A DNA stretch of 64,000 bases from an uncultured Formosa sp. (GCA_913052445.1 CAJXDP010000002.1:62001-126000); one strand, 5' to 3'. Counted from the stretch's first letter, positions 1-64,000 are shown. Numbers and translations: made by a program. Notes: a model not told the origin generated them from the sequence alone.

Positions 1-1
1 T

Positions 2-814
2 GAAGGAAGTGGAACTTTTACATTTGTGTATAATTCAAATGAAAACAAAATACTTAATGTCTATTCTCACATTCCACCAAATAGCAATTCTAATACCCCC
101 ATTATTTTTTTATTTCATGGGAATAATAGAAATGCAAATGACTATCGAAATTCATTGGTAGAGAAAGCAAATTCCTATGGATTTATTCTCCTTGTTCCAG
201 AATTTACAACCACGCAATTCCCTGGAGGAGATGGCTATAACCTTGGAAATGTGTTTACAGATGGTGACAACCCTAGTGCATCCTCATTAAATAGTGAATC
301 TGAATGGGCTTTTTCTATTATTGAGCCTCTTTTTACTTACACAAAAGAAAAACTAAACAATCAAATACCAAAATACCATATAATAGGACATTCAGCAGGA
401 GCTCAATTTGCACATCGATTCCTGTTTTTTAAACCTGAAGCTAAACTTGATAAAATGGTGGCTTCAGCAGCAGGTTGGTACACGACCTTAGATTTAGAAT
501 TAAACTTCCCATATGGACTAAATGCCAGCCCATTAGAAAATATTGACTTTAACCTATTATTTTCGAAACAACTCACCATACTAGTTGGATCCAATGATAA
601 TGATCCAAATTCTTCAGCACTAAGACACAATAGTATTGTAGACCTACAGGGACTACACCGTTTAGATCGTGCTACCAACTTTTACAATTATGCACAGTCA
701 AAAGCGGCCGATCTTAGCGTTAATTTTGAATGGGACTTTGTTATAAATCCAAATGGAGATCACAATTATTTAATCGCAGTTTCTAAAGCGACTGATCTAA
801 TTTTTAATCTATAA
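2..814 (+). CDS. alpha/beta hydrolase (esterase/PHB-depolymerase-like), 5' end outside window
   Basis: The frame is open to the left edge. The first possible start inside the window (GTG at 26) lies within what reads as an ongoing beta strand, so the true N-terminus is probably missing. An HGNNRNANDYR segment fits the oxyanion-hole strand of an alpha/beta hydrolase. GHSAGAQFAHRF holds the nucleophilic serine in a GxSxG elbow, and a late NPNGDHNYL segment offers the catalytic histidine. The fold resembles secreted polyhydroxybutyrate-depolymerase or feruloyl-esterase-like enzymes; the substrate cannot be told. The next gene starts 3 bases after its stop, so they are probably co-transcribed. 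The fold is confident, the substrate is not. Confidence 0.75.
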   Translation, partial: EGSGTFTFVYNSNENKILNVYSHIPPNSNSNTPIIFLFHGNNRNANDYRNSLVEKANSYGFILLVPEFTTTQFPGGDGYNLGNVFTDGDNPSASSLNSESEWAFSIIEPLFTYTKEKLNNQIPKYHIIGHSAGAQFAHRFLFFKPEAKLDKMVASAAGWYTTLDLELNFPYGLNASPLENIDFNLLFSKQLTILVGSNDNDPNSSALRHNSIVDLQGLHRLDRATNFYNYAQSKAADLSVNFEWDFVINPNGDHNYLIAVSKATDLIFNL

Positions 815-817
815 ACT

Positions 818-2266
818 ATGGAAATCACTAAAAAGACTATAGGACTTATATCAGGACCACTTTCATTTTTGTTTTTTTTATTTCTATACCGTCCTGAAGG
901 ACTTTCTACTGAAGGCTGTGCCGTTTTAGCCTCTACAAGTTGGATTGCTATTTGGTGGATCACAGAAGCTTTACCCATTGCAGTTACTGCACTTTTACCT
1001 ATTGTACTATTTCCACTTAGTGGTGGGCTAGCTTTATCAAAAACAACTGCAGCATATGGACATAAATTTATCTTTTTATTTATTGGAGGATTTATACTTG
1101 CGATTGCCATACAAAAATGGAACCTTCACAAACGTATTGCATTAACAATTATTAAAATTGTTGGCACTAAAGTGACTAATATTATTTTGGGGTTTATGAT
1201 TGCTACGGCAATCTTATCTATGTTTATCTCAAATACAGCCACTGCTGTTATGATTCTTCCAATTGGGATGGCCATAGTTGCTCAGCTCAAAAACAACCCA
1301 AATACAATTGAAAAAGAAAATTTAATTTTCGGTAAAGCATTAATGTTAGCCATAGCATACAGCGCATCTATTGGAGGTATGGCAACAATTATAGGAACCC
1401 CCCCAAACTTATTTTTTGTAGGAATAATAAAAGAATCTTATGGAATTAACATTAGTTTTTCACAATGGTTTAAATTCGGTTTGCCGCTAAGCCTTTTACT
1501 ACTTAGTATTTGCTGGATTTATTTAACTAAGTTCGCCTTTAAGTTTGAACAAAAAACATTTCCAGGTGGTAGTAAACTAATAAATGATCAACTCAAAGCT
1601 CTTGGGAAAATATCTTATGAAGAAAAGATGATTTTATCAGTATTTATTTTAACTGCACTGGCATGGATATGTAGATCTTTAATAAATAAATTTATTCCAG
1701 CAATTGACGACACTATTATTGCCATCACTTCAGGCATTATTTTATTTATACTTCCTGCAAAAGATAGAAAAAAAAGGTTATTAATTTGGGAGGATTCCGT
1801 AAAATTACCCTGGGGGATATTACTACTTTTTGGAGGCGGCATGGCGCTTGCTATTGGTTTTGAATCGAGTGGCTTGGCAATTTGGATTGGATCCCAATTA
1901 ACATTATTAGAAAATATACCTTTAATTGTATTGTTACTTATTTTAATTGCTAGTGTAAATTTCCTGACAGAAATCACCTCAAATCTAGCAACAACTGCTG
2001 TATTATTACCTGTGTTAGCCTCTTTAGCTGATGCAATTAATGTTCACCCCTATTTGCTGTTGGTTGCAGCTACAGTGGCTGCTTCATGTGCTTTTATGCT
2101 TCCTGTCGCAACTCCTCCTAACGCAGTTGTTTTTGGATCAGGATATTTAGAAATTAATGATATGGTAAAAAAAGGTTTTTGGATGAATTTAATATCTATT
2201 CTTATTCTGACTTTAATCGTTTACTTTATACTTCCAATTTTATGGGATGTGACCACTCTAATTTAA
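818..2266 (+). CDS. DASS/SLC13-family sodium:anion (dicarboxylate/sulfate) symporter
   Basis: This 482-residue inner-membrane protein has about a dozen hydrophobic segments. Two internally repeated signature regions mark the DASS fold: SNTATAVMILPIG in the first half and TSNLATTAVLLPVLASL in the second, each carrying the Ser-Asn-x-(Ala)-Thr motif that binds sodium and a carboxylate in VcINDY-type carriers. Near the C-terminus VATPPNAVVFGSGY is the conserved late motif, matched earlier by GTPPNLFFVG. Family members import C4-dicarboxylates, citrate or sulfate with sodium. Sodium coupling fits a marine flavobacterium. The substrate is not decided by the sequence. It follows the upstream hydrolase by 3 bases. 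Confidence 0.9.
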   Translation: MEITKKTIGLISGPLSFLFFLFLYRPEGLSTEGCAVLASTSWIAIWWITEALPIAVTALLPIVLFPLSGGLALSKTTAAYGHKFIFLFIGGFILAIAIQKWNLHKRIALTIIKIVGTKVTNIILGFMIATAILSMFISNTATAVMILPIGMAIVAQLKNNPNTIEKENLIFGKALMLAIAYSASIGGMATIIGTPPNLFFVGIIKESYGINISFSQWFKFGLPLSLLLLSICWIYLTKFAFKFEQKTFPGGSKLINDQLKALGKISYEEKMILSVFILTALAWICRSLINKFIPAIDDTIIAITSGIILFILPAKDRKKRLLIWEDSVKLPWGILLLFGGGMALAIGFESSGLAIWIGSQLTLLENIPLIVLLLILIASVNFLTEITSNLATTAVLLPVLASLADAINVHPYLLLVAATVAASCAFMLPVATPPNAVVFGSGYLEINDMVKKGFWMNLISILILTLIVYFILPILWDVTTLI

Positions 2267-2300
2267 ATTAAAAAAAAATAGTATTATTAGAAATATTTTA

Positions 2301-2308
2301 TAAATTTG
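2301..2308 (+). promoter_or_regulatory. -7 element (TAAATTTG) upstream of the metal-type TonB trio
   Basis: TAAATTTG matches the Bacteroidetes -7 consensus TAnnTTTG and lies 18 bases before the ATG at 2326. No clear TTTG is seen at the -33 distance, so the match rests on one element. It supports the ATG at 2326 over the in-frame GTG at 2308, which would fall inside the promoter. Confidence 0.45.
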
Positions 2309-2325
2309 TGCTCAGTTTATATACC

Positions 2326-2655
2326 ATGTACTTAAAAAATCAAATAGGAAAAATTGTGGCTGCAATTATGCTTTTATTAGCAATAATGCTTCCCACTGCT
2401 GTTCAGTTTGGCCATATGATTGAGGGGCACGATAGTATTGCGTGCAGTGATAAAAGTACACACTTACACAAATCTGAAAAAACATGTGAGATCTGTGATT
2501 TTCAAATTACATCTTTGAATTATGATATTGCTAAATACCCTAATTCAATACTATTACAAGTTTATGCACATGTTAACTCTACTTTAGTTCCTTTACATCT
2601 ACACTACTCTACATTAACTAACAAACAGTTACGCGCACCACCTGAATTTTCTTAA
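2326..2655 (+). CDS. small membrane-anchored His/Cys-rich protein, putative metal-binding accessory
   Basis: This predicted protein of 109 residues has one N-terminal hydrophobic segment (signal or anchor, about residues 8-28). After it comes a segment rich in potential metal ligands: HMIEGHDSIAC, then THLHKSEKTCEICDF, with a CxxC pair and several histidines. The C-terminal part has LHLHYST. I do not recognise a named family. Small HxH/CxxC proteins directly upstream of TonB receptors are common in Bacteroidetes and are usually thought to concern Zn or Cu. The ATG at 2326 is preferred over the GTG at 2308 because of the -7 element at 2301-2308. The receptor gene follows 40 bases later. Metal binding is inferred. 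Confidence 0.6.
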   Translation: MYLKNQIGKIVAAIMLLLAIMLPTAVQFGHMIEGHDSIACSDKSTHLHKSEKTCEICDFQITSLNYDIAKYPNSILLQVYAHVNSTLVPLHLHYSTLTNKQLRAPPEFS

Positions 2656-2695
2656 CAAACTAACACACACGTTTTAATGTTTATTAAGAATTTAT

Positions 2696-5095
2696 ATGCG
2701 CAACTATATATTGCTACTACTCATATTTTGCAGTATAGCAAGTATGTCACAAAATTGTGACAACTCACTTTCAGGAAAAGTAACTGATATCCACGATGGC
2801 CAATCGCTTGTAGGGGTAACTCTCACTATTGCTAATACTGAACAATCTATACAAACCGGTCTTGATGGTAAGTTTTACTTTCCTAAACTTTGTAATGATA
2901 CTTATTACATTCAAGTGTCCCACCCCTATTGTCTAACAAAAGGATACAAAGTTAGAGTTTTTGGAAATACCAAAAAGTCATTTAAACTGGAACACCATGT
3001 TGAAGAACTCAACCAAGTCACTATTGAAGGTAAGGCATTCGGGGAAAATTCAAAAACAGTTTTAGAGAGTACTTTAAATAAAGAAGACTTAGAACGATTT
3101 AGTACCGGTACTCTTGGAAATGCCTTAAATAGTCTAAGTGGTGTATCTTCTTTAAATACTGGAAATAGTGTAGTAAAACCAATAATAAATGGTCTTCACA
3201 GTAGTCGTGTAGTTATAATGAACAATGGGGTAAGAATGGAAGACCAGCGTTGGGGAGTTGAGCATGCTCCCAATATTGATATAAATTCTATCGGAAACCT
3301 TACTCTTATTAAAGGTGCTGCAGCGTTACAATACAGTGGAGATGCTACAGGTGGAATTATAATACTCGAGTCTCCAAAGGTAGCTGTAAAAGACACTATT
3401 TATGGACAAACATCCATTTCAGGGATTTCTAATGGTCGAGGAGTTTTAGTAAATTCAAAAATAACAAAAAGTAATTTAAATGGTTGGTATAGTAGTTTTC
3501 AAGGATCCTTAAAACGAACTGGTGATACTGAAGCTCCAAACTATTTATTAAGCAACACTGGCGTTTCTGAACGAAATGCATCAATAAAACTAGGTTTTAA
3601 TCGATTTGACTATAAAATCGAAGCTTACTACTCTATATTTAAAAACCAGTTGGGGATTTTGAGAGCTTCACACCTGGGTGGCGCCCAAGATCAAGTTCGT
3701 GCTATCTCAAGTCCAACTCCCTTAATTATCAACGACTTTACCTATGATTTAAATGCACCGAGACAAGATGTGACTCACCACCTTGGTCGAATAATTGCTT
3801 TCAAAGAACTAGGTAAACATGGCAAATTAAGTTTTCAGTATGATTACCAACAAAATAATAGACTTGAATATGATATTAGACGGGGTGATGATAGAGACAA
3901 AGCCGCTTTAGATTTAGAACTTATTACTCATACTGTTCAATCTAATTTTGAAACAAATAAATCTGATGTAATCCACATTAAATCTGGAATAATTGGGCGT
4001 TATCAAAAAAACTATCCTAATCCAAACACTGGAATTCGTAGATTAATACCAGACTATACTAAATATGACCTGGGAATTTATGCAATGATTGATACTGATA
4101 TAAGTGAATCCCTAATATTGGAAATTGGAGGACGATTTGACTACACACACATGGATGTATATAAATTTTATCGTAATTCATTTTGGGAATCCAGAAACTA
4201 TGATGTAATTTTTCCTGAAATTGTAGTTGAGGAGTTCGGTACTCAAATTTTAACCCAACCAAAATTAAATTTTTACAACAGCTCGGCAACTCTAGGAACT
4301 ACTTATTCCTTTAGAGATGACTACAAGCTGTTTTTCAACTACTCTTTGGCATCTCGTGCCCCAAACCCATCTGAACTATTTAGCGAGGGCTTACACCACT
4401 CAGCGGCCAGAATAGAGCTAGGAGATTTACGTTTTAATTCTGAGATAGGCCATAAATTTGCAATAACTCTTCAAAAAAATAACAAAAATTATAGTTTTTC
4501 AATTCAGCCTTACATAAATACTATAAACGATTTTATAGTAATTGAACCGGTAGATATAACTGAAACGATAAGGGGTAATTTTCAAGTGTGGGAGTTCAGA
4601 CAAACCAATGCACAATTGATAGGAGTTGACATTGACGCATCGTATCCAATAAATGAAAAACTAAAGTTAAATCATCAATTTTCATTAGTTAAAGGATACG
4701 ATCGTTCTAGAGATAAACCGCTTATTAGCATGCCCCCCGCTAATTTTAAAAATGAAATTGTTTATAAAAATTCAGAATACAATAACTTTAGAATTTCATT
4801 ACAAAGTAATTATGTTTTTCGACAAAATGAATTTCCAAATAATAATTTTGATGTTTATATTCCTCAAACAGAAACTTATGAACTTGTAGATTTTAGCACC
4901 CCTCCAGGTGCTTACCATTTATTAAACTTTAATTCTAGCATAGATTTTAAAACATCCAAAAAAACAATCCTTACGGCAGGACTAGAAATTAGCAACATAT
5001 TAAATACATCATACCGAAATTACCTAAGTCGTCTTAGATTATACGCTGACGACTTGGGCAGAAACTTTTTATTAACCTTAAAACTCAATTATTAA
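2696..5095 (+). CDS. TonB-dependent outer-membrane receptor, probable metal (zinc/copper-type) importer
   Basis: The 799 residues start with a signal peptide (about 1-19). A carboxypeptidase-regulatory-like beta domain (about 25-100, GKVTDIHDGQSLVGVTLTI) follows, then the plug (about 125-230, with VEHAPNIDINSIGNLTLIKG and GDATGGIIILES), then a 22-strand-type barrel ending in the aromatic LTLKLNY. The plug wording (EDQRWGVEHAPNID) resembles ZnuD-like and other divalent-metal receptors more than SusC-type glycan receptors, and there is no SusD partner. It sits between a small His/Cys protein and a lipoprotein gene 25 bases downstream. TonB-receptor assignment is firm; the zinc/copper substrate is inference. 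Confidence 0.88.
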   Translation: MRNYILLLLIFCSIASMSQNCDNSLSGKVTDIHDGQSLVGVTLTIANTEQSIQTGLDGKFYFPKLCNDTYYIQVSHPYCLTKGYKVRVFGNTKKSFKLEHHVEELNQVTIEGKAFGENSKTVLESTLNKEDLERFSTGTLGNALNSLSGVSSLNTGNSVVKPIINGLHSSRVVIMNNGVRMEDQRWGVEHAPNIDINSIGNLTLIKGAAALQYSGDATGGIIILESPKVAVKDTIYGQTSISGISNGRGVLVNSKITKSNLNGWYSSFQGSLKRTGDTEAPNYLLSNTGVSERNASIKLGFNRFDYKIEAYYSIFKNQLGILRASHLGGAQDQVRAISSPTPLIINDFTYDLNAPRQDVTHHLGRIIAFKELGKHGKLSFQYDYQQNNRLEYDIRRGDDRDKAALDLELITHTVQSNFETNKSDVIHIKSGIIGRYQKNYPNPNTGIRRLIPDYTKYDLGIYAMIDTDISESLILEIGGRFDYTHMDVYKFYRNSFWESRNYDVIFPEIVVEEFGTQILTQPKLNFYNSSATLGTTYSFRDDYKLFFNYSLASRAPNPSELFSEGLHHSAARIELGDLRFNSEIGHKFAITLQKNNKNYSFSIQPYINTINDFIVIEPVDITETIRGNFQVWEFRQTNAQLIGVDIDASYPINEKLKLNHQFSLVKGYDRSRDKPLISMPPANFKNEIVYKNSEYNNFRISLQSNYVFRQNEFPNNNFDVYIPQTETYELVDFSTPPGAYHLLNFNSSIDFKTSKKTILTAGLEISNILNTSYRNYLSRLRLYADDLGRNFLLTLKLNY

Positions 5096-5120
5096 TTTTT
5101 AAATTTTAAATTTTAAACAA

Positions 5121-5675
5121 ATGAAAACAGTAAAATTTTTATCAACAACAATTTTTGCAACTGCATTAATTTTCTCATGTTCAAGTGATGACGAATCAAC
5201 ACCTGAACCTGTATTAGAAGAAGAAGTGATTACTACTATGACAATCACTCTTCAAGCCGATGGTCAAGCCGATGTGATATTACAAACTCAGGATTTGGAC
5301 GGAGATGGACCTAATCTTCCAGTAGTAACAGTTTCTGGAGATTTATCTTCAAACACTAATTACTCAGGGTCTATTACACTGTTGAATGAGACGGAGGATC
5401 CAGCGGAAAACATGACATTAGAAATTGAAGAAGAAGACTTAGCACATCAATTTTTCTACTCAGTTGGAAGTGGTCTAGATGCTGAAACTGACTATAATGA
5501 TGCAGATTCTGAAGGAAATCCACTAGGTCTAGACTTTGTATTATCTGCTAACTCTGCAAGCTCAGGTACAATAACGTTTACGCTACGTCACGAACCTAAC
5601 AAACCAAATATGGGCTTAGAAGATGCAGGTGGAGAAACAGACATTGAAGCTACCTTTAATGTATCAATACAATAA
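5121..5675 (+). CDS. acidic surface/periplasmic lipoprotein, partner of the upstream TonB receptor
   Basis: The 184 residues begin with a lipoprotein signal peptide whose lipobox is LIFSC, followed by SSDDE, a Ser-Asp/acidic tether often linked with surface export of lipoproteins in Bacteroidetes. The mature part is beta-rich and acidic. It includes a DLDGDGPNLP loop, resembling a calcium-binding DxDxDG turn, and the segments NTNYSGSITLLNE and EEDLAHQFFYSVGSGL. Similar short lipoproteins are regularly found beside metal-type TonB receptors in Flavobacteria and are often annotated only as a periplasmic-binding-fold-like protein. The gene starts 25 bases after the receptor and ends before a strong terminator at 5772-5806, closing the transcription unit. 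Function is inferred from the neighbourhood. Confidence 0.65.
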   Translation: MKTVKFLSTTIFATALIFSCSSDDESTPEPVLEEEVITTMTITLQADGQADVILQTQDLDGDGPNLPVVTVSGDLSSNTNYSGSITLLNETEDPAENMTLEIEEEDLAHQFFYSVGSGLDAETDYNDADSEGNPLGLDFVLSANSASSGTITFTLRHEPNKPNMGLEDAGGETDIEATFNVSIQ

Positions 5676-5771
5676 ATTGAATTAGTCAAAATTCATTTAT
5701 TTAGTACGTAGTAACAGTTTAGTTTTTTATCATTGATATTAAACAATTCCATGAGTTTATACGTACACCAA

Positions 5772-5806
5772 AAAAGTACTCACATTTTTAATTTGTGGGT
5801 ACTTTT
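5772..5806 (+). terminator. rho-independent terminator, probably bidirectional
   Basis: A 13-base stem (AAAAGTACTCACA at 5772-5784 with TGTGGGTACTTTT at 5794-5806, one G-T pair) closes a 9-base loop and is flanked by A-rich and T-rich tracts. It follows the lipoprotein gene and could also serve the convergent GH2 gene ending at 5908. No other gene was seen in the 230 bases between the two. Confidence 0.75.
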
Positions 5807-5907
5807 ATTTTTCATAAATCATAACAATTTGAATTTGATCAATTATCCTAAATACGGAAATTGAACTATTAGAATTAAATTCTAATTACTGGTTCCAAAC
5901 TAAGATC

Positions 5908-8493
5908 TTAATAAGTATCTCTAAGGGAAGTAATTTTTATACTAGACTCAAAAGAACTTACATCATCCACGAATTCTTTACCGATAGTTATAATTTTTTT
6001 CATTCCAGGGAGAAGGTCAAAATAATTGTCAGATAAATTTCCTGATGAGTTTGTATAAACAAACACATCTTTTGCTAATTTATCAGTTGTAACAACTAGC
6101 TTAAACTCACTATCATTTTGGCTTAAGATGTAAGAAATCTGTGGCTTTAATAAATTTAGTGATTTTGGTGATTTAAAGTAAAAATAATTATCTGCTAACA
6201 TAGCATTGGATTTAGAAACTAATTTAGCATGAACCAATTTATTATTTAAATCTCCGTACGCAGCAAAGTCTTTTGTAGGAATTTCAAAATATATTTTGGA
6301 TTGATTTGGTTTGACTACAATTTCCTTGTTCCATTTTTCAAGTATGGTTCCATTAAAATCAATTAATTTAATATCTAAAAATGCATTCTTACCACGAATA
6401 GAGTCAGAAACCACATAAAACTGCATCTTTTGATCGTTAATTTCCTGACTTAATAAAAAAGTCTTATATGTTTTTTTGACTTTATACTGTAAGGCTTTCC
6501 ATTTTCCATAATAATCAATACTAGACCAAGAAACTACTGGCCAGCAATCGTTAATTTGCCAGTACAATGTTCCCATACAGCGATCTCTGTGGCGTCTATG
6601 TGATTCAATTCCTATTTTTAGACCCCGAGCTTGAAGTAATTGGCTGACATATAAAAAACTTTCAAAATCTTTTGGTTTTCGATAATCTCGTAGCATATAT
6701 TCATCAATCGTTTCGTTCCCTATACTAGACCTTTGATGAGATTTCATAACATCAGAATAAATATCAAAATCTTCAGCAAGAGCGTAACGCTTTACTGAAG
6801 AAAGCTCAGGAAAAGATTGAAATCCAAATTCAGACATAAATCTAGGAATATCTTTCTCATAGTCTTCAAACGGTTTTTTTCCCCACCAAACCCACCAGTA
6901 ATGCATGTCACCACTTTCCATATTTGTTGGTTTTCCAAAAGAACTTCCTGGAGATGATGGCCAATAGTTTCGATCACTATCATATTCACTGATTACTTCT
7001 GGAAGGAGTTTATGGAAAAGATCATCATAAGACTTCCAAATTGTGTCAGCTATAGCTTTCGACTGATTATTTTTAACTTGGTTTTTCCATCCCCAATTTT
7101 CCCAAGCTGATAAATTTTCATTATTTCCACACCAAAGAGCTATAGAGGGATGATTTCTTAAACGTTTTACATTGTCTATAGCTTCTTGTTTTACTGTTTC
7201 TAAAAATTGTTTATCTCCGGGATACATTGCACAAGCGAACATGAAATCTTGCCAAACTAGAAGACCTTTTTGGTCACACATTTGATAAAAAGTATCAGAT
7301 TCATAAACACCACCTCCCCATACACGAATCATATTCATATTAGAGTCTTGAGCTGCACTCAGGATCCGATCATAGTCTTCTGTGTTAGGTCTCGTTAAAA
7401 AAACATCTTGAGGTATATAATTGGAACCTTTCATAAATACAGGATATCCATTTACTTTGAAATAAAATGAAGTCCCAATATTGTCAGGTTCCATCACAAG
7501 CTCTAAAGTTCTTAAACCTATATCATGTGACTTTGAATCTGTATAATTAGAGTTTGACATTTTAACTTTTATGTCATATAGGGTTTGATCTCCCATGCCG
7601 TTAGGCCACCATAAATCAGGGTTCTCTATCTCAAATGGTATCTTTAAATGATTAATTCCTTGATGAACCTTAACTTGTGTTGATTTGACTTTTTTATCAT
7701 TAACATATATATCTACAAAAGTAGATTTATCAGAATCGGAATCAAAAACTATAGCATCGAGTTCAGCTGTTAAATAAGCGCTATTTTCCAGAATCTTGTA
7801 TCGAATAAATACATCTTCAATTTTAAATCGATTCCAACTCTTTAATGTTACAGGCTTCCATATTCCTGAAGTTACCAATCGTGGACCCCAGTCCCAACCA
7901 AAATGATATCCTGCTTTTCTGCTAAAAACACTAACTTTTTTATCACCTTCTACTTTACCAATAGTAGAAAGGTCATTTCCGGATTGTGGAAAGCTATACC
8001 CTAGATCATCATGTTTTTGAATTCCAACTTTTATGGGAGAGTCAAATTGTACTTTCAAGCTATTAGAAGATTGATTTAATAATTCTTTCACTGAAACAAT
8101 ATAGGACCTAAACATATTGTCAGTTTTTAGAATTAAGCTGTCATTCAAGTAAACTGATGCATAGGTGTCTAAACCTTCAAAATTTAATTCAATATTTTCT
8201 TTAGCTAAAAATGAACTTGGTAAATCAAAAGTAGTTTTATAAATCCAATCCTTTTTATCAATCCATTGTAAATCGTGCTCGTTTAATCTATAGAAAGGGT
8301 CTTTAATAACTCCTGAAGTCATTAAATCTGTATGAACAGTGCCAGGAACGTCTGCCTTTAACCAATTTGTTTGATCAGTACTTTTGAACTCCCATCCCTT
8401 ATTTAATTCAATTTGATCAATTGTGGATTTTTCTTTACAACTATGAAATATAATTGATAAAGTAAGCAGAAGAAAGAAATAATTTAGTTTCAT
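5908..8493 (-). CDS. glycoside hydrolase family 2 beta-mannosidase, lipoprotein
   Basis: This is an 861-residue exo-glycosidase with a lipoprotein signal (cysteine in IIFHSCKEK). An N-terminal jelly-roll sugar-binding domain comes first, with GWEFKSTDQTNWLKADVPG and WIYKTTFDLP. Ig-like beta domains and a central TIM barrel follow. Catalytic residues are readable: the acid/base glutamate in LWCGNNEN and the nucleophile glutamate in RFMSEFGFQSFP. IRVWGGGVYESDTFY and QDFMFACAMYPGD are typical of GH2 beta-mannosidases rather than beta-galactosidases. The enzyme should trim terminal beta-1,4-mannose from mannans or N-glycan cores, probably in the periplasm. Its ATG overlaps the cutC stop by 4 bases (ATGA), implying translational coupling. 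Confidence 0.9.
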   Translation of the reverse strand: MKLNYFFLLLTLSIIFHSCKEKSTIDQIELNKGWEFKSTDQTNWLKADVPGTVHTDLMTSGVIKDPFYRLNEHDLQWIDKKDWIYKTTFDLPSSFLAKENIELNFEGLDTYASVYLNDSLILKTDNMFRSYIVSVKELLNQSSNSLKVQFDSPIKVGIQKHDDLGYSFPQSGNDLSTIGKVEGDKKVSVFSRKAGYHFGWDWGPRLVTSGIWKPVTLKSWNRFKIEDVFIRYKILENSAYLTAELDAIVFDSDSDKSTFVDIYVNDKKVKSTQVKVHQGINHLKIPFEIENPDLWWPNGMGDQTLYDIKVKMSNSNYTDSKSHDIGLRTLELVMEPDNIGTSFYFKVNGYPVFMKGSNYIPQDVFLTRPNTEDYDRILSAAQDSNMNMIRVWGGGVYESDTFYQMCDQKGLLVWQDFMFACAMYPGDKQFLETVKQEAIDNVKRLRNHPSIALWCGNNENLSAWENWGWKNQVKNNQSKAIADTIWKSYDDLFHKLLPEVISEYDSDRNYWPSSPGSSFGKPTNMESGDMHYWWVWWGKKPFEDYEKDIPRFMSEFGFQSFPELSSVKRYALAEDFDIYSDVMKSHQRSSIGNETIDEYMLRDYRKPKDFESFLYVSQLLQARGLKIGIESHRRHRDRCMGTLYWQINDCWPVVSWSSIDYYGKWKALQYKVKKTYKTFLLSQEINDQKMQFYVVSDSIRGKNAFLDIKLIDFNGTILEKWNKEIVVKPNQSKIYFEIPTKDFAAYGDLNNKLVHAKLVSKSNAMLADNYFYFKSPKSLNLLKPQISYILSQNDSEFKLVVTTDKLAKDVFVYTNSSGNLSDNYFDLLPGMKKIITIGKEFVDDVSSFESSIKITSLRDTY

Positions 8494-9212
8494 TTTATAA
8501 TTTGAATTAATTTACTTATAGTTTGAATATTTGAAGTGACTGAAATGTTTTCGCCAATTAACTTTTGACTGTTCATATTGACTTTTGAGGTTGTTAAATG
8601 CTGCTTTATAGTAGTAGCTGAAGCGTGAATTTCATTAAATCCATTGGCTTTAAATTTCAAAATATTATCAGATGTAACGCCGCCACCAGGCATTATGATC
8701 ATTCGGTTTGCTGCATAGCTATTAAACTTAATTAGTGAATCTAAACCTTTTAATGCAGAAGCTACTTGGCCTGAAGTTAGGAGTCTTTTAACTCCCAAAG
8801 AAATAAGCGAGTCAATAGCTTTTATTGGACTTGGAGTCCAATCAAATGCACGATGGAATGTAAAAGGTAAAGAATCACAAGAATCTATTAGTTGTTGAAC
8901 AGCTGAAATATTAATAGTGTGATCAGGATTTAAAACACCAGAAACAAAACCCTTGCAGCCCATAGATTTATATGTTTTAATATCAGATAGCATAATACTT
9001 AACTCCGATTTTGTGTAGCAAAAATTACCACTTCTAGGACGAATCAACACAAAAACTGGAATATTTATACAAGCTAATACTTGTTCTACCATTCCAAATG
9101 AAGGGGTGATACCTCCTACACCAAGCTCAACACATAATTCAATTCTGTGAGCACCTGCATTTTGAGCATTTATTGCGGACTCAAATGAATTAGCACAAAT
9201 TTCTAAAAGCAT
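8490..9212 (-). CDS. cutC: CutC family TIM-barrel protein
   Basis: The 240 residues match CutC from end to end: LLEICANSFESAINAQNAGA at the N-terminus, RIELCVELGVGGITPS, VLIRPRSGNFCYT, FHRAFDWTPSP, RLLTSGQ and IIMPGGGVTSDN. The family is annotated as cytoplasmic copper homeostasis, but the evidence is thin and the fold is an enzyme-like TIM barrel with a conserved pocket. It is the first gene of an operon with a beta-mannosidase, overlapping it by 4 bases, which argues for a role in sugar metabolism at least in this genome. The family call is firm and the biochemical role uncertain. Confidence 0.9.
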   Translation of the reverse strand: MLLEICANSFESAINAQNAGAHRIELCVELGVGGITPSFGMVEQVLACINIPVFVLIRPRSGNFCYTKSELSIMLSDIKTYKSMGCKGFVSGVLNPDHTINISAVQQLIDSCDSLPFTFHRAFDWTPSPIKAIDSLISLGVKRLLTSGQVASALKGLDSLIKFNSYAANRMIIMPGGGVTSDNILKFKANGFNEIHASATTIKQHLTTSKVNMNSQKLIGENISVTSNIQTISKLIQIIK

Positions 9213-9284
9213 TATGTTGTTTATTGGTTAAATACAATCAATCTAATAGGAACAATTAAACTTATAAACTATCTAAATTAGGTA

Positions 9285-9308
9285 GCTTATAATAAATTAA
9301 TTATAAGC
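9285..9308. repeat. AT-rich inverted repeat in the cutC/SOUL intergenic region
   Basis: A 9-base perfect stem (GCTTATAAT at 9285-9293 and ATTATAAGC at 9300-9308) surrounds a 6-base loop. No T tract follows, so it is more likely an operator-like palindrome or chance than a terminator. Confidence 0.35.
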
Positions 9309-9415
9309 CTAAAAAGGTAATAAAATTAATTACAATATTTATAATTTATTTGTTAGATTTGAAGTATTAGTTACTTGTAATTGACTAATAGCAATTCCTT
9401 AAATAGTACAAAACG

Positions 9416-9484
9416 ATGAGTGTAGAAGAAGCTTATAACATTTGGACTAAACTATTTGACACGAATTATTACATTTGTATTTAA
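9416..9484 (+). pseudogene. possible relic: N-terminus of a SAM-dependent methyltransferase gene
   Basis: A 22-codon frame starts at ATG 9416 and reads MSVEEAYNIWTKLFDTN before drifting into YYICI and a stop. The EAYNIW...DTN pattern looks like the first helix of small class I SAM methyltransferases common in this phylum (AYxxWxxxYDxN), but nothing of the following glycine-rich SAM motif remains. It may be the stump left by a deletion. The -7 element of the next gene lies inside it. The assignment rests on 17 residues only. Confidence 0.3.
9470..9477 (+). promoter_or_regulatory. -7 element (TACATTTG) for the SOUL gene
   Basis: TACATTTG matches TAnnTTTG and ends 26 bases before the ATG at 9504. 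No well-spaced TTTG -33 box is seen. It makes the in-frame TTG at 9456 an unlikely start. Confidence 0.4.
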
Positions 9485-9503
9485 TAAAAATCAAACTAAA
9501 CAT

Positions 9504-10091
9504 ATGAAAGTAGTATCCATTATTCTTGGCGTTATAGCTGTCGCATTTATAGCAGTACAGATTTTTGCTTTAAAAAGCCAAAAAAATATTGAAACTTATA
9601 CTTATACAATAAATAAAAAATATAAAGAATTCGAAATTCGTAGTTATGAAGCTACATTATTTAGTTCTGTTAAACTCTCAAGAAATAGTTTTAAACAAGC
9701 TTCAGGAGAGGGGTTTTCTATTTTAGCTGGATATATTTTTGGAAACAATAAACGAAACGAAAAAATAGCAATGACATCGCCTGTTGTAATGACATTAGAA
9801 GACTCAATGACTATGCTATTTATGATTCCAAGGAAATTTAACAAAGAAACCCTCCCCCAACCTAACCAATCACAAATTAAATTTCAAAATGAACCCGCAA
9901 AAAGGGTGGCAGCTATACAGTTTAATTGGTGGGCTAACGACGAAAAAATTGAAAAATATAAACAAAAATTAATTACAGCTTTAGATAAAGAAGGAATTAG
10001 TCACACAAACCGTTTTTACTTTTTAGGATATAATGCTCCTTACGAAGTTTTTAATCGTAAAAATGAAGTTATTGTAGAACTTCAGAAATAG
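9504..10091 (+). CDS. SOUL-family haem-binding protein
   Basis: The 195 residues have an N-terminal hydrophobic anchor or signal (VVSIILGVIAVAFIAVQIF), then a SOUL/HBP domain: YKEFEIRSYEATLFSSV, GFSILAGYIFGNN, EKIAMTSPVVM (the hallmark IAMTsPV motif), FMIPRKF, and a C-terminal YNAPYEVFNRKNEV. Family members bind haem or related tetrapyrroles and are probably periplasmic here. An upstream in-frame TTG (9456) would add 16 residues before the signal; the ATG at 9504 is preferred because the hydrophobic segment then sits at the N-terminus. It lies beside a DtxR-type regulator and a TonB receptor but is separated from them by orientation, so a shared iron role is only suggested. Confidence 0.85.
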   Translation: MKVVSIILGVIAVAFIAVQIFALKSQKNIETYTYTINKKYKEFEIRSYEATLFSSVKLSRNSFKQASGEGFSILAGYIFGNNKRNEKIAMTSPVVMTLEDSMTMLFMIPRKFNKETLPQPNQSQIKFQNEPAKRVAAIQFNWWANDEKIEKYKQKLITALDKEGISHTNRFYFLGYNAPYEVFNRKNEVIVELQK

Positions 10092-10158
10092 GCATTGAAC
10101 TAGACCATTTTCGTTTCAATAATGATTTAATATCAGTAAAAGTTATTACGATAGTTTG

Positions 10159-10569
10159 TTAGAACTTAACATCCGGAATTGGACTACCGTGCGGATCGGT
10201 ATCTCGATTATTTAACATTTTTTGCACTTTCCTAAAAAAAGCTGGACTTTCTATATGCTCTATTTCCTCAGCTATATCATGAACACTTTCTGGTTGGAAC
10301 TCCATGATTTCAACTAAAAAAAGCTCAATTAAACGGTGCTTCGCTACTATAGTCCTAGCAAGCTTTCTACCTTCTGAAGTGAACTCTATAGCTTTATAAG
10401 GAGCTGAGTTCAACAAATCCATAGACACCAACTTTTTAATCATATTAGAAACCGATGATTTAGAAACCCCTAAAACTTTAGATAAGCATGACACAGATAC
10501 TATTTCACTAGCTGTTTCTAATCTATATATTTCCTTTAAATAATGTTCTTTTTCTTTAGTTTTTCTCAT
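10159..10569 (-). CDS. DtxR/MntR-family metal-dependent transcriptional regulator (short form)
   Basis: The 136 residues contain an N-terminal winged helix (about 1-65; KEKEHYLKEIYRLE, VSCLSKVLGVSKSSVSNMIKKL). The metal-binding and dimerisation domain follows (about 66-136; AKHRLIELFLVE, VHDIAEEIEHIES, ending near DPHGSPIP). The HRLIE and AEEIEH histidines and glutamates are the usual Fe/Mn ligands. No SH3-like/FeoA domain is present, as in MntR. It is divergent from a TonB receptor with about 80 bases between start codons. Two copies of an 18-base repeat there overlap the receptor promoter, so it probably represses the receptor when iron or manganese is plentiful. Which metal it senses is not decided. 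Confidence 0.88.
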   Translation of the reverse strand: MRKTKEKEHYLKEIYRLETASEIVSVSCLSKVLGVSKSSVSNMIKKLVSMDLLNSAPYKAIEFTSEGRKLARTIVAKHRLIELFLVEIMEFQPESVHDIAEEIEHIESPAFFRKVQKMLNNRDTDPHGSPIPDVKF

Positions 10570-10572
10570 TTG

Positions 10573-10618
10573 TTTTGCAGTAGTGAACTATTTTTATTAG
10601 TTTTGCAGTGGTGAACAC
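10573..10618. promoter_or_regulatory. receptor promoter with duplicated operator-like repeat
   Basis: The plus-strand promoter has a -33 box TTTTG (10573-10577), a 20-base spacer and a -7 box TAGTTTTG (10598-10605), ahead of the ATG at 10653. Overlapping each box is a copy of a repeat: TTTTGCAGTAGTGAACTA (10573-10590) and TTTTGCAGTGGTGAACAC (10601-10618), 28 bases apart. The cores are near-palindromic (TAGTGAACTA; AGTGGTGAACACT). This is the expected place for binding of the divergently encoded DtxR/MntR-type protein. Operator function is inferred from position and repetition. Confidence 0.55.
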
Positions 10619-10652
10619 TATTAATCACTTGATAATAACCAAATTTACAAAA

Positions 10653-12878
10653 ATGAGCCTTAAAAATTGTCTTAATTTTATCATAATCATACTTTTAACA
10701 GGATTCACTTATGCCCAAACAATAAGCGGATTGGTAAAGGACAGTGAGCAAAACCTTCTTTTTGGGGCAACAATCCATAATAGCTCAAATTCGAAAAGCG
10801 AGATAGTAAATGAAGTAGGAGAGTTTTCAATAGAATCAAAAAAAGGTGAAAATAAGCTCTTCATTTCATATGTAGGATATTCTTCAGCAGTTATAATAAT
10901 AATATCTAATGGAGAATCAATAATTGACGTTGGCACAATAGTACTAGAAAATGATAGCTTGGAGGAGATTGTTATTTCGGGAACACTTAGAGAAGTGTCA
11001 AAGCTTAAAAGTGCTGTCCCTATTGAGCTTTATACTGCCGATTTTTTTAAAGCAACCCCAAAAGCGAGTTTATTTGAAGCTATAGAATCGATAAATGGTG
11101 TTCGTCCACAATTAAACTGTAACGTATGCAATACAGGTGATATTCATATTAATGGTCAAGAAGGAGCAAATACAATGGTATTAATTGATGGACTTCCTAT
11201 TGTTAGTGGCTTATCAACTGTCTATGGTCTTTCGGGGATCCCGCAATCTCTTGTTAAGCAAGTTGAAGTAATAAAGGGGCCTGCATCTACACTATATGGG
11301 TCTGAAGCGATTGGAGGAGTTATTAATCTAATTACCAAGTCACCTGAAACTGTTAAACCGTTTAACATTGAAACCTTTATGAGCTCATGGGGAGAATTAA
11401 ATATTGACATTGGTGCTAAATACAAGCTAAAAAACAGTCAAGGCTTGATTGGAGTAAATTATTTTAATTATTCCAATCCAATTGATAATAATGGAGATGG
11501 GTTTACTGATTTAACACTACAACACAGAATTTCCATTTTTAATAAAATTAAAACAAAAAAAAACAGTGTGGCGTTTCGTTATTTTTATGAAGACCGTTGG
11601 GGTGGTGAAATGAACTGGAGTTCTAGATTTAGAGGAGGTAATGAAGTTTATGGTGAGAGTATATACACAAGCAGAGTCGAAGTATTTGGAAAGTATGATG
11701 TTTCAGAAAATTTGTTTTTACAATACAGCTTAAATAATCATGATCAAAATTCGGTTTATGGCACTACTTCTTATAATGCCATACAAACTACTGGTTTTTT
11801 ACAGGGAGTATTTATGAAGAACATACATAACCATGACTTGTTATTTGGAGCAACGTATCGGTATACACTTTATGATGACAACACCCCTGCCACTATCCAA
11901 AAAGATAAAACAGCCCTGCCAGGGCTTTTTATCCAGGACCAATGGACTATTAACAAATCCCAAACATTACTGTCTGGAATCCGATATGATAAGAACTCCA
12001 TTTACGGAGATATTTGGACGCCAAGATTAAACTATAAATGGTCAAGTGAAGACGAAAGCTCAATTTTACGCCTTGGATTTGGAACTGGATACAGGGTAGT
12101 TAATGTATTTACAGAAGATCATGCAGCACTGACAGGCGCAAGAGACGTGGTTTTTACGGAGGCTATTCTGCCAGAAAAATCATGGAATACAACTATTAAT
12201 TGGAATAAAAAATTATACAGCAAATATGGAGCTATTTTTGACTTAGACTTTAGTGTCTTTAAGACTGAATTTTCGAATAGAATTCTGCCAGATTACGAAA
12301 CCAACCCAAACCAGATAATTTATAGTAATCTAGTTGGCAAGTCAATAACTCAAGGAGCAACAGTTAATATAAATAGCTTATTTGCAGATGGATTAAAAGT
12401 AAATATAGGCGCTACATTTATTGATTCTAAAATCATTAATAACAACCAAATTGAATATCCTTACTTGACTGAGAAATTTTCAGGAAATTATCAACTAAGT
12501 TACACATTTTATGAGCCTAAAATCACAGTTGATATTTCTGGAACTGTCATTGGCTCCATGAAACTCCCACTTCTTGGCAATTTAGATACGAGAGCTCCTA
12601 ACAGTCCAGTTATTAATATCATGAACATACAAGCAACCTATGAATTTAAAACTATTGAAATATTTGCTGGTATTAAAAATATTTTAGATTTTAAGCCAGA
12701 TTCTAACAGCATTGCACGTGCTTTTGACCCCTTTGATTCTGGAGTTGAATTTGGAAGCAATGGACAAGTTATAGCTACCCAAAATAACCCTAACGCACTC
12801 TCATTCGATCCAAGCTATGTCTACTACTCTAACCAAGGAATTAATGGGTTTATTGGGGTAAGGTATCATGTCAATTAA
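10653..12878 (+). CDS. TonB-dependent outer-membrane receptor, probably iron/manganese related
   Basis: The predicted 741-residue protein begins with a signal peptide ending in TYAQ. A carboxypeptidase-regulatory-like domain follows (about 22-105; ISGLVKDSEQNLLFGATIHN), then a plug with HINGQEGANTMVLIDG and VEVIKGPASTLYGSEAIGG, then a barrel ending in FIGVRYHVN. The plug carries a cysteine pair, LNCNVCNTGDIHI, shared with a group of Bacteroidetes siderophore, haem or metal receptors. The ATG at 10653 is preferred over the in-frame GTG at 10608, which would overlap the promoter and precede the signal peptide. Control by the divergent DtxR-type regulator points to iron or manganese acquisition. 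The exact ligand is unknown. Confidence 0.9.
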   Translation: MSLKNCLNFIIIILLTGFTYAQTISGLVKDSEQNLLFGATIHNSSNSKSEIVNEVGEFSIESKKGENKLFISYVGYSSAVIIIISNGESIIDVGTIVLENDSLEEIVISGTLREVSKLKSAVPIELYTADFFKATPKASLFEAIESINGVRPQLNCNVCNTGDIHINGQEGANTMVLIDGLPIVSGLSTVYGLSGIPQSLVKQVEVIKGPASTLYGSEAIGGVINLITKSPETVKPFNIETFMSSWGELNIDIGAKYKLKNSQGLIGVNYFNYSNPIDNNGDGFTDLTLQHRISIFNKIKTKKNSVAFRYFYEDRWGGEMNWSSRFRGGNEVYGESIYTSRVEVFGKYDVSENLFLQYSLNNHDQNSVYGTTSYNAIQTTGFLQGVFMKNIHNHDLLFGATYRYTLYDDNTPATIQKDKTALPGLFIQDQWTINKSQTLLSGIRYDKNSIYGDIWTPRLNYKWSSEDESSILRLGFGTGYRVVNVFTEDHAALTGARDVVFTEAILPEKSWNTTINWNKKLYSKYGAIFDLDFSVFKTEFSNRILPDYETNPNQIIYSNLVGKSITQGATVNINSLFADGLKVNIGATFIDSKIINNNQIEYPYLTEKFSGNYQLSYTFYEPKITVDISGTVIGSMKLPLLGNLDTRAPNSPVINIMNIQATYEFKTIEIFAGIKNILDFKPDSNSIARAFDPFDSGVEFGSNGQVIATQNNPNALSFDPSYVYYSNQGINGFIGVRYHVN

Positions 12879-12880
12879 AA

Positions 12881-12926
12881 GAGATCGATTCACTTTAACC
12901 CTGTGGGGTCTAGATAAATCGATCTC
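12881..12926. terminator. nested inverted repeat between convergent genes, probable terminator
   Basis: Perfect 10-base arms GAGATCGATT (12881-12890) and AATCGATCTC (12917-12926) enclose a 26-base loop that itself contains a small ACCC/GGGT stem (12898-12901 with 12906-12909). It lies between the stop codons of the receptor and the CotH gene. There is no clean T tract, so a simple rho-independent terminator is not certain. Confidence 0.5.
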
Positions 12927-12949
12927 ATTTAGTAAACAAAAAATTAATA

Positions 12950-15550
12950 TTAGTTTTTAATAATTTTCTTGAAGAAAAATTCGCTATCTGTTTGTATTTG
13001 TAATAGATATAACCCATTTTCAAACGCGCTTAAATCCAACTCGACCTGTCTGTTTTCAAAATAATAGGTTCTGAAAAGTTTTCCATTTACACTGTAGAGT
13101 TTAATAATTGAAATATTGCCCGAGTTTATTTTAATCTTCAATATATCAGAAACTGGATTTGGATAAATACTAACAAAAGAATCATATGGATTACTTCCAG
13201 TAGATAAGTTTTCTGAAGTATCAGCACGCGCTATCCAACTGCTTGCTAAACTATTGTCCAAATCTAAACCAATAAGTTTGAGAAAAGAGCCCTCCCCATC
13301 GGCCTCTTCTGGCCATGGCAATGCATCATTATAGTTCACCTCGTCAATAATATTTCCATATGCATCTCTCAAAACTAACTCTTCTCCATCATTAGACAGA
13401 CTTCTCGAAAACTCGTCAAAAGGTTCAAATCCATAGCGTTGATTAAAAGACTCACTATTGTTTGCTATGTAAAACACACTCTGGGCAGAGAGTGATGCGC
13501 CTTGCGGGAATTGATATGTAAGCCCCAAGCCACCAAAGTAAATGCCTGTCAAATCAATTGTAGACGAACTGTTGTTTGTGAGTTCAATAAATTCAAAATC
13601 ACTTGAATCTAAGTCGACTTCTACCAACGGATTATAATTTATTTTAGATATCACTAATGCAGGTGTTGTAATATTATCACATAAACTAGTATCTGTTAAT
13701 TGATTTGAAATCCATTCAATACGCTCAGAAATAAAAGCTTTCATTTCAATTATATTTTGATCAAACTGACCAGTAGTACCTGAAACAGTTTCTTGACGTT
13801 CTGCCGCCTCCGAAATAAGAATTTGGGTAGAATCAATAAGCTCAAAAATTTCATCTGAATTTAAAGGCATTCCTGGCGCAGTCAGTTCTTGCCAACGCTT
13901 GGTTAAATAGCAATTGAATATGGGCTCATCAAATAGGTCTTTCCAAAACTTAGGCCCCATATTTCCTTGGTCATAAAATTGCCAAATATCAAAATGACTT
14001 CTATCATAACCCCAAGCAAATAAATCATTACCAAATGTTAAATTAAAATCCCAAATTGGTCCCGCCCTAAGCTTACCATTACGGTCTTTATGAAAAAACG
14101 TACTAAACTCATAACCATCTGCATTGGATGACAATTCGTTTAATATCATAAGATCTACAAATGAAGGGATGTCAATTACAGAAGGATAGCCTTCAGATAT
14201 TGAACTATTACTCGGAAGAGTTACATGAGCTGCAAGTGTTTCAAATTCATTTTTTATGTAAGAATGCTGCTCTGGCATTACAGTTGAAGGCTTCGGATGT
14301 TCATGAACAAAATTACTTTGCCAACCTCCGTAGTTATCCATCGACCAAGCTACTGTATCTGAACCCTCAATTTTATCTGTTTTTGTAATGTATCCTCCTG
14401 TGAGTTTTGGAAGTGTTAAATCGTCATCTTTAATTTTTTTAATATCTATGCGACTGTCATCAGCTTTTAACTTCTCTTGTAATACATATATCCCTCTAAA
14501 ATCTCCGTTAAGGACTAACTCACAATACCTACCCCTTGAAGCATAATTACCAGTTAAATTCGCAAGTTTATAACTTAAAAAATCTCTCATAAAAGAAGGG
14601 TCATATGCTAAACCACTTAAGATCCAATCATTTTCCGTTGGCATGTCAAGAAACGGTATATTTATTTTATCTCCTAAATCATCGTAGGGCGTAAAGGCAT
14701 ATTGTTTTTTATCTAACAGACTGGAAGACGATCCACGGTATTCAATTTTAATAGGGCCATCATAACTAAGAGCTGTGGGGTCACTAACATCCATAAGAAA
14801 ATTTCGCTGGCCATTATCTCTATAAATAACTTTCATGACAGCATCAATCTTAGGGTCATTAGGGATTTCTTGACCTTCAAAAGTATCAATGATAACTATT
14901 GGTAAATTAGATGACTCAAAATCAACTTCAACCGGAATATAAGGGGTAACAAACCACGATGGAGGTGTTTCGTAGTTTGTACTTGTATTATTTATACCCA
15001 ATGACAAAACAGGAAGAGCTGATAAGTCAGAGGAATTAATTGATTGGTTATGTACTTGGACCGCTAATACATTTGTACCTGTATTGAGAAGATTTGTGTC
15101 TACACCAAAACGTTCAGGGGCATACCCCTGCGGAAGTAATGCCTCATGGTAACCATCACTGAGCTGATTAAAGTTAGGAATGGAGCCTGAAATAAGATTT
15201 CGTGCAATTTCTTGTCCATTCAAATACGCTACAAATCCATCATCGTAATCTAAATCTAATATAATAGCCTCAACTTCAGAAGCATTAGTAATTGTGAATA
15301 TTGTTCGAATATAAACAGATATAGTGTTTGAAATTATAGTAGCGTCATCACCATCTCCATATCCAAACCCTGAATTCCCCGAACTCCAACTTGATGAATT
15401 AAATCCTAATTGGTTCCAACTTGAGTTCGGTTGCGAGCTTGGTATAAGATAATCCCATTGATCCCCTGGCAACACAACACTTTCCCAGTGGTCAATTTGA
15501 GCCGATGTAAAAAAAGGAGATAGTAGACAAAATAAATATAGATAACGCAT
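12950..15550 (-). CDS. CotH-family secreted protein with lamin-tail domain and T9SS sorting domain
   Basis: The 866 residues run as follows. A signal peptide ends near FTSAQ. A beta-rich N-terminal domain (about 20-185; DYDDGFVAYLNGQEIAR) resembles carbohydrate-binding-like modules of secreted proteins. The CotH domain (about 230-600) carries IKIEYRGSSS, QYAFTPYDDLGD, LNGDFRGIYVLQEKL and GPIWDFNLTFGND. A lamin-tail domain (about 650-770) has FEFIELTNNSS and GEELVLRD. The C-terminal sorting domain (about 790-866) has SIYPNPVSDILKI and ENGLYLLQIQ. CotH proteins are atypical kinases in spore formers. Here the protein should be secreted by T9SS and anchored on the surface, where its function is unknown. 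It is transcribed alone, bounded by inverted repeats on both sides. Confidence 0.85.
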   Translation of the reverse strand: MRYLYLFCLLSPFFTSAQIDHWESVVLPGDQWDYLIPSSQPNSSWNQLGFNSSSWSSGNSGFGYGDGDDATIISNTISVYIRTIFTITNASEVEAIILDLDYDDGFVAYLNGQEIARNLISGSIPNFNQLSDGYHEALLPQGYAPERFGVDTNLLNTGTNVLAVQVHNQSINSSDLSALPVLSLGINNTSTNYETPPSWFVTPYIPVEVDFESSNLPIVIIDTFEGQEIPNDPKIDAVMKVIYRDNGQRNFLMDVSDPTALSYDGPIKIEYRGSSSSLLDKKQYAFTPYDDLGDKINIPFLDMPTENDWILSGLAYDPSFMRDFLSYKLANLTGNYASRGRYCELVLNGDFRGIYVLQEKLKADDSRIDIKKIKDDDLTLPKLTGGYITKTDKIEGSDTVAWSMDNYGGWQSNFVHEHPKPSTVMPEQHSYIKNEFETLAAHVTLPSNSSISEGYPSVIDIPSFVDLMILNELSSNADGYEFSTFFHKDRNGKLRAGPIWDFNLTFGNDLFAWGYDRSHFDIWQFYDQGNMGPKFWKDLFDEPIFNCYLTKRWQELTAPGMPLNSDEIFELIDSTQILISEAAERQETVSGTTGQFDQNIIEMKAFISERIEWISNQLTDTSLCDNITTPALVISKINYNPLVEVDLDSSDFEFIELTNNSSSTIDLTGIYFGGLGLTYQFPQGASLSAQSVFYIANNSESFNQRYGFEPFDEFSRSLSNDGEELVLRDAYGNIIDEVNYNDALPWPEEADGEGSFLKLIGLDLDNSLASSWIARADTSENLSTGSNPYDSFVSIYPNPVSDILKIKINSGNISIIKLYSVNGKLFRTYYFENRQVELDLSAFENGLYLLQIQTDSEFFFKKIIKN

Positions 15551-15638
15551 AAATATGTAATTTTTAATATCCCCGTAAAAATATAACTAATTAAGTTAAT
15601 ACAATTGTATAAGATTCTGGTCTTGGTCTATTAAAACA

Positions 15639-15667
15639 AAAAAAACCACTCTATGAGTGGTTTTTTT
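15639..15667 (-). terminator. rho-independent terminator of the fasciclin gene
   Basis: A 13-base perfect stem (A7 CCACTC, 15639-15651) pairs with GAGTGG T7 (15655-15667) around a TAT loop. It lies 17 bases past the stop of the fasciclin gene on the minus strand and is symmetrical enough to work in both directions. Confidence 0.85.
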
Positions 15668-15683
15668 ATCGTGACTAATTTAA

Positions 15684-16664
15684 TTATAATGTAGGAAGTA
15701 GTACTTTATCTATTACATGTATAACTCCGTTATAAGCTTGTACATCAACAGCTATGATATTTGATATTCTATTATTTGTATCAACAAGTTGGGCACCGGC
15801 AGTTAATGATACTGTGAGCGGGGAACCTATAGTAGTGATTGGCATGCCGTTAACTAAATCTGTAGATCTCACATTTGCCTCAACAACTACATGCGTCGCT
15901 AAAGTAGCTTCTAAAGTAGAAAGAGGAATATCTCCAAGAGCATTTAACCCTAACTCACTAAGCAATGAACCGAATGCATCATTTGTAGGAGCAAAAACAG
16001 TAAATGGTGCAGGTTCAGTTGTTGTTGATAATATAGACAAAAAGTCAGTTGTGTGATCTTCTCTTGTTAGTGCAGCTACCAGGGTTGCAAAAGCAGGGTT
16101 TGAAGCTGCAAAAGTAACTACTGTAGGTAATACGATAACCTCGTCAACTACATGAACAATCCCATTAGATGCTTCAATATCTGCAGAAATTACACTAGAA
16201 TCTCCATTAAAAACAACACCATTAGATGTATCAAAATATAAACTTAAATTATCTCCATCCATATTTGTAGCATTGGTACTAGTATATCCATAACCAGCAT
16301 CAACTAAAGCCGCAGAATTTACTGTACCAGTAATTACGTGGTTTAATAAGATATTACTTAGAACGTCTGTTGGGACGTCAGATAAAGATGCAAAACCATT
16401 ATCAGTTAAAAATGTTTCAAAGGCGAAGTTATTTGGAGCTAGTACAGTGTACTCACCTCCACTTAATACATCTAATAAATTTCCATCAGCTACTGATAAA
16501 GCAGCTACTAAGTTGCTTAGATCTGAAGTATTTAACGCTGTCTCAACAATATTTAAAGGGCCAGTTGGGGAAACATAATCATCATCATCATCTGAGCAGG
16601 AAAGAGTGGAAAATCCCACAAAAAATAATAATGTTAAATTGGTTAATTTTAATAAATTTTTCAT
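15684..16664 (-). CDS. fasciclin (FAS1) repeat lipoprotein, two domains
   Basis: The 326-residue protein has a lipoprotein signal with lipobox LSC followed by SDDDDDY, a strongly acidic tether typical of surface-exposed lipoproteins in this phylum. Two FAS1 domains follow (about 45-185 and 190-326). Each has the H1 motif (YTVLAPNNFAFETFL; FTVFAPTNDAFGSLL) and the H2 motif (NGIVHVVDEVIVLP; NGVIHVIDKVLLP). FAS1 domains mediate adhesion in many bacteria. The ATG at 16664 is preferred over the frame's first start at 16772 because it places the signal peptide at the N-terminus. It is monocistronic, with its own terminator and a divergent neighbour. Confidence 0.92.
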   Translation of the reverse strand: MKNLLKLTNLTLLFFVGFSTLSCSDDDDDYVSPTGPLNIVETALNTSDLSNLVAALSVADGNLLDVLSGGEYTVLAPNNFAFETFLTDNGFASLSDVPTDVLSNILLNHVITGTVNSAALVDAGYGYTSTNATNMDGDNLSLYFDTSNGVVFNGDSSVISADIEASNGIVHVVDEVIVLPTVVTFAASNPAFATLVAALTREDHTTDFLSILSTTTEPAPFTVFAPTNDAFGSLLSELGLNALGDIPLSTLEATLATHVVVEANVRSTDLVNGMPITTIGSPLTVSLTAGAQLVDTNNRISNIIAVDVQAYNGVIHVIDKVLLPTL

Positions 16665-16824
16665 TTGTTTAATTTTTGGATTACTCAACAAAAAAAAGAA
16701 TATTGAGTTGTAAAATTTGTAATAATTTGTTAAAAAAATACATATGTTAAAGTTTAAAGCAAGATTTAACATAAATTAATGTACGTTAACATAATAAATG
16801 TTGACATTTTTACGACATTTGAAT

Positions 16825-17877
16825 ATGAAATATATTTTAAATTTAATTGTTTTATCTACCCTGTGTTCTTGTGGGTTATTATATGAGTCTAACACGCCAA
16901 TTATTTATAAAAGTCAATCTTTCGTAGAAACTAAGTCGCCGGAAGCACCAAACTATGAGTCCTTAAGTTCTTGGGCTGTGCACCCTGACGATGACCCAGA
17001 TGTTTTGGCAAGTTTTAAAAATAAAGAACCAAAGCTGGATGTTGATGTCTTTTTTATTTATCCTACGTTACATTCAAACAAAGAAGATCTATCGTGGAAT
17101 TCAGATATTTATAGTATTGATACTAGAAACCTAGTGTTACAGTCTTCAGTTCAATATCAATCTTCAGCATGGTATTCGTTAGGAAAATTATATGTGCCTT
17201 ATTACAGACAAGCACATCTTAGAATTTTTAGCCCTGAGTTTTGGGAAAATGGAGGTAAAAATGCCTATGAATTGGCATATGAGGACTTAAGACAAGCGTT
17301 TTTGATGTTTTTAAAAAAATACAATAACGATCGACCTATTATAATTGCTGGTCACAGTCAAGGAGCTGGCCATGCTAAAAGACTATTAAAGGAATTTTTT
17401 GATGGTAAACCTTTACAAAAAAAATTAATTGCGGCTTATTTGATTGGTACTAGAGTCATGGAAGATGAATTTACTAATATAAAACACATGACAAATGAGT
17501 CTGAAACTGGAGGTTTCGTCACATGGAACTCATATCGTCTGATGTCAGAATCTAAAGAACGTAAGGCCATTTATACAATAAGTAAGGAATGGGTCAAGGG
17601 AGCGGCCTGTTCGAATCCTATCACATGGAATACACAAAAAAATAGTCAATACAGTGATCACAAAGGATTTCTTTATCTAAATAAAAAAGTATACCCAAAA
17701 ACTGTAAAAATTGAGAGCATTGATGACAAGTTACTTATCAAAACTCCAAAAGTTGGACTTTTTAAAAGAATACTTATATCAACTGTTAAAGATTACCACA
17801 AAGCAGATGTAAATTTATTTTGGGAAGACATTAGAGTCAATTCGCGTACAAGGTCAAAATCTTATTTAAAAAACTAA
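16825..17877 (+). CDS. DUF3089 family alpha/beta-hydrolase lipoprotein
   Basis: This is a 350-residue predicted lipoprotein (STLCSCGLLYESN, cysteine near residue 16). The body matches DUF3089, an alpha/beta-hydrolase-like family: SSWAVHPDDDPD, VDVFFIYPTLH, YYRQAHLRIFSPE, and a nucleophile elbow IIIAGHSQGAGHAKRLL with serine in GHSQG. A DHKGFLYLN segment near residue 300 may hold the catalytic histidine. No enzymatic function is established for the family that I know of. The ATG at 16825 is chosen over the TTG/ATG region from 16798 because the signal peptide follows it directly. Its stop is 8 bases from the convergent acylase gene. Confidence 0.82.
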   Translation: MKYILNLIVLSTLCSCGLLYESNTPIIYKSQSFVETKSPEAPNYESLSSWAVHPDDDPDVLASFKNKEPKLDVDVFFIYPTLHSNKEDLSWNSDIYSIDTRNLVLQSSVQYQSSAWYSLGKLYVPYYRQAHLRIFSPEFWENGGKNAYELAYEDLRQAFLMFLKKYNNDRPIIIAGHSQGAGHAKRLLKEFFDGKPLQKKLIAAYLIGTRVMEDEFTNIKHMTNESETGGFVTWNSYRLMSESKERKAIYTISKEWVKGAACSNPITWNTQKNSQYSDHKGFLYLNKKVYPKTVKIESIDDKLLIKTPKVGLFKRILISTVKDYHKADVNLFWEDIRVNSRTRSKSYLKN

Positions 17878-17885
17878 ATAAATCA

Positions 17886-19943
17886 CTAATTCGGAGCATA
17901 ACGACTCAAAGCTGATTTCAATACCTCTAACCTGTCAAACGACATTTTTTTAGTTTTAAAATCCAAATACAATTCCATTTGGTCAGAATAGTGTATGCTT
18001 TCTGATCTTCGGCTATTCCCATAAGAAATAACAGATTCATAGTATGTTTTTTCTGGAGTAAAACGTACTAATCCTATGTAAGACTCTCCATGAGTGATTT
18101 TAATTTTTCCATCTTTATAATTCTCACCTCGCATAGCAGTAACTACATCTGGAAGTCCAAAAACAGGTAGTTCCTTATCTCCTCTTACTAGCTTTTGATA
18201 CTCTCCCAAACGAACACGTTCTCTATCAAAGTGAGTTTTCATATAGGCTTTGGTTACTTTTAAGGCTTTGAATAAAGTCTCACGAGTAAAAATACGATCT
18301 TCAGAAAGTTCATAGAAAAATTGACTCAGGTTATAATAAAGTAATGCATAAGCACCTGCTCCAAAAGATTCTGCATTTGTAACACGATCCCAATTTTGGA
18401 TTTCAGTCAACAATGCGCCAACTTCAGGATAATCTTCAGAATTCATATCAAATAATGGATTTAAATCCATGAAACTATAGCTCAAGGGAGTTGGTAACTG
18501 GTTATCGTATTTAATTCGTTTGAAACGTGCATAGTCAATATGCTCTTGTTCTTCTAGCAAATACAACAATCGGGTAGAACGATTATTGTCATAGGTTTCA
18601 AAATTCATTTCTTGCGCAAAATGTTCAATATTTGGGTTGTCATTTTTGCCAGATGACTTAAAAGGACTATGATTAGCATTGTAGACAAAACCAGAGTTCG
18701 GACTAATTACTTGAGGAAGGTCTTTGATGTCATAAAAAGTATTCCATAGTGTTTTACGAGTGTTTCCAGGAACCACATCAGTCCAGTCATAACCTTTATT
18801 TCGAATGGGAATTTTACCATTTGAAATATAAAAAATAGTATCGTTTCTATCGGCATAACCGATATTATAACCCGGTAGAGCTTTCATTTCTAGAGCTTCA
18901 TAAAACTCCGAAAAATTAGTTGCTTTGTTCATATACCACCATTGTTCCACAGCATTAATATTTGAGGTGCTTGGCGTCCGGACAGAATAAAAACCTGTTT
19001 TATTTTTAAGGGTTGGACCATAAATACTTCGGTAGAATTTTTTCTTAACTGGAATTTTAATTCCTAGAATTTTTAGATAAATTTTAGCTTTGAATTTTTC
19101 TAGCTTGTACGACTCGCCATCAACTATATATACCTCTTTTTTAATGGGATGCATCTCTAAAGCATATACATCTGCTTTATCAGGAAAATTAACTGTATGA
19201 GTCCAGCCAAGGTATTCATTGGCTCCAGTAAATAGACATGGAGAACCTGGAAAAGTAGCTCCAATAATATTGGTACCTTCTTCACTCACTAAATGAGCTT
19301 CATACCAAGAGGTAGGTCCTTCTAAAGGCTGATGCGTATTGATGGCCAAAAAGGTTTCATCAGACTGTGTTCTAGACCGACTAACCGCTAGTAAATTAGA
19401 GCCCTTAGTATCTTGATTAATGTCATAAGGCCAAGAGAGTTGGTTTTCAATTATGCCACTGACAAGATCAGAAGCTCCGTTAGAAATATATAACTGAAGC
19501 TGGGTGTAACGAAGTAATTTTTTAGGAGTGACCGGAAACAAAGAAGAATCGAGAATTTCATCAGGATATTTAGCGGCATAAGCATTTATTCCGTCTGTAA
19601 AGCCATGAAGCAACTCAATAAACTTTGGGTCGAGTGTATAAAACAGTTCGTTTACGGTATTTTCAGATTGTATTAATTGCACTAAAAAATCCGCAGCAGC
19701 TCCTTTTAAACCTATATTCTTACTTAATAAACCATTTCCAGCTAGGTAGGCTTGCTGTATGGTTTCAAAATCATCTTCGGCCTGAGCCCAAGCAAATCCG
19801 TAAGCAACCTCTGCGTCTGTAGATGCATAAATGTGAGGCACACCATATGAATCTCTCACTATCTCTATAGCATCTGGGTTAATTTGAGAGTTTATCGTAA
19901 AACTTGAAAGTAATAATAAAAAAATGCTGAAGCTAAATTTCAT
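17886..19943 (-). CDS. penicillin acylase family (peptidase S45) Ntn-hydrolase
   Basis: This is a 685-residue periplasmic precursor with a signal peptide ending near TINSQ. The alpha chain begins with IEIVRDSYGVPHIYA and GFAWAQAEDDFETIQQAYL. The autoprocessing site is readable as DTKGSNLLAVSRSRT, where the serine after glycine would become the N-terminal nucleophile of the beta chain. FLAINTHQPLEGPTSWYEAHL then matches the beta-chain start. The beta chain continues with TFPGSPCLFTGANEYLGWTHT and a late FGAGAYALLYYN. Family members cleave N-acyl bonds in beta-lactams, acyl-homoserine lactones or cyclic lipopeptides; this one is closest in style to the PvdQ/aculeacin group. The substrate is not known. 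Confidence 0.9.
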   Translation of the reverse strand: MKFSFSIFLLLLSSFTINSQINPDAIEIVRDSYGVPHIYASTDAEVAYGFAWAQAEDDFETIQQAYLAGNGLLSKNIGLKGAAADFLVQLIQSENTVNELFYTLDPKFIELLHGFTDGINAYAAKYPDEILDSSLFPVTPKKLLRYTQLQLYISNGASDLVSGIIENQLSWPYDINQDTKGSNLLAVSRSRTQSDETFLAINTHQPLEGPTSWYEAHLVSEEGTNIIGATFPGSPCLFTGANEYLGWTHTVNFPDKADVYALEMHPIKKEVYIVDGESYKLEKFKAKIYLKILGIKIPVKKKFYRSIYGPTLKNKTGFYSVRTPSTSNINAVEQWWYMNKATNFSEFYEALEMKALPGYNIGYADRNDTIFYISNGKIPIRNKGYDWTDVVPGNTRKTLWNTFYDIKDLPQVISPNSGFVYNANHSPFKSSGKNDNPNIEHFAQEMNFETYDNNRSTRLLYLLEEQEHIDYARFKRIKYDNQLPTPLSYSFMDLNPLFDMNSEDYPEVGALLTEIQNWDRVTNAESFGAGAYALLYYNLSQFFYELSEDRIFTRETLFKALKVTKAYMKTHFDRERVRLGEYQKLVRGDKELPVFGLPDVVTAMRGENYKDGKIKITHGESYIGLVRFTPEKTYYESVISYGNSRRSESIHYSDQMELYLDFKTKKMSFDRLEVLKSALSRYAPN

Positions 19944-20017
19944 AAAAAAAAATTAATAAAAGGGCGAAGATATGTAATTGAAAAGTTTGATTAAAACATT
20001 TCAAATAAAAACTACTA

Positions 20018-20713
20018 TTACTTAGTCAATGAAAACGCAATGGCGGCCTCACAATGAATAATCGTGGTGTCAAAAAAAGGTATTTTTATATCTGATGGCT
20101 GAATTAAAAGAGGGATTTCTGTGCATCCTGCAATAATTCCTTGAGTACCTGAAAGACGAAGATTTTCAATGATTGATAAATATCTAGCTTTAGTTTCTGA
20201 TTTAAAAATACCTTTACTCAATTCTTCGTAAATGACGTCATGTACAAATTGACGATCTTCAGGCTCACTAGGGATTACAGCTTCAATTCCAAACTCGGAA
20301 AGTTTTGTTTTAAAAAAATCATATTCCATCGTAAACTTAGTTCCAAGGAGACCAACTTTGGTTAGCCCTTTTTTGTGAATGGCTTTAGCTGTAGCCGTCG
20401 CTATATTTATAACAGGGATTTGAAGGGCTTTTTCAACTTTATCAGCGACATGATGTAAGGTGTTGGCACACAAAATAATACCATTAGCTCCTGAGTTTTC
20501 GAGATGTTTACATGCTGATATTAGTTCAAGTGTGATACCATCCCAATCGTCCACAACCATCCTATCTACAATTTTTTGAAAATTAAAGGAATAAATAAAA
20601 CACTCAGAAAAATTTAAATCTCCTAGGCCCTTATTAACACCTTGATTGATTTTAGTATAATAATCAACAGTAGATATCCAACTCGTCCCACCAACTAATC
20701 CAAGTACTTTCAT
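20018..20713 (-). CDS. aspartate/glutamate racemase family protein
   Basis: The 231 residues fit the cofactor-independent aspartate racemase family. They start KVLGLVGGTSWISTVDYYTKIN, carry the first catalytic cysteine in GIILCANTLHHVADKV and the second in GIIAGCTEIPLLIQ. The usual thiol pair is intact, so it should interconvert L- and D-aspartate (or glutamate). It lies 74 bases upstream of the acylase gene on the same strand, so co-transcription is possible. Distinguishing Asp from Glu or a broad-specificity racemase needs biochemical data. Confidence 0.9.
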   Translation of the reverse strand: MKVLGLVGGTSWISTVDYYTKINQGVNKGLGDLNFSECFIYSFNFQKIVDRMVVDDWDGITLELISACKHLENSGANGIILCANTLHHVADKVEKALQIPVINIATATAKAIHKKGLTKVGLLGTKFTMEYDFFKTKLSEFGIEAVIPSEPEDRQFVHDVIYEELSKGIFKSETKARYLSIIENLRLSGTQGIIAGCTEIPLLIQPSDIKIPFFDTTIIHCEAAIAFSLTK

Positions 20714-20826
20714 AAATTTTTATTATTGTATTGTTCACTAATATAACGAACTAAAATTTATGATTTTTTTTTAATAAAATATTTATCAAATAAATATTAA
20801 GTAAATTAGTGGTTTAAAACAATTTA

Positions 20827-22518
20827 TTGCCAACATTAGACGCATCTGAAAACGAACTAGGGTATAGAAAAGCTAAACACCTTTTAAGAAGAGCCTGTTT
20901 TAGTTACTCAAAAAATACTCTTGACTTATTTGCAACTCTTACAGCTGAAGATGCTGTTAATGAGTTATCAATTGAACCTACTTTGTTTTGGGAACACCCC
21001 TATGACCCAGTAGTAAACTCAGAAACTGGATTCCCTGATGGGTTTTGGATGCATACAGAAAATACAACTCCTCAAGACTTCACAATTGGACACTTTAGAA
21101 AAAAAGCAATCATTTCAGCATGGTGGTGGTATAATGCACAGAAGCAAAATAGTTTAAAGCACAAACTTATTTTTTTTCTTCATAGCTGTTTCACTTTGTC
21201 AAAACATGATGGAGTGCCTAAATCTTCATACTTCTATGACTATCTAAGACTATTAGATTTCTATGCTTATGACTTAAAAACACTTGCCAAGAAAATTACT
21301 TTTGATAATTCGATATTATATTATCTTGATAATAATACAAACAACAAAAATAATCCTAACGAAAATTACTCACGAGAATTTTTAGAACTTTTTACAATTT
21401 TAAAAGGTGAACAAATTGGAGAGGGAAATTACACAACCTACACAGAAAGTGATATTCAAAATGCTGCAAAAGTTTTTTCTGGAATAAAAACCAAACCGCT
21501 CAGAGACACTCTTGATCCTGATACCCAAATCCCTATGGGATATGTAAATACTGGACAACATGAGACTGCAGATAAAACATTTTCATCAGCTTTTAACAAC
21601 CAAACAATTTCAGGACAATCTACTCAAGAAGGAGTTATTCAGGAAGTAGATGATTTTGTTGAAATGATTTTCTTACAAGAAGAAACTGCAAAATCATACT
21701 GTAGAAAATTGTATAGATTTTATGTAAAAAGTGAATGGAATCAAGAAGTTGAAGATGACATCATAAGTCCTCTAGCAGACTTACTTATTGCCAATAACTT
21801 TAACTTACTCCCGGTTCTAGAAACTCTATTGATATCTCAACATTTCTATGATGAAGACACGATTAATAATTCCGATGAAATAATTGGTAGTATTGTAAAA
21901 AGTCCTATTCAACTAATTAGCGAAACAATTAATTTATTGGATATCTCTTTATTAAATCCAGAAGCTAGCGCCAATAATCCACCTGCAACTTTTAGCGAAG
22001 AACAGCTAAATTTTAAAAAATTTTATTACAATTTCGCATATTTATCTTTTTTTACAAGCACTGCATTAAGACCATTTTCACCAGAAACAGTAGCTGGATA
22101 TCCAGCTATGTATCAATCCCCTAGTTTTGATAGAAATTGGTTTACTTCTAACACTATCATTGGACGGTATAAACTAATAGAATGTTTTATTAGTGGTCAG
22201 AATAAAATTAATAACAGCGGAGCTAACATAAGAGCTTACTTTGACAGTGTTGAATACGTAGAGAATTCTGGTAATTTTAGTTTAGCAAATGATGCTAGTA
22301 CTTTAGTTACAGAGATTGCTGACTTACTTTATTGTGAATCAATTGACAGTACTAGAGTCACTTATTTTGTATCTATTTTAACTGATGGTCTTGAAGAATA
22401 TTATTGGAGTTCTGCATGGAGCGATTATCTTAATACAGGCAATCAAGTTCAAGTAAAAATACGACTCGATGCTTTATTTACAGCTATGATTAACGCGGCT
22501 GAATTTCAATTAATGTAA
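20827..22518 (+). CDS. DUF1800 family protein, TTG start
   Basis: The 563 residues begin with the diagnostic N-terminus ASENELGYRKAKHLLRRACF (residues 6-25). LIFFLHSCFTLSK, NNTNNKNNPNENYSREFLEL and a late RPFSPETVAGYPAMYQSPSF follow, all typical of DUF1800. An in-frame stop at 20815 leaves TTG at 20827 as the only start that keeps the family N-terminus; the next methionine would delete it. No signal peptide is visible. The DUF1501 gene starts 10 bases downstream. The DUF1800-DUF1501 pair recurs in many Bacteroidetes and Planctomycetes, but no function is established. Confidence 0.9.
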   Translation: MPTLDASENELGYRKAKHLLRRACFSYSKNTLDLFATLTAEDAVNELSIEPTLFWEHPYDPVVNSETGFPDGFWMHTENTTPQDFTIGHFRKKAIISAWWWYNAQKQNSLKHKLIFFLHSCFTLSKHDGVPKSSYFYDYLRLLDFYAYDLKTLAKKITFDNSILYYLDNNTNNKNNPNENYSREFLELFTILKGEQIGEGNYTTYTESDIQNAAKVFSGIKTKPLRDTLDPDTQIPMGYVNTGQHETADKTFSSAFNNQTISGQSTQEGVIQEVDDFVEMIFLQEETAKSYCRKLYRFYVKSEWNQEVEDDIISPLADLLIANNFNLLPVLETLLISQHFYDEDTINNSDEIIGSIVKSPIQLISETINLLDISLLNPEASANNPPATFSEEQLNFKKFYYNFAYLSFFTSTALRPFSPETVAGYPAMYQSPSFDRNWFTSNTIIGRYKLIECFISGQNKINNSGANIRAYFDSVEYVENSGNFSLANDASTLVTEIADLLYCESIDSTRVTYFVSILTDGLEEYYWSSAWSDYLNTGNQVQVKIRLDALFTAMINAAEFQLM

Positions 22519-22528
22519 ATTTTTATAT

Positions 22529-24166
22529 ATGAAGAGACGTCAATTTATAAAACTTACTAGCACAGCATCAGCTGCAAGCATGTTGCCTTTTGAAATCCAG
22601 GCTTCAATGAAGCTAGTAAACTCGTTTTATAATTGTGATGTATCAAATAGAAAATTAATTTTAGTAGAACTTAACGGTGGGAATGACGGATTGAATACAG
22701 TAATTCCTATTAGTGCATATACAGATTATCAAACACTAAGACCAAATATTCATATTCCCTCTTCTCTATTTCTGCCCTTAAACAATATCGACTCAAATCT
22801 AACAGGCACAAATCAAGATATTGCACTGCATCCACAACTGACAGGATTTTATGATTTATATGCGCAAGATCAACTTCGTATCATTCAATCTGTAGGATAT
22901 CCTTCACAAAATAAAAGTCATTTTGGATCCCAAGATGTTTATGCTACTGGAAATGATGGTAATAATTGGAACAATGGAGATCAGAGTGGATGGATTGGAA
23001 GATTTATGGAGCAAAACTATACTGATACTATTCCGACTACCTACCCATTAGGTATTCAAGTTGGATCAAACACTACCTCTTTAGGGTTTCATGGAGAAAT
23101 TGAACATGGACTTGCTTTAAACCTAAGTGGTCAAGATTCTGAAAACTTCTATTCTATTCTTAGTGGACTTGCTGGCTCGCCACCCAATAATATCCCTAGT
23201 TCTGATTATGGATTAGAATTGCAATACATCATAGACACTGACATACTATCTAACCAATACTCGCAAGTCATATCAACTGCTTTTAATAATGGAGAAAACA
23301 GTACCACAGCAAATTATCCAGACACCAATTTAGCTGATCAACTAAAAACAGTTGCTCGACTGATAAGAGGAGGAATAGAAACTAAGGTTTTTATGGTTAA
23401 ACTTGGAGGATTTGACACACATAACAATCAAAATCAAGCGAGTGGAGATATACAAGGAAGGCATAGTGTTTTAATGACTGAGTTGTCTGGAGCTGTTGAG
23501 TCTTTTATGACCGACTTAAATGCGGATAACTTAGCAGATAATGTTTTAGGGGTTACCTTTTCTGAATTTGGCAGAAAAGCAAAAGAAAATGGAAGTCTGG
23601 GAACAGATCACGGAGAAGTAGCACCAATGTTTGCTTTTGGTAAGCCAGTCAAAAGTGGTGTTTCTGGTATTAATGTAGATCTAACTGAAGCTGTACAAAC
23701 TAATAATTTCCAAGTGCAAACTGTTCAACATGATTACCGTGAAACGTTTACAACTATAATGCAGGACTTTTTAGGAGCTTCTAGCAGCGTTATTGATTCT
23801 ACATTTCTTGATAACTTATCCGATGAAAGTTTTGTAGATTATAAAATTACAGATTTAATTAAAGCCGATTATACTGTTGCTGAGGACTGTTATACAGAAG
23901 CATTAACCATTGCTGAAACTCCTTCAGAAAATTGGTCGGTATTTCCAAACCCATTTAGGACATCATTTTTTATAATATCAGAAAACTACGAGCTGGAAAC
24001 TCAATTTGAACTACGAAATCAATTATCTCAGAGAGTACTTAAAGGAATATTAAAATTTAATAACGGAAAAGCAACAATAGATGCCTCCCAATTACAAAAC
24101 GGAATATATTTCCTTGTGGTCAAAAACTCAATGGAGAGCAGCAGTCATAAATTAGTTAAATACTAA
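22529..24166 (+). CDS. DUF1501 family protein with Tat-type signal and T9SS C-terminal domain
   Basis: The 545 residues begin KRRQFIKLTSTASAASMLPF, a twin-arginine signal (RRQFIK). The DUF1501 domain follows (about 38-430), an alkaline-phosphatase-like fold: LILVELNGGNDGLNTVIP, NKSHFGSQDVYATG, KVFMVKLGGFDTHNNQNQ, TFSEFGRKAKENGSLGTDHG. The conserved Asp and His residues would bind metal. The last 75 residues form a T9SS sorting domain (WSVFPNPFRTSFFI, NGIYFLVVKN, ending LVKY). The protein should cross the inner membrane folded and then leave by T9SS. It is co-transcribed with the DUF1800 gene. The role is unknown; the family is often called sulfatase-like. Confidence 0.9.
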   Translation: MKRRQFIKLTSTASAASMLPFEIQASMKLVNSFYNCDVSNRKLILVELNGGNDGLNTVIPISAYTDYQTLRPNIHIPSSLFLPLNNIDSNLTGTNQDIALHPQLTGFYDLYAQDQLRIIQSVGYPSQNKSHFGSQDVYATGNDGNNWNNGDQSGWIGRFMEQNYTDTIPTTYPLGIQVGSNTTSLGFHGEIEHGLALNLSGQDSENFYSILSGLAGSPPNNIPSSDYGLELQYIIDTDILSNQYSQVISTAFNNGENSTTANYPDTNLADQLKTVARLIRGGIETKVFMVKLGGFDTHNNQNQASGDIQGRHSVLMTELSGAVESFMTDLNADNLADNVLGVTFSEFGRKAKENGSLGTDHGEVAPMFAFGKPVKSGVSGINVDLTEAVQTNNFQVQTVQHDYRETFTTIMQDFLGASSSVIDSTFLDNLSDESFVDYKITDLIKADYTVAEDCYTEALTIAETPSENWSVFPNPFRTSFFIISENYELETQFELRNQLSQRVLKGILKFNNGKATIDASQLQNGIYFLVVKNSMESSSHKLVKY

Positions 24167-24176
24167 ATTATAAATT

Positions 24177-25010
24177 TTAACGTCGCCTCATTCGATTGTC
24201 ACGAAACTCTACCATTTTATCATTGATTATCGTTCTGTATTCTAGCTTAGTAACTTTTTTTCCTTTGCTAGGTGCTTCAATCTCAATAACTTCATCTGGA
24301 TTAAGAACTAATTTTGAACATAACATAGTTGTATTATCGGCACTTACTTCTAAAATTAAACCTGGAAGCCCCCAATATTCTAGAGGCCCATGTCTAACAG
24401 GGATTTGTGGAGCATACCAAGCTTCAATTAGTGTTATCTTAATTTCTTTTGTTTGAACAGAGTCGCTTTCGGGCTCACTTGTTTCTCTAAGATTATCCCA
24501 TGAAAATGAGTACCAAGCTAGTTCATTTGAAGGAATTGATGCAGTTGCTTTAAAACAAGTATAGTTACCAATTTTTTTTGTGTCCGATTCAAGTTTCCAC
24601 TCAATAGGCTGTAATACATCATTGACAAGAAACTTTTTTCCATAAAACTCTTGCTCTTGTAGTTGTGTATTTGTTTTGACGTTTTTGTATTGTACTCCAG
24701 GAGCAAAGTTTTTACCCCAAGAATCCGTAGCACCCGAAATGGCATCTAATTGATCTTCTTCAACAAACAAAGATTCCTCTTTATTAAATGACAAAACATA
24801 TCCCTTTTCAAGTCTGTTTTTCATACGCGCTTCAATTTGCTTTTTTTGCACTTCACTTAGTCTAGCACCCCAATCACCTAATTCCATTTTAGATTTGGAA
24901 AAATAATAGGCTTTTGCTTGAAATTCTCGTACAGGTTTAATGCTATTTACGCTGGTAGAGATTAAGAAAATAAAAAATAATATTAAAACAGAAAAAAAAT
25001 TTGACTTCAT
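24177..25010 (-). CDS. GLPGLI family protein
   Basis: This predicted secreted protein of 277 residues contains the family-naming motif in LEYWGLPGLILEVS (about residue 225). Other family features are YFSKSKMELGDWG, FLVNDVLQPIEWKLESDTKKI with NYTCFKA after it, and AWYAPQIPVRHGP. The ATG at 25010 is chosen because the hydrophobic signal follows at once (SNFFSVLILFFIFLIS); an earlier ATG at 25034 adds 8 residues. GLPGLI proteins are Bacteroidetes-specific and of unknown function, often found with TonB receptors or peptidases. It is convergent with the DUF1501 gene. Confidence 0.9.
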   Translation of the reverse strand: MKSNFFSVLILFFIFLISTSVNSIKPVREFQAKAYYFSKSKMELGDWGARLSEVQKKQIEARMKNRLEKGYVLSFNKEESLFVEEDQLDAISGATDSWGKNFAPGVQYKNVKTNTQLQEQEFYGKKFLVNDVLQPIEWKLESDTKKIGNYTCFKATASIPSNELAWYSFSWDNLRETSEPESDSVQTKEIKITLIEAWYAPQIPVRHGPLEYWGLPGLILEVSADNTTMLCSKLVLNPDEVIEIEAPSKGKKVTKLEYRTIINDKMVEFRDNRMRRR

Positions 25011-25034
25011 AAACAAGGGTTTTAGATTTAACAA

Positions 25035-25438
25035 ACAAACTATTTAGATCTTCTTAAACAAAGGTATTTATAAATAAATTGCTTTTTTTATAAATTAAAA
25101 ATAGTAAAAGATTTTATATTTCTGTTATGGTTTCCAATAAAACTGGTTTTAATCAATCGTCAGAATAATTAAAAATAATAGAAATTATATCAGAACTAAG
25201 TTCAACTTGCGTAACTCCTTAATTACATTTAAAAATAAAAAAACAACTTAAAATTTTTGAGATGTTTTTTTTTACAATAAATTTTAATTTTAATTGGTTT
25301 TCATACCCTAAGTTGATTATTTCTTTGAGTCGTTTTCTTTTACTAATTTAGGACCAAACAATGTACACTTAAAATTACCTAAAGTTGGACCTATGCTACT
25401 CCATAATAACCCTTATAAAAAAGTAATACAAAAAATCA
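25035..25438. other. gene-free AT-rich stretch
   Basis: About 400 bases between the GLPGLI gene and the oxidoreductase gene hold no convincing gene, RNA or terminator. The left half is A/T-rich runs; the right half (from about 25315) has slightly higher GC and a 70-codon open frame without a good start that runs out of frame into the next gene. No clear promoter motif was found. Confidence 0.5.
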
Positions 25439-26440
25439 ATGAACAAACAAGTTATATTATCACAACGCCCTATTGGGATGCCTACAGAGTCTACTTGGAC
25501 ATATCAAACAACAGAAATTCCTGAACTTTCGGATGGAGAAATTATTATTAAAAACCATTACATTTCATTAGATCCCGCAATGCGAGGATGGATTCGCGAA
25601 GGCAAATCTTATATTGACCCTGTAGAAGTGGGAGCAATCATGCGTGCAGGGACTGTAGGTGAAGTCATAAAAGTCAATAACAATCCGAAATTTAAAGTGG
25701 GTGATTTTGTTTGTGGCTGGGGAGGTGTACAACAGTACTCTTTGACAGATGGAAAAGGGTTTCATCTCGTTGATCCAACTAAAGCAGCACTAGAATGCTA
25801 TTTAGGAATTATAGGGATGCCGGGAATGACCGCCTATTTTGGAATTTTAAAAGTGGCAGAGCTAAAAGAGGGGGATATTGTTCTTGTTTCAGGTGCTGCT
25901 GGTGCTGTTGGTAGTTTAGTAGGGCAAATTGCTAAGATAAAAGGCTGTCGAGTTGTCGGAATTGCAGGCGGAAAAACCAAATGTGACTACCTAATTAATG
26001 AACTCGGATTTGATGCTGCTATTGATTACAAAAACGATAATATATTCTCTGGTTTAAAAACTCATTGTCCAAAAGGAATAGATGTGTTTTTTGACAACGT
26101 TGGAGGAGCTATTTTGGATGGGGCACTTACCAAATTAAGAATGAATGCTAGAGTTGTCATTTGTGGTGCAATTTCTCAATATAATACGACTACGAAACCG
26201 AAAGGACCCAGTAACTATTTATCACTATTAGTAAACCGTGCTTCCATGAAAGGTATGGTTGTTTTTGATTATCAACAGCAATACCCAGATGCCATTGCAG
26301 ATTATATGAAATGGACCCAAGCTGGATTAATCAAAAGTAAAGAAGACATTTATGAGGGAATTGAAAACTTTAATGACACCTTTTTACGACTCTTTTCTGG
26401 AGATAAAATTGGAAAGTTAATTTTAAAAGTAAATAATTAA
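25439..26440 (+). CDS. NADP-dependent oxidoreductase, MDR family (prostaglandin reductase/YncB-like)
   Basis: The 333 residues match zinc-free medium-chain reductases: SLDPAMRGWIREGKSYIDPV in the N-terminal GroES-like domain, GIIGMPGMTAYFGILKV, and a Rossmann domain with VLVSGAAGAVGSLVGQIAK and GCRVVGIAGG. DVFFDNVGGAILDGAL and RVVICGAISQYN follow. The structural-zinc cysteines of alcohol dehydrogenases are absent. Relatives (leukotriene B4 dehydrogenase, curcumin reductase CurA, YncB) reduce the double bond of enones with NADPH. It probably acts in the cytoplasm on reactive carbonyls. The physiological substrate is unknown. The nitronate monooxygenase gene follows 160 bases downstream on the same strand. 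Confidence 0.9.
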   Translation: MNKQVILSQRPIGMPTESTWTYQTTEIPELSDGEIIIKNHYISLDPAMRGWIREGKSYIDPVEVGAIMRAGTVGEVIKVNNNPKFKVGDFVCGWGGVQQYSLTDGKGFHLVDPTKAALECYLGIIGMPGMTAYFGILKVAELKEGDIVLVSGAAGAVGSLVGQIAKIKGCRVVGIAGGKTKCDYLINELGFDAAIDYKNDNIFSGLKTHCPKGIDVFFDNVGGAILDGALTKLRMNARVVICGAISQYNTTTKPKGPSNYLSLLVNRASMKGMVVFDYQQQYPDAIADYMKWTQAGLIKSKEDIYEGIENFNDTFLRLFSGDKIGKLILKVNN

Positions 26441-26600
26441 TATCCCTATTTTTCTCCACGAGATTTTGGAGATTCGTTGGTGTTCTAACTTACAACTATT
26501 ATATTGCGATAACAATTAGTGATGCATCCATTATCGGCTAGATATGCTTGAGACTTTGGATATCTCTATTAAATTTTGAAAAAAATACAATAATATTATT

Positions 26601-27578
26601 ATGAGTAAAGCTTCGTTTATAAAAGAATTATCGATCCCTGCAATTGCAGCTCCAATGTTTTTAATTTCAGGTCCAAAACTTGTAATTGAATGTTGTAAAA
26701 ATGGAATAGTAGGTACGTTTCCGGCCCTAAACCAACGAACAAGTGAAGGCTTTGAGGAATGGCTTATTGAAATTAAGACTGCACTTTCTGATTTTGAAAA
26801 AGAAACGGGTACAAAACCGGCACCATTTGGAGTTAATTTGATTGTACACCAATCCAATCCACGTGTACAAGCAGATTTAATGCTGTGTGTTAAACACCAA
26901 GTACCTATTATCATCACTTCATTAGGAGCTGTACCTCAACTAGTAGAAGCAGTTCATAGTTATGGAGGATTAGTTTTCCATGACGTTATAAAAAAACGAC
27001 ATGCTGAAAAAGCTTCTGAAGCAGGCGTCGACGGACTTATTGTAGTAGCCGCAGGTGCTGGAGGGCATGCAGGGACCATTAACCCAATGCCTTTAGTGGC
27101 TGAAATTAAAAGCTTTTTTAAGAAAACCGTAATTCTTTCAGGATGTATTAGCAATGGGCGTGATATCGCTTCAGCTATGCAAATGGGGGCAGATGCTGCT
27201 TATATGGGCACACGATTTATAAACACCAAGGAAAGTAAGGCACCCAAGGAATACAGAGATATGATTATTTCTAGTGGTGCGAATGATGTTGTTTACACTG
27301 CTGCGATCTCCGGGGTAGCAGCTAACTTTTTACGTCCAAGCATGGAAGCTATGGGAATTACTGAGGAAATGCTAAGTCAAGAAAAGAAAATTGATTTTGG
27401 TAAAGAACTCACTCCTTCTGAAAGTGAAGCGAAGGCTTGGGCTACTATATGGTCAGCGGGACAAGGGGTAACAAATATTAGTGATTCCCCATCAGTTGCA
27501 GAACTTATCGCTTCAATGAAAGAAGAATTTAGGCACTCTATAGAGTCACAATACAAACTTCTAGACACTTATAACTAA
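26601..27578 (+). CDS. nitronate monooxygenase family flavoenzyme
   Basis: This is a 325-residue FMN-binding TIM barrel: IAAPMFLISGPKLVIECCKN, GTFPALNQRTSEGFEEWL, FGVNLIVHQSNPR, IIITSLGA, VDGLIVVAAGAGGHAG with the HAG motif, ILSGCISNGRDIASAMQMGA and AAYMGTRFINTKES. These match the 2-nitropropane dioxygenase (nitronate monooxygenase) family, which oxidises propionate-3-nitronate and similar toxins to aldehydes and nitrite. Members are often annotated loosely and some are quinone reductases. It follows an NADPH reductase gene, and both are plausible detoxification enzymes. Confidence 0.88.
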   Translation: MSKASFIKELSIPAIAAPMFLISGPKLVIECCKNGIVGTFPALNQRTSEGFEEWLIEIKTALSDFEKETGTKPAPFGVNLIVHQSNPRVQADLMLCVKHQVPIIITSLGAVPQLVEAVHSYGGLVFHDVIKKRHAEKASEAGVDGLIVVAAGAGGHAGTINPMPLVAEIKSFFKKTVILSGCISNGRDIASAMQMGADAAYMGTRFINTKESKAPKEYRDMIISSGANDVVYTAAISGVAANFLRPSMEAMGITEEMLSQEKKIDFGKELTPSESEAKAWATIWSAGQGVTNISDSPSVAELIASMKEEFRHSIESQYKLLDTYN

Positions 27579-27585
27579 TAGGACT

Positions 27586-27825
27586 CTAACCAGCTTTAAC
27601 CAGCTGGCCTCTATTGGGTTTTAGAGCCGATTTAATGAGCGCTAAATGCACTTTATTTGTAATGACAAATGTGTAGTGATAGGAGAGGTTAACAGCTATG
27701 ATATCACACAAATCCAAGTTTATTTTCTCGGACTCAAAAAACTCTAACAAATGAGTTTTAAAGTGAGTAGCAGTGTTCTTACTAGATGGGCCTCTGAAAT
27801 CCCATATAAGTTTAATTTTTTCCAT
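27586..27825 (-). CDS. small conserved-looking protein of unknown function
   Basis: This is a 79-residue soluble protein with mixed alpha/beta character. It starts EKIKLIWDFRGPSSKNTATH and ends IKSALKPNRGQLVK. It has several histidines (THFKTH, SYHYTF) and one cysteine (DLCDI) but no recognised motif. It lies 8 bases from the convergent nitronate monooxygenase stop and 21 bases downstream of the LysE gene on the same strand, so it is probably the last gene of the pyrD-lysE unit. The proper start, sensible codon use and tight packing make it a likely real gene. Confidence 0.6.
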   Translation of the reverse strand: MEKIKLIWDFRGPSSKNTATHFKTHLLEFFESEKINLDLCDIIAVNLSYHYTFVITNKVHLALIKSALKPNRGQLVKAG

Positions 27826-27846
27826 TTATTTTCTATGAATAATCAT

Positions 27847-28470
27847 TTAATTTGTGATTAAAATATAAATGGCGATTATGACGAAAATGACTATTTGAAA
27901 CCATTTAATTATAGATTTAAAACGTTTATTATTTCTCAGAATTGCAGCTACAGATCCTGAGCAAAAGACAAGTAGTGTAAATATCAAAAAGGAGGTTCCC
28001 ATAAATAAGAGACCTAGAACAAAAAACTGAATGGTTAATGACAGGTTTGTACTGAATAAGAAAGCTGGGAAAAAAGCCATAAAAAAAAAGGAAACTTTTG
28101 GATTGATTATATTCATAACAAATCCCCTTTTAAATAATCTAAAAAAAGTAGTCCCATTATCCGATTGTTTATTAATGTCCAATTCTTGTTTTGAATTATA
28201 AGTAGTGTAAGCCAGATACAGCATGTAAAAAGCTCCTGTAAGTTTCAAGGCAAAAAGCAACTTTGGGCTAGACTGTATAAATGATGATAAGCCGAAAGCT
28301 ACAATAGAGGTGTGTAAAATACAGCCCAGAATCAATCCACAAACAATCGCCATTCCTTTGCGTTTGCCATAAGAAATAGTTTGAACAAGAACAAATACAT
28401 TATCTGGACCAGGAGAGAGTGCTAGGGTTGTTGTGGCAAGGGTAAATGAAACTAAAATTTCTATATTCAA
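27847..28470 (-). CDS. LysE/RhtB family amino-acid exporter, TTG start
   Basis: This is a 207-residue inner-membrane protein with about six hydrophobic segments. The family signature ALSPGPDNVFVLVQTISYG is at the N-terminus, followed by GMAIVCGLILG and GFVMNIINPKVSFFFMAFFP. It should export amino acids such as lysine, threonine or homoserine lactone-like compounds. There is no ATG at the N-terminus; TTG at 28470 lies 6 bases after the pyrD stop, which fits translational coupling. An in-frame stop just upstream (that of pyrD) excludes a longer product. Confidence 0.9.
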   Translation of the reverse strand: MNIEILVSFTLATTTLALSPGPDNVFVLVQTISYGKRKGMAIVCGLILGCILHTSIVAFGLSSFIQSSPKLLFALKLTGAFYMLYLAYTTYNSKQELDINKQSDNGTTFFRLFKRGFVMNIINPKVSFFFMAFFPAFLFSTNLSLTIQFFVLGLLFMGTSFLIFTLLVFCSGSVAAILRNNKRFKSIIKWFQIVIFVIIAIYILITN

Positions 28471-28476
28471 AATTAA

Positions 28477-29520
28477 TTATGAATTAAACGAGGACTTCAA
28501 TACTGCTTTGTTAATTCGCTTTACTAGAGCAGGACCTTCATAAATAAAGCCTGTATAAATCTGTACCAAATCTGCCCCAGCACTTAATTTATCCAAGGCA
28601 TCTTTTTCAGAATGAATTCCCCCTACTCCAATAATTGGAAATGCTTTTTGACTGTTATCAGAAAGATACTTGATGACTTGAGTACTTTTGCTTGTGATCG
28701 GCTGTCCGCTAACCCCCCCATTCCCAATGGATCTTAGAGTAGTAGCATCTGCTTTCAAATTTTCTCTTGACACTGATGTATTGGAGGCAATAACTCCTTC
28801 AATTTTAGTCGCCTTAACAAGTGATATGATTTCATCTAACTGTGTATTATTTAAATCTGGAGCTATTTTGAGTAGAACAGGCTTAGAGACTTTAAAAGTG
28901 GTATTTAATGATTGAACGGCATTTATTAATTCTTCTAAATAGTCTTTATCATTTAATTTTACATGACTCCCTACATTGGGACAACTTACATTTAAGACAA
29001 AATAATCCACATAAGGATGTAAGGCTTTAAAACACTCTAAATAATCGTCTGTATATGATTCTGGAGTTGTTTGGGTATTTTTACCAATATTACCGCCTAT
29101 TATGATTTGTTTTTTATTTTTTTTCAACTGCGTTATTGCTGCTTCAAGGCCCGCATTATTAAACCCCATTCTGTTGATGATTGCTTTATCATCTTGCAAT
29201 CTAAATAAACGTTTTTTTGGATTACCTTCTTGGGCTTTAGGAGTGACCGTACCTATTTCAATAAAACCAAACCCAAAATTTGCAAGTTCATTATATAGCA
29301 CTGCATTCTTATCAAATCCAGCTGCCAAGCCAACAGGGTTCTTAAAACGTAATCCAAATAAATTACGTTCAAGCTTAGGATGATTTATCTGAAAAAGAGA
29401 CTTGATTAGGGCAGGGACAAAAGGAATTTTAAATATCAATTTGATGGCGTCAAAAGTAAAATAATGAACAGCTTCGGGATCAAATTTAAAAAGGATTTTA
29501 CGGATAATGCACTTGTACAT
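28477..29520 (-). CDS. pyrD: dihydroorotate dehydrogenase, class 2-type
   Basis: The 347 residues are of class 2 (quinone-dependent, membrane-associated) length, with the N-terminal helical extension ([20 protein letters not shown]) that binds quinone. The FMN barrel shows [51 protein letters not shown] and [19 protein letters not shown]. The active-site strand reads [13 protein letters not shown], placing Cys where E. coli PyrD has the catalytic Ser175, as in class 1 enzymes. It makes orotate in pyrimidine synthesis. It heads a unit with lysE and a small unknown gene and is divergent from pepT. Confidence 0.95.
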
Positions 29521-29585
29521 GAAGCATATTTTAAATACAAAAATACGCTAAATGATTAAACAAAAAAAGAAACTCTAAAGAACTC

Positions 29586-29616
29586 TTGGCACTTTAGAAG
29601 GGGTTAATTATTTTTG
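29586..29616 (+). promoter_or_regulatory. pepT promoter (TTG-N20-TATTTTTG)
   Basis: A -33 TTG (29586-29588), a 20-base spacer and a -7 TATTTTTG (29609-29616) match the Bacteroidetes vegetative promoter. The ATG follows 16 bases later at 29633. Confidence 0.6.
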
Positions 29617-29632
29617 GAAAAAGAAAAATTAA

Positions 29633-30874
29633 ATGTTAGACAAAAAACATATTCTGAATCGTTTTATTAGCTATGTAAAAATAGATACCGAAAGCGACCC
29701 GAAATCTACTTCAACGCCCAGTACAATAAAGCAATGGGATCTCGCTAACAAACTGGCAGAAGAATTAAAAGCAATTGGAATGCAGGACGTAAGTATTGAT
29801 AAGAATGCGTATATCATTGCCACCCTACCCTCAAACATAACACATAAGGTCCCAACTATTGGATTTATATCTCACTTTGACACCTCTCCAGATTTTACAG
29901 CTACAAATGTAAAGCCTAAAATAGTTGAAAATTACGATGGCTCTGTAATCATACTAAATAAGGAAGAAAACATTGTTTTATCTCCTAATTATTTCGAAGA
30001 TTTATTATTATACAAAGGGCAAACTTTAATTACTACTGATGGCACTACCCTTTTGGGGGCAGACGACAAAGCCGGAGTTTGTGAAATTGTGAGTGCTATG
30101 GAATACCTTATTCAGCATCCAGAAATAAAACACGGTCCTATTAAGGTTGGATTCACCCCCGATGAAGAAATCGGCCGTGGTGCTCATAAATTTGATGTTG
30201 AGAAATTTGGAGCTGATTGGGCATATACAATGGATGGAAGTCAGATTGGAGAGTTAGAGTACGAAAACTTTAATGCTGCTAGTGCCTTGGTTAAAGTAAA
30301 TGGTAAAATTGTACACCCAGGCTATGCTAAAGGAAAAATGATTAACTCAATGTACTATGCATCTCAATTCATTGAAACACTACCAAAAAATGAAACCCCG
30401 GAAAAAACAGAAGGCTATGAAGGGTTTTATCACCTGCATAGTATGGAGGGAAAAGTCGAAAATACTGAATTAAATTATATCATAAGAGACCATGATCGAA
30501 ATAAATTTGAAGCGAGAAAGCTACAACTTATAGACTTAGTTAAATCCTTAAATAAAGACATTGGCCATACTATATTTGAAATTGAAATCAAAGACCAGTA
30601 TTATAATATGAAAGAAATGGTGGTGCCAGTAATGCATATTGTTGATATTGCAGAAGCTGCTATGAAAGAATTAAATATAAAGCCACTCATTAAGCCGATA
30701 CGAGGGGGTACTGATGGATCCCAATTAAGTTTCATGGGACTACCTTGCCCTAATATATTTGCTGGGGGGCATAACTTCCATGGGCGCTATGAATATGTCC
30801 CTCTAGAAAGTATCCTAAGTGCTACGGAGGTAATTTGTAAAATTGCGGAGTTGACACAAAAACGTTACTCATAA
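29633..30874 (+). CDS. pepT: peptidase T (tripeptide aminopeptidase)
   Basis: This is a 413-residue M20-family di-zinc peptidase. Readable metal and catalytic elements are [14 protein letters not shown] (His and catalytic Asp), [19 protein letters not shown] (bridging Asp), [19 protein letters not shown] (catalytic Glu pair), [19 protein letters not shown], and a late [15 protein letters not shown] histidine. It removes N-terminal residues from tripeptides in the cytoplasm. Length is normal for PepT. It is monocistronic, with its own promoter and a perfect terminator whose A tract overlaps its stop codon. Confidence 0.97.
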
Positions 30875-30903
30875 AAAAAGCCGCAATTTAAGCGGCTTTT
30901 TTT
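30873..30903. terminator. bidirectional rho-independent terminator (pepT / yajC)
   Basis: A perfect 12-base stem (A7 GCCGC at 30873-30884 with GCGGC T7 at 30892-30903) encloses a 7-base loop. It lies between convergent pepT and yajC and is symmetrical, so it should stop transcription from both sides. Confidence 0.92.
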
Positions 30904-30907
30904 ATTG

Positions 30908-31195
30908 TTATTTAACTGAGTTCGAATTTAGTTTTTGACTCATTTCCATCGAAATGGCAGAACGGTCAAATTTAATTTTACCAGCTAATGTTTCAATGAC
31001 ACAAGAATTATCTTTGTCATTTAACTCAGCAATCTTTCCGTGCATTCCACTTTTCGTGATTACCTTATTCCCTCTTTTAAGTTCTGCAGCAAATATCTTT
31101 TCTTTTTTGGCGCGCTTCATTTGAGGAGCTAACATAAAAAAATAGAAAACTACAAGTAATAAAATAATCGGAGCAAATTGACTAATAGATTCCAT
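30908..31195 (-). CDS. yajC: preprotein translocase subunit YajC
   Basis: The 95 residues have one N-terminal membrane helix (FAPIILLLVVFYFFMLAPQMKRAKKEK, residues about 7-33), then a small beta domain with AELKRGNKVITKSGMHGKIAEL, the YajC hallmark. It associates with SecDF in the inner membrane. In Bacteroidetes it is regularly downstream of a DUF1573 gene and nusB, exactly as here, with 14 bases separating it from DUF1573. Confidence 0.95.
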   Translation of the reverse strand: MESISQFAPIILLLVVFYFFMLAPQMKRAKKEKIFAAELKRGNKVITKSGMHGKIAELNDKDNSCVIETLAGKIKFDRSAISMEMSQKLNSNSVK

Positions 31196-31209
31196 ATATT
31201 GGAGTTAAA

Positions 31210-31680
31210 TTATTGTTTTTTGATAGTTGCGTTAGGGTCTGGGGTAATGAAGGCCGATATTCTTACTTGTTCTCTTCCTTTTTCTGTGTTAGTTGTCAAT
31301 GTAATAGTCTTAGAAGTCTTATTCGCTCCTTTTCCATTAAACTTAACGCTAAATTGTGATGATGCTCCTGGCATTAAGGGTTCTTTACTCCAGCCCTGAG
31401 GAACTGTACAACCACATGTGCTTTTAATATCAGTAACAACTAGAGGAGATTTTCCTGTATTTGAGTAAGAAAATGTAGTTTCTACAGGAGTTCCATTCAT
31501 TATTTGTCCGAAATCATGCTCCGTTTTATCAAAAGAGATATTTGGAAAAATAATTGCTTGTGAATCTCTCTCAGCTGCCTTAGTTACATTTTCTTGGTTT
31601 ATTTTTTCAGCAGCATTCTCTTTGCAAGAAATAAAGAAAACTAGACTTGCTATTGTTAATGATAAAAATAATCTTTTCAT
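31210..31680 (-). CDS. DUF1573 lipoprotein
   Basis: The 156 residues have a lipoprotein signal (LVFFISCKENAAEK) and one DUF1573 Ig-like domain: FDKTEHDFGQIMNGTPVETTF, YSNTGKSPLVVTDIKSTCGC, TVPQGWSKEPLMPG and KTITLTTNTEKG. DUF1573 is widespread in Bacteroidetes envelope proteins and its function is unknown. It sits in the nusB-DUF1573-yajC cluster, with 60 bases to nusB. Confidence 0.93.
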   Translation of the reverse strand: MKRLFLSLTIASLVFFISCKENAAEKINQENVTKAAERDSQAIIFPNISFDKTEHDFGQIMNGTPVETTFSYSNTGKSPLVVTDIKSTCGCTVPQGWSKEPLMPGASSQFSVKFNGKGANKTSKTITLTTNTEKGREQVRISAFITPDPNATIKKQ

Positions 31681-31740
31681 AAGTTAGAATTTTAATTAAT
31701 TTGATTTTAAAAAAATGAATGGATAAAAGTAACTAAAAAT

Positions 31741-32682
31741 TTACATTAATCCACGTCCTATTTTGTTTAAGGTATCTTTTTCGTTGTACTCTTTGACGAT
31801 TTTGTCTAAAACTCCGTTTATAAAAACATTACTTTTCGGAGTTGAATACTCCTTAGCTATTTCAATATATTCATTAATTGATACTTTGGTTGGAATTGAG
31901 GGAAATTGTTGAAATTCACAAATTGCCATTTGAAGTAATACAAAATCAATATCAGCAATACGATCCTTATCCCAGTTTTGTGTTTTCAAGCTAATTTCTT
32001 CAGAATATGTATCCATATTATGGACTGTATTTCTTAATAGTTCAACTCCAAACAATTTATCCTCCTCATCTTTGAATAAACGAGGTGTAAAATAATCATC
32101 AGAATTTTTTTCTTTAGCTTTATTTAAAAGCTTAACCAAAGCTGTATTTACTACTGGCAAGTCATCTAACCACGTTAAGTGTCTGTCTTCTAAATAATTG
32201 TATAATTTTTCATTGGGTGCTATAACTTGCTTAAAAAGTTCCACGATAAATTGTCTTTGATTATTAAAAGAAGACTTAGAGTTCATGTAGGCTAAATAAA
32301 TATCACTTACTAGTATAGACCTAAATATGACTTCTACATACTCATTATCTAATTCCCAATTTTGAATTTCATAGCGTTGAAAAGCATTTTTCAAAGACTC
32401 GCTTTCAGAAATCTGAACTAAAATTGAATTTTGAATAAACTTCATGTTTGGGTTTAAATCTTCAGAAGTTAGTAGATGTTTTTGTTGAGCTTTTTCTTGT
32501 TGATCTTTAGCCTTATCATGTACTTTAATAAGCAAAGAAAGTATTAGTAAGTATAGTGAATACATACTATCCATACTATAAACAAGAAATTTTTCCTCAG
32601 AGACCAAGTTGAGTTTATCTGATCTTTTGAGAGCATAAATAACTTGCATTACTTTAGTTCGAATATGTCTTCTATTCAGCAT
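31741..32682 (-). CDS. nusB: transcription antitermination factor NusB, long Bacteroidetes form
   Basis: The 313 residues consist of an N-terminal region starting NRRHIRTKVMQVIYALKRSD, a long helical insertion (about 40-180), and a canonical NusB C-terminus: NWDKDRIADIDFVLLQMAICE, FPSIPTKVSINEYIEIAKEYST and KSNVFINGVLDKIVKEYN. Typical NusB is about 140 residues; the doubled length is usual in Bacteroidetes. NusB binds boxA RNA with S10 and supports rRNA transcription antitermination. A possible -7 element (CAAAAATA on the plus strand, 32763-32770) lies 81 bases upstream. Confidence 0.93.
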   Translation of the reverse strand: MLNRRHIRTKVMQVIYALKRSDKLNLVSEEKFLVYSMDSMYSLYLLILSLLIKVHDKAKDQQEKAQQKHLLTSEDLNPNMKFIQNSILVQISESESLKNAFQRYEIQNWELDNEYVEVIFRSILVSDIYLAYMNSKSSFNNQRQFIVELFKQVIAPNEKLYNYLEDRHLTWLDDLPVVNTALVKLLNKAKEKNSDDYFTPRLFKDEEDKLFGVELLRNTVHNMDTYSEEISLKTQNWDKDRIADIDFVLLQMAICEFQQFPSIPTKVSINEYIEIAKEYSTPKSNVFINGVLDKIVKEYNEKDTLNKIGRGLM

Positions 32683-32888
32683 TGTATAAAGAACTTATTT
32701 GTTTGAGATCAAAGCCATGAGCTTTTTTGTATGTTATCTTACTATTTAAATAAACAACATGACAAAAATAGTATTATTTTGCTTCTAAAGATTTAAAAAA
32801 TAGTTTTTTTACACAATGTCATCTTTCACTAAAACTACTATATTTACACGTGAGGTCTAAGCCTCCTTAGAATGGCACAATCTAACCA

Positions 32889-34637
32889 ATGAAAGAACTT
32901 CAATATCTTAACAAATATTTTTTCAAGTATCGCTTTAAAATCATCTTGGGGGTTCTAATTACGATTGGTTCAAAGATGTTCGCATTATTCACGCCACAAC
33001 TTATTGGAAAGTCAATCACTTTAATTTCTAATCAAATCAAAGACCCAACAAGTACTGATGTTTTTAGAAATCAAATAAGTTTATATATACTTTATATTGT
33101 AGTAGCCGCCATTGCAACCGGGGTATTTACCTTTTTGATGCGTCAAACTATAATTAACGTGTCCCGTCATGTTGAGTTTGATTTGAAAAATGAAGTTTAT
33201 AATCACTACCAAAAGCTTTCAATTGCTTTTTATAAACAAAACCGTACAGGGGATCTTATGAGTCGAATAAGCGAAGACGTTAGCAAAGTACGAATGTATA
33301 TCGGACCAGCTGTAATGTATACCATCAACACATTGACTCTTTTTATTGTTGCTCTGTTATATATGTACAACCAATCTCCATCACTTACACTCTATACTAT
33401 TTTACCTCTTCCTTTTTTATCAATATCCATTTATTTCTTAAGTAAATTAATTCATAGACAAAGTACAATTGTTCAAACACATTTATCGACTATATCCTCT
33501 TCAACTCAAGAGTTTTTTAGTGGTATTTGGATTACAAAAGCTTATGCTCTAGAGACAAAAACTGAAGAGAAATTTTTAGATTTGGCAAATGATCAACGAA
33601 AAAAACGATTGGATTTATCTAAAATACAAGCGTTTTTTCATCCTTTAATGTTATTGCTAATAGGAATAAGTAACATAATCGTTATTTATGTAGGAGGCAA
33701 ACAATATATGAACGGGGAGATTGAAAACCTAGGTACCATAGCAGAGTTTATAATTTATGTTAATATGCTTACTTGGCCTGTTGCTTCTATTGGGTGGGTT
33801 ACTTCCTTAATCCAAGAAGCTGATGCATCTCAAAAAAGAATTAATGAGTTCTTGAAACAGACACCAACAATAGTAAATAGGACTGAAGTAGAGTCTAATA
33901 TTGAAGGATCCATCACTTTTAAAAATGTGTATTTTACTTATGAAGATACTAATATTGAAGCTTTGAAAGGGATTAGTTTTAAAGTTAAAAAAGGACAAAC
34001 ATTAGCTATTATTGGAAATACAGGGTCAGGAAAATCAACTATTCTTGAGCTGATTGGACGTTTACATGATATTAAAAAAGGACAGATAGAAGTTGATGAT
34101 AATCCAATTAAAAACCTAAATCTAAATAGTCTTAGATCAAGTATTGGCTTTGTACCTCAAGATCCGTTTTTGTTTTCTGACAGTTTAATGAACAATATAA
34201 AATTTGGAGTAAACAAAGCAACCGATAAACAGGTTACCGAAGCTTCTAAGATGGCAGCGGTACACGACAATATTATTAATTTTAAAGACGGGTATAACAC
34301 TGTTTTAGGGGAACGTGGCATTACACTTTCTGGAGGGCAAAAACAAAGAGTATCTATAGCAAGAGCTTTTATAAAGAATCCACAGATACTTTTGTTAGAT
34401 GACTGTCTTTCAGCAATTGACACAGAGACTGAAGAACAGATTCTCAACAATATAAAATTAGTAACTAAGGGTAAAACTACTATCATCGTTAGCCATAGAA
34501 TTTCATCGGCAAAAAACGCAGATAAAATAGTAGTTTTAAACAATGGAATCATTATCCAACAGGGATCTCACGAAGAACTTATTATTGTAGAAGGTTATTA
34601 CAAAGATCTTTATCAAAGTCAACTAAGAGAAGTTTAA
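32889..34637 (+). CDS. ABC exporter, fused permease and ATPase (MsbA/BmrA-like)
   Basis: This is a 582-residue half-transporter with six predicted membrane helices (about 15-315; FYKQNRTGDLMSRISEDVSKV is the coupling region), then an ATPase domain. The Walker A is GNTGSGKST, the Q-loop FVPQDPFLFS, the signature ITLSGGQKQR, the Walker B ILLLDDCLSAID, and the H-loop VSHR. It would act as a dimer exporting lipids, peptides or drugs. It lies alone between divergent nusB and the DUF3276 gene. The leader contains a short GAGG/CCTC hairpin (about 32851-32865) of unknown meaning. Confidence 0.95.
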   Translation: MKELQYLNKYFFKYRFKIILGVLITIGSKMFALFTPQLIGKSITLISNQIKDPTSTDVFRNQISLYILYIVVAAIATGVFTFLMRQTIINVSRHVEFDLKNEVYNHYQKLSIAFYKQNRTGDLMSRISEDVSKVRMYIGPAVMYTINTLTLFIVALLYMYNQSPSLTLYTILPLPFLSISIYFLSKLIHRQSTIVQTHLSTISSSTQEFFSGIWITKAYALETKTEEKFLDLANDQRKKRLDLSKIQAFFHPLMLLLIGISNIIVIYVGGKQYMNGEIENLGTIAEFIIYVNMLTWPVASIGWVTSLIQEADASQKRINEFLKQTPTIVNRTEVESNIEGSITFKNVYFTYEDTNIEALKGISFKVKKGQTLAIIGNTGSGKSTILELIGRLHDIKKGQIEVDDNPIKNLNLNSLRSSIGFVPQDPFLFSDSLMNNIKFGVNKATDKQVTEASKMAAVHDNIINFKDGYNTVLGERGITLSGGQKQRVSIARAFIKNPQILLLDDCLSAIDTETEEQILNNIKLVTKGKTTIIVSHRISSAKNADKIVVLNNGIIIQQGSHEELIIVEGYYKDLYQSQLREV

Positions 34638-34745
34638 ATTATAGAAAATAAATACGCTAATAAGTTGGAGTCCTAATTTATTTTTTAGACTTTTGATTTA
34701 TTAGAATGTTATTATTTAAACTTCTTTAAATTTAATAATACAATT

Positions 34746-35105
34746 ATGGAGCAAGAAGAAATATATTCAAAAGTTTTAAGAGCTGGAAGAAGAACCTATT
34801 TTTTTGATGTAAGGTCAACAAAAGCTGGTGACTATTATTTAACGGTTACAGAAAGTAAAAAATTCACTAACGACGATGGGTCTTTTCACTACAAGAAACA
34901 TAAAATATACCTCTACAAAGAAGATTTCACGGAGTTCAATGCTATATTAATCGAAATGACAGATTATATAATTAAAGAAAAAGGTCAAGAAGTTATTAGC
35001 GATCGACATCAAAAGGACTACGTAAAAGAAGAGTTTCAACACGAAGAATCTAAGGAGAAGCCCTCATCTGACAGCTTTGTAGATGTTAATTTTGATGATA
35101 TTTAG
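34746..35105 (+). CDS. DUF3276 / PUR-alpha-like nucleic-acid-binding protein
   Basis: The 119 residues start EQEEIYSKVLRAGRRTYFFD, then VRSTKAGDYYLTVTESKKF and HYKKHKIYLYKEDFTEF, all typical of DUF3276. This is the single-repeat PUR domain of Bacteroidetes and spirochaetes that dimerises and binds ssDNA or RNA in characterised relatives. The C-terminal 30 residues are an acidic, Glu/Asp/Ser-rich tail. It is probably monocistronic. Confidence 0.93.
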   Translation: MEQEEIYSKVLRAGRRTYFFDVRSTKAGDYYLTVTESKKFTNDDGSFHYKKHKIYLYKEDFTEFNAILIEMTDYIIKEKGQEVISDRHQKDYVKEEFQHEESKEKPSSDSFVDVNFDDI

Positions 35106-35152
35106 TAGTTTAAATACAAAAGTTAAATCAGGACTTAAAAACTAAGTAATGT

Positions 35153-35488
35153 TTAACGTACAGGAGTCCCGTTAGGCACACTTACTTCTGGCGATAATAA
35201 AACAACTTTGAAATTTTTCACTGCACCCAAAACTAAGCATTCGCTTACAAAATTGGCTATCTGTTTATTCGAAAAATTAACATTAGCTATAATCTGTCTC
35301 TCTAATAGGTCATTTTTTGAATATAGAGATGTAATCTGTGCTGAAGACTTTTTTGTTCCTAAATCTCCAAAATCTATCGTTAATATATAGGCAGGTTTGT
35401 GAGCTCTTTCATGTTCAAGAACATCTATTATAGTGCCTATTCTTAAATCAATTTTAGAGAAGTCGTCAAACGAAATTATAGGATTCAT
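35153..35488 (-). CDS. tRNA-binding domain protein, CsaA-like
   Basis: The 111 residues form a single OB-fold tRNA-binding domain: ISFDDFSKIDLRIGTIIDVLEHERA, PAYILTIDFGDLGTKKSSAQIT, and a C-terminal VVLLSPEVSVPNGTPV. This matches CsaA, a dimeric protein related to the C-terminal domain of methionyl-tRNA synthetase that binds tRNA and was proposed to have export-chaperone activity. It is convergent with the DUF3276 gene. Confidence 0.92.
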   Translation of the reverse strand: MNPIISFDDFSKIDLRIGTIIDVLEHERAHKPAYILTIDFGDLGTKKSSAQITSLYSKNDLLERQIIANVNFSNKQIANFVSECLVLGAVKNFKVVLLSPEVSVPNGTPVR

Positions 35489-35582
35489 ATTTATTTCATA
35501 AATTTAACTCAAGATATAAATTTCTCAGTACTTAATAAACGAATAAATAAGATTTTTCGTCCCTTTAATATTTTTCATCAAA

Positions 35583-36143
35583 ATGGCTAAAACCTCTTCA
35601 AACATGCTTCCATTAGGAACTCAAGCACCAAATTTTAAATTATGGGATGCTGTTTCAAATTCCATAAAATCATTAAATAAACTAAAAGGACCTAATGGCA
35701 CTATAGTTATGTTTATATGCAATCATTGTCCATATGTCATTCATATTAATGAAGCATTAGTTAAGCTAGCAGATGAGCTAAAAACAAAAGGAATTGAATT
35801 TATTGCTATATCTAGCAATGATGCAGAACAGTACCCACAAGATGGACCCAGATATATGGAAATTCATGCACTAAAAATGAAGTATTCATTTCCATATCTG
35901 TATGACAAAACACAAGAGATTGCCAAAGTATATAACGCTGCATGCACTCCTGATTTTTATTTATTTAATTCAGACCTAAAGCTAATTTACAGAGGACAAT
36001 TTGATGACTCACGCCCGGGAAATGGCCTCATCCCGGATGGAATTGATCTTAGACACGCGGTAAATTGTTTGATAAAAAAGAAAGATAATACACGAATCCA
36101 AAAGCCAAGTGTTGGATGTGGCATAAAGTGGTTAATTAGCTAA
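35583..36143 (+). CDS. thioredoxin-fold protein (AhpC/TSA-like redoxin)
   Basis: The 186 residues have no signal peptide: LGTQAPNFKLWDAVSNS, then GTIVMFICNHCPYVIHINEALVKL with a CNHC redox centre, GIEFIAISSNDAEQYPQDG, FPYLYDKTQEIAKVYNAACTPDFYLF (cis-Pro loop with TPD), and LIYRGQFDDSRPGNG. This group has the peroxiredoxin-like fold but a thioredoxin-like CxxC, and is common in Bacteroidetes without a defined substrate. It is likely cytoplasmic. Confidence 0.9.
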   Translation: MAKTSSNMLPLGTQAPNFKLWDAVSNSIKSLNKLKGPNGTIVMFICNHCPYVIHINEALVKLADELKTKGIEFIAISSNDAEQYPQDGPRYMEIHALKMKYSFPYLYDKTQEIAKVYNAACTPDFYLFNSDLKLIYRGQFDDSRPGNGLIPDGIDLRHAVNCLIKKKDNTRIQKPSVGCGIKWLIS

Positions 36144-36172
36144 CTAGTCTAGGGTTTCTTAAAAAAAGATAA

Positions 36173-38110
36173 TTAATCTTGAACTTTAATAATTTCCAAA
36201 CCCTGGTGTTTAAGTATAAAGCAAGCTGTATTTTTATAGCCTTGGCCTAGAGTTAATGTATATTTAAATTTGTTACCAATATAACTAGTTCGAATATCGG
36301 TTGCACTTTCATAAAGGTTTCCAAACCTACTAAGGCGTAATAGAATATCCATAGTTAAGTCAAAACCTCTAATTGCATATTTATTAGGAAACGTCCCAAA
36401 CATAGTTAAATATTTTTCTTGAAAAAATTCAGGAAGCTTCTTACTAATGTTAACAGCTGGATACTGAAAATGTAGATTAGACAAATCATAATTAGACACG
36501 TTCAATCCTTCAAATGCTCTATTTTTAGAAGTAGTCATTAATAATATATCACGCTCTATTTCTGTTTCATTATCTTCTTCATCAATAAGAATTGTTATGC
36601 CATTCATAGCGTTTAACATACTAGTCACATTGGAAACAAAACCTTCATTATTAGTCTCTAGAAAAACAATTGTTCTACCAGAAGAAAGCACTTCTTGAAC
36701 ATCTTCTAACATTAAAAAAAACTGCTCAATACCCATATTATCTACATTTGACGTCATTAAAGAGGCTGATGGGAATACTGTTCTTAAATAATTGGCAGTC
36801 GTAATGTTTTTTGAATCGTGTATAATTAAAGTGTTGTGAGGGATCGAATCTGTTTTGACATAAGAGACCATTTTAGACCTCATCCAGCTTTCATCTGGAA
36901 TTGTTTGAAATAGGTTTGAAAAACTACTTTTTGATTTAATAAAAGGAGAGATAACCGGAACACTATCAAATAAAACATGTTGAGCTGTTAACTCAAGGTT
37001 TTGTAAAGTCAAAGGTCCTAGAATCGCATCGTATTTAGTAAAATCTGTTTGATTTAGAATTTTTTTTAAATCAGACGCTTTTGCATTGGTATCAAAGACA
37101 TCTAAATTTACAGAAATTCCTAAACGTTTAGCAGAATCAATTGCCACAGCGACACCAGAATAAAAATCCGTTGCAATATTAACATATCCGTCACGCTTAA
37201 TCTGTTCAATAGCTAAATTCAAAGAATCTAAATCGATACTATTAGTCTTGAATGGCAGCAAAAGCCCTATATTTTTTGGGGATAGATCGACTAAGCTATC
37301 GGAAAGAGTGGTCGTAAAAACGAGCGCTTTTTTGATGTTTGCGACACTTAACTTTGGAACTCTTAAGACCATGCCCAATTTTAATCCTTGTTTCGCTAAT
37401 TCCGGATTTAAAGATTCTAACTCTTCTTTAGATAATCCTAACTTTTTCTTAAGCCTATAAAACCCCTCACGTGCTTTTACGATATAATAGCCGAACTGAT
37501 CTTCTTTGATTTCATTTTTATCTGAAACAACAATGTTTGGAACATTTAGTTGCTGACCTTCACTGAGGTAAGACCCCAATCCGGGGTTAAGCGCTTCTAG
37601 TTGTGGCACAGAAATTCCAAACTTATAGGCAATCCGCCACTTGCCTTCTTTTGCTAAAACAGTATATAGCTTTAATGAGCTATTATAAGCTGACACTTTA
37701 TTTTCCATAAAGATTGGAATGTATATTTTTTTCCGGGATCTTAACTTCTTATATTGTAAGCCTTCATTGTGAGCCATTAGATCTTCAAGTGAGACGTCGT
37801 ATTTTTGAGCAATACTAAAAAGAGTTTCTTTTCGTCGGGCTTTATGAACTTTATAAGATTCTATTTTCTTGTTAGCGAATGGAGCGCTTAATCTCTCTGA
37901 AAATGACTCTGGTATAATCAAAAGCGAATTAACAACTAGACCAGAAGAGGACTCTGGATTTAAGACATAAATATCAGCTGTTGATATTTTATAGCGCTTC
38001 GCAATGCTTTCAATAGATTCACCTGCTTTTACTCTATGTTTATTTAAATTTTGAGCGGAACCTGTTAAGCTAAAAACTACGATTCCTAAAAAGATTAATA
38101 AATTCTTCAT
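36173..38110 (-). CDS. LysM-repeat protein fused to a type-1 periplasmic-binding-protein (LpoA-like) domain
   Basis: The predicted 645-residue exported protein has a signal peptide ending near GSAQN. Four LysM-like repeats follow (about 25-70, 83-135, 145-190 and 205-255), for example HRVKAGESIESIAKRYKIS and KARRKETLFSIAQKYDVS. A type-1 PBP-like domain (about 275-645) then carries NIGLLLPFKTNSIDLDS, DFYSGVAVAIDSAKRLGI and YDAILGPLTLQNLELTAQHV. The fusion suggests a peptidoglycan-bound sensor or activator, by analogy to LpoA, which activates PBP1A; that is inference. The ATG at 38110 is chosen because the signal peptide follows it. guaA lies upstream on the same strand with about 40 bases between. 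Confidence 0.85.
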   Translation of the reverse strand: MKNLLIFLGIVVFSLTGSAQNLNKHRVKAGESIESIAKRYKISTADIYVLNPESSSGLVVNSLLIIPESFSERLSAPFANKKIESYKVHKARRKETLFSIAQKYDVSLEDLMAHNEGLQYKKLRSRKKIYIPIFMENKVSAYNSSLKLYTVLAKEGKWRIAYKFGISVPQLEALNPGLGSYLSEGQQLNVPNIVVSDKNEIKEDQFGYYIVKAREGFYRLKKKLGLSKEELESLNPELAKQGLKLGMVLRVPKLSVANIKKALVFTTTLSDSLVDLSPKNIGLLLPFKTNSIDLDSLNLAIEQIKRDGYVNIATDFYSGVAVAIDSAKRLGISVNLDVFDTNAKASDLKKILNQTDFTKYDAILGPLTLQNLELTAQHVLFDSVPVISPFIKSKSSFSNLFQTIPDESWMRSKMVSYVKTDSIPHNTLIIHDSKNITTANYLRTVFPSASLMTSNVDNMGIEQFFLMLEDVQEVLSSGRTIVFLETNNEGFVSNVTSMLNAMNGITILIDEEDNETEIERDILLMTTSKNRAFEGLNVSNYDLSNLHFQYPAVNISKKLPEFFQEKYLTMFGTFPNKYAIRGFDLTMDILLRLSRFGNLYESATDIRTSYIGNKFKYTLTLGQGYKNTACFILKHQGLEIIKVQD

Positions 38111-38149
38111 ATGATTATTATAAAAACTCATTACTGCTCTAACTTTAAC

Positions 38150-39685
38150 CTACTCCCACTCTATAGTTGCCGGAGGCTTTGAGCTAATATCATAGACAAC
38201 TCTATTAACCCCTTTTACTTTATTAATTATATCATTAGATGTTTTCTGAAGGAACTCATAAGGTAAATTTACCCAATCAGCAGTCATTCCGTCAGTACTT
38301 TCGACAGCCCTCAAGGCAACACATTTTTCATAGGTACGTTCATCACCCATGACTCCTACGCTATTAACGGGTAATAAAATAGCTCCTGCTTGCCAAACTT
38401 TATCGTAAAGATCCCATTCTCTTAAACCATTTATAAACACAGCATCTACTTCCTGCAAAATGCGAACTTTTTCATGGGTAATATCACCTAAAATTCGAAT
38501 GGCGAGCCCTGGTCCTGGAAACGGATGTCGACCAAGTAACTTGGCTTCTATACCCATAGAAGCACCTACGCGCCTAACTTCATCTTTAAATAAAGCTTTA
38601 AGCGGCTCTACCACTTTTAATTTCATGAAATCTGGTAAACCACCCACATTATGGTGACTTTTAATGGTAGCGCTGGGCCCTCCAGTAGCAGAAACACTTT
38701 CAATCACATCTGGATATATTGTACCTTGAGCGAGCCATTTAACATCCTGTATCATTTGTGCCTCATCATCAAATACTTCAATGAAAACACGGCCAATCGC
38801 TTTCCGTTTAAGCTCTGGGTCTTCAAGTCCAGCTAACGCCTCTAAAAAACGTTCAGAAGCATCGACTCCTTTGACATTAAGCCCCATTCCCTTATATTGG
38901 GTTAGAACACTTGAAAATTCATCTTTCCTGAGCAATCCATTATTTACAAAAACACAATAGAGGTTTTCCCCAATGGCTTTATGTAAAAGAATAGCAGCAA
39001 CGGTTGAATCTACACCACCAGATAAACCTAAAACAACTTTATCGTTTTGAAGTTTGGATTTTAAATCTGCAACTGTTTCATCCACAAAAGAATCAGGGGT
39101 CCAATCTTGATTTAAACCAGCAATTGAAACCAAGAAGTTTTGTAATAACGTTTTTCCATCTACTGAATGATATACTTCGGGATGGAACTGAATGGCAAAG
39201 GTTGTTTCTCCCTCAATCTTATACGCAGCATTGGCCACATCAGCGGTACTTGCTAATAAAACACCTTTAGTAGGTAATTCTTTAATCGTATCACTGTGAC
39301 TCATCCAAACCTGACTTCCAGAGCTAACCCCTTCAAAAAAGAGTTCATTTTCTTTTACATACGACAAATTAGCACGCCCGTACTCACGGGTGTTAGATGG
39401 GGAAACAGTCCCTCCAGAAAAATGAGCTAAATATTGAGCGCCATAACAGACCGCTAGCAATGGCTTAACCCCTCGTATTTCTGATAAGTCTGGGTGTAAA
39501 GCATCCTCTCCTCTTACAGATTGTGGACTCCCAGAAAGAACAACAGCCTTAAACTCGTTTAAATTGGTTGGAATTTTATTATAGGGATGAATCTCACAGT
39601 AAACATTAAGCTCCCTAACGCGTCTTGCTATAAGTTGAGTGTATTGAGATCCAAAATCGAGTATTAATACCTTATCGTGTTGCAT
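38150..39685 (-). CDS. guaA: GMP synthase (glutamine-hydrolysing)
   Basis: The 511 residues begin with a class I glutamine amidotransferase domain: [31 protein letters not shown], and [18 protein letters not shown] with the nucleophilic cysteine, then [12 protein letters not shown]. The ATP pyrophosphatase domain has [21 protein letters not shown], and the dimerisation domain ends KPPATIEWE. Converts XMP to GMP in the cytoplasm. ATG at 39685 is preferred to the in-frame TTG two codons upstream. Confidence 0.98.
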
Positions 39686-39732
39686 AATCAAAAGTAATAT
39701 TTATAAATAAAATTGAGTGACTAATTTTAAAA

Positions 39733-41334
39733 TTATAGAGAAAAAATATGAAAGTTTTGATTCAAAGGTGCTAACTCATGTCTTAATCGGTCTATAAATT
39801 CGTCACCATAGTCTAAGTAAAATTCTGAAAAATTCAAGAAACGTTCTTGAAGACTTCCATTTGGAAAAAGCTCTAGGTGTATCTGCTCAAGACTATCTAT
39901 GTAATTGGCGTGAGAAATCTTTTCTGCTTTGAGTAATCTTCTCTCTAAAACTTCTAGCCCTTTAATTTGCTTTTTTTCTTGTGCTGATACGGCACCAATA
40001 AAAGACTTATCAGTCTGACTAGCAATATTATAAATTACTAAAAACTGCTGACTTATAGCCGCTTTTTGCTCAGAAAAATCAATAATAAACTTTGATGTTT
40101 TTTTAATTTGAGAATCAATTAAAGTTTGTTTGTTTTGAAATAAATCTAAAACAGATACATTCAATTTATCTAATTTCTGTTGCTGTTTTTTACGCATTAT
40201 AAGTACTGCATTACGGTGTAATAAAATTGGAAAATTAAGCTGTTCAGATTCAAAATAGGTTTTAAGCTGAAGCCAATACGATAACTCCCCACCGCCCCCT
40301 ATGTAACAAAGATTAGGTAAAATGGTCTCTTGATAAAGTGGACGCATAATTACATTGGGGGAAAATCGCTCTGGATATAAATTGAGCTCTTCTAAAATAC
40401 CTTTTAAATTCCAAGATAATTTAGTATTCAAGACACTATAAACTTCTTCGTTCCGTACAATACGTTCGCGCAAATTACCTTTTAGATAAAATAAATTTAT
40501 TTCTCTGGGGTTCACTTGAATTTTATAATCGTCATCAATTGTTTTTAGCTCCTCACTGGTCTGAGAAATAAACTTGATAGCATTACTCGATGTCAATTCT
40601 GTAGCAACCACAGGAATAAATAACCGCTTTAAACTTGGATCATTTCCATCCACAATAAGTAAATTATCTCCTTCAAAAAGAGCATGCACTAAATAGCGTG
40701 TAGCATCCGCTAAGTTTGAATAATTTACATAAGCATTTTTAACTAATTCTAAAAGGGCTTTGGCATGAGTCGATTTTCCTAATACATTGGAAAACTCATT
40801 TATCAACTCAGATAATTCAGATGTATCTAGTAATCCAACAGGTCCGGAGGTTTTTTTGGACCATTGAAATCGTTTATTATGAAAGTTAAAGTGATTTATT
40901 TCTTCAAAATCATGATCTTCAGAGGCCATCCAAAAAATAGAAATGTAATTATTTTCTGGATCCCTTATTTTCAACTCCTTAGCCAAATTTATAGTGGTTA
41001 TAATTTTGTATAAGAAATAAATCGGCCCCCCCAATAGATTTAACTGATGCCCTGTCGTTACTGTAAATGTGTTTTCCTTGGCTAGAGACTGAATTCTGCT
41101 CGTTGTTAATTCAGAAGGCATTAATTGGGCATATTGTTGCGACAGTGCACTTACCAAAACAGTTCTTTTTTCAGTTGAAAACTCTGATTTTTTAGCGTCT
41201 AGTTGAGGTTTGAAATTCTCTAGGGTTGGATAACGATTATATAATGACTGTAGTTCTGGATGTTTTTCCACATAATCACAAATAAGCTTTGAAGCATAAG
41301 CAGTGTCTCGAAATGAAATACAGTCTATTGGCAT
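39733..41334 (-). CDS. bshC: bacillithiol biosynthesis cysteine-adding enzyme BshC
   Basis: The 533 residues match BshC throughout: ENTFTVTTGHQLNLLGGPIY with the family TGHQ motif, YISIFWMASEDHDFEEINHF, NLLIVDGNDPSLKRLF, NVIMRPLYQETILPNLCYIG, LSYWLQLK. BshC adds cysteine to glucosaminyl-malate in the last step of bacillithiol synthesis and is widespread in Bacteroidetes. No bshA or bshB is in the window. It is on the same strand as guaA but about 47 bases upstream. Confidence 0.95.
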   Translation of the reverse strand: MPIDCISFRDTAYASKLICDYVEKHPELQSLYNRYPTLENFKPQLDAKKSEFSTEKRTVLVSALSQQYAQLMPSELTTSRIQSLAKENTFTVTTGHQLNLLGGPIYFLYKIITTINLAKELKIRDPENNYISIFWMASEDHDFEEINHFNFHNKRFQWSKKTSGPVGLLDTSELSELINEFSNVLGKSTHAKALLELVKNAYVNYSNLADATRYLVHALFEGDNLLIVDGNDPSLKRLFIPVVATELTSSNAIKFISQTSEELKTIDDDYKIQVNPREINLFYLKGNLRERIVRNEEVYSVLNTKLSWNLKGILEELNLYPERFSPNVIMRPLYQETILPNLCYIGGGGELSYWLQLKTYFESEQLNFPILLHRNAVLIMRKKQQQKLDKLNVSVLDLFQNKQTLIDSQIKKTSKFIIDFSEQKAAISQQFLVIYNIASQTDKSFIGAVSAQEKKQIKGLEVLERRLLKAEKISHANYIDSLEQIHLELFPNGSLQERFLNFSEFYLDYGDEFIDRLRHELAPLNQNFHIFSL

Positions 41335-41394
41335 GGCATTAACTTATTAATATTAAAAATACATAATCTGAGACGCAATTAATAACAAAAAGAC

Positions 41395-42699
41395 CTACAG
41401 TACTACTTCTGCATACAAATCAAAATCTGCAGCTTCAGTTACTTTAACGTTAGCAAAATCCCCAGTTTTCAGGTATATTTTTGTTGCATCAATCAAAACT
41501 TCATTATCTACATCTGGAGAATCAAACTCAGTTCTTCCAATAAAGTAAGAACCTTCTTTACGATCAATAACGACTTTAAAAGTTTCTCCAATTTTGGCTT
41601 GATTCAATTCCCAAGAAATTTGAGATTGAATTTCCATTATTTCATTAGCTCTTGCTAACTTTACATCTTCTGGCACATCGTCTTCTAAATTAAACGCATG
41701 TGTGTTTTCTTCATGGGAATATGTAAAACAGCCCAACCGTTCAAAACGCATCGCTTCTACCCAGGCTTTTAATGTTTGGTAGTCCTCTTCACTTTCTCCA
41801 GGATACCCTACGATTAAAGTCGTTCTTATAGTCATTTCTGGAACCGCTTCTCTAAACTGCGTTAGCAGTTTTGTGGTTTTGGCTTGATTAGTTCCTCGAC
41901 GCATGCTTTTAAGAATTTTATCTGAAATATGTTGCAATGGAATGTCTAGATAGTTGCAGATTTTAGGCTCGCGCTTCATGACATCTAACACATCCAATGG
42001 GAAGCCTGTTGGAAATGCATAGTGCATACGAATCCATTCCACTCCTTCTACTTTTACCAACGCTTCCAAAAGCTCTGCTAAATTTCTTTTTTTATATATA
42101 TCTAATCCGTAGTAAGTTAAATCTTGAGCAATCAAAATCAATTCTTTAACCCCATTTGCTGCTAATTTCTCAGCCTCGATAACAAGGTTCTCAATAGGAG
42201 TTGATTTATGTTTACCTCGCATCAATGGGATTGCACAAAAACTACAAGGTCGGTCACAACCTTCAGCGATTTTCAGGTACGCATAATTCTTAGGCGTAGT
42301 TGTTAAACGTTCTCCTATAAGTTCATGCTTATAGTCTGCACCCAAAGCCTTTAATAGCTGAGGAAGTTCGGTTGTTCCGAAATACTGATCAACGTTAGGA
42401 ATTTCTTTTTGTAAATCTGGTTTATAACGTTCACTTAAACAGCCAGTCACAAATACTTTATCAACTTCACCATCTTCCTTCTTCTGCATGTAATCTAAGA
42501 TAGTATTAACACTTTCTTCTTTGGCATTATTAATAAAACCACAAGTATTAATAACCACTACATTACCATCTTGTTCATGGACTACATCTTTTCCACTAGC
42601 TTTGAGTTGCCCCATTAATACTTCACTGTCATAGACGTTTTTACTACAGCCTAAAGTGATCACATTAATTTTATTCTTCTTAAGGGTTTTAGTTCTCAT
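41395..42699 (-). CDS. rimO: ribosomal protein S12 methylthiotransferase RimO
   Basis: This is a 434-residue radical-SAM enzyme. The UPF0004 domain has NVITLGCSKNVYDSEVLMGQ and VVINTCGFINNAKEES. The radical-SAM cluster is in AEGCDRPCSFCAIPLMRGKH (CxxxCxxC). The TRAM domain is at the C-terminus (about 370-434). It methylthiolates an aspartate in ribosomal protein S12. It follows ftsY by about 20 bases in an operon, an order common in Flavobacteria. Confidence 0.96.
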   Translation of the reverse strand: MRTKTLKKNKINVITLGCSKNVYDSEVLMGQLKASGKDVVHEQDGNVVVINTCGFINNAKEESVNTILDYMQKKEDGEVDKVFVTGCLSERYKPDLQKEIPNVDQYFGTTELPQLLKALGADYKHELIGERLTTTPKNYAYLKIAEGCDRPCSFCAIPLMRGKHKSTPIENLVIEAEKLAANGVKELILIAQDLTYYGLDIYKKRNLAELLEALVKVEGVEWIRMHYAFPTGFPLDVLDVMKREPKICNYLDIPLQHISDKILKSMRRGTNQAKTTKLLTQFREAVPEMTIRTTLIVGYPGESEEDYQTLKAWVEAMRFERLGCFTYSHEENTHAFNLEDDVPEDVKLARANEIMEIQSQISWELNQAKIGETFKVVIDRKEGSYFIGRTEFDSPDVDNEVLIDATKIYLKTGDFANVKVTEAADFDLYAEVVL

Positions 42700-42720
42700 T
42701 GTTTACTATTAATAGTGGGG

Positions 42721-43674
42721 TTATTTAAAAAATGAATCCACAAATTCAAACTTATTAAAAACTTGAAGGTCCTCTATCCCTTCACCTACGCCAATATACC
42801 TGACTGGGATTTGAAACTCATCACTAATTCCAATTACAACACCACCCTTAGCAGTCCCATCTAATTTAGTGATTGCTAAAGCAGTGACTTCAGTGGCTGC
42901 TGTAAATTGCTTGGCTTGTTCAAAAGCATTTTGTCCAGTGGAGCCATCAAGTACCAATAGAACTTCGTGAGGGGAATGTTCTACCACTTTTTGCATGACT
43001 CGTTTAACTTTGGTTAATTCATTCATCAAGTTTACTTTATTATGCAAACGCCCAGCGGTATCAATAATAACAACATCTGCATTACAAGTCACTGCACTTT
43101 GTAAAGTATCAAAAGCAACAGACGCGGGGTCACTGCCCATTGACTGCTTGATTATAGGAACACCCACACGATCTGCCCAAACTTGTAACTGATCAATAGC
43201 TGCAGCTCTAAATGTATCTGCGGCTCCAAGAACTACATTAAGTCCTTGTTTGTTGAGTTGGTAAGCAAGTTTTCCAATAGTTGTTGTTTTTCCAGCGCCA
43301 TTTACGCCTACTACCATGATAACGTAAGGTTTGTTTGTTTCTGGTATAGAAAAATCGGTTGCTTCTCCAGAATTAGTTTCTGACAATAAGCTTGCAATTT
43401 CTTCTCTAAGTATAAGATTTAGAGCCTCAGTACCAACATATTTATCTTTGGCAACCCTCACTTCGATTCGATCAATAACTTTAAGAGTGGTATTGACACC
43501 AACATCGCTAGTGACTAAAACCTCTTCTAAATTATCTAATACATCTGAATCTACTTTTGACTTACCAACTACAGCTTTGCTTAATTTATCAAAAAAGGTG
43601 GAACTCGACTTCTCTAGTCCTTTGTCTAAAGTCGCCTTTTTATCGGATGAAAATATGTTTTTAAAAAAACTCAT
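42721..43674 (-). CDS. ftsY: signal recognition particle receptor FtsY
   Basis: The 317 residues have a short N-terminal region, then the NG GTPase domain: LEEVLVTSDVGVNTTLKVIDR, VMVVGVNGAGKTTTIGKLAYQ (G1), LGAADTFRAAAIDQLQVWAD, VVIIDTAGRLHNKVNLMNEL (G3), AITKLDGTAKGGVVIGI (G4) and IRYIGVGEGIEDLQVF-type C-terminus. The acidic A domain of E. coli FtsY is missing, as is usual here. It docks the SRP-ribosome complex to the membrane. Confidence 0.97.
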   Translation of the reverse strand: MSFFKNIFSSDKKATLDKGLEKSSSTFFDKLSKAVVGKSKVDSDVLDNLEEVLVTSDVGVNTTLKVIDRIEVRVAKDKYVGTEALNLILREEIASLLSETNSGEATDFSIPETNKPYVIMVVGVNGAGKTTTIGKLAYQLNKQGLNVVLGAADTFRAAAIDQLQVWADRVGVPIIKQSMGSDPASVAFDTLQSAVTCNADVVIIDTAGRLHNKVNLMNELTKVKRVMQKVVEHSPHEVLLVLDGSTGQNAFEQAKQFTAATEVTALAITKLDGTAKGGVVIGISDEFQIPVRYIGVGEGIEDLQVFNKFEFVDSFFK

Positions 43675-43696
43675 GAGTCAGCAATTTGTCTATTTA

Positions 43697-43704
43697 CAAA
43701 AATA
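43697..43704 (-). promoter_or_regulatory. -7 element for ftsY
   Basis: On the minus strand TATTTTTG matches TAnnTTTG, 23 bases before the ftsY ATG. A matching -33 is not obvious. Together with the terminator just upstream it suggests that ftsY-rimO has its own promoter. Confidence 0.4.
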
Positions 43705-43732
43705 GCATTAAATGTGAGGAAATTAAAAAATA

Positions 43733-43759
43733 AAAGCCGCTTTATAATAAAGCAGCTTT
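43733..43759 (-). terminator. terminator/attenuator between the ribosomal-protein operon and ftsY
   Basis: Arms AAAGC-c-GCTTTA and TAAAGC-a-GCTTT (one mismatch) close a TAA loop. On the minus strand the stem is followed by a U-rich tract (TTTTATTTTTTAATT-like), as in a rho-independent terminator. It lies between DUF4295 and ftsY. Confidence 0.7.
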
Positions 43760-43783
43760 AAATACGATTTGATAAAAAATATT

Positions 43784-43936
43784 TTATTTTTTGCTTAAGA
43801 AGTCGCTTACCTTTTCGGGCGCCATGATAGATTCAACAAAAGTATAGGCCCCAGATTTCTCTGATTTAACCATTTTTATTGCTTTAGTTAGACGCTTTGA
43901 TCCCGTTTGTAAGGATGCTACTGATTTCTTTGCCAT
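43784..43936 (-). CDS. DUF4295 family small basic protein (ribosomal-cluster protein)
   Basis: A 50-residue frame reads MAKKSVASLQTGSKRLTKAI at the start and VESIMAPEKVSDFLSKK at the end. This is DUF4295, a lysine-rich protein found almost always directly after rpmG in Bacteroidetes. Its basic charge and constant neighbourhood suggest a ribosome-associated role, which is inference. It lies 47 bases after rpmG and is followed by a terminator. Confidence 0.93.
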   Translation of the reverse strand: MAKKSVASLQTGSKRLTKAIKMVKSEKSGAYTFVESIMAPEKVSDFLSKK

Positions 43937-43983
43937 GATTTAAGTGTATTACGTTTGAAAATTACTTTCGTAAAATTCTTAAA

Positions 43984-44166
43984 TTATTTTATTTCTTTGT
44001 GAACCGTCATTCTCTTGAGTATAGGATTAAATTTCTTAATCTCCATACGATCAGGCGTATTCTTCTTGTTCTTAGTTGTAATGTATCTAGAAGTTCCTGG
44101 TTTACCAGACCCCTTGTGCTCAGTGCACTCTAAAATTACTTGAACTCTATTTCCTCTTTTTGCCAT
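43984..44166 (-). CDS. rpmG: 50S ribosomal protein L33
   Basis: The 60 residues have the L33 pattern: [35 protein letters not shown] and [17 protein letters not shown]. Only one cysteine remains, so this is the zinc-free (C-minus) type. It is directly downstream of rpmB with 23 bases between. Confidence 0.97.
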
Positions 44167-44189
44167 TTTAAAATGCTTTTATTGGTAGT

Positions 44190-44426
44190 TTATTTTAAAA
44201 AACCTTTAGACTTTGCCTCTTTAATTGCTGCGTGAATACCAATTTTGTTAATAGTTTTCAATGCTGATGCAGAAACTCTAAGGGTTACCCAGCTATCATC
44301 TTCTGGAACGTAAAAACGTTTTTTAATTAAATTTACATTAAATCTACGTTTAGTTCTATTTAAGGCTTTAGATACATTGTTTCCAAACATTGCTCTTTTA
44401 CCCGTAAGTTCACAAATTCTTGACAT
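44190..44426 (-). CDS. rpmB: 50S ribosomal protein L28
   Basis: The 78 residues start [20 protein letters not shown] and continue [20 protein letters not shown] and [16 protein letters not shown], the normal L28 form for Bacteroidetes. It is the first gene of rpmB-rpmG-DUF4295, with a well-formed promoter 42-72 bases upstream. Confidence 0.98.
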
Positions 44427-44467
44427 CTTTCTTAACTTTAATTGTTTTGTTGTTTCAAAACGAGGTG

Positions 44468-44498
44468 CAAAAATACGAATTCTTTAGAAGTACACAAA
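44468..44498 (-). promoter_or_regulatory. promoter of the rpmB-rpmG-DUF4295 operon
   Basis: Read on the minus strand it is TTTG (44498-44495), a 19-base spacer and TATTTTTG (44475-44468), an exact Bacteroidetes vegetative promoter. Transcription should start near 44461, giving a leader of about 35 bases before rpmB. Confidence 0.75.
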
Positions 44499-44505
44499 CT
44501 TTATT

Positions 44506-45756
44506 TTAGCATTTTTTAAATATTTCTTTCTGAAATAATGTAAATGCCATGGTTACAGCTTTCTGAACTACCCTAGGTCGTTGTTTTCCAAAATTAAACT
44601 CCTGTGAAAATACGCCATCTGGAGTTGCAATAGCTATACAAACTGTTCCTATTTCCGCTTCAGAATCTCCTTTGGTGGGGCCTGCATTTCCTGTGGTTGC
44701 TAGTCCATAGTCAGAATTAAATAATTGTTTTACATTTTTAGCCATCTCCTCAGCAACTTCGTTGCTAACAATTGAATGTAGTTTAATGAGCTCGGGGTTA
44801 ACTTTTAAAATATCTATTTTTGAATCCTTCGCATAGGCAACAAGCCCCCCTTTAAAATAATTTGAAGCGCCTGAGTGTGATGTTATATTTTCTGCAATCT
44901 TACCTCCAGTACAGCTTTCAGCTATAGAAAGTGTTCTTCCTAATTTTATCAATTGATTCCCAATAATTTGCTCGATAGATGATTGTTCTTCAAATCCTAC
45001 AAATACATCACTAATTAAAGGAATTAAAGTACTAACCTGGGCGTCAACAACTTCAATAACCGCATCCTTATCAAATCCTTTAGAAGATAATCGAAGACGA
45101 ACTCTTCCTAGGTTCGGAAGATATGCTAGCTTAACTGAATCTGGTAATGTTAACTCCCATTCCTTAATTCTTTCTGCAATAATACTCTCACCCAGCCCAT
45201 AAGTTAAGAGAGTTTTATGAAGAATAAAAGGCAGCTTAAATTTTTGAGAAATGCGTGGCAAAACCTCATCCTTCATAAGGCCTTTCATTTCGTAGGGTAT
45301 ACCTGGTAAAGAAACAAATACAGTATTGTTTTTTTCTAACCACATTCCAGGTGCACTTCCAGACTTATTCATCAAAGCTGTCGCCTTTGAAGGCACCAAT
45401 GATTGATCAATGTTAACCTGAAGAAGAGGTTGTTTGATATAACTCTTCCATAAGTATTTTATATTTTCAAGAACAGCTTGATCATATACTAAAGTGTCCT
45501 CAAAATACTGCGCTAACGTTGTTTTAGTAATATCATCTTTGGTAGGACCTAACCCTCCAGTAATAATAATAATATCAACATTTTTTTCTGCAGCTTGAAA
45601 AGCCTCTAAGATATGAGCTTTTTCGTCTTGAACTGAAGTGATTTGATATACTGAAACACCAATTTTATTTAATTCCTGAGCTATAAAAGCTGAATTAGTA
45701 TCTATAATTTGACCAATTAAAATTTCATCGCCAATGGTAATAATTTCTGCTTTCAT
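44506..45756 (-). CDS. cinA: CinA family protein (nucleotide-binding MoaB/MogA-like domain plus NMN deamidase domain)
   Basis: The 416 residues consist of an N-terminal COG1058 domain (about 1-165; AEIITIGDEILIGQIIDTNS, IIITGGLGPTKDDITK, NKSGSAPGMWLE) and a C-terminal amidohydrolase domain (about 255-416; TLSIAESCTGGKIAENITSH, SGASNYFKGGLVAYA, GLATTGNAGPTKGD). Family members convert nicotinamide mononucleotide to nicotinate mononucleotide and hydrolyse ADP-ribose. It is the last gene of a unit with the FAH, exonuclease and E2 genes; the FAH stop is 3 bases before its ATG. Confidence 0.95.
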   Translation of the reverse strand: MKAEIITIGDEILIGQIIDTNSAFIAQELNKIGVSVYQITSVQDEKAHILEAFQAAEKNVDIIIITGGLGPTKDDITKTTLAQYFEDTLVYDQAVLENIKYLWKSYIKQPLLQVNIDQSLVPSKATALMNKSGSAPGMWLEKNNTVFVSLPGIPYEMKGLMKDEVLPRISQKFKLPFILHKTLLTYGLGESIIAERIKEWELTLPDSVKLAYLPNLGRVRLRLSSKGFDKDAVIEVVDAQVSTLIPLISDVFVGFEEQSSIEQIIGNQLIKLGRTLSIAESCTGGKIAENITSHSGASNYFKGGLVAYAKDSKIDILKVNPELIKLHSIVSNEVAEEMAKNVKQLFNSDYGLATTGNAGPTKGDSEAEIGTVCIAIATPDGVFSQEFNFGKQRPRVVQKAVTMAFTLFQKEIFKKC

Positions 45757-45759
45757 GTA

Positions 45760-46371
45760 TTATTTAATTTTAATCGAAAAAAATTCTTGATCTCCAATAT
45801 ATCCTTTCAAAGAGTCATTAGGCTTTACTTTTCCAACTCCAGAGGGTGTTCCTGTAAAAATAATATCTCCAATTTTTAGCGTGAAATACTTTGACACATG
45901 GGATATAATTTCATCTATCCCCCACAACATATCTTCAGTATTTGAAGACTGGACAATTTGATTGTTTTTAAGAAGACTAAATGGGATTTTATTTAGGCTC
46001 TGGTAGTTAGACTTAGAAACCCACTTACCTATAACCGCAGAGCCATCAAATGCCTTTGATTTTTCCCAAGGCAAGCCCTTTTCTTTAAGTTCTTGTTGAA
46101 GGTCTCGGGCTGTGAAATCAATTCCCAATCCAATTTGCTCGTAATACTTATGGGCGAATTTTGAATTAATATATTTTCCTACTCGACTAATTTTAACCAA
46201 AACTTCAACCTCATGATGTACTTCATCAGAAAAATCTGGGATAAAAAAAGGCTGTTTCTTTAATAAAATTGCAGTATCAGGTTTTAAAAAAACAACAGGC
46301 TCAGTTGGTTTTTCACTTTTGAGCTCTAAAATGTGTTGCGAATAGTTACGCCCAATGCAAATCAACTTCAT
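45760..46371 (-). CDS. fumarylacetoacetate hydrolase family protein
   Basis: This is a 203-residue short FAH-family protein: MKLICIGRNYSQHILELKSE, EPVVFLKPDTAI, a metal-binding HHEVEVLVKISRVG, GLGIDFTARDLQQELKEKGLPW and GDIIFTGTPSGVGKV. Single-domain members include acylpyruvases and oxaloacetate decarboxylases, so the reaction is not decided. Its ATG overlaps the exonuclease stop by one base (TAATG), implying translational coupling. Confidence 0.92.
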   Translation of the reverse strand: MKLICIGRNYSQHILELKSEKPTEPVVFLKPDTAILLKKQPFFIPDFSDEVHHEVEVLVKISRVGKYINSKFAHKYYEQIGLGIDFTARDLQQELKEKGLPWEKSKAFDGSAVIGKWVSKSNYQSLNKIPFSLLKNNQIVQSSNTEDMLWGIDEIISHVSKYFTLKIGDIIFTGTPSGVGKVKPNDSLKGYIGDQEFFSIKIK

Positions 46372-47147
46372 TATTGAAGCTTATTGTTAAGCGATCGTAA
46401 CTTTATGGCCGTTAAAACTTTTTTGGTGTATAGAGGAAAGTCTGCAGACTGCAACCATCCGAAATATCCAGGTTCTTTTTCAAGTATTTCAGTTACTTTT
46501 CTTCCTTTATGTTTTCCAAAAGAAAAACACTCTTCTCCGGCTTTATCATAATCAATAAAGCCTGCAAAATCTGCTATTTTTTTTCGGGAACTAAAGTCCG
46601 CCAAAAAACCCATATCATTATCTAAATCTTCATAACGGTCTAGTTGTGCTTTTAGAACTTCATAGGTAGCCATTGTATCGGCTTCAGCGCTATGAGCATC
46701 TTCTAGACTTTTATCACAATAAAACTTTAAGGCCGCTTTTAGAGTGCGCTGCTCCATTTTGTGGAAAATAGTTTGTACGTCTACAGAACAACGGTTCTTC
46801 ATATCAAAATCCACTCCAGCTCTTAGCATTTCTTCTGCCAATAAAGGAATATCAAACCGATTTGAGTTAAATCCTGCGAGATCAGAATCTTTAATCCAAG
46901 CATTAACTTCCTTCGCCAGCTCATTAAATGTTGGTTTATTTGCTACTTTTTCGTCTGTAATTCCATGGACAGCTATCACAACTGTAGGAATTGGCATTTC
47001 TGGATTTACCAACCAAGTTTTCTTTTCCTCAGATCCGTCTGGATTAACTTTAAGAATAGATATTTCAACAATCCTGTCTTTGGTTATGTTTAACCCTGTC
47101 GTTTCTAAATCAAAAAAACAAATAGATTTATTAAGGTTTAATTGCAT
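46371..47147 (-). CDS. DEDDh 3'-5' exonuclease with ExoX-like C-terminal module
   Basis: The 258 residues have the exonuclease motifs CFDLETTGLNITKDRIVEIS (ExoI, Asp and Glu), HGITDEKVA, LAGFNSNRFDIPLLAEEM (ExoII) and LEDAHSAEADTMATYEVL (ExoIII, His and Asp). A C-terminal segment, CFSFGKHKGRKVTEILEKEP followed by YFGWLQSADFP, matches the small module seen at the end of ExoX-like nucleases. It is probably a DNA-repair or proofreading-type exonuclease, not the replicative epsilon subunit. It is 2 bases from the E2 gene. Confidence 0.92.
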   Translation of the reverse strand: MQLNLNKSICFFDLETTGLNITKDRIVEISILKVNPDGSEEKKTWLVNPEMPIPTVVIAVHGITDEKVANKPTFNELAKEVNAWIKDSDLAGFNSNRFDIPLLAEEMLRAGVDFDMKNRCSVDVQTIFHKMEQRTLKAALKFYCDKSLEDAHSAEADTMATYEVLKAQLDRYEDLDNDMGFLADFSSRKKIADFAGFIDYDKAGEECFSFGKHKGRKVTEILEKEPGYFGWLQSADFPLYTKKVLTAIKLRSLNNKLQ

Positions 47148-47149
47148 AT

Positions 47150-48424
47150 TTATAATGTTCTATTATCGTCCCAGTTCTCTAAGTAATCCTTGACTGTCTT
47201 TAAAAACTGACCTCCTAATGCCCCATTCACTACTCTATGGTCATAAGAATGCGATAAGAACATTTTTTGTCTAATGCCAATAAAATCACCTTCATTAGTT
47301 TCAATAACAGCAGGCACCTTTCGGATGGCTCCAAGAGCTAAGATTCCAACCTGTGGCTGATTTATAATTGGGGTCCCCATAATACTACCAAAGCCACCAA
47401 CATTCGTTACTGTGTAGGTACCATCTTGAATGTCATCTGGCTTAAGCTGGTTGGTTCTTGCACGTAAAGCAAGATCATTGACTCGCTTGGTCATTCCTAC
47501 TAAGTTTAACTGGTCTGCATTTTTAATCACTGGCACTATCAAATTGCCGTCATCTAGTGAAGCAGCCATACCTATATTGATGTTTTTATGTTTAATTATC
47601 TTACCATTTTCAACGGAAATATTTAGCATTGAATGCACTGTAAGTGCATAGGCTATCGCCTCAATAAATATTGGTGTAAAGGTAATTTTTTCCCCCTCGC
47701 GTGTCATGAAGGAATCCTTGATTTTTTTCTTCCAGTTCCATATTTTAGTAACATCAACTTCAATAAATGACTGTACATGTGCAGAAGTTTGCAATGAATC
47801 TGTCATATGTTTGGATACTAATTTTCCCATTCGAGACATTTCAATAATTTCATCTTCACCACGACTTATCACAGGATTTACAGTGGAGGAGCTTTGAGAA
47901 ACTGTTTCTACAAGTGGTGTCTGAGATAAATAGGCTAGTATGTCATTTTTAGTAACCCTCGCGTCTTTTCCAGATCCTTGGATTGAATCTAACTGAGCTT
48001 GAGTGACACCTTCTTTTTTTGCAATATTCCTAACCAAGGGAGAATAAAAACGAGTGTCGTTAGAAGCTACAATATTTACCTCATCTTGGATTTTTGTGAT
48101 GGAGGTCTCAAGCTGCTCAACCTCCTTCGGTTCTGAAACTTTAACAACCACAGGGTTAGATGTTGTCGCTGTAGACGTATTAGAGTCCGTCTCGATAATA
48201 GCGATTGTTTGACCAACCTCAACAATAGCATCAACTTCAAAAAGTTTTTGAATAAGCACTCCTTCAACCTCACTAGGGACCTCGCTATCTACTTTATCCG
48301 TAGCAATTTCTAAAACAGCTTCGTCAGTATCAATTTTATCTCCTATATCTTTGAGCCAAGCAGTAAGTGTTGCCTCAGCTACACTCTCACCCATTTTGGG
48401 TAATTTAAGTTCGAATTTTGCCAT
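47150..48424 (-). CDS. 2-oxo acid dehydrogenase complex E2 (dihydrolipoyl acyltransferase)
   Basis: The 424 residues comprise a lipoyl domain (about 1-80; FELKLPKMGESVAEATLTAW, lipoylated Lys in EIATDKVDSEVPSE), a linker, a peripheral-subunit-binding domain (about 130-170; PLVRNIAKKEGVTQAQLDSI), and the acyltransferase core (about 190-424; IEMSRMGKLVSKHMTDS, TNVGGFGSIMGTPIINQPQV, catalytic SHSYDHRVVNGALGGQFL). It transfers acyl groups to CoA in a branched-chain or 2-oxoglutarate-type complex; the N-terminal wording favours branched-chain. No E1 or E3 gene is adjacent. A -7-like element (CAAATTTA on the plus strand, 48459-48466) lies 35 bases upstream. Confidence 0.95.
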   Translation of the reverse strand: MAKFELKLPKMGESVAEATLTAWLKDIGDKIDTDEAVLEIATDKVDSEVPSEVEGVLIQKLFEVDAIVEVGQTIAIIETDSNTSTATTSNPVVVKVSEPKEVEQLETSITKIQDEVNIVASNDTRFYSPLVRNIAKKEGVTQAQLDSIQGSGKDARVTKNDILAYLSQTPLVETVSQSSSTVNPVISRGEDEIIEMSRMGKLVSKHMTDSLQTSAHVQSFIEVDVTKIWNWKKKIKDSFMTREGEKITFTPIFIEAIAYALTVHSMLNISVENGKIIKHKNINIGMAASLDDGNLIVPVIKNADQLNLVGMTKRVNDLALRARTNQLKPDDIQDGTYTVTNVGGFGSIMGTPIINQPQVGILALGAIRKVPAVIETNEGDFIGIRQKMFLSHSYDHRVVNGALGGQFLKTVKDYLENWDDNRTL

Positions 48425-48494
48425 AGGATAATATAACTAGATGTATAAATATTGGTTACAAATTTACGAAAATAGATGAAACTATTCATTAATT

Positions 48495-49583
48495 TTAAAA
48501 TTGTATTACTTCTCCCTTAATCTCAGCGGAACTACTGCCTATAATATAAGAGACGTTTTTGGGCTGGATTTTAAATAGGCAATGCTGTTCTTTAAAAACT
48601 TGCATGTATTCAATAATCGATTTAAAGGAGATCTCTTCAGCATCAAAAATAAGTTCATTTCCAAGATTTACTTCATCAAAGTTAGACGCTATTGTGGGTT
48701 TTAATTTATCAATCAATTGAGGTTTTGGATTCTTAGAAAACAAGATAGATACACTAGATGGTTTTGTTGTTGGTTTTTGTTCTGAATTAAATAAAATCAT
48801 CCATTTAATCCCAAGATACATCATGAAATCAAAGAACCTGTTTTTTTGAAAATGTTTGGCATAAAAGATCTGCATAGCCCCATAAAATCTTTTAAGATAA
48901 AGCTCATCTTTACGGGTACTCTCCCCTTTGTAATGAATAACAGATACTTTCCCAAAATAATAATTATCATACCCCGCTTTAAGCGATTTGTAAGAAAGGT
49001 CTATGTCTTCGCCATACATGAAATAATCTTCATCAAAACCATTTAAGTCATTATAAATCTTACGTTTAAGGAACATGAAAGCACCTACCAAGACGTCTAC
49101 TTTACAATCGTCATCTTCCAAAATATCATTTGCATAATAATGTTTGGAACTTCCTAAAAATTTTTTAATTGCAACCGAAACTGTAGGAATATTCCGCTTG
49201 CTTTCTGGTAAAAATTTTCCTGTACCGTCAATCAATCGACAGCCAATAATTCCAAGGTTCGATTTTGTTTCAGCAAACTCTAGAACTTTTAAAAAGCCAT
49301 CTTCTGGTACTACTGTATCTGGATTAAGTATACATACATAAGCGCCTTTAGCTACTTTAATAGCTTGATTGTTTGCTTTTGAAAAACCTATGTTTACCTT
49401 ATTTTTAATTAATATTACCGACGAAAATTTGGAAACAATCATTTCACAACTGTCATCCGAGGAATTATTATCTATCACAATGATTTCTGAAGGAATTTCA
49501 CTTAAGGCAGCCTCTACACTTTGAAGGCAAAGCTCGAGAAAATACCGAACATTATAATTTAAAATGACTACCGATAGCTTCAA
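48495..49583 (-). CDS. family 2 glycosyltransferase (rhamnosyltransferase-like), TTG start
   Basis: The 362 residues have a GT-A catalytic domain: LSVVILNYNVRYFLELCLQS, IIVIDNNSSDDSCEMI, NIGFSKANNQAIKVAKGAYV, and CILNPDTVVPEDGFLKVLEF with the DxD-like metal site. GVFMFLKR-type and FDEDYFMYGEDIDLSYKSL acceptor motifs follow, as in WbbL-like enzymes. The C-terminal 100 residues are less conserved. It should add a sugar to a surface polysaccharide. There is no ATG; TTG at 49583 lies 6 bases after the recR stop and an in-frame stop precludes a longer product. Confidence 0.92.
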   Translation of the reverse strand: MKLSVVILNYNVRYFLELCLQSVEAALSEIPSEIIVIDNNSSDDSCEMIVSKFSSVILIKNKVNIGFSKANNQAIKVAKGAYVCILNPDTVVPEDGFLKVLEFAETKSNLGIIGCRLIDGTGKFLPESKRNIPTVSVAIKKFLGSSKHYYANDILEDDDCKVDVLVGAFMFLKRKIYNDLNGFDEDYFMYGEDIDLSYKSLKAGYDNYYFGKVSVIHYKGESTRKDELYLKRFYGAMQIFYAKHFQKNRFFDFMMYLGIKWMILFNSEQKPTTKPSSVSILFSKNPKPQLIDKLKPTIASNFDEVNLGNELIFDAEEISFKSIIEYMQVFKEQHCLFKIQPKNVSYIIGSSSAEIKGEVIQF

Positions 49584-49589
49584 GATAAA

Positions 49590-50207
49590 TTAAGATTTAA
49601 TAGAAAGTTCAAATGGAATTCTATTGGTTATACTTCGCCCAAGAGTCACTTCGTCTGCATATTCTAATTCGTCTCCAACTGAAATCCCTCGAGCTATAGT
49701 AGAAATAACAACTTCTGTATCTTGAATTTGTTTATAAATATAAAAATTAGTCGTGTCGCCCTCCATGGTTGAGCTCAATGCGAAAATAAGTTCTTTGACA
49801 CGACCAGACCTAACTTTTTCTACTAAACTATTAATTTTCAGATCGTGCGGACCAACTCCGTCCATAGGGGATATTTTACCACCCAAAACATGATAAACTC
49901 CTCTAAACGAAGCAGTGCTCTCAACAGCCATGACATCTCTAATATCTTCAACAACACACACGACATCATCAGACCTATTATTATTGATACATATTTCACA
50001 AAGTTCTGAATCACTAATATTATGGCAATTTTTACAAAAAATGATATTTTCGCGCATAGATTGTAGTGACGTTGTCAAGTGGAGTGTTTGAGATGCTGGC
50101 TGACGCATTAAGTGAAGAACAAGACGCAAGGCAGTCCTTCGACCAATACCTGGAAGTTGTGCTACTTCGTCCACAGCACTCTGTAATAACTTTGATGAAA
50201 ATTCCAT
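49590..50207 (-). CDS. recR: recombination protein RecR
   Basis: The 205 residues include a helix-hairpin-helix region ([20 protein letters not shown]), a four-cysteine zinc finger ([16 protein letters not shown]), and a Toprim domain ([32 protein letters not shown]). The C-terminal [19 protein letters not shown] Walker-B-like motif is intact. It works with RecO and RecF to load RecA at gaps. It precedes the glycosyltransferase gene, to which it is probably translationally coupled. Confidence 0.98.
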
Positions 50208-50407
50208 GACGCAAATTTAATCAAAAATTAATCTAAGAACACATGAAAACAATTAAACAGTTTTCTGCACTATTAAAAATATTTATTTTGTCGTTAATTT
50301 TCATTTTAAACAGAACTTGAAAAAGCTCTATTAATTTATTACAGTTTATTTGATTAACAATAAAAATATATTTTATTAAATTTACAATTATATCAACAGA
50401 AATTATA

Positions 50408-51865
50408 ATGAATTCTTTTTTAATTCTAATACTACTACTTAGCTATTTTGTGGTCTTGATTCTTATTTCTTACTTAACAAGTAAGAATGATTCAAATCAA
50501 GATTTTTTTAAAGCTGGAAAACAATCGCCCTGGTATCTTGTCGCTTTTGGAATGATCGGCGCATCGCTATCTGGAGTTACTTTTATATCGGTTCCTGGTT
50601 GGGTAGATGCATCACAGTTTAGTTATTTTCAGGTAGTCTTAGGCTATATGGTGGGCTATTTTGTAGTTGCCTTTGTCCTTCTTCCTGTATATTACAAATT
50701 AAATCTAACCTCAATTTACGAATATCTTTTTCACAGATTTGGATTTGTAAGCCATAAAACGGGTGCCTTTTTCTTTTTTGTTTCACGCGTATTAGGAGCT
50801 GCTTTTCGACTCTACTTAGTCGCCATCGTTTTACAACAATTTATCTTTGATCAGTGGAATATTCCATTTGAAATAACAGTGATTATCTCAATATCACTGA
50901 TTTGGATTTATACATTTAGAGGAGGGATTAAAACCATTGTTTGGACCGACACGCTACAAACTGTGTTTATGATTACTGCAGTTATACTCTCTATTTACTT
51001 TATTACAGAAAGCTTGGATTGGACTTTCTCAGAGTTTTTAGTCTCTGAAGAATTAAAGGCTTACAGCACTATTTTTAATACGGATAGTATTTTAGACAAG
51101 GGGTATTTTCTGAAATCCTTTTTTGGTGGGGTATTTATAACAATTTGCATGACTGGTCTTGACCAAGATATGATGCAAAAAAACCTGAGCTGCAAATCTC
51201 TGAAAGATGCTCAAAAAAACATGCTCTCTTTTAGCATTGTACTCACCTTAGTTACCTTTTTGTTTTTGTTGTTAGGTGCTCTTTTATTTATTTATGCCAA
51301 AAGAAATAATATCGAAATTCCACTTTTAGACGGACAGCCTAAAACAGATTTATTGTTTCCAGAAATAGCACTCAACAGCGGACTAGGAATTACACTGGGT
51401 ATTACGTTTATTCTTGGATTAATTGCAGCAGCCTATAGCAGTGCGGATAGTGCATTAACTTCACTAACGACTTCTTTTTGCGTAGACATACTTGACATGT
51501 CAGGTAAATCCGAAAAGGCACAAAAGTCAATTCGTAAAAAAACACACATTGGAATGAGTTTGCTTTTGGTTCTTGTAATAATTTCCTTTAAATATATTTT
51601 AAATTCAAATGTGATTGACAGCTTATTAACGGTTGCTGGGTATACTTATGGCCCGCTATTAGGAATGTTTGCTTTTGGAATATTTACAGATTACAAAATA
51701 AAAGACAAATTTGTATGGATTGTCGCCTTAGCTTCAGTAATTACCGTATTTATGTTGGGGAAAATTCCAGCAGTCGACCTAGGAGGCTACGTCATTGGCT
51801 ACGAGCTGCTCCCAATTAATGGCCTATTAACGTTTATCGGTTTAATACTGATTCGTAGAAAGTAA
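50408..51865 (+). CDS. sodium:solute symporter (SSS/SLC5 family)
   Basis: This is a 485-residue inner-membrane protein with about 13 membrane segments. Family features are [73 protein letters not shown] (the sodium/substrate core), [15 protein letters not shown] and [20 protein letters not shown]. It co-transports a small organic solute with sodium; sugars, amino acids or nucleosides are all possible. Its 3' end overlaps the convergent CoA-binding gene by 24 bases. Confidence 0.93.
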
Positions 51866-52207
51866 CACTAATGTACAAGCCAATTCATAAGGAATCGAGG
51901 CTTCGTTTAACAAGCCGTAAAAGACTGGATTCTCGGTGCCTGGATTAAAAATAACACGTGCTGGCTTTAAACCAATAAGATAATCATAATAAGCCTCTTG
52001 ACGCTTAGGATTCAAATACAGCGTAACAGTATGTATATCTTTGTAAGCCTTTAAACCTGTATCAATATCAATTCCGTAAACCGTTGCTTTTTTAAGACCA
52101 AAAGCTATGACTTCAATAGCTTTTGAAGATAAGCGCTCTAATGCGATATTGGAATAGCGGTCTGGATTTAACGATGCTCCGAAAACAAGAGTTTTTTTCT
52201 GTATCAT
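51842..52207 (-). CDS. CoA-binding domain protein
   Basis: This 121-residue protein has a Rossmann CoA-binding domain: [80 protein letters not shown]. It resembles YccU-like proteins of unknown physiological role. The ATG at 52207 gives the normal N-terminus; the frame extends 34 residues upstream to 52309 but that part is not family-like and overlaps the divergent receptor start. Overlaps the symporter 3' end by 24 bases. Confidence 0.88.
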
Positions 52208-52301
52208 GTGATAGTAAATTAGTAGATTTGCATTTCTTTTAGCAACAATAAACGAATCAATAAATCTAAGGTAGCAAAAGAAATTAACTGAAATTAGATA
52301 A

Positions 52302-54755
52302 GTGAGCAAAATTACTATATTACTTACTATCCTCCTGTTTTTAAACCCAGCTTCTCATGCAATAGCTCAAACTGAAGAGGGGATCATAAACGGTCGAGTT
52401 ATAGATTCCGAACTAGTTGAACCTCTCGCGTATGTTAATATCAGTGTTCAATCTGTTTCAGGTGAATTTATTTCAGGAGACTATACAAACGAGGAAGGCT
52501 ATTTTGAAATCGCTAACATAAAAGAAAATACATTCATCGTATCCATTCAGTACATTGGTTACACTACTCTAGAAAACAAAGTAGTCATGAACCAAGATAC
52601 CAAGAAAGTAGATTTAGGAATTCTAAATTTAGAGCAAAACAACACCGCTTTAGACGAGGTTACAATAATCGCTGAGACTTCAAGTATTCAACAAAAAGCA
52701 GACAGGAAAGTGATTACTATTGGAAAGGATTTAGCCACTAGTGGGACCGCTTCTGAATTAATGGTTGGCATTCCATCTGTGAATGTCGATATTCAAACGG
52801 GCAACATTAGCTTAAGAGGGAATTCGAATGTACAGATTATGGTAGATGGGAAACTATCAAATATTCCAGCGGCTCAACTCTTAAAACAAATTCCTTCAAC
52901 AGCCATTAAATCGATCGAGCTTATCACAAACCCTTCTGCAAAATACAACCCTGAAGGGATGAGTGGATTGATTAATATTGTTTTACACAAAAACACAATG
53001 CTTGGCTTTAATGGAAACCTTAGCATGGGGGTTTCACGTGAAAAATCAACTAAACTGAATAGCTCACTAATTACCAATTATCGAAATGGAAAATTAAATG
53101 TTTTTGCTAATTACAGCAATAATATATCCAAAAATATAAATTATGGCATCGTAAAAAGACCTGAAAATAATTCCGAACAGTTATTTGAATTCACTAACAA
53201 CTCCCAAAACAATTTAGTTAAATTTGGATTGGATTATTACATAAATGATAAGCAAACAGTATCTGTTTTTACAAATCAAAATAAATCGGTTGCAAATGAT
53301 AGCGGGGAAACCAATGCTATTTACGCAGACAACGCTTCATTTAATCAAACACAACTATGGCTTAATGATGGAGATGATTCAACTAGCCAATACAACCTTG
53401 ACTATAAGATTAATTTTAACGAGTATGGACATAATCTAGAAATTGAAATAGACTTTAACTCCTACAATGGTGGCAGTATCGCTAATTTCTTATTTCCAGT
53501 GGGTACTACCGTCGATTATATTGATTTCAATAAAACAAATCGCAAACGAACCACCATAAATATAGACTATGCGAAATCTATCTCAGAAAATTCAAAAATA
53601 GAACTTGGACTTCAGGCCAATATTTTCAAGTCTTTAATTGATTATGAATCCAATGGAGACACTTTTAACGCGATTGGGGTTCTTGCCCCAACACCAAACA
53701 TAAATTTTGATTACATACGCGATATTTATTCGCTTTATGGAAACTATAATACAATCATTAATAAATGGTCATATCAACTGGGATTAAGACTAGAAAATGT
53801 AGACGTCAGTGCCATAGCAGTTCAGACGAACGCTGCAAGTGCAGAAAGTGCTTTTACAAATGACTATTTTGAACTTTATCCTTCTGCTTATATTACTTAC
53901 GAGTTTTCCGAAAAAAATGCATTTCAACTTAATTACAGTAAACGAGTAGATCGTCCCGGAATTGGGCAAATTAACCCTATCAAAGAATGGAGCACACCAT
54001 TGGTGTCTTCTTATGGCAATAGCAACTTAGAACCACAATTTACGAACTCTGTAGAATTTAATTTTACACGGAACCTAAAGGGAGGTAGTGTGACATTTGG
54101 AACCTTTTTTAGGGGGATTTCAAATGAAATCAACCGGGCTTTGTTTATTGACCGTTCGGATGTTAATTCGGGTCGTTTAATTTTTACTCATGATAATTTT
54201 GATAATTCAACTGCTTACGGCGTTGAATTATCTAGCAGCTATAAGCCTTCAAAGTGGTGGAGCTTAAACGGTAGTTTTGATTTATATTCTCAAACTCTTA
54301 AAGGCATAGCAGAACGACTAAGTGCCCCGATAGAAACCGCTACTGTAAATGACATAATTACAGAAACAAACTCGGTTGATAATGTTGCTTGGAATTTCAG
54401 ACTATACAATAACTTTAAAGTTAGTGAAAAAATAACGTTGACAGCCTTTGGATTTTATCAAGGTAGAAATTCAAATTTACAGTACGACGTAAAGCCACAG
54501 TACTATTTAAATATCGGATCACGTGTCAGTTTTGCTAAAGGCAAAGGAAGTATCAGTTTAAATTACAATGACGTATTTAATACAATGAAATTCCGCTTTA
54601 AGGGCACCAAGCCTTATATCCAAGAAGGAGAATTTAACTGGGAGAGTAATACTGTTTATTTGGGTATTATTTACCGATTCGGAAGCACTAAATACAGTGC
54701 AAAATCGCGTAAAAACAGAACTAATGATGAGAAAGCAGGGACTAGCTTCCTATAA
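52302..54755 (+). CDS. TonB-dependent receptor-like outer-membrane beta-barrel protein, GTG start
   Basis: The 817 residues start with GTG and a signal peptide ending near AIAQ. A carboxypeptidase-regulatory-like domain follows (about 27-110), then a plug (about 120-230; VGIPSVNVDIQTGNISLRG, VQIMVDGKLSNIPAAQLLKQ, IELITNPSAKYNPEGMSGLI), then a barrel of the OMP_b-brl_3 type ending in GIIYRFGSTKYS and a basic tail (AKSRKNRTNDEKAGTSFL). This subfamily is large in Bacteroidetes and its substrates are unknown; the NPSAKYNPEG plug motif is diagnostic. No SusD or lipoprotein partner is near. Confidence 0.9.
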   Translation: MSKITILLTILLFLNPASHAIAQTEEGIINGRVIDSELVEPLAYVNISVQSVSGEFISGDYTNEEGYFEIANIKENTFIVSIQYIGYTTLENKVVMNQDTKKVDLGILNLEQNNTALDEVTIIAETSSIQQKADRKVITIGKDLATSGTASELMVGIPSVNVDIQTGNISLRGNSNVQIMVDGKLSNIPAAQLLKQIPSTAIKSIELITNPSAKYNPEGMSGLINIVLHKNTMLGFNGNLSMGVSREKSTKLNSSLITNYRNGKLNVFANYSNNISKNINYGIVKRPENNSEQLFEFTNNSQNNLVKFGLDYYINDKQTVSVFTNQNKSVANDSGETNAIYADNASFNQTQLWLNDGDDSTSQYNLDYKINFNEYGHNLEIEIDFNSYNGGSIANFLFPVGTTVDYIDFNKTNRKRTTINIDYAKSISENSKIELGLQANIFKSLIDYESNGDTFNAIGVLAPTPNINFDYIRDIYSLYGNYNTIINKWSYQLGLRLENVDVSAIAVQTNAASAESAFTNDYFELYPSAYITYEFSEKNAFQLNYSKRVDRPGIGQINPIKEWSTPLVSSYGNSNLEPQFTNSVEFNFTRNLKGGSVTFGTFFRGISNEINRALFIDRSDVNSGRLIFTHDNFDNSTAYGVELSSSYKPSKWWSLNGSFDLYSQTLKGIAERLSAPIETATVNDIITETNSVDNVAWNFRLYNNFKVSEKITLTAFGFYQGRNSNLQYDVKPQYYLNIGSRVSFAKGKGSISLNYNDVFNTMKFRFKGTKPYIQEGEFNWESNTVYLGIIYRFGSTKYSAKSRKNRTNDEKAGTSFL

Positions 54756-54761
54756 GACTAG

Positions 54762-55772
54762 TTACCATTTTACAATTACGCTTCCCCAAGTAAATCCACT
54801 TCCAAAGGCGGCTAGCACAACTGTATCGCCTTCTTTGACTTTACCTTGCTGATGTGCTTCAGATAAAGCGATTGGTATAGAGGCTGCCGTAGTGTTGCCA
54901 TATTTCTGAATGTTGTTATAAACCTGATCATCAGACAAACCAAATTTCTTCTGAATAAATTGAGATATTCTTAGGTTTGCTTGATGTGGAATCAACATGT
55001 CGATATCAGAAACTTCTAAATTATTTTTTTGTAAACCTTCATTTATAACTTCACTAAATCGTCTGACTGCATGTTTAAAAACAAATTGCCCATTCATATA
55101 AGGACGGTAACTAAAATCTTCTGGGTTGTTGTCTTTTATGATATCTGTAACCCAACGCGTTCCCATTCCTGGTGCTTCCGTTGCCAGTTCAAGGGCGTGC
55201 TTACCTTCAGAATGAATATGCGTTGAAAGAATCCCTTTAGAAGGATCTTCTTCTCGTGTTAAAACTGCCGCACCAGCTCCATCTCCAAATATAACTGAGA
55301 TACTACGACCTCGAGTTGATTTATCAATACCTCGAGATTGTAATTCACTACCTATAACAAGAACATTCTTATACATTCCAGTTTTAATAAATTGATCTGC
55401 AACAGAAATTGAATAAACAAACCCAGAACACTGGGCTCTAATATCGAGTGCAGCTACTGTATTAATTTTTAAAGCTTCTTGCACTTGAACTCCAGGGCCA
55501 GGGAAATAATAATCAGGGCTTAAAGTGGCGAACACAATAAGATCAAGGTCTTCTTTATTGATTCCAGAGTTAGAAATGGCCTTTTTGGCAGCTTCTAATC
55601 CCATAGTAAAAGTGGACTGTCCATCTCCCTCTTGGACCCAACGTCGCTCTTTTATCCCCGTACGCTCTTGAATCCACTGGTCATTCGTGTCCATGACCTT
55701 AGACAAATCGTCATTCGTTACAATGTTATCTGGAACATAATGTCCTAATCCTATTATTTTTGAGTTGTACAT
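54762..55772 (-). CDS. fabH: 3-oxoacyl-ACP synthase III (KAS III)
   Basis: This is a 336-residue thiolase-fold enzyme with the KAS III catalytic set: cysteine in ALDIRAQCSGFVYSISVADQ, histidine in DMLIPHQANLRISQFIQ and asparagine in YGNTTAASIPIALSEA. SKIIGLGHYVPDNIVTNDDL and WIQERTGIKERRWVQEGDG are the usual N-terminus. It condenses acyl-CoA with malonyl-ACP to start fatty-acid synthesis. The gene stands alone, away from plsX and rpmF. Other FabH-like paralogues are common in this phylum, so it may not be the main initiator. Confidence 0.92.
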   Translation of the reverse strand: MYNSKIIGLGHYVPDNIVTNDDLSKVMDTNDQWIQERTGIKERRWVQEGDGQSTFTMGLEAAKKAISNSGINKEDLDLIVFATLSPDYYFPGPGVQVQEALKINTVAALDIRAQCSGFVYSISVADQFIKTGMYKNVLVIGSELQSRGIDKSTRGRSISVIFGDGAGAAVLTREEDPSKGILSTHIHSEGKHALELATEAPGMGTRWVTDIIKDNNPEDFSYRPYMNGQFVFKHAVRRFSEVINEGLQKNNLEVSDIDMLIPHQANLRISQFIQKKFGLSDDQVYNNIQKYGNTTAASIPIALSEAHQQGKVKEGDTVVLAAFGSGFTWGSVIVKW

Positions 55773-55797
55773 CCTTATTATTTTATAAAAAGAGTAA

Positions 55798-55805
55798 CAA
55801 ATATA
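55798..55805 (-). promoter_or_regulatory. -7 element for fabH
   Basis: On the minus strand TATATTTG matches TAnnTTTG and lies 26 bases before the fabH ATG. No clear -33 TTTG is seen. Confidence 0.4.
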
Positions 55806-55893
55806 AACTAAAATGTCAGTTTGTCACTTTTTAATATTTGGTATTTTTTTTGACACATAAGATTTGAATTAATAAACTAAAAACACACTAATT

Positions 55894-57804
55894 ATGTCCA
55901 AAGGAAAAATTAATGTATCTGTTGATAATATTTTCCCACTGATAAAGAAATTTCTCTACAGTGATCATGAAATATTCTTACGTGAACTTGTAAGTAATGC
56001 GACTGATGCAACGTTAAAATTAAAACATCTTACCAATATCGGAGAGACTACTGTCAAATATGGAAGTCCAAAAATTGAAATAAAAATTGACAAAGAAGGT
56101 AAAAAGCTTCATATTATTGATGAAGGTCTTGGAATGACTTCAGAAGAAGTTCAAAAGTATATTAATGAAGTTGCTTTTTCTGGAGCAGAAGAATTCTTAG
56201 ACAAATATAAAGATAAATTAGACGACTCTGGAATTATCGGTCATTTTGGACTGGGATTCTATTCCGCATTTATGGTTGCTGAAAAAGTAGAAATAATCAC
56301 TAAGTCATTTAAAGATGAACCTGCGGCCCATTGGACTTGCGATGGAAGCCCTGAGTATACCCTCGAAGCTTCTGACAAAAAAGAACGTGGCTCAGAAATT
56401 ATTTTACACATCGCCGAAGATTCTATAGAATTTTTAGAAGAGCCCAGAATTACGTCACTTCTAAATAAATACAACAAATTCATGCCGATCCCGATTAAAT
56501 TTGGGACTAAAGAAATTGATGATGAAACGCACGAACCAAAAACAACCACTGATAAAGACGGAAAAGAGACTACCGAACCCAAACAAAAAGTGACGGTTGA
56601 TAACATCATAAACAATCCAACACCTGCTTGGACTAAGCAACCAGCTGAGCTAAAGGATGAAGACTATAAAGGGTTTTACCGAGAATTATATCCTGCACAA
56701 TTCGAAGAGCCTTTGTTCAATATTCACTTAAATGTAGATTATCCTTTCAATTTAACTGGGATTTTATATTTCCCAAAAATGGGAGAGGATATGAACATGC
56801 AAAAGGATAAAATTCAATTGTATCAAAACCAAGTGTTTGTAACAGACAATGTGGAAGGGATTGTTCCTGAATTTTTAACCATGCTTCGTGGGGTGATTGA
56901 TTCTCCTGATATTCCATTGAATGTATCAAGATCTTATCTTCAAGCCGATGGTGCTGTTAAAAAAATCGCATCTTATATTACCAAGAAAGTAGCTGATAAA
57001 ATGAAATCTCTTTTCAATTCAAACAGAGAAGATTTTGAAGCTAAATGGAATGATATTAAAATTGTAATTGAATACGGAATGCTTTCAGAAGATAAGTTTT
57101 TTGAGAAATCAGAAGCGTTTGTCCTCTACCCTACTGTTGATGGAACGTACTACACCTATGACGAGCTTTACAATAAAATCAAAGCAAACCAAACTGACAA
57201 GGATGATAAATTAGTAATCCTGTACGCTTCTGACAAAGATGCTCAACACAGTTATATTGAAACTGCAAAAACAAAAGGTTATGAGGTATTATTGTTAGAC
57301 TCACCTATAGTCTCTCATTTGATTCAAAAACTAGAAAGTACAAAAGAAAATATTTCTTTCGTAAGAGTAGATTCAGACCATGTTGATAATCTGATTAAAA
57401 AAGAGGAAACGACTGTATCTAAGCTAAGTGAGGACGATAAAACAGCTCTTGAAAGCGTTCTAAAAGAAGTGGTGCCATCGGAGAAATTCATGGTCCAGCT
57501 AGAAGCAATGGATAGTAATTCAGCTCCCTTTATGATCACACAGCCTGAGTTTATGCGTCGTATGAAAGAGATGCAACAAACTGGAGGAAGTGGTATGTTT
57601 GGGATGGGTAATATGCCGGAAATGTACAATCTTGTTGTTAACACCAATTCCGAACTTGTTAGTGAGATTTTGAATACCAAAACAAAGAAAAAACAACAGC
57701 GATTAATCAATCAGAGCTTAGACTTAGCACAATTGTCACAAGGACTTTTGAAAGGAGAGGCTTTGACCAATTTTATTAATCGTAGTTACGAAATGATTAA
57801 ATAG
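55894..57804 (+). CDS. htpG: molecular chaperone HtpG (Hsp90)
   Basis: The 636 residues start with the GHKL ATPase domain: IFLRELVSNATDATLKLKHL, LHIIDEGLGMTSEEVQKYIN, and GIIGHFGLGFYSAFMVAEKV (the lid glycines). The charged linker (about 205-235; DDETHEPKTTTDKDG) is longer than in E. coli. The middle domain has GILYFPKMGEDMNMQKDKIQ and a catalytic arginine region FLTMLRGVIDSPDIPLNVSR. The C-terminal domain mediates dimerisation. It remodels client proteins with DnaK. It is monocistronic with its own terminator. Confidence 0.98.
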   Translation: MSKGKINVSVDNIFPLIKKFLYSDHEIFLRELVSNATDATLKLKHLTNIGETTVKYGSPKIEIKIDKEGKKLHIIDEGLGMTSEEVQKYINEVAFSGAEEFLDKYKDKLDDSGIIGHFGLGFYSAFMVAEKVEIITKSFKDEPAAHWTCDGSPEYTLEASDKKERGSEIILHIAEDSIEFLEEPRITSLLNKYNKFMPIPIKFGTKEIDDETHEPKTTTDKDGKETTEPKQKVTVDNIINNPTPAWTKQPAELKDEDYKGFYRELYPAQFEEPLFNIHLNVDYPFNLTGILYFPKMGEDMNMQKDKIQLYQNQVFVTDNVEGIVPEFLTMLRGVIDSPDIPLNVSRSYLQADGAVKKIASYITKKVADKMKSLFNSNREDFEAKWNDIKIVIEYGMLSEDKFFEKSEAFVLYPTVDGTYYTYDELYNKIKANQTDKDDKLVILYASDKDAQHSYIETAKTKGYEVLLLDSPIVSHLIQKLESTKENISFVRVDSDHVDNLIKKEETTVSKLSEDDKTALESVLKEVVPSEKFMVQLEAMDSNSAPFMITQPEFMRRMKEMQQTGGSGMFGMGNMPEMYNLVVNTNSELVSEILNTKTKKKQQRLINQSLDLAQLSQGLLKGEALTNFINRSYEMIK

Positions 57805-57817
57805 TTTTATTATTATC

Positions 57818-57847
57818 AAAAAGGCGGTCTTTATGGGCCGCTTTTTT
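57818..57847 (+). terminator. htpG rho-independent terminator
   Basis: A G+C-rich stem (GCGGTC at 57824-57829 with GGCCGC-type arm at 57836-57841, one G-T pair) is extended by an A tract pairing with T8. It lies 13 bases past the htpG stop. Confidence 0.88.
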
Positions 57848-57923
57848 TTATTAAACTTAATATTTTATCACTAAAGTTTGGCAAGAAAAAAAAACTTAAA
57901 CTAAATTAAAGCAAATTATTAGT

Positions 57924-58526
57924 ATGTCTTTATTTGATGCATCAAAACCGCTCAAAATTAAATTACTAAATGCTGAAATTGAATATACTCCAGCATTTTT
58001 TAATTTAAAAGAATCTAAGAAATTATTTGATCTCATTTATAATAAAACCAATTGGATTGAAGACAATATTCGTGTGTATGGAAAGGTTTATAAACAGCCC
58101 CGTCTAACGGCTTTTTATGCAAATAATGACAAAGCATATGGATATTCAAATATATCAATGAAACCTCAGCCATTTAGCCCCATTCTGAATGCTGTAAAAT
58201 TGAAAATTGAAAAAGCTACCAAAATGACTTTTTCGTCCTGTTTATTAAATTTATATAGAGATGGACAAGACAGTAATGGCTGGCATTCAGATAATGAAAA
58301 AGAACTTGGAAAAAACCCTGTAATCGCCTCGTTAAGTCTGGGAGCTGAACGCCTTTTTCATCTCAAACATAAAAGCATAAAAACACTCAAACATAAGCTA
58401 ACACTGCAAAACGGCAGCTTATTACTAATGAAAGGTGATACACAACATCACTGGCTTCATCAAATTCCAAAAACAAAGAAACTGATTGATAAGCGAATCA
58501 ATTTAACCTTTAGACTTATTAAGTAG
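57924..58526 (+). CDS. alkB: AlkB-family 2-oxoglutarate-dependent dioxygenase
   Basis: The 200 residues have the 2OG-Fe(II) oxygenase core: RVYGKVYKQPRLTAFYANND, NLYRDGQDSNGWHSDNEKEL with the HxD iron ligands, PVIASLSLGAERLFHLKHK, MKGDTQHHWLHQIPKT with the second histidine, and RINLTFRLIK with the two arginines binding 2-oxoglutarate. It repairs alkylated bases (1-meA, 3-meC) in DNA or RNA. The sequence resembles the ALKBH2/3-like group more than E. coli AlkB. Confidence 0.92.
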   Translation: MSLFDASKPLKIKLLNAEIEYTPAFFNLKESKKLFDLIYNKTNWIEDNIRVYGKVYKQPRLTAFYANNDKAYGYSNISMKPQPFSPILNAVKLKIEKATKMTFSSCLLNLYRDGQDSNGWHSDNEKELGKNPVIASLSLGAERLFHLKHKSIKTLKHKLTLQNGSLLLMKGDTQHHWLHQIPKTKKLIDKRINLTFRLIK

Positions 58527-58556
58527 TTGAAAAAATAGTTCTAGAAAAAATCAATG

Positions 58557-58587
58557 TTTATCCCGCTAATGATTTTTTCTATATTTG
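58557..58587 (+). promoter_or_regulatory. promoter of the DUF819 gene
   Basis: A -7 box TATATTTG (58580-58587) is preceded at 19 bases by TTTA (58557-58560), a near match to the TTTG -33 box. The ATG lies 19 bases downstream at 58607. Confidence 0.5.
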
Positions 58588-58606
58588 CAACAAACTAAAT
58601 TAAATT

Positions 58607-59923
58607 ATGAGAGACACATCTCCATTATTCACAGACGATACTATTGTATTTGGTTTGTTGATGTCTGCAATTGCATTAATTTTTTACACAGAATCAAGAT
58701 CTTCAGGCTTCTGGAAAAAGTTTTACAAAATAGTTCCAGGCTTATTCATGGCTTATATGATCCCAGCATTATTCACTACCCTTGGATGGATTGCACCCGA
58801 ATGGGAAAGTCATACCCAAAGTGGTGAAATCATTAAAGGAAGCAGTAATTTATACTATGTGGCCAGTCGTTATTTATTACCAGCTGCATTGGTATTAATG
58901 ACATTGAGTATCGACTTAAAAGGAGTTGTTAACCTAGGTTGGAAAGCTTTGATTATGTTTTTTACAGGAACCTTAGGCATCATTATTGGAGGCCCGATAG
59001 CCATTTTTCTAATCTCATTTATTTCTCCAGAAACCATTGGAGGCATTGGACCTGATGCTGTTTGGAGAGGCCTCTCTACTCTGGCTGGAAGTTGGATTGG
59101 TGGCGGTGCTAATCAAACTGCAATGCTGGAAATATATGGATACAACCAAAAACTGTATGGCGGAATGGTCTTTGTTGATATTGTCGTGGCCAACATATGG
59201 ATGGCACTACTCTTAATAGGCATCGGGAAATCCGACAAAATAAACAAATGGTTAAAAGCAGATACCACTGCAATAGAAACTTTAAAAGATAAAGTATCAA
59301 ACTTTACAGAAGGTGTCAAACGAACCCCCACACTAACCGACATTATGATTATGGTAGGGATTGCTTTTGGGACCGTTAGCTTTGCGCATTTATGCTCCGG
59401 CTTTTTAGCTCCTTTTTTTAGCGAATATATCTCCACGATAAAATCTGAAACCTCCAGAAATATATTTACTTTTCTTGGGTCGTCATTCTTTTGGATGATT
59501 AGTATTGCTACTTTGATTGCTATAGGGCTTTCTTTTACTAAAGCGAAAAACTATGAAGGCGTAGGCGCCAGTAAATTTGGGAGTGTCTTTATTTACATTT
59601 TAGTTGCTACAATTGGTATGAAAATGGATTTGACTATGATTTTTGACAATACAGGTCTTATCGCTATTGGAGTTATTTGGATGACTATTCACGCACTTCT
59701 TTTAATTGGAGTTGCAAAATTAATTAGAGCTCCTTACTTCTTTTTAGCTGTTGGTAGCCAAGCTAACGTTGGAGGAGCAGCCTCCGCCCCTATAGTTGCC
59801 TCTGCATTTCATCCATCATTAGCAACTGTAGGAGTTTTGTTAGCTGTATTCGGGTATGCCATAGGAACTATTGCAGCAATCGCGTGTACAATACTTATGG
59901 AACTAGCAGCCGCAAATGCTTAA
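58607..59923 (+). CDS. DUF819 family membrane protein (putative transporter)
   Basis: This is a 438-residue protein with about 11 hydrophobic segments: VFGLLMSAIALIFYTESRSS at the N-terminus, LYYVASRYLLPAALVLMTLS, STLAGSWIGGGANQTAMLEI, and a late AVGSQANVGGAASAPIVASA repeat of the same Gly/Ala-rich motif. The internal symmetry is that of secondary carriers. DUF819 (YjcL-like) has no defined substrate. The next gene overlaps only if its upstream frame start is used; with the ATG at 59955 they are 31 bases apart. Confidence 0.9.
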   Translation: MRDTSPLFTDDTIVFGLLMSAIALIFYTESRSSGFWKKFYKIVPGLFMAYMIPALFTTLGWIAPEWESHTQSGEIIKGSSNLYYVASRYLLPAALVLMTLSIDLKGVVNLGWKALIMFFTGTLGIIIGGPIAIFLISFISPETIGGIGPDAVWRGLSTLAGSWIGGGANQTAMLEIYGYNQKLYGGMVFVDIVVANIWMALLLIGIGKSDKINKWLKADTTAIETLKDKVSNFTEGVKRTPTLTDIMIMVGIAFGTVSFAHLCSGFLAPFFSEYISTIKSETSRNIFTFLGSSFFWMISIATLIAIGLSFTKAKNYEGVGASKFGSVFIYILVATIGMKMDLTMIFDNTGLIAIGVIWMTIHALLLIGVAKLIRAPYFFLAVGSQANVGGAASAPIVASAFHPSLATVGVLLAVFGYAIGTIAAIACTILMELAAANA

Positions 59924-59954
59924 AAATAATTATATTTCAATCTCAAAACTTTTT

Positions 59955-60644
59955 ATGAAAAAGTCTTTATTATATATTAGTATTCTTCTAACAACAGCTT
60001 GTAGTCAAACCAATAAAAAAATGACGGTTAGTGGAACTATTAAAGGCCTTCAGAAAGGGACTCTTTACCTTCAACATGTAAAGCAGGCTAGCTATATTAC
60101 TTTAGATTCTTTGGTTATTAATAATTCAACTAGTTTCAAGATGGGTTGTAACCTTAGAGAGGCAGAAATACTATTCTTAAGCTTATCTGAAGACGTCAAT
60201 GCTGAACGGATATCTTTTTTTGGCAGTGATGGTGAGACTAAGATAAACACCTCTCTTAAGCGTTTTAAATTTGATGCTCAAATAGAAGGAGGCGCTCAAC
60301 AAGAACTGTTAGAATCTTACTACGAAGACATGACTCGATTTAAAGACCAAAAGCTAGAGTTTATCAAGGATAAGATGAATGCACAAAAGGATATGGACTT
60401 AGAGCTAGCAGAACAAATACAATCGAAAATAGATAACGTATTGCGGCGAAGCTATCTATACACCATTAACTTTGCTATCAGCAATAAACATAGTGAAGTA
60501 TCTCCTTATTTAGCAGTCGCAGAGATTTATGATGCTAATGTGAAATACTTAGACACCATTAACAGCGTACTTCCAAAAAATATTGCTAATTCTAAATATG
60601 GCATTATTTTGGAAGACTATATTAAAAAAATAAAGTCTGAATAA
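59955..60644 (+). CDS. DUF4369-containing lipoprotein
   Basis: The predicted 229-residue lipoprotein (LLTTACSQTNKK) contains a DUF4369 domain (about 20-120; VSGTIKGLQKGTLYLQHVKQ, YITLDSLVINNSTSFKM) and a helical second half (about 125-229). DUF4369 normally precedes a thioredoxin-like TlpA domain, but none is present here. The ATG at 59955 is preferred over 59916 because it starts the signal peptide. Probably co-transcribed with the DUF819 gene. Function is unknown. Confidence 0.85.
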   Translation: MKKSLLYISILLTTACSQTNKKMTVSGTIKGLQKGTLYLQHVKQASYITLDSLVINNSTSFKMGCNLREAEILFLSLSEDVNAERISFFGSDGETKINTSLKRFKFDAQIEGGAQQELLESYYEDMTRFKDQKLEFIKDKMNAQKDMDLELAEQIQSKIDNVLRRSYLYTINFAISNKHSEVSPYLAVAEIYDANVKYLDTINSVLPKNIANSKYGIILEDYIKKIKSE

Positions 60645-60645
60645 T

Positions 60646-60912
60646 TTACAGTTTGTTAATCTTTTCGATTAATGCCTTTCCTTGAGTTTCAAGATCTTGA
60701 GCTATAGACTTGAAATGTGTTTTTTGATTTTCAACTTTCTTAGCATTTACTTTTTCGATCAATTGATCAAAGGTAGCTATCGCTTCATCAATTAAAGCTT
60801 CACTTTTTTTAGTGTCTTTATCTGTATTAGCATATTCCCAAATGTATACTGCTTCAATTATATCTCCTAATACGTAATTGATATCTTTTTTTAAATTTCT
60901 AACGTTAGCCAT
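60646..60912 (-). CDS. small helical protein of unknown function
   Basis: The 88 residues are almost entirely alpha-helical and charged, with coiled-coil-like heptads: ANVRNLKKDINYVLGDIIEA, VYIWEYANTDKD, and ATFDQLIEKVNAKKVENQKT. No signal or cysteine is present. Proteins with this NVRNLKKDINYVLGDII start recur in Flavobacteriia, but I know of no function. It is convergent with the DUF4369 gene (1 base apart) and upstream of nothing on its strand except manA, 37 bases away. Confidence 0.8.
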   Translation of the reverse strand: MANVRNLKKDINYVLGDIIEAVYIWEYANTDKDTKKSEALIDEAIATFDQLIEKVNAKKVENQKTHFKSIAQDLETQGKALIEKINKL

Positions 60913-60948
60913 AATCTATAAATTTAGTTTTTGCAAAACTACGTAATT

Positions 60949-61911
60949 TTAAATATAAACTTCTAAAAGTTTTGCATGATTTGTAGAAATAGAAAAGCTT
61001 TTTATACACGCTGGAATTAAAACGGTCTCGCCCTTAGAAAATTCAGTTTGATGCCCCTCAATAATAATAACCGCACTACCTTCAACACAGATGTAGATCA
61101 TAAATGAATCATGAATATTTTCCACTATTTGCAAAGACTTCACTTTAACTATATTTGTGGTGAAATAAGGACATGAAACTAATTCAGTAGAAATCTGGGC
61201 ATCTCGAGAATAGTTTACTCGGTAATTATCAGGCATATTGAAGTCAAAAGCTTCAAGTGCAATGTCGTTATGTAATTCCCGATGATTTCCTTCAGAATCA
61301 ACGCGATCCCAGTCATAAACGCGGTAAGTGATGTCACTAGTCTGTTGAATCTCAGCTAAAAGGACACCAGCACCAATAGCATGAATCCTCCCAACTTCAA
61401 TAAAATAAGTATCACCTGCATCAACTTTATCAAAATTTAAAATATGCTCAAGGGTTTTGGCTTCAAGATGTTTTAAATATAATTCTTTAGTCATCGGTTG
61501 GTTAAAACCAACAATTAGGTTTGAGTCAGAATCTGCTTGAACTACATACCACATTTCGGTTTTCCCAAAACTATTATGGCGCGCTTTAGCCAGGGCATCG
61601 TTAGGATGTAACTGGACGGAAAGGTCCAATTTGGCATCGATGAATTTTACAAGCAATGGAAATTTAGTGCCGAATTGTTGAAAATTCTTATGCCCCAGTA
61701 GTTCAGCTGTGTGAAGTTCCATCAACGACTTAAGAGATGTTCCTGCCATACTACCATTTGATACAATAGAGGTATCGCCTTCTACATCACTGATTTCCCA
61801 ACTTTCACCCGCTTCAGCAGAAGAAGTGGGCTTATTTAAAATTTTCTGAAGTTTTTGACCCCCCCAAATTTTGTCTTTAAGAATGGGTTGAAATTTAAAA
61901 GGATAAAGCAT
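60949..61911 (-). CDS. manA: mannose-6-phosphate isomerase, type I
   Basis: The 320 residues form a double-cupin zinc enzyme: FQPILKDKIWGGQKLQKILN, GESWEISDVEGDTSIVSNG, and LVKFIDAKLDLSVQLHPND with the zinc ligands Gln and His. GKTEMWYVVQADSD supplies a glutamate, and DAGDTYFIEVGRIHAIGAG another histidine. It interconverts mannose-6-phosphate and fructose-6-phosphate for nucleotide-sugar and mannan-derived mannose metabolism. That would fit the beta-mannosidase upstream in the window, though they are 50 kb apart. Confidence 0.95.
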   Translation of the reverse strand: MLYPFKFQPILKDKIWGGQKLQKILNKPTSSAEAGESWEISDVEGDTSIVSNGSMAGTSLKSLMELHTAELLGHKNFQQFGTKFPLLVKFIDAKLDLSVQLHPNDALAKARHNSFGKTEMWYVVQADSDSNLIVGFNQPMTKELYLKHLEAKTLEHILNFDKVDAGDTYFIEVGRIHAIGAGVLLAEIQQTSDITYRVYDWDRVDSEGNHRELHNDIALEAFDFNMPDNYRVNYSRDAQISTELVSCPYFTTNIVKVKSLQIVENIHDSFMIYICVEGSAVIIIEGHQTEFSKGETVLIPACIKSFSISTNHAKLLEVYI

Positions 61912-61931
61912 GTTTAAATCTATAATTTATA

Positions 61932-62342
61932 TTATAAGCCTGAATAAGTTACAAAATTACGAGGTGTTTCATACAGCGTAACTTCCAACTTTAGGTTTGA
62001 ATCGAGTACCGCTTTTAATTTATCGTAAATAACCACTACAATATTTTCTGCAGTGGGATTTAAATTTTTGAATTCAGGAACATCAACGTTTAAATTTTTA
62101 TGATCAAACGCATCTTCAATTTCTGATTTTATAAAGTCTTTCAATATTTTCACGTCCACAACATAGCCTGTCTCTGGATCAATTTCACCAGTTACACTTA
62201 CGGTTAAATCGTAATTATGGCCATGAAAATTAGGGTTATTACACTTACCAAAAACAGCATCATTTTTCTCAAAGCTCCAATCAGGACGGTATAATCTATG
62301 TGCGGCATTAAAATGTGCTTTTCTACTTACTGTTACTTTCAT
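61932..62342 (-). CDS. queD: 6-carboxytetrahydropterin synthase / PTPS family (QueD-like)
   Basis: The 136 residues carry the zinc-binding histidines of the PTPS family: FNAAHRLYRPDW and NPNFHGHNYDLTVSVTG, the catalytic cysteine in FGKCNNPNFHGH, and VVDVKILKDFIKSEIEDAFD then HKNLNVDVPEF. QueD makes the queuosine precursor 6-carboxy-tetrahydropterin; related members make pterins. The ATG overlaps the idi 3' end by 20 bases, so it is co-transcribed. Confidence 0.93.
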   Translation of the reverse strand: MKVTVSRKAHFNAAHRLYRPDWSFEKNDAVFGKCNNPNFHGHNYDLTVSVTGEIDPETGYVVDVKILKDFIKSEIEDAFDHKNLNVDVPEFKNLNPTAENIVVVIYDKLKAVLDSNLKLEVTLYETPRNFVTYSGL

Positions 62343-62862
62343 TAGTTGTGTTTATATGTTCGTAAAATTTTTCAAATATGATTTTAAACCACTCGGTATA
62401 GAGTGCTGGTTGAAGGTCAATATCTGACTTCACAGATTCCAATGGCATCCACTTCCAGTTTTCTACTTCTTCCAAATTGATCACAGGAGGGTTTTCAAAA
62501 TGTCCAACCAATATATGGTCTAGTTCGTGCTCTGTAAGCCCATTATCAAAATGAGCCTTGTAGATAAAAGAGGTTGTTTCTTTGAGTGGAGTTATAAATC
62601 CCATTTCTTCCTTTAAACGCCGAGTTCCTGCTTCAATATTAGATTCTCCGTTACGTTGGTGAGAACAACATGTATTGGTCCATAATAATGGAGAATGGTA
62701 TTTATGGGCTGCTCTTTGTTGCAACATTAATTCATTCTTAGTATTAAAAACAAAAACTGAAAAAGCACGGTGTAATACGGCATTTTCATGCGCTTCCATT
62801 TTCGGCATTAATCCAATTTGCTCATCTTGTTCATTTACAAGAATTACCTGTTCTTCAATCAT
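62323..62862 (-). CDS. idi: isopentenyl-diphosphate delta-isomerase, type I
   Basis: This is a 179-residue Nudix-fold enzyme: VILVNEQDEQIGLMPKMEAH, HRAFSVFVFNTKNELMLQQR, PLLWTNTCCSHQRNGESNIE with the active-site cysteine region, GTRRLKEEMGFITPLKETTS (Nudix helix) and DHILVGHFENPPVINLEEVE. It converts IPP to DMAPP in isoprenoid synthesis. ATG at 62862 is preferred over the TTG one codon upstream. It heads the idi-queD-manA unit. Confidence 0.95.
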   Translation of the reverse strand: MIEEQVILVNEQDEQIGLMPKMEAHENAVLHRAFSVFVFNTKNELMLQQRAAHKYHSPLLWTNTCCSHQRNGESNIEAGTRRLKEEMGFITPLKETTSFIYKAHFDNGLTEHELDHILVGHFENPPVINLEEVENWKWMPLESVKSDIDLQPALYTEWFKIIFEKFYEHINTTNESNSK

Positions 62863-62945
62863 CAAACAAAAATATTAACTATATATTTAATTTTTACTAA
62901 TTTCTTCCTAAAGTTGCCGTTGAGAAGCATTAAAAATAAACCAGC

Positions 62946-64000
62946 TTAAAGCATCTCTAAAAAATCCTTTTCAGAAATAACAGGAACTTTCAAACTATCC
63001 GCTTTGGTACGTTTACTCGGCCCCATATTTGCGCCAGCGACCACAAATGAAGTCTTAGCAGAAATAGAACTTACTACTTTTCCGCCATTAGAATCTATTA
63101 ACTCTTTAAGCTCGTCTCTAGAAACTGTTTCAAAAATACCCGAGACCACAAAGCGAAGCCCCTGTAATTGTGTCGTTTGGTTAGAGAGCGCTTCTTCTGA
63201 CAACTCTAACTGCACGCCATAGAGTATCAAACGAGAAACCATTTTAATATTCGCCTCTTTTTTAAAAAATGCTACGACACTCTCAGCTATTTTAACTCCA
63301 ATTTCATCAACTGTTTCCAAACCTTCTAAAGTAGCTTCCGACAAAGCCTTTATCGACTTATAATGTTTTGCTAATTTTTTTGCAACGGTCTCTCCAACAT
63401 AACGAATGCCTAACCCAAACAAGACACGTTCAAAAGACACCTCTTTTGATGATTGAACGCCATTAACTAAATTATCTGCACTCTTGCTAGCCATCCGATC
63501 TAAGTGAATAATTTGATCCGTTGTCAACTCATATAAATCTGCATAATCTCGAATCAAACCCGCATTGACCAACAAAGCAACTGTTTCACCACCCAGACCT
63601 TCAATATCCAACGCTTTTCTGGAAATATAATGTTGAATACGCCCAATAATTTGAGGTAAACACCCCATATCATTGGGACAGTAATGCTGCGCTTCTCCAT
63701 CTTTTCTGATCAGGGATGTCTCACATTCGGGACACGAATTAATATAAACTGTTTTAGATGAATCTTGTGAACGACGACTTGGGTCAACACCAATGATTTT
63801 GGGAATGATCTCCCCGCCTTTTTCGACATAAACCCAATCTCCAATACGAACGTCTAATTTATCAATTTGATCAGCATTATGCAGAGACGCTCTTTTTACA
63901 ATTGTTCCTGCTAGCTCTACCGGGAGCAGGTTGGCTACGGGAGTAATAGCGCCAGTTCGGCCCACCTGATACGAAATGTGTTTAAGCAAAGTAGACACTT
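62946..64000 (-). CDS. ligA: NAD-dependent DNA ligase LigA, C-terminal part (5' end outside window)
   Basis: The frame runs off the right edge; about 350 C-terminal residues are present. They include the end of the adenylation domain (YQVGRTGAITPVANLLPVEL), the OB fold (TIVKRASLHNADQIDKLDVR, IGDWVYVEKGGEIIPKIIGV), the four-cysteine zinc finger (CPECETSLIRKDGEAQHYC...C), helix-hairpin-helix repeats and a BRCT domain (GLRFVVSGIFETVSRDELKE). The catalytic KxDG lysine lies outside the window. Essential for joining Okazaki fragments. Confidence 0.97.
   Translation of the reverse strand, partial: VSTLLKHISYQVGRTGAITPVANLLPVELAGTIVKRASLHNADQIDKLDVRIGDWVYVEKGGEIIPKIIGVDPSRRSQDSSKTVYINSCPECETSLIRKDGEAQHYCPNDMGCLPQIIGRIQHYISRKALDIEGLGGETVALLVNAGLIRDYADLYELTTDQIIHLDRMASKSADNLVNGVQSSKEVSFERVLFGLGIRYVGETVAKKLAKHYKSIKALSEATLEGLETVDEIGVKIAESVVAFFKKEANIKMVSRLILYGVQLELSEEALSNQTTQLQGLRFVVSGIFETVSRDELKELIDSNGGKVVSSISAKTSFVVAGANMGPSKRTKADSLKVPVISEKDFLEML

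Follow-up and report, generated by a model that had tools for sequence, protein, structure and literature searches.

The closest described relatives of the locus analysed here are leader peptides that respond to copper. In Bordetella pertussis, CruR (bp2923, a DUF2946 protein) heads the operon cruR-bfrG-bp2921 and represses its TonB receptor in copper (PMC9426467). Its CxxC and RAPP motifs have a spacing of 45, which is functionally important: RAPP is needed for expression of the next gene, and CxxC for control by copper (PMC9426467). A 2025 EMBO J survey reports that the CruR arrest could be recreated in vitro, Pro-Pro occupying the P and A sites, and that RAPP and RGPP arrest translation in a wider range of sequence contexts than the remaining RAPP-like motifs it examined (PMC12992588). 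The same survey counts TonB-related RAPP/RGPP uORFs before TonB receptors in Gram-negative phyla; a term search of its text turned up neither a Flavobacteriaceae family nor a hairpin, and no mention of the spacing, of an RPPP variant or of a link to zinc (PMC12992588). CutF of Rhodobacter capsulatus is another DUF2946-like exported leader, with a Cys motif and a proline-rich tail, and it works with a stem-loop that shields the next start (PMC9973294). SecM and the RAPP-type arrest peptides ApdA and ApdP also have a C-terminal arrest motif, and in SecM the arrest unmasks the next start.

How does a metal-receptor locus of an uncultured Formosa sp., lying in a stretch of 64,000 nucleotides (the window), compare with these systems? 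It shares with CruR an exported small first gene, a CxxC motif, RAPP 45 residues further on, a TonB receptor as the next gene and, at the end of the leader, a tract richer in C than in G. It differs in that HxH and an extra Cys are conserved while the second Cys is often lost, in its gap of about 40 nt with a hairpin, where Bordetella has 162 nt, and in the product of its third gene: a PepSY protein in Bordetella, a surface lipoprotein here. The metal, copper for CruR, is here probably zinc. The start-shielding stem-loop recalls CutF; however, what CutF switches on, when copper is in excess, is a copper oxidase, whereas an uptake receptor is expected to be on in scarcity. SecM, ApdA and ApdP, for their part, monitor protein export and not metal.

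Layout and conservation of the locus

An earlier note on this DNA had described three co-directional genes, for a small protein, a TonB receptor and a lipoprotein, between a -7 element and a terminator, and ORF calls place them where it did (Table 1). Both boundaries are borne out as well. The -7 element TAAATTTG fits the pattern TAnnTTTG, which 38 of 62 related loci carry at most 60 nt from the start (3.5 in shuffles), and the terminator folds into a 13-bp stem of -15.8 kcal/mol (z -5.8). A simple sigma-70 and terminator scan of the locus gave nothing useful, and it was folding that confirmed the terminator. No conserved Zur/CsoR-like operator, which the note had proposed to look for, was recognised upstream, nor was a common inverted repeat of the Zur/Fur-like kind in the 25 loci scanned. 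At many sites the small gene directly adjoins a co-directional upstream gene; therefore, the element could do without its own metal-responsive promoter.

Table 1. Features of the locus, with positions counted from the first nucleotide of the window
Feature	Position	Strand	Basis
Bacteroidota -7 promoter element TAAATTTG	2301..2308	+	Read directly; motif enrichment upstream of related leaders
Leader gene, exported CruR-like peptide, 109 aa	2326..2655	+	ORF; homologues; first-gene position
H46-x-H48 codons, putative metal ligands with C40	2461..2469	+	H35, C40, H46 and H48 nearly invariant, n = 33
C54-E-I-C57 (CxxC) codons	2485..2496	+	C54 invariant, n = 33; 45 residues before RAPP
C-rich, G-poor tract (C 23-28%, G 5-8%), possible Rho loading site	2541..2678	+	Composition; common to family
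R103-A-P-P codons, predicted translation-arrest motif	2632..2643	+	R103, P105 and P106 invariant
Outer helix, RA codons with ATGCGC start	2633-2637 with 2697-2701	+	Predicted by folding
Hairpin 5' arm TTCTTAA, includes leader stop codon	2649..2655	+	Folding; junction stem search
Hairpin 3' arm TTAAGAA, ends 6 nt before receptor ATG	2684..2690	+	Folding; junction stem search
TonB-dependent receptor, ZnuD-like, 799 aa, N-terminal CarboxypepD-like domain	2696..5095	+	Pfam plug and barrel
Lipoprotein, 184 aa	5121..5675	+	ORF; AlphaFold model
Intrinsic-terminator-like hairpin	5772..5806	+	Folding

The three genes are a conserved unit. Homologues of the small protein occur in 116 of 149 family genomes and the lipoprotein in 62 of the 149; neighbourhood maps show both accessory genes recurring with this receptor type, most lipoprotein loci having the small gene first, then the receptor and last the lipoprotein. 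A further set of 80 Flavobacteriaceae genome loci (the named set) was retrieved by a lipoprotein scan of named genomes, with genera that include Galbibacter, Aequorivita, Gillisia, Cellulophaga, Maribacter, Zobellia, Formosa and Tenacibaculum; it is not fully independent of the family set, because some genomes are common to both. The small gene comes first in 79 of these loci, and the 80th starts inside the receptor at a contig end. Among the 79, the receptor precedes the lipoprotein in 68, follows it in 9 and is absent from 2, and the small gene thus stays first even with the other two genes swapped. A second receptor type (about 25% identical) also has the small gene, without the lipoprotein, and its loci often lie behind serC-serA-DUF937-DUF6146-DUF6787. 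As with leaders of the CruR/DUF2946 type, the small gene heads an operon of metal-handling genes.

The small gene and its C-terminal motif

The HxH, CxxC and clustered histidines reported earlier for the small protein are all present. CxxC preceded by HxH is one of two hallmarks of CruR/CutF-type (DUF2946) leader peptides, and the C-terminal R-A/G-P-P arrest motif is the other. In an alignment of 33 diverse homologues, P23, C54, R103, P105 and P106 are invariant, and H30, H35, C40, H46, H48 and F59 nearly so. Since R103, P105 and P106 are invariant like C54, the C-terminal R-A/G-P-P is as conserved as the Cys. The motif [RK][AGP]PP closes the leader in 98 of 101 family loci (RGPP 59, RAPP 27, RPPP 10, KPPP 1, KAPP 1) and only 2 of the 391 other ORFs of those loci; in the named set it is found in all 79 assessable loci (RAPP 43, RGPP 26, RPPP 10). 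In the window, RAPP sits 3 residues before the leader stop, and every other ORF lacks an ending of this type.

The distance between the two motifs is also constrained. It is exactly 45 residues in the window leader and 44-45 in 28 of the 30 R[AG]PP-type leaders that retain CxxC, while leaders of the RPPP subtype have 48-51. The second Cys of CxxC is lost in many leaders, and many retain only C40, HxH and C54.

Is this protein a member of DUF2946? Pfam PF11162 scores the window protein below its curated cut-off (13 bits against 23.7, E 0.19), and 5 of the 33 homologues match it weakly (best E 0.0074). The match is in register, the last position of the model falling on the last Pro of RAPP, though it is weak; therefore, we call the protein CruR-like in working and not formally DUF2946. 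A search of pMOL30 for a DUF2946/CzcI comparator gave weak matches only, and the small protein had no match in viral contigs. The earlier note missed two features: the C-terminal RAPP, the most conserved one of this protein, and the hairpin that joins the end of the small gene to the start of the receptor.

The leader-receptor junction

In the window, the end of the leader and the start of the receptor fold at -13.8 kcal/mol (z -2.2), and the hairpin begins right behind the RAPP codons. For each junction, the best stem that the nucleotides following RxPP can form with the spacer was compared with dinucleotide shuffles. The window locus alone is not significant in this single-stem test (p 0.085), and support for the hairpin consists of stems that arise independently at divergent loci, although these loci share ancestry to some degree. 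Across the family, 60 of 98 junctions have a stem at p<=0.05 and 32 of 98 at p<=0.01; the corresponding controls are 0 of 35 for receptor-lipoprotein junctions and, for other co-directional junctions, 2 of 97 at p<=0.05 and none at p<=0.01. The named set, some of whose genomes also belong to the family set, gives 32 of 79 against 1 of 65 controls. In more distant loci the stem is less frequent (6 of 26 at p<=0.05).

The family junctions comprise 57 distinct stems, with different base pairs in the same place: the 5' arm begins 0-6 nt behind RxPP, and from the end of the 3' arm it is mostly 2-14 nt to the next ATG. RNAalifold found no consensus structure for 39 junctions of receptor type A. Pair counts within the type-A clade show 82.7% of cells paired, against 30-52% when slid, with little covariation. 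In the model, opening the start region costs 8.7 kcal/mol on average, and 4.4 kcal/mol once a ribosome sits at RxPP (n = 88); in the window the cost drops from 13.6 to 4.5 kcal/mol, and at the receptor-lipoprotein control from 3.1 to 2.3 kcal/mol. There is good support for a hairpin readout in Flavobacteriaceae.

The junction is also distinguished by its composition. The 3' end of the window leader has 28% C and 6% G, and the family mean of C minus G at the leader end is +0.117, against -0.020 in control windows. The Bordetella rut site is likewise rich in C and poor in G. This tract may partly be a product of Pro codons and amino-acid composition.

The receptor, the lipoprotein and the metal

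The plug motif EDQRWGVEHAPNID, singled out earlier as resembling those of divalent-metal receptors, is present in the receptor and conserved in its EHAPNID part; W186, G187, E189, H190, A191, P192, N193 and D195 are invariant in 35 receptors. The likeness to metal receptors holds too, with ZnuD closest and OprC after it. ZnuD of Neisseria meningitidis is the best solved relative by sequence, at about 15% identity, and takes Foldseek ranks 1-4, OprC coming next, for a receptor model of middling quality (mean pLDDT 71, plug poor). NF038289 (ZnuD) is the best NCBIfam family by bits, yet at 84.6 against a cut-off of 950, so that by this score the receptor is ZnuD-like only; for TIGR01778, the OprC copper receptors, it reaches 58 bits against a cut-off of 472. 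To our knowledge, ZnuD of N. meningitidis has no leader of the CruR-like kind. Type A receptors conserve H190, H326, H361, H412, H567 and H568 and no Met beyond the start; type B receptors have an invariant HxHPHP cluster, and M121 is their sole conserved Met.

Some relatives of the leader occur in other company. In three genomes of one narrow lineage, a leader ending in LRAPP heads an OMP-ZnuA-ZnuC-ZnuB operon, and in another lineage leader-receptor-DUF4625 genes lie near Fur-family, FolE and ZIP genes. In one genus (g127), leaders head an ABC-2 ATPase, a TonB receptor and two ABC-2 permeases; this layout recalls the Zur-regulated znuK/znuGHI genes of Caulobacter, although the g127 receptor is FhuA-like by NCBIfam. 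ZnuA was not found in the window's own genome, which is about 81% complete. The rank of ZnuD as best match and the relatives that head ZnuABC operons favour zinc over copper, and we infer, with somewhat better than even confidence, that zinc would be the metal sensed.

In the lipoprotein, the DLDGDG loop, earlier called calcium-like, is present, with D58, D60, G61, D62 and G63 invariant in 42 lipoproteins, and so is the acidic export tether CSSDDE at the lipoprotein Cys, with C20 invariant and D23 and D24 nearly so; H109-Q110 and H157 are also invariant. The AlphaFold model (mean pLDDT 88) is a single Ig-like beta-sandwich behind the acidic tether, and a fold search returned only generic Ig-like matches (Z <=8.6) without a functional clue. 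XusA-XusB, among the structural matches, is a solved precedent for a surface lipoprotein bound to a TonB receptor, and the lipoprotein here would likewise be a partner of the receptor at the surface.

A proposed mechanism and its alternatives

On evidence that is computational throughout, the most likely reading of the locus is that a nascent-peptide sensor of the CruR/CutF kind controls a metal-receptor operon. The case for reading the small gene as an arrest leader is strong, because R-x-P-P lies at a fixed distance from the Cys, the gene comes first and its stop codon falls within the hairpin at the receptor start. The small gene would then be a sensing uORF. When metal is scarce, the ribosome translating it would stall at the C-terminal RAPP, cover the following codons and the stop codon, and so block the hairpin and leave the receptor start open; a Rho loading tract may be shielded by it as well. 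This would allow synthesis of the receptor and the lipoprotein, and the receptor, aided by the lipoprotein at the surface, would bring metal through the outer membrane. Metal, where present, would bind the His/Cys cluster of the nascent chain, which at about 45-57 residues from the arrest site should be just outside the exit tunnel, and release the stall. Once the ribosome is gone, the start region of the receptor would be closed off by the hairpin, perhaps with Rho acting too, and uptake would be switched off. We regard such a metal-relieved translational-arrest leader, controlling a ZnuD-like receptor and a surface lipoprotein, as probable.

The earlier note was right about the recurrence of the accessory genes and the likeness to metal receptors; its proposal of a small protein that picks up metal at the surface and passes it along is not favoured. 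An anchored periplasmic or surface chaperone passing Zn or Cu to or from the receptor would account for the His/Cys ligands, the N-terminal export signal and the co-occurrence with a metal receptor. Even so, we consider it improbable, as it leaves unexplained the R-A/G-P-P at a fixed distance, the first position in all gene orders and the stop codon inside the hairpin; moreover, the relatives CruR and CutF are not detectable as cellular proteins (PMC9426467, PMC9973294). If the gene is instead an arrest leader, how is the arrest read out? The strong C-over-G tract at the leader 3' end would suit Rho-dependent termination exactly as in Bordetella CruR, with the hairpin secondary, but the intergenic gap is far shorter than that of Bordetella (PMC9426467) and the recurrent hairpin is located at the next start, which makes this version rather unlikely. 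The hairpin and Rho readouts are compatible and may act jointly. A stem overlapping a leader stop is also a common attenuator layout, which the stem here matches; that it is an intrinsic transcription terminator and not a translation block is nonetheless highly improbable, given that only 1 of 60 stems is followed by a U run, taken as 6 or more T among the 8 nt behind the stem, and that the 3' arm ends so close to the next ATG.

The same arrest leader might sense copper, with the receptor an OprC-like copper importer. The closest studied leaders, CruR and CutF, do so through Cys motifs (PMC9426467, PMC9973294), and among the structural matches of the receptor OprC comes second. Against this, ZnuD ranks first, type A receptors conserve many His and no Met, and ZnuABC operons are headed by relatives of the leader; according to one survey, Bacteroidota lack Cu-related RAPP uORFs (PMC12992588). 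The reduction of many leaders to C40, HxH and C54 also speaks against copper, and with the second Cys lost in many of them, CruR-type copper binding cannot be general. By analogy with CruR and CutF, copper keeps a place as an unlikely candidate.

Implications

A literature search found no zinc-responsive arrest peptide. A tentative generalization, to which we give slightly less than an even chance, is a Bacteroidota family of RAPP-arrest leaders that would sense zinc on the nascent chain and, by way of a hairpin shielding the start and possibly of Rho, control ZnuD-like receptors and, in other places, ZnuABC.

The locus would extend a copper mechanism of Proteobacteria to Flavobacteriaceae and more distant Bacteroidota, and suggests a zinc-sensing version of it. 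Unannotated but widespread, the small genes in front of metal receptors are probably regulators and not metal carriers, which bears on how Bacteroidota set their outer-membrane metal uptake: a CruR-like mechanism seems to have been adapted, probably for zinc, across marine Bacteroidota.

Leaders at related loci

A second subtype of the leader, the small CruR-like predicted arrest peptide encoded ahead of the ZnuD-like receptor, ends in RPPP or KPPP (L081, L101-L103, L150, L151, L153, L156, L159 and L160, related loci in other genomes). These leaders carry HxxxH and CxxC 48-51 residues ahead of the C-terminal motif, and they precede the same receptor type as the others. In the literature consulted, no description of RPPP arrest was found.

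Leaders also head other operons. At L203, L261 and L262, one with an LRAPP end comes first, followed by an outer-membrane protein, ZnuA, ZnuC and ZnuB. As many as three such leaders per genome occur in some genomes of genus g127 (L193, L195, L199). What follows the leader there is an ABC-2/TonB receptor cassette, a TonB receptor gene on its own or a DUF4625/receptor operon.

At L065, the ORF directly after the lipoprotein carries NKPPP close to its C-terminus; possibly, it is a further leader, for the next gene.

Possible metal-related features of the window

A DtxR/MntR-family regulator on the minus strand is divergent from a second TonB receptor, which has a CNVC motif; this is probably an iron or manganese locus. 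The presumed CutC-like ORF sits after a beta-mannosidase-like gene.

As for the first receptor, C21, C66, H76, C79, H100 and H101 of its N-terminal domain are invariant and H33 is near-invariant. This Cys/His set may form a metal or disulfide site in the periplasm, which would be unusual in a TonB receptor extension.

Location of the features discussed
Feature	Sequence	Position	Remark
CarboxypepD-like N-terminal domain of receptor	window	2696-3020	residues 21-101
Presumed CutC-like ORF	window	8490-9212	copper homeostasis family; recognized by eye only
Regulator and second TonB receptor	window	10159-12878	
Leader-headed Znu operon	L203	183-4271	
ORF after lipoprotein	L065	6678-7067	129 aa
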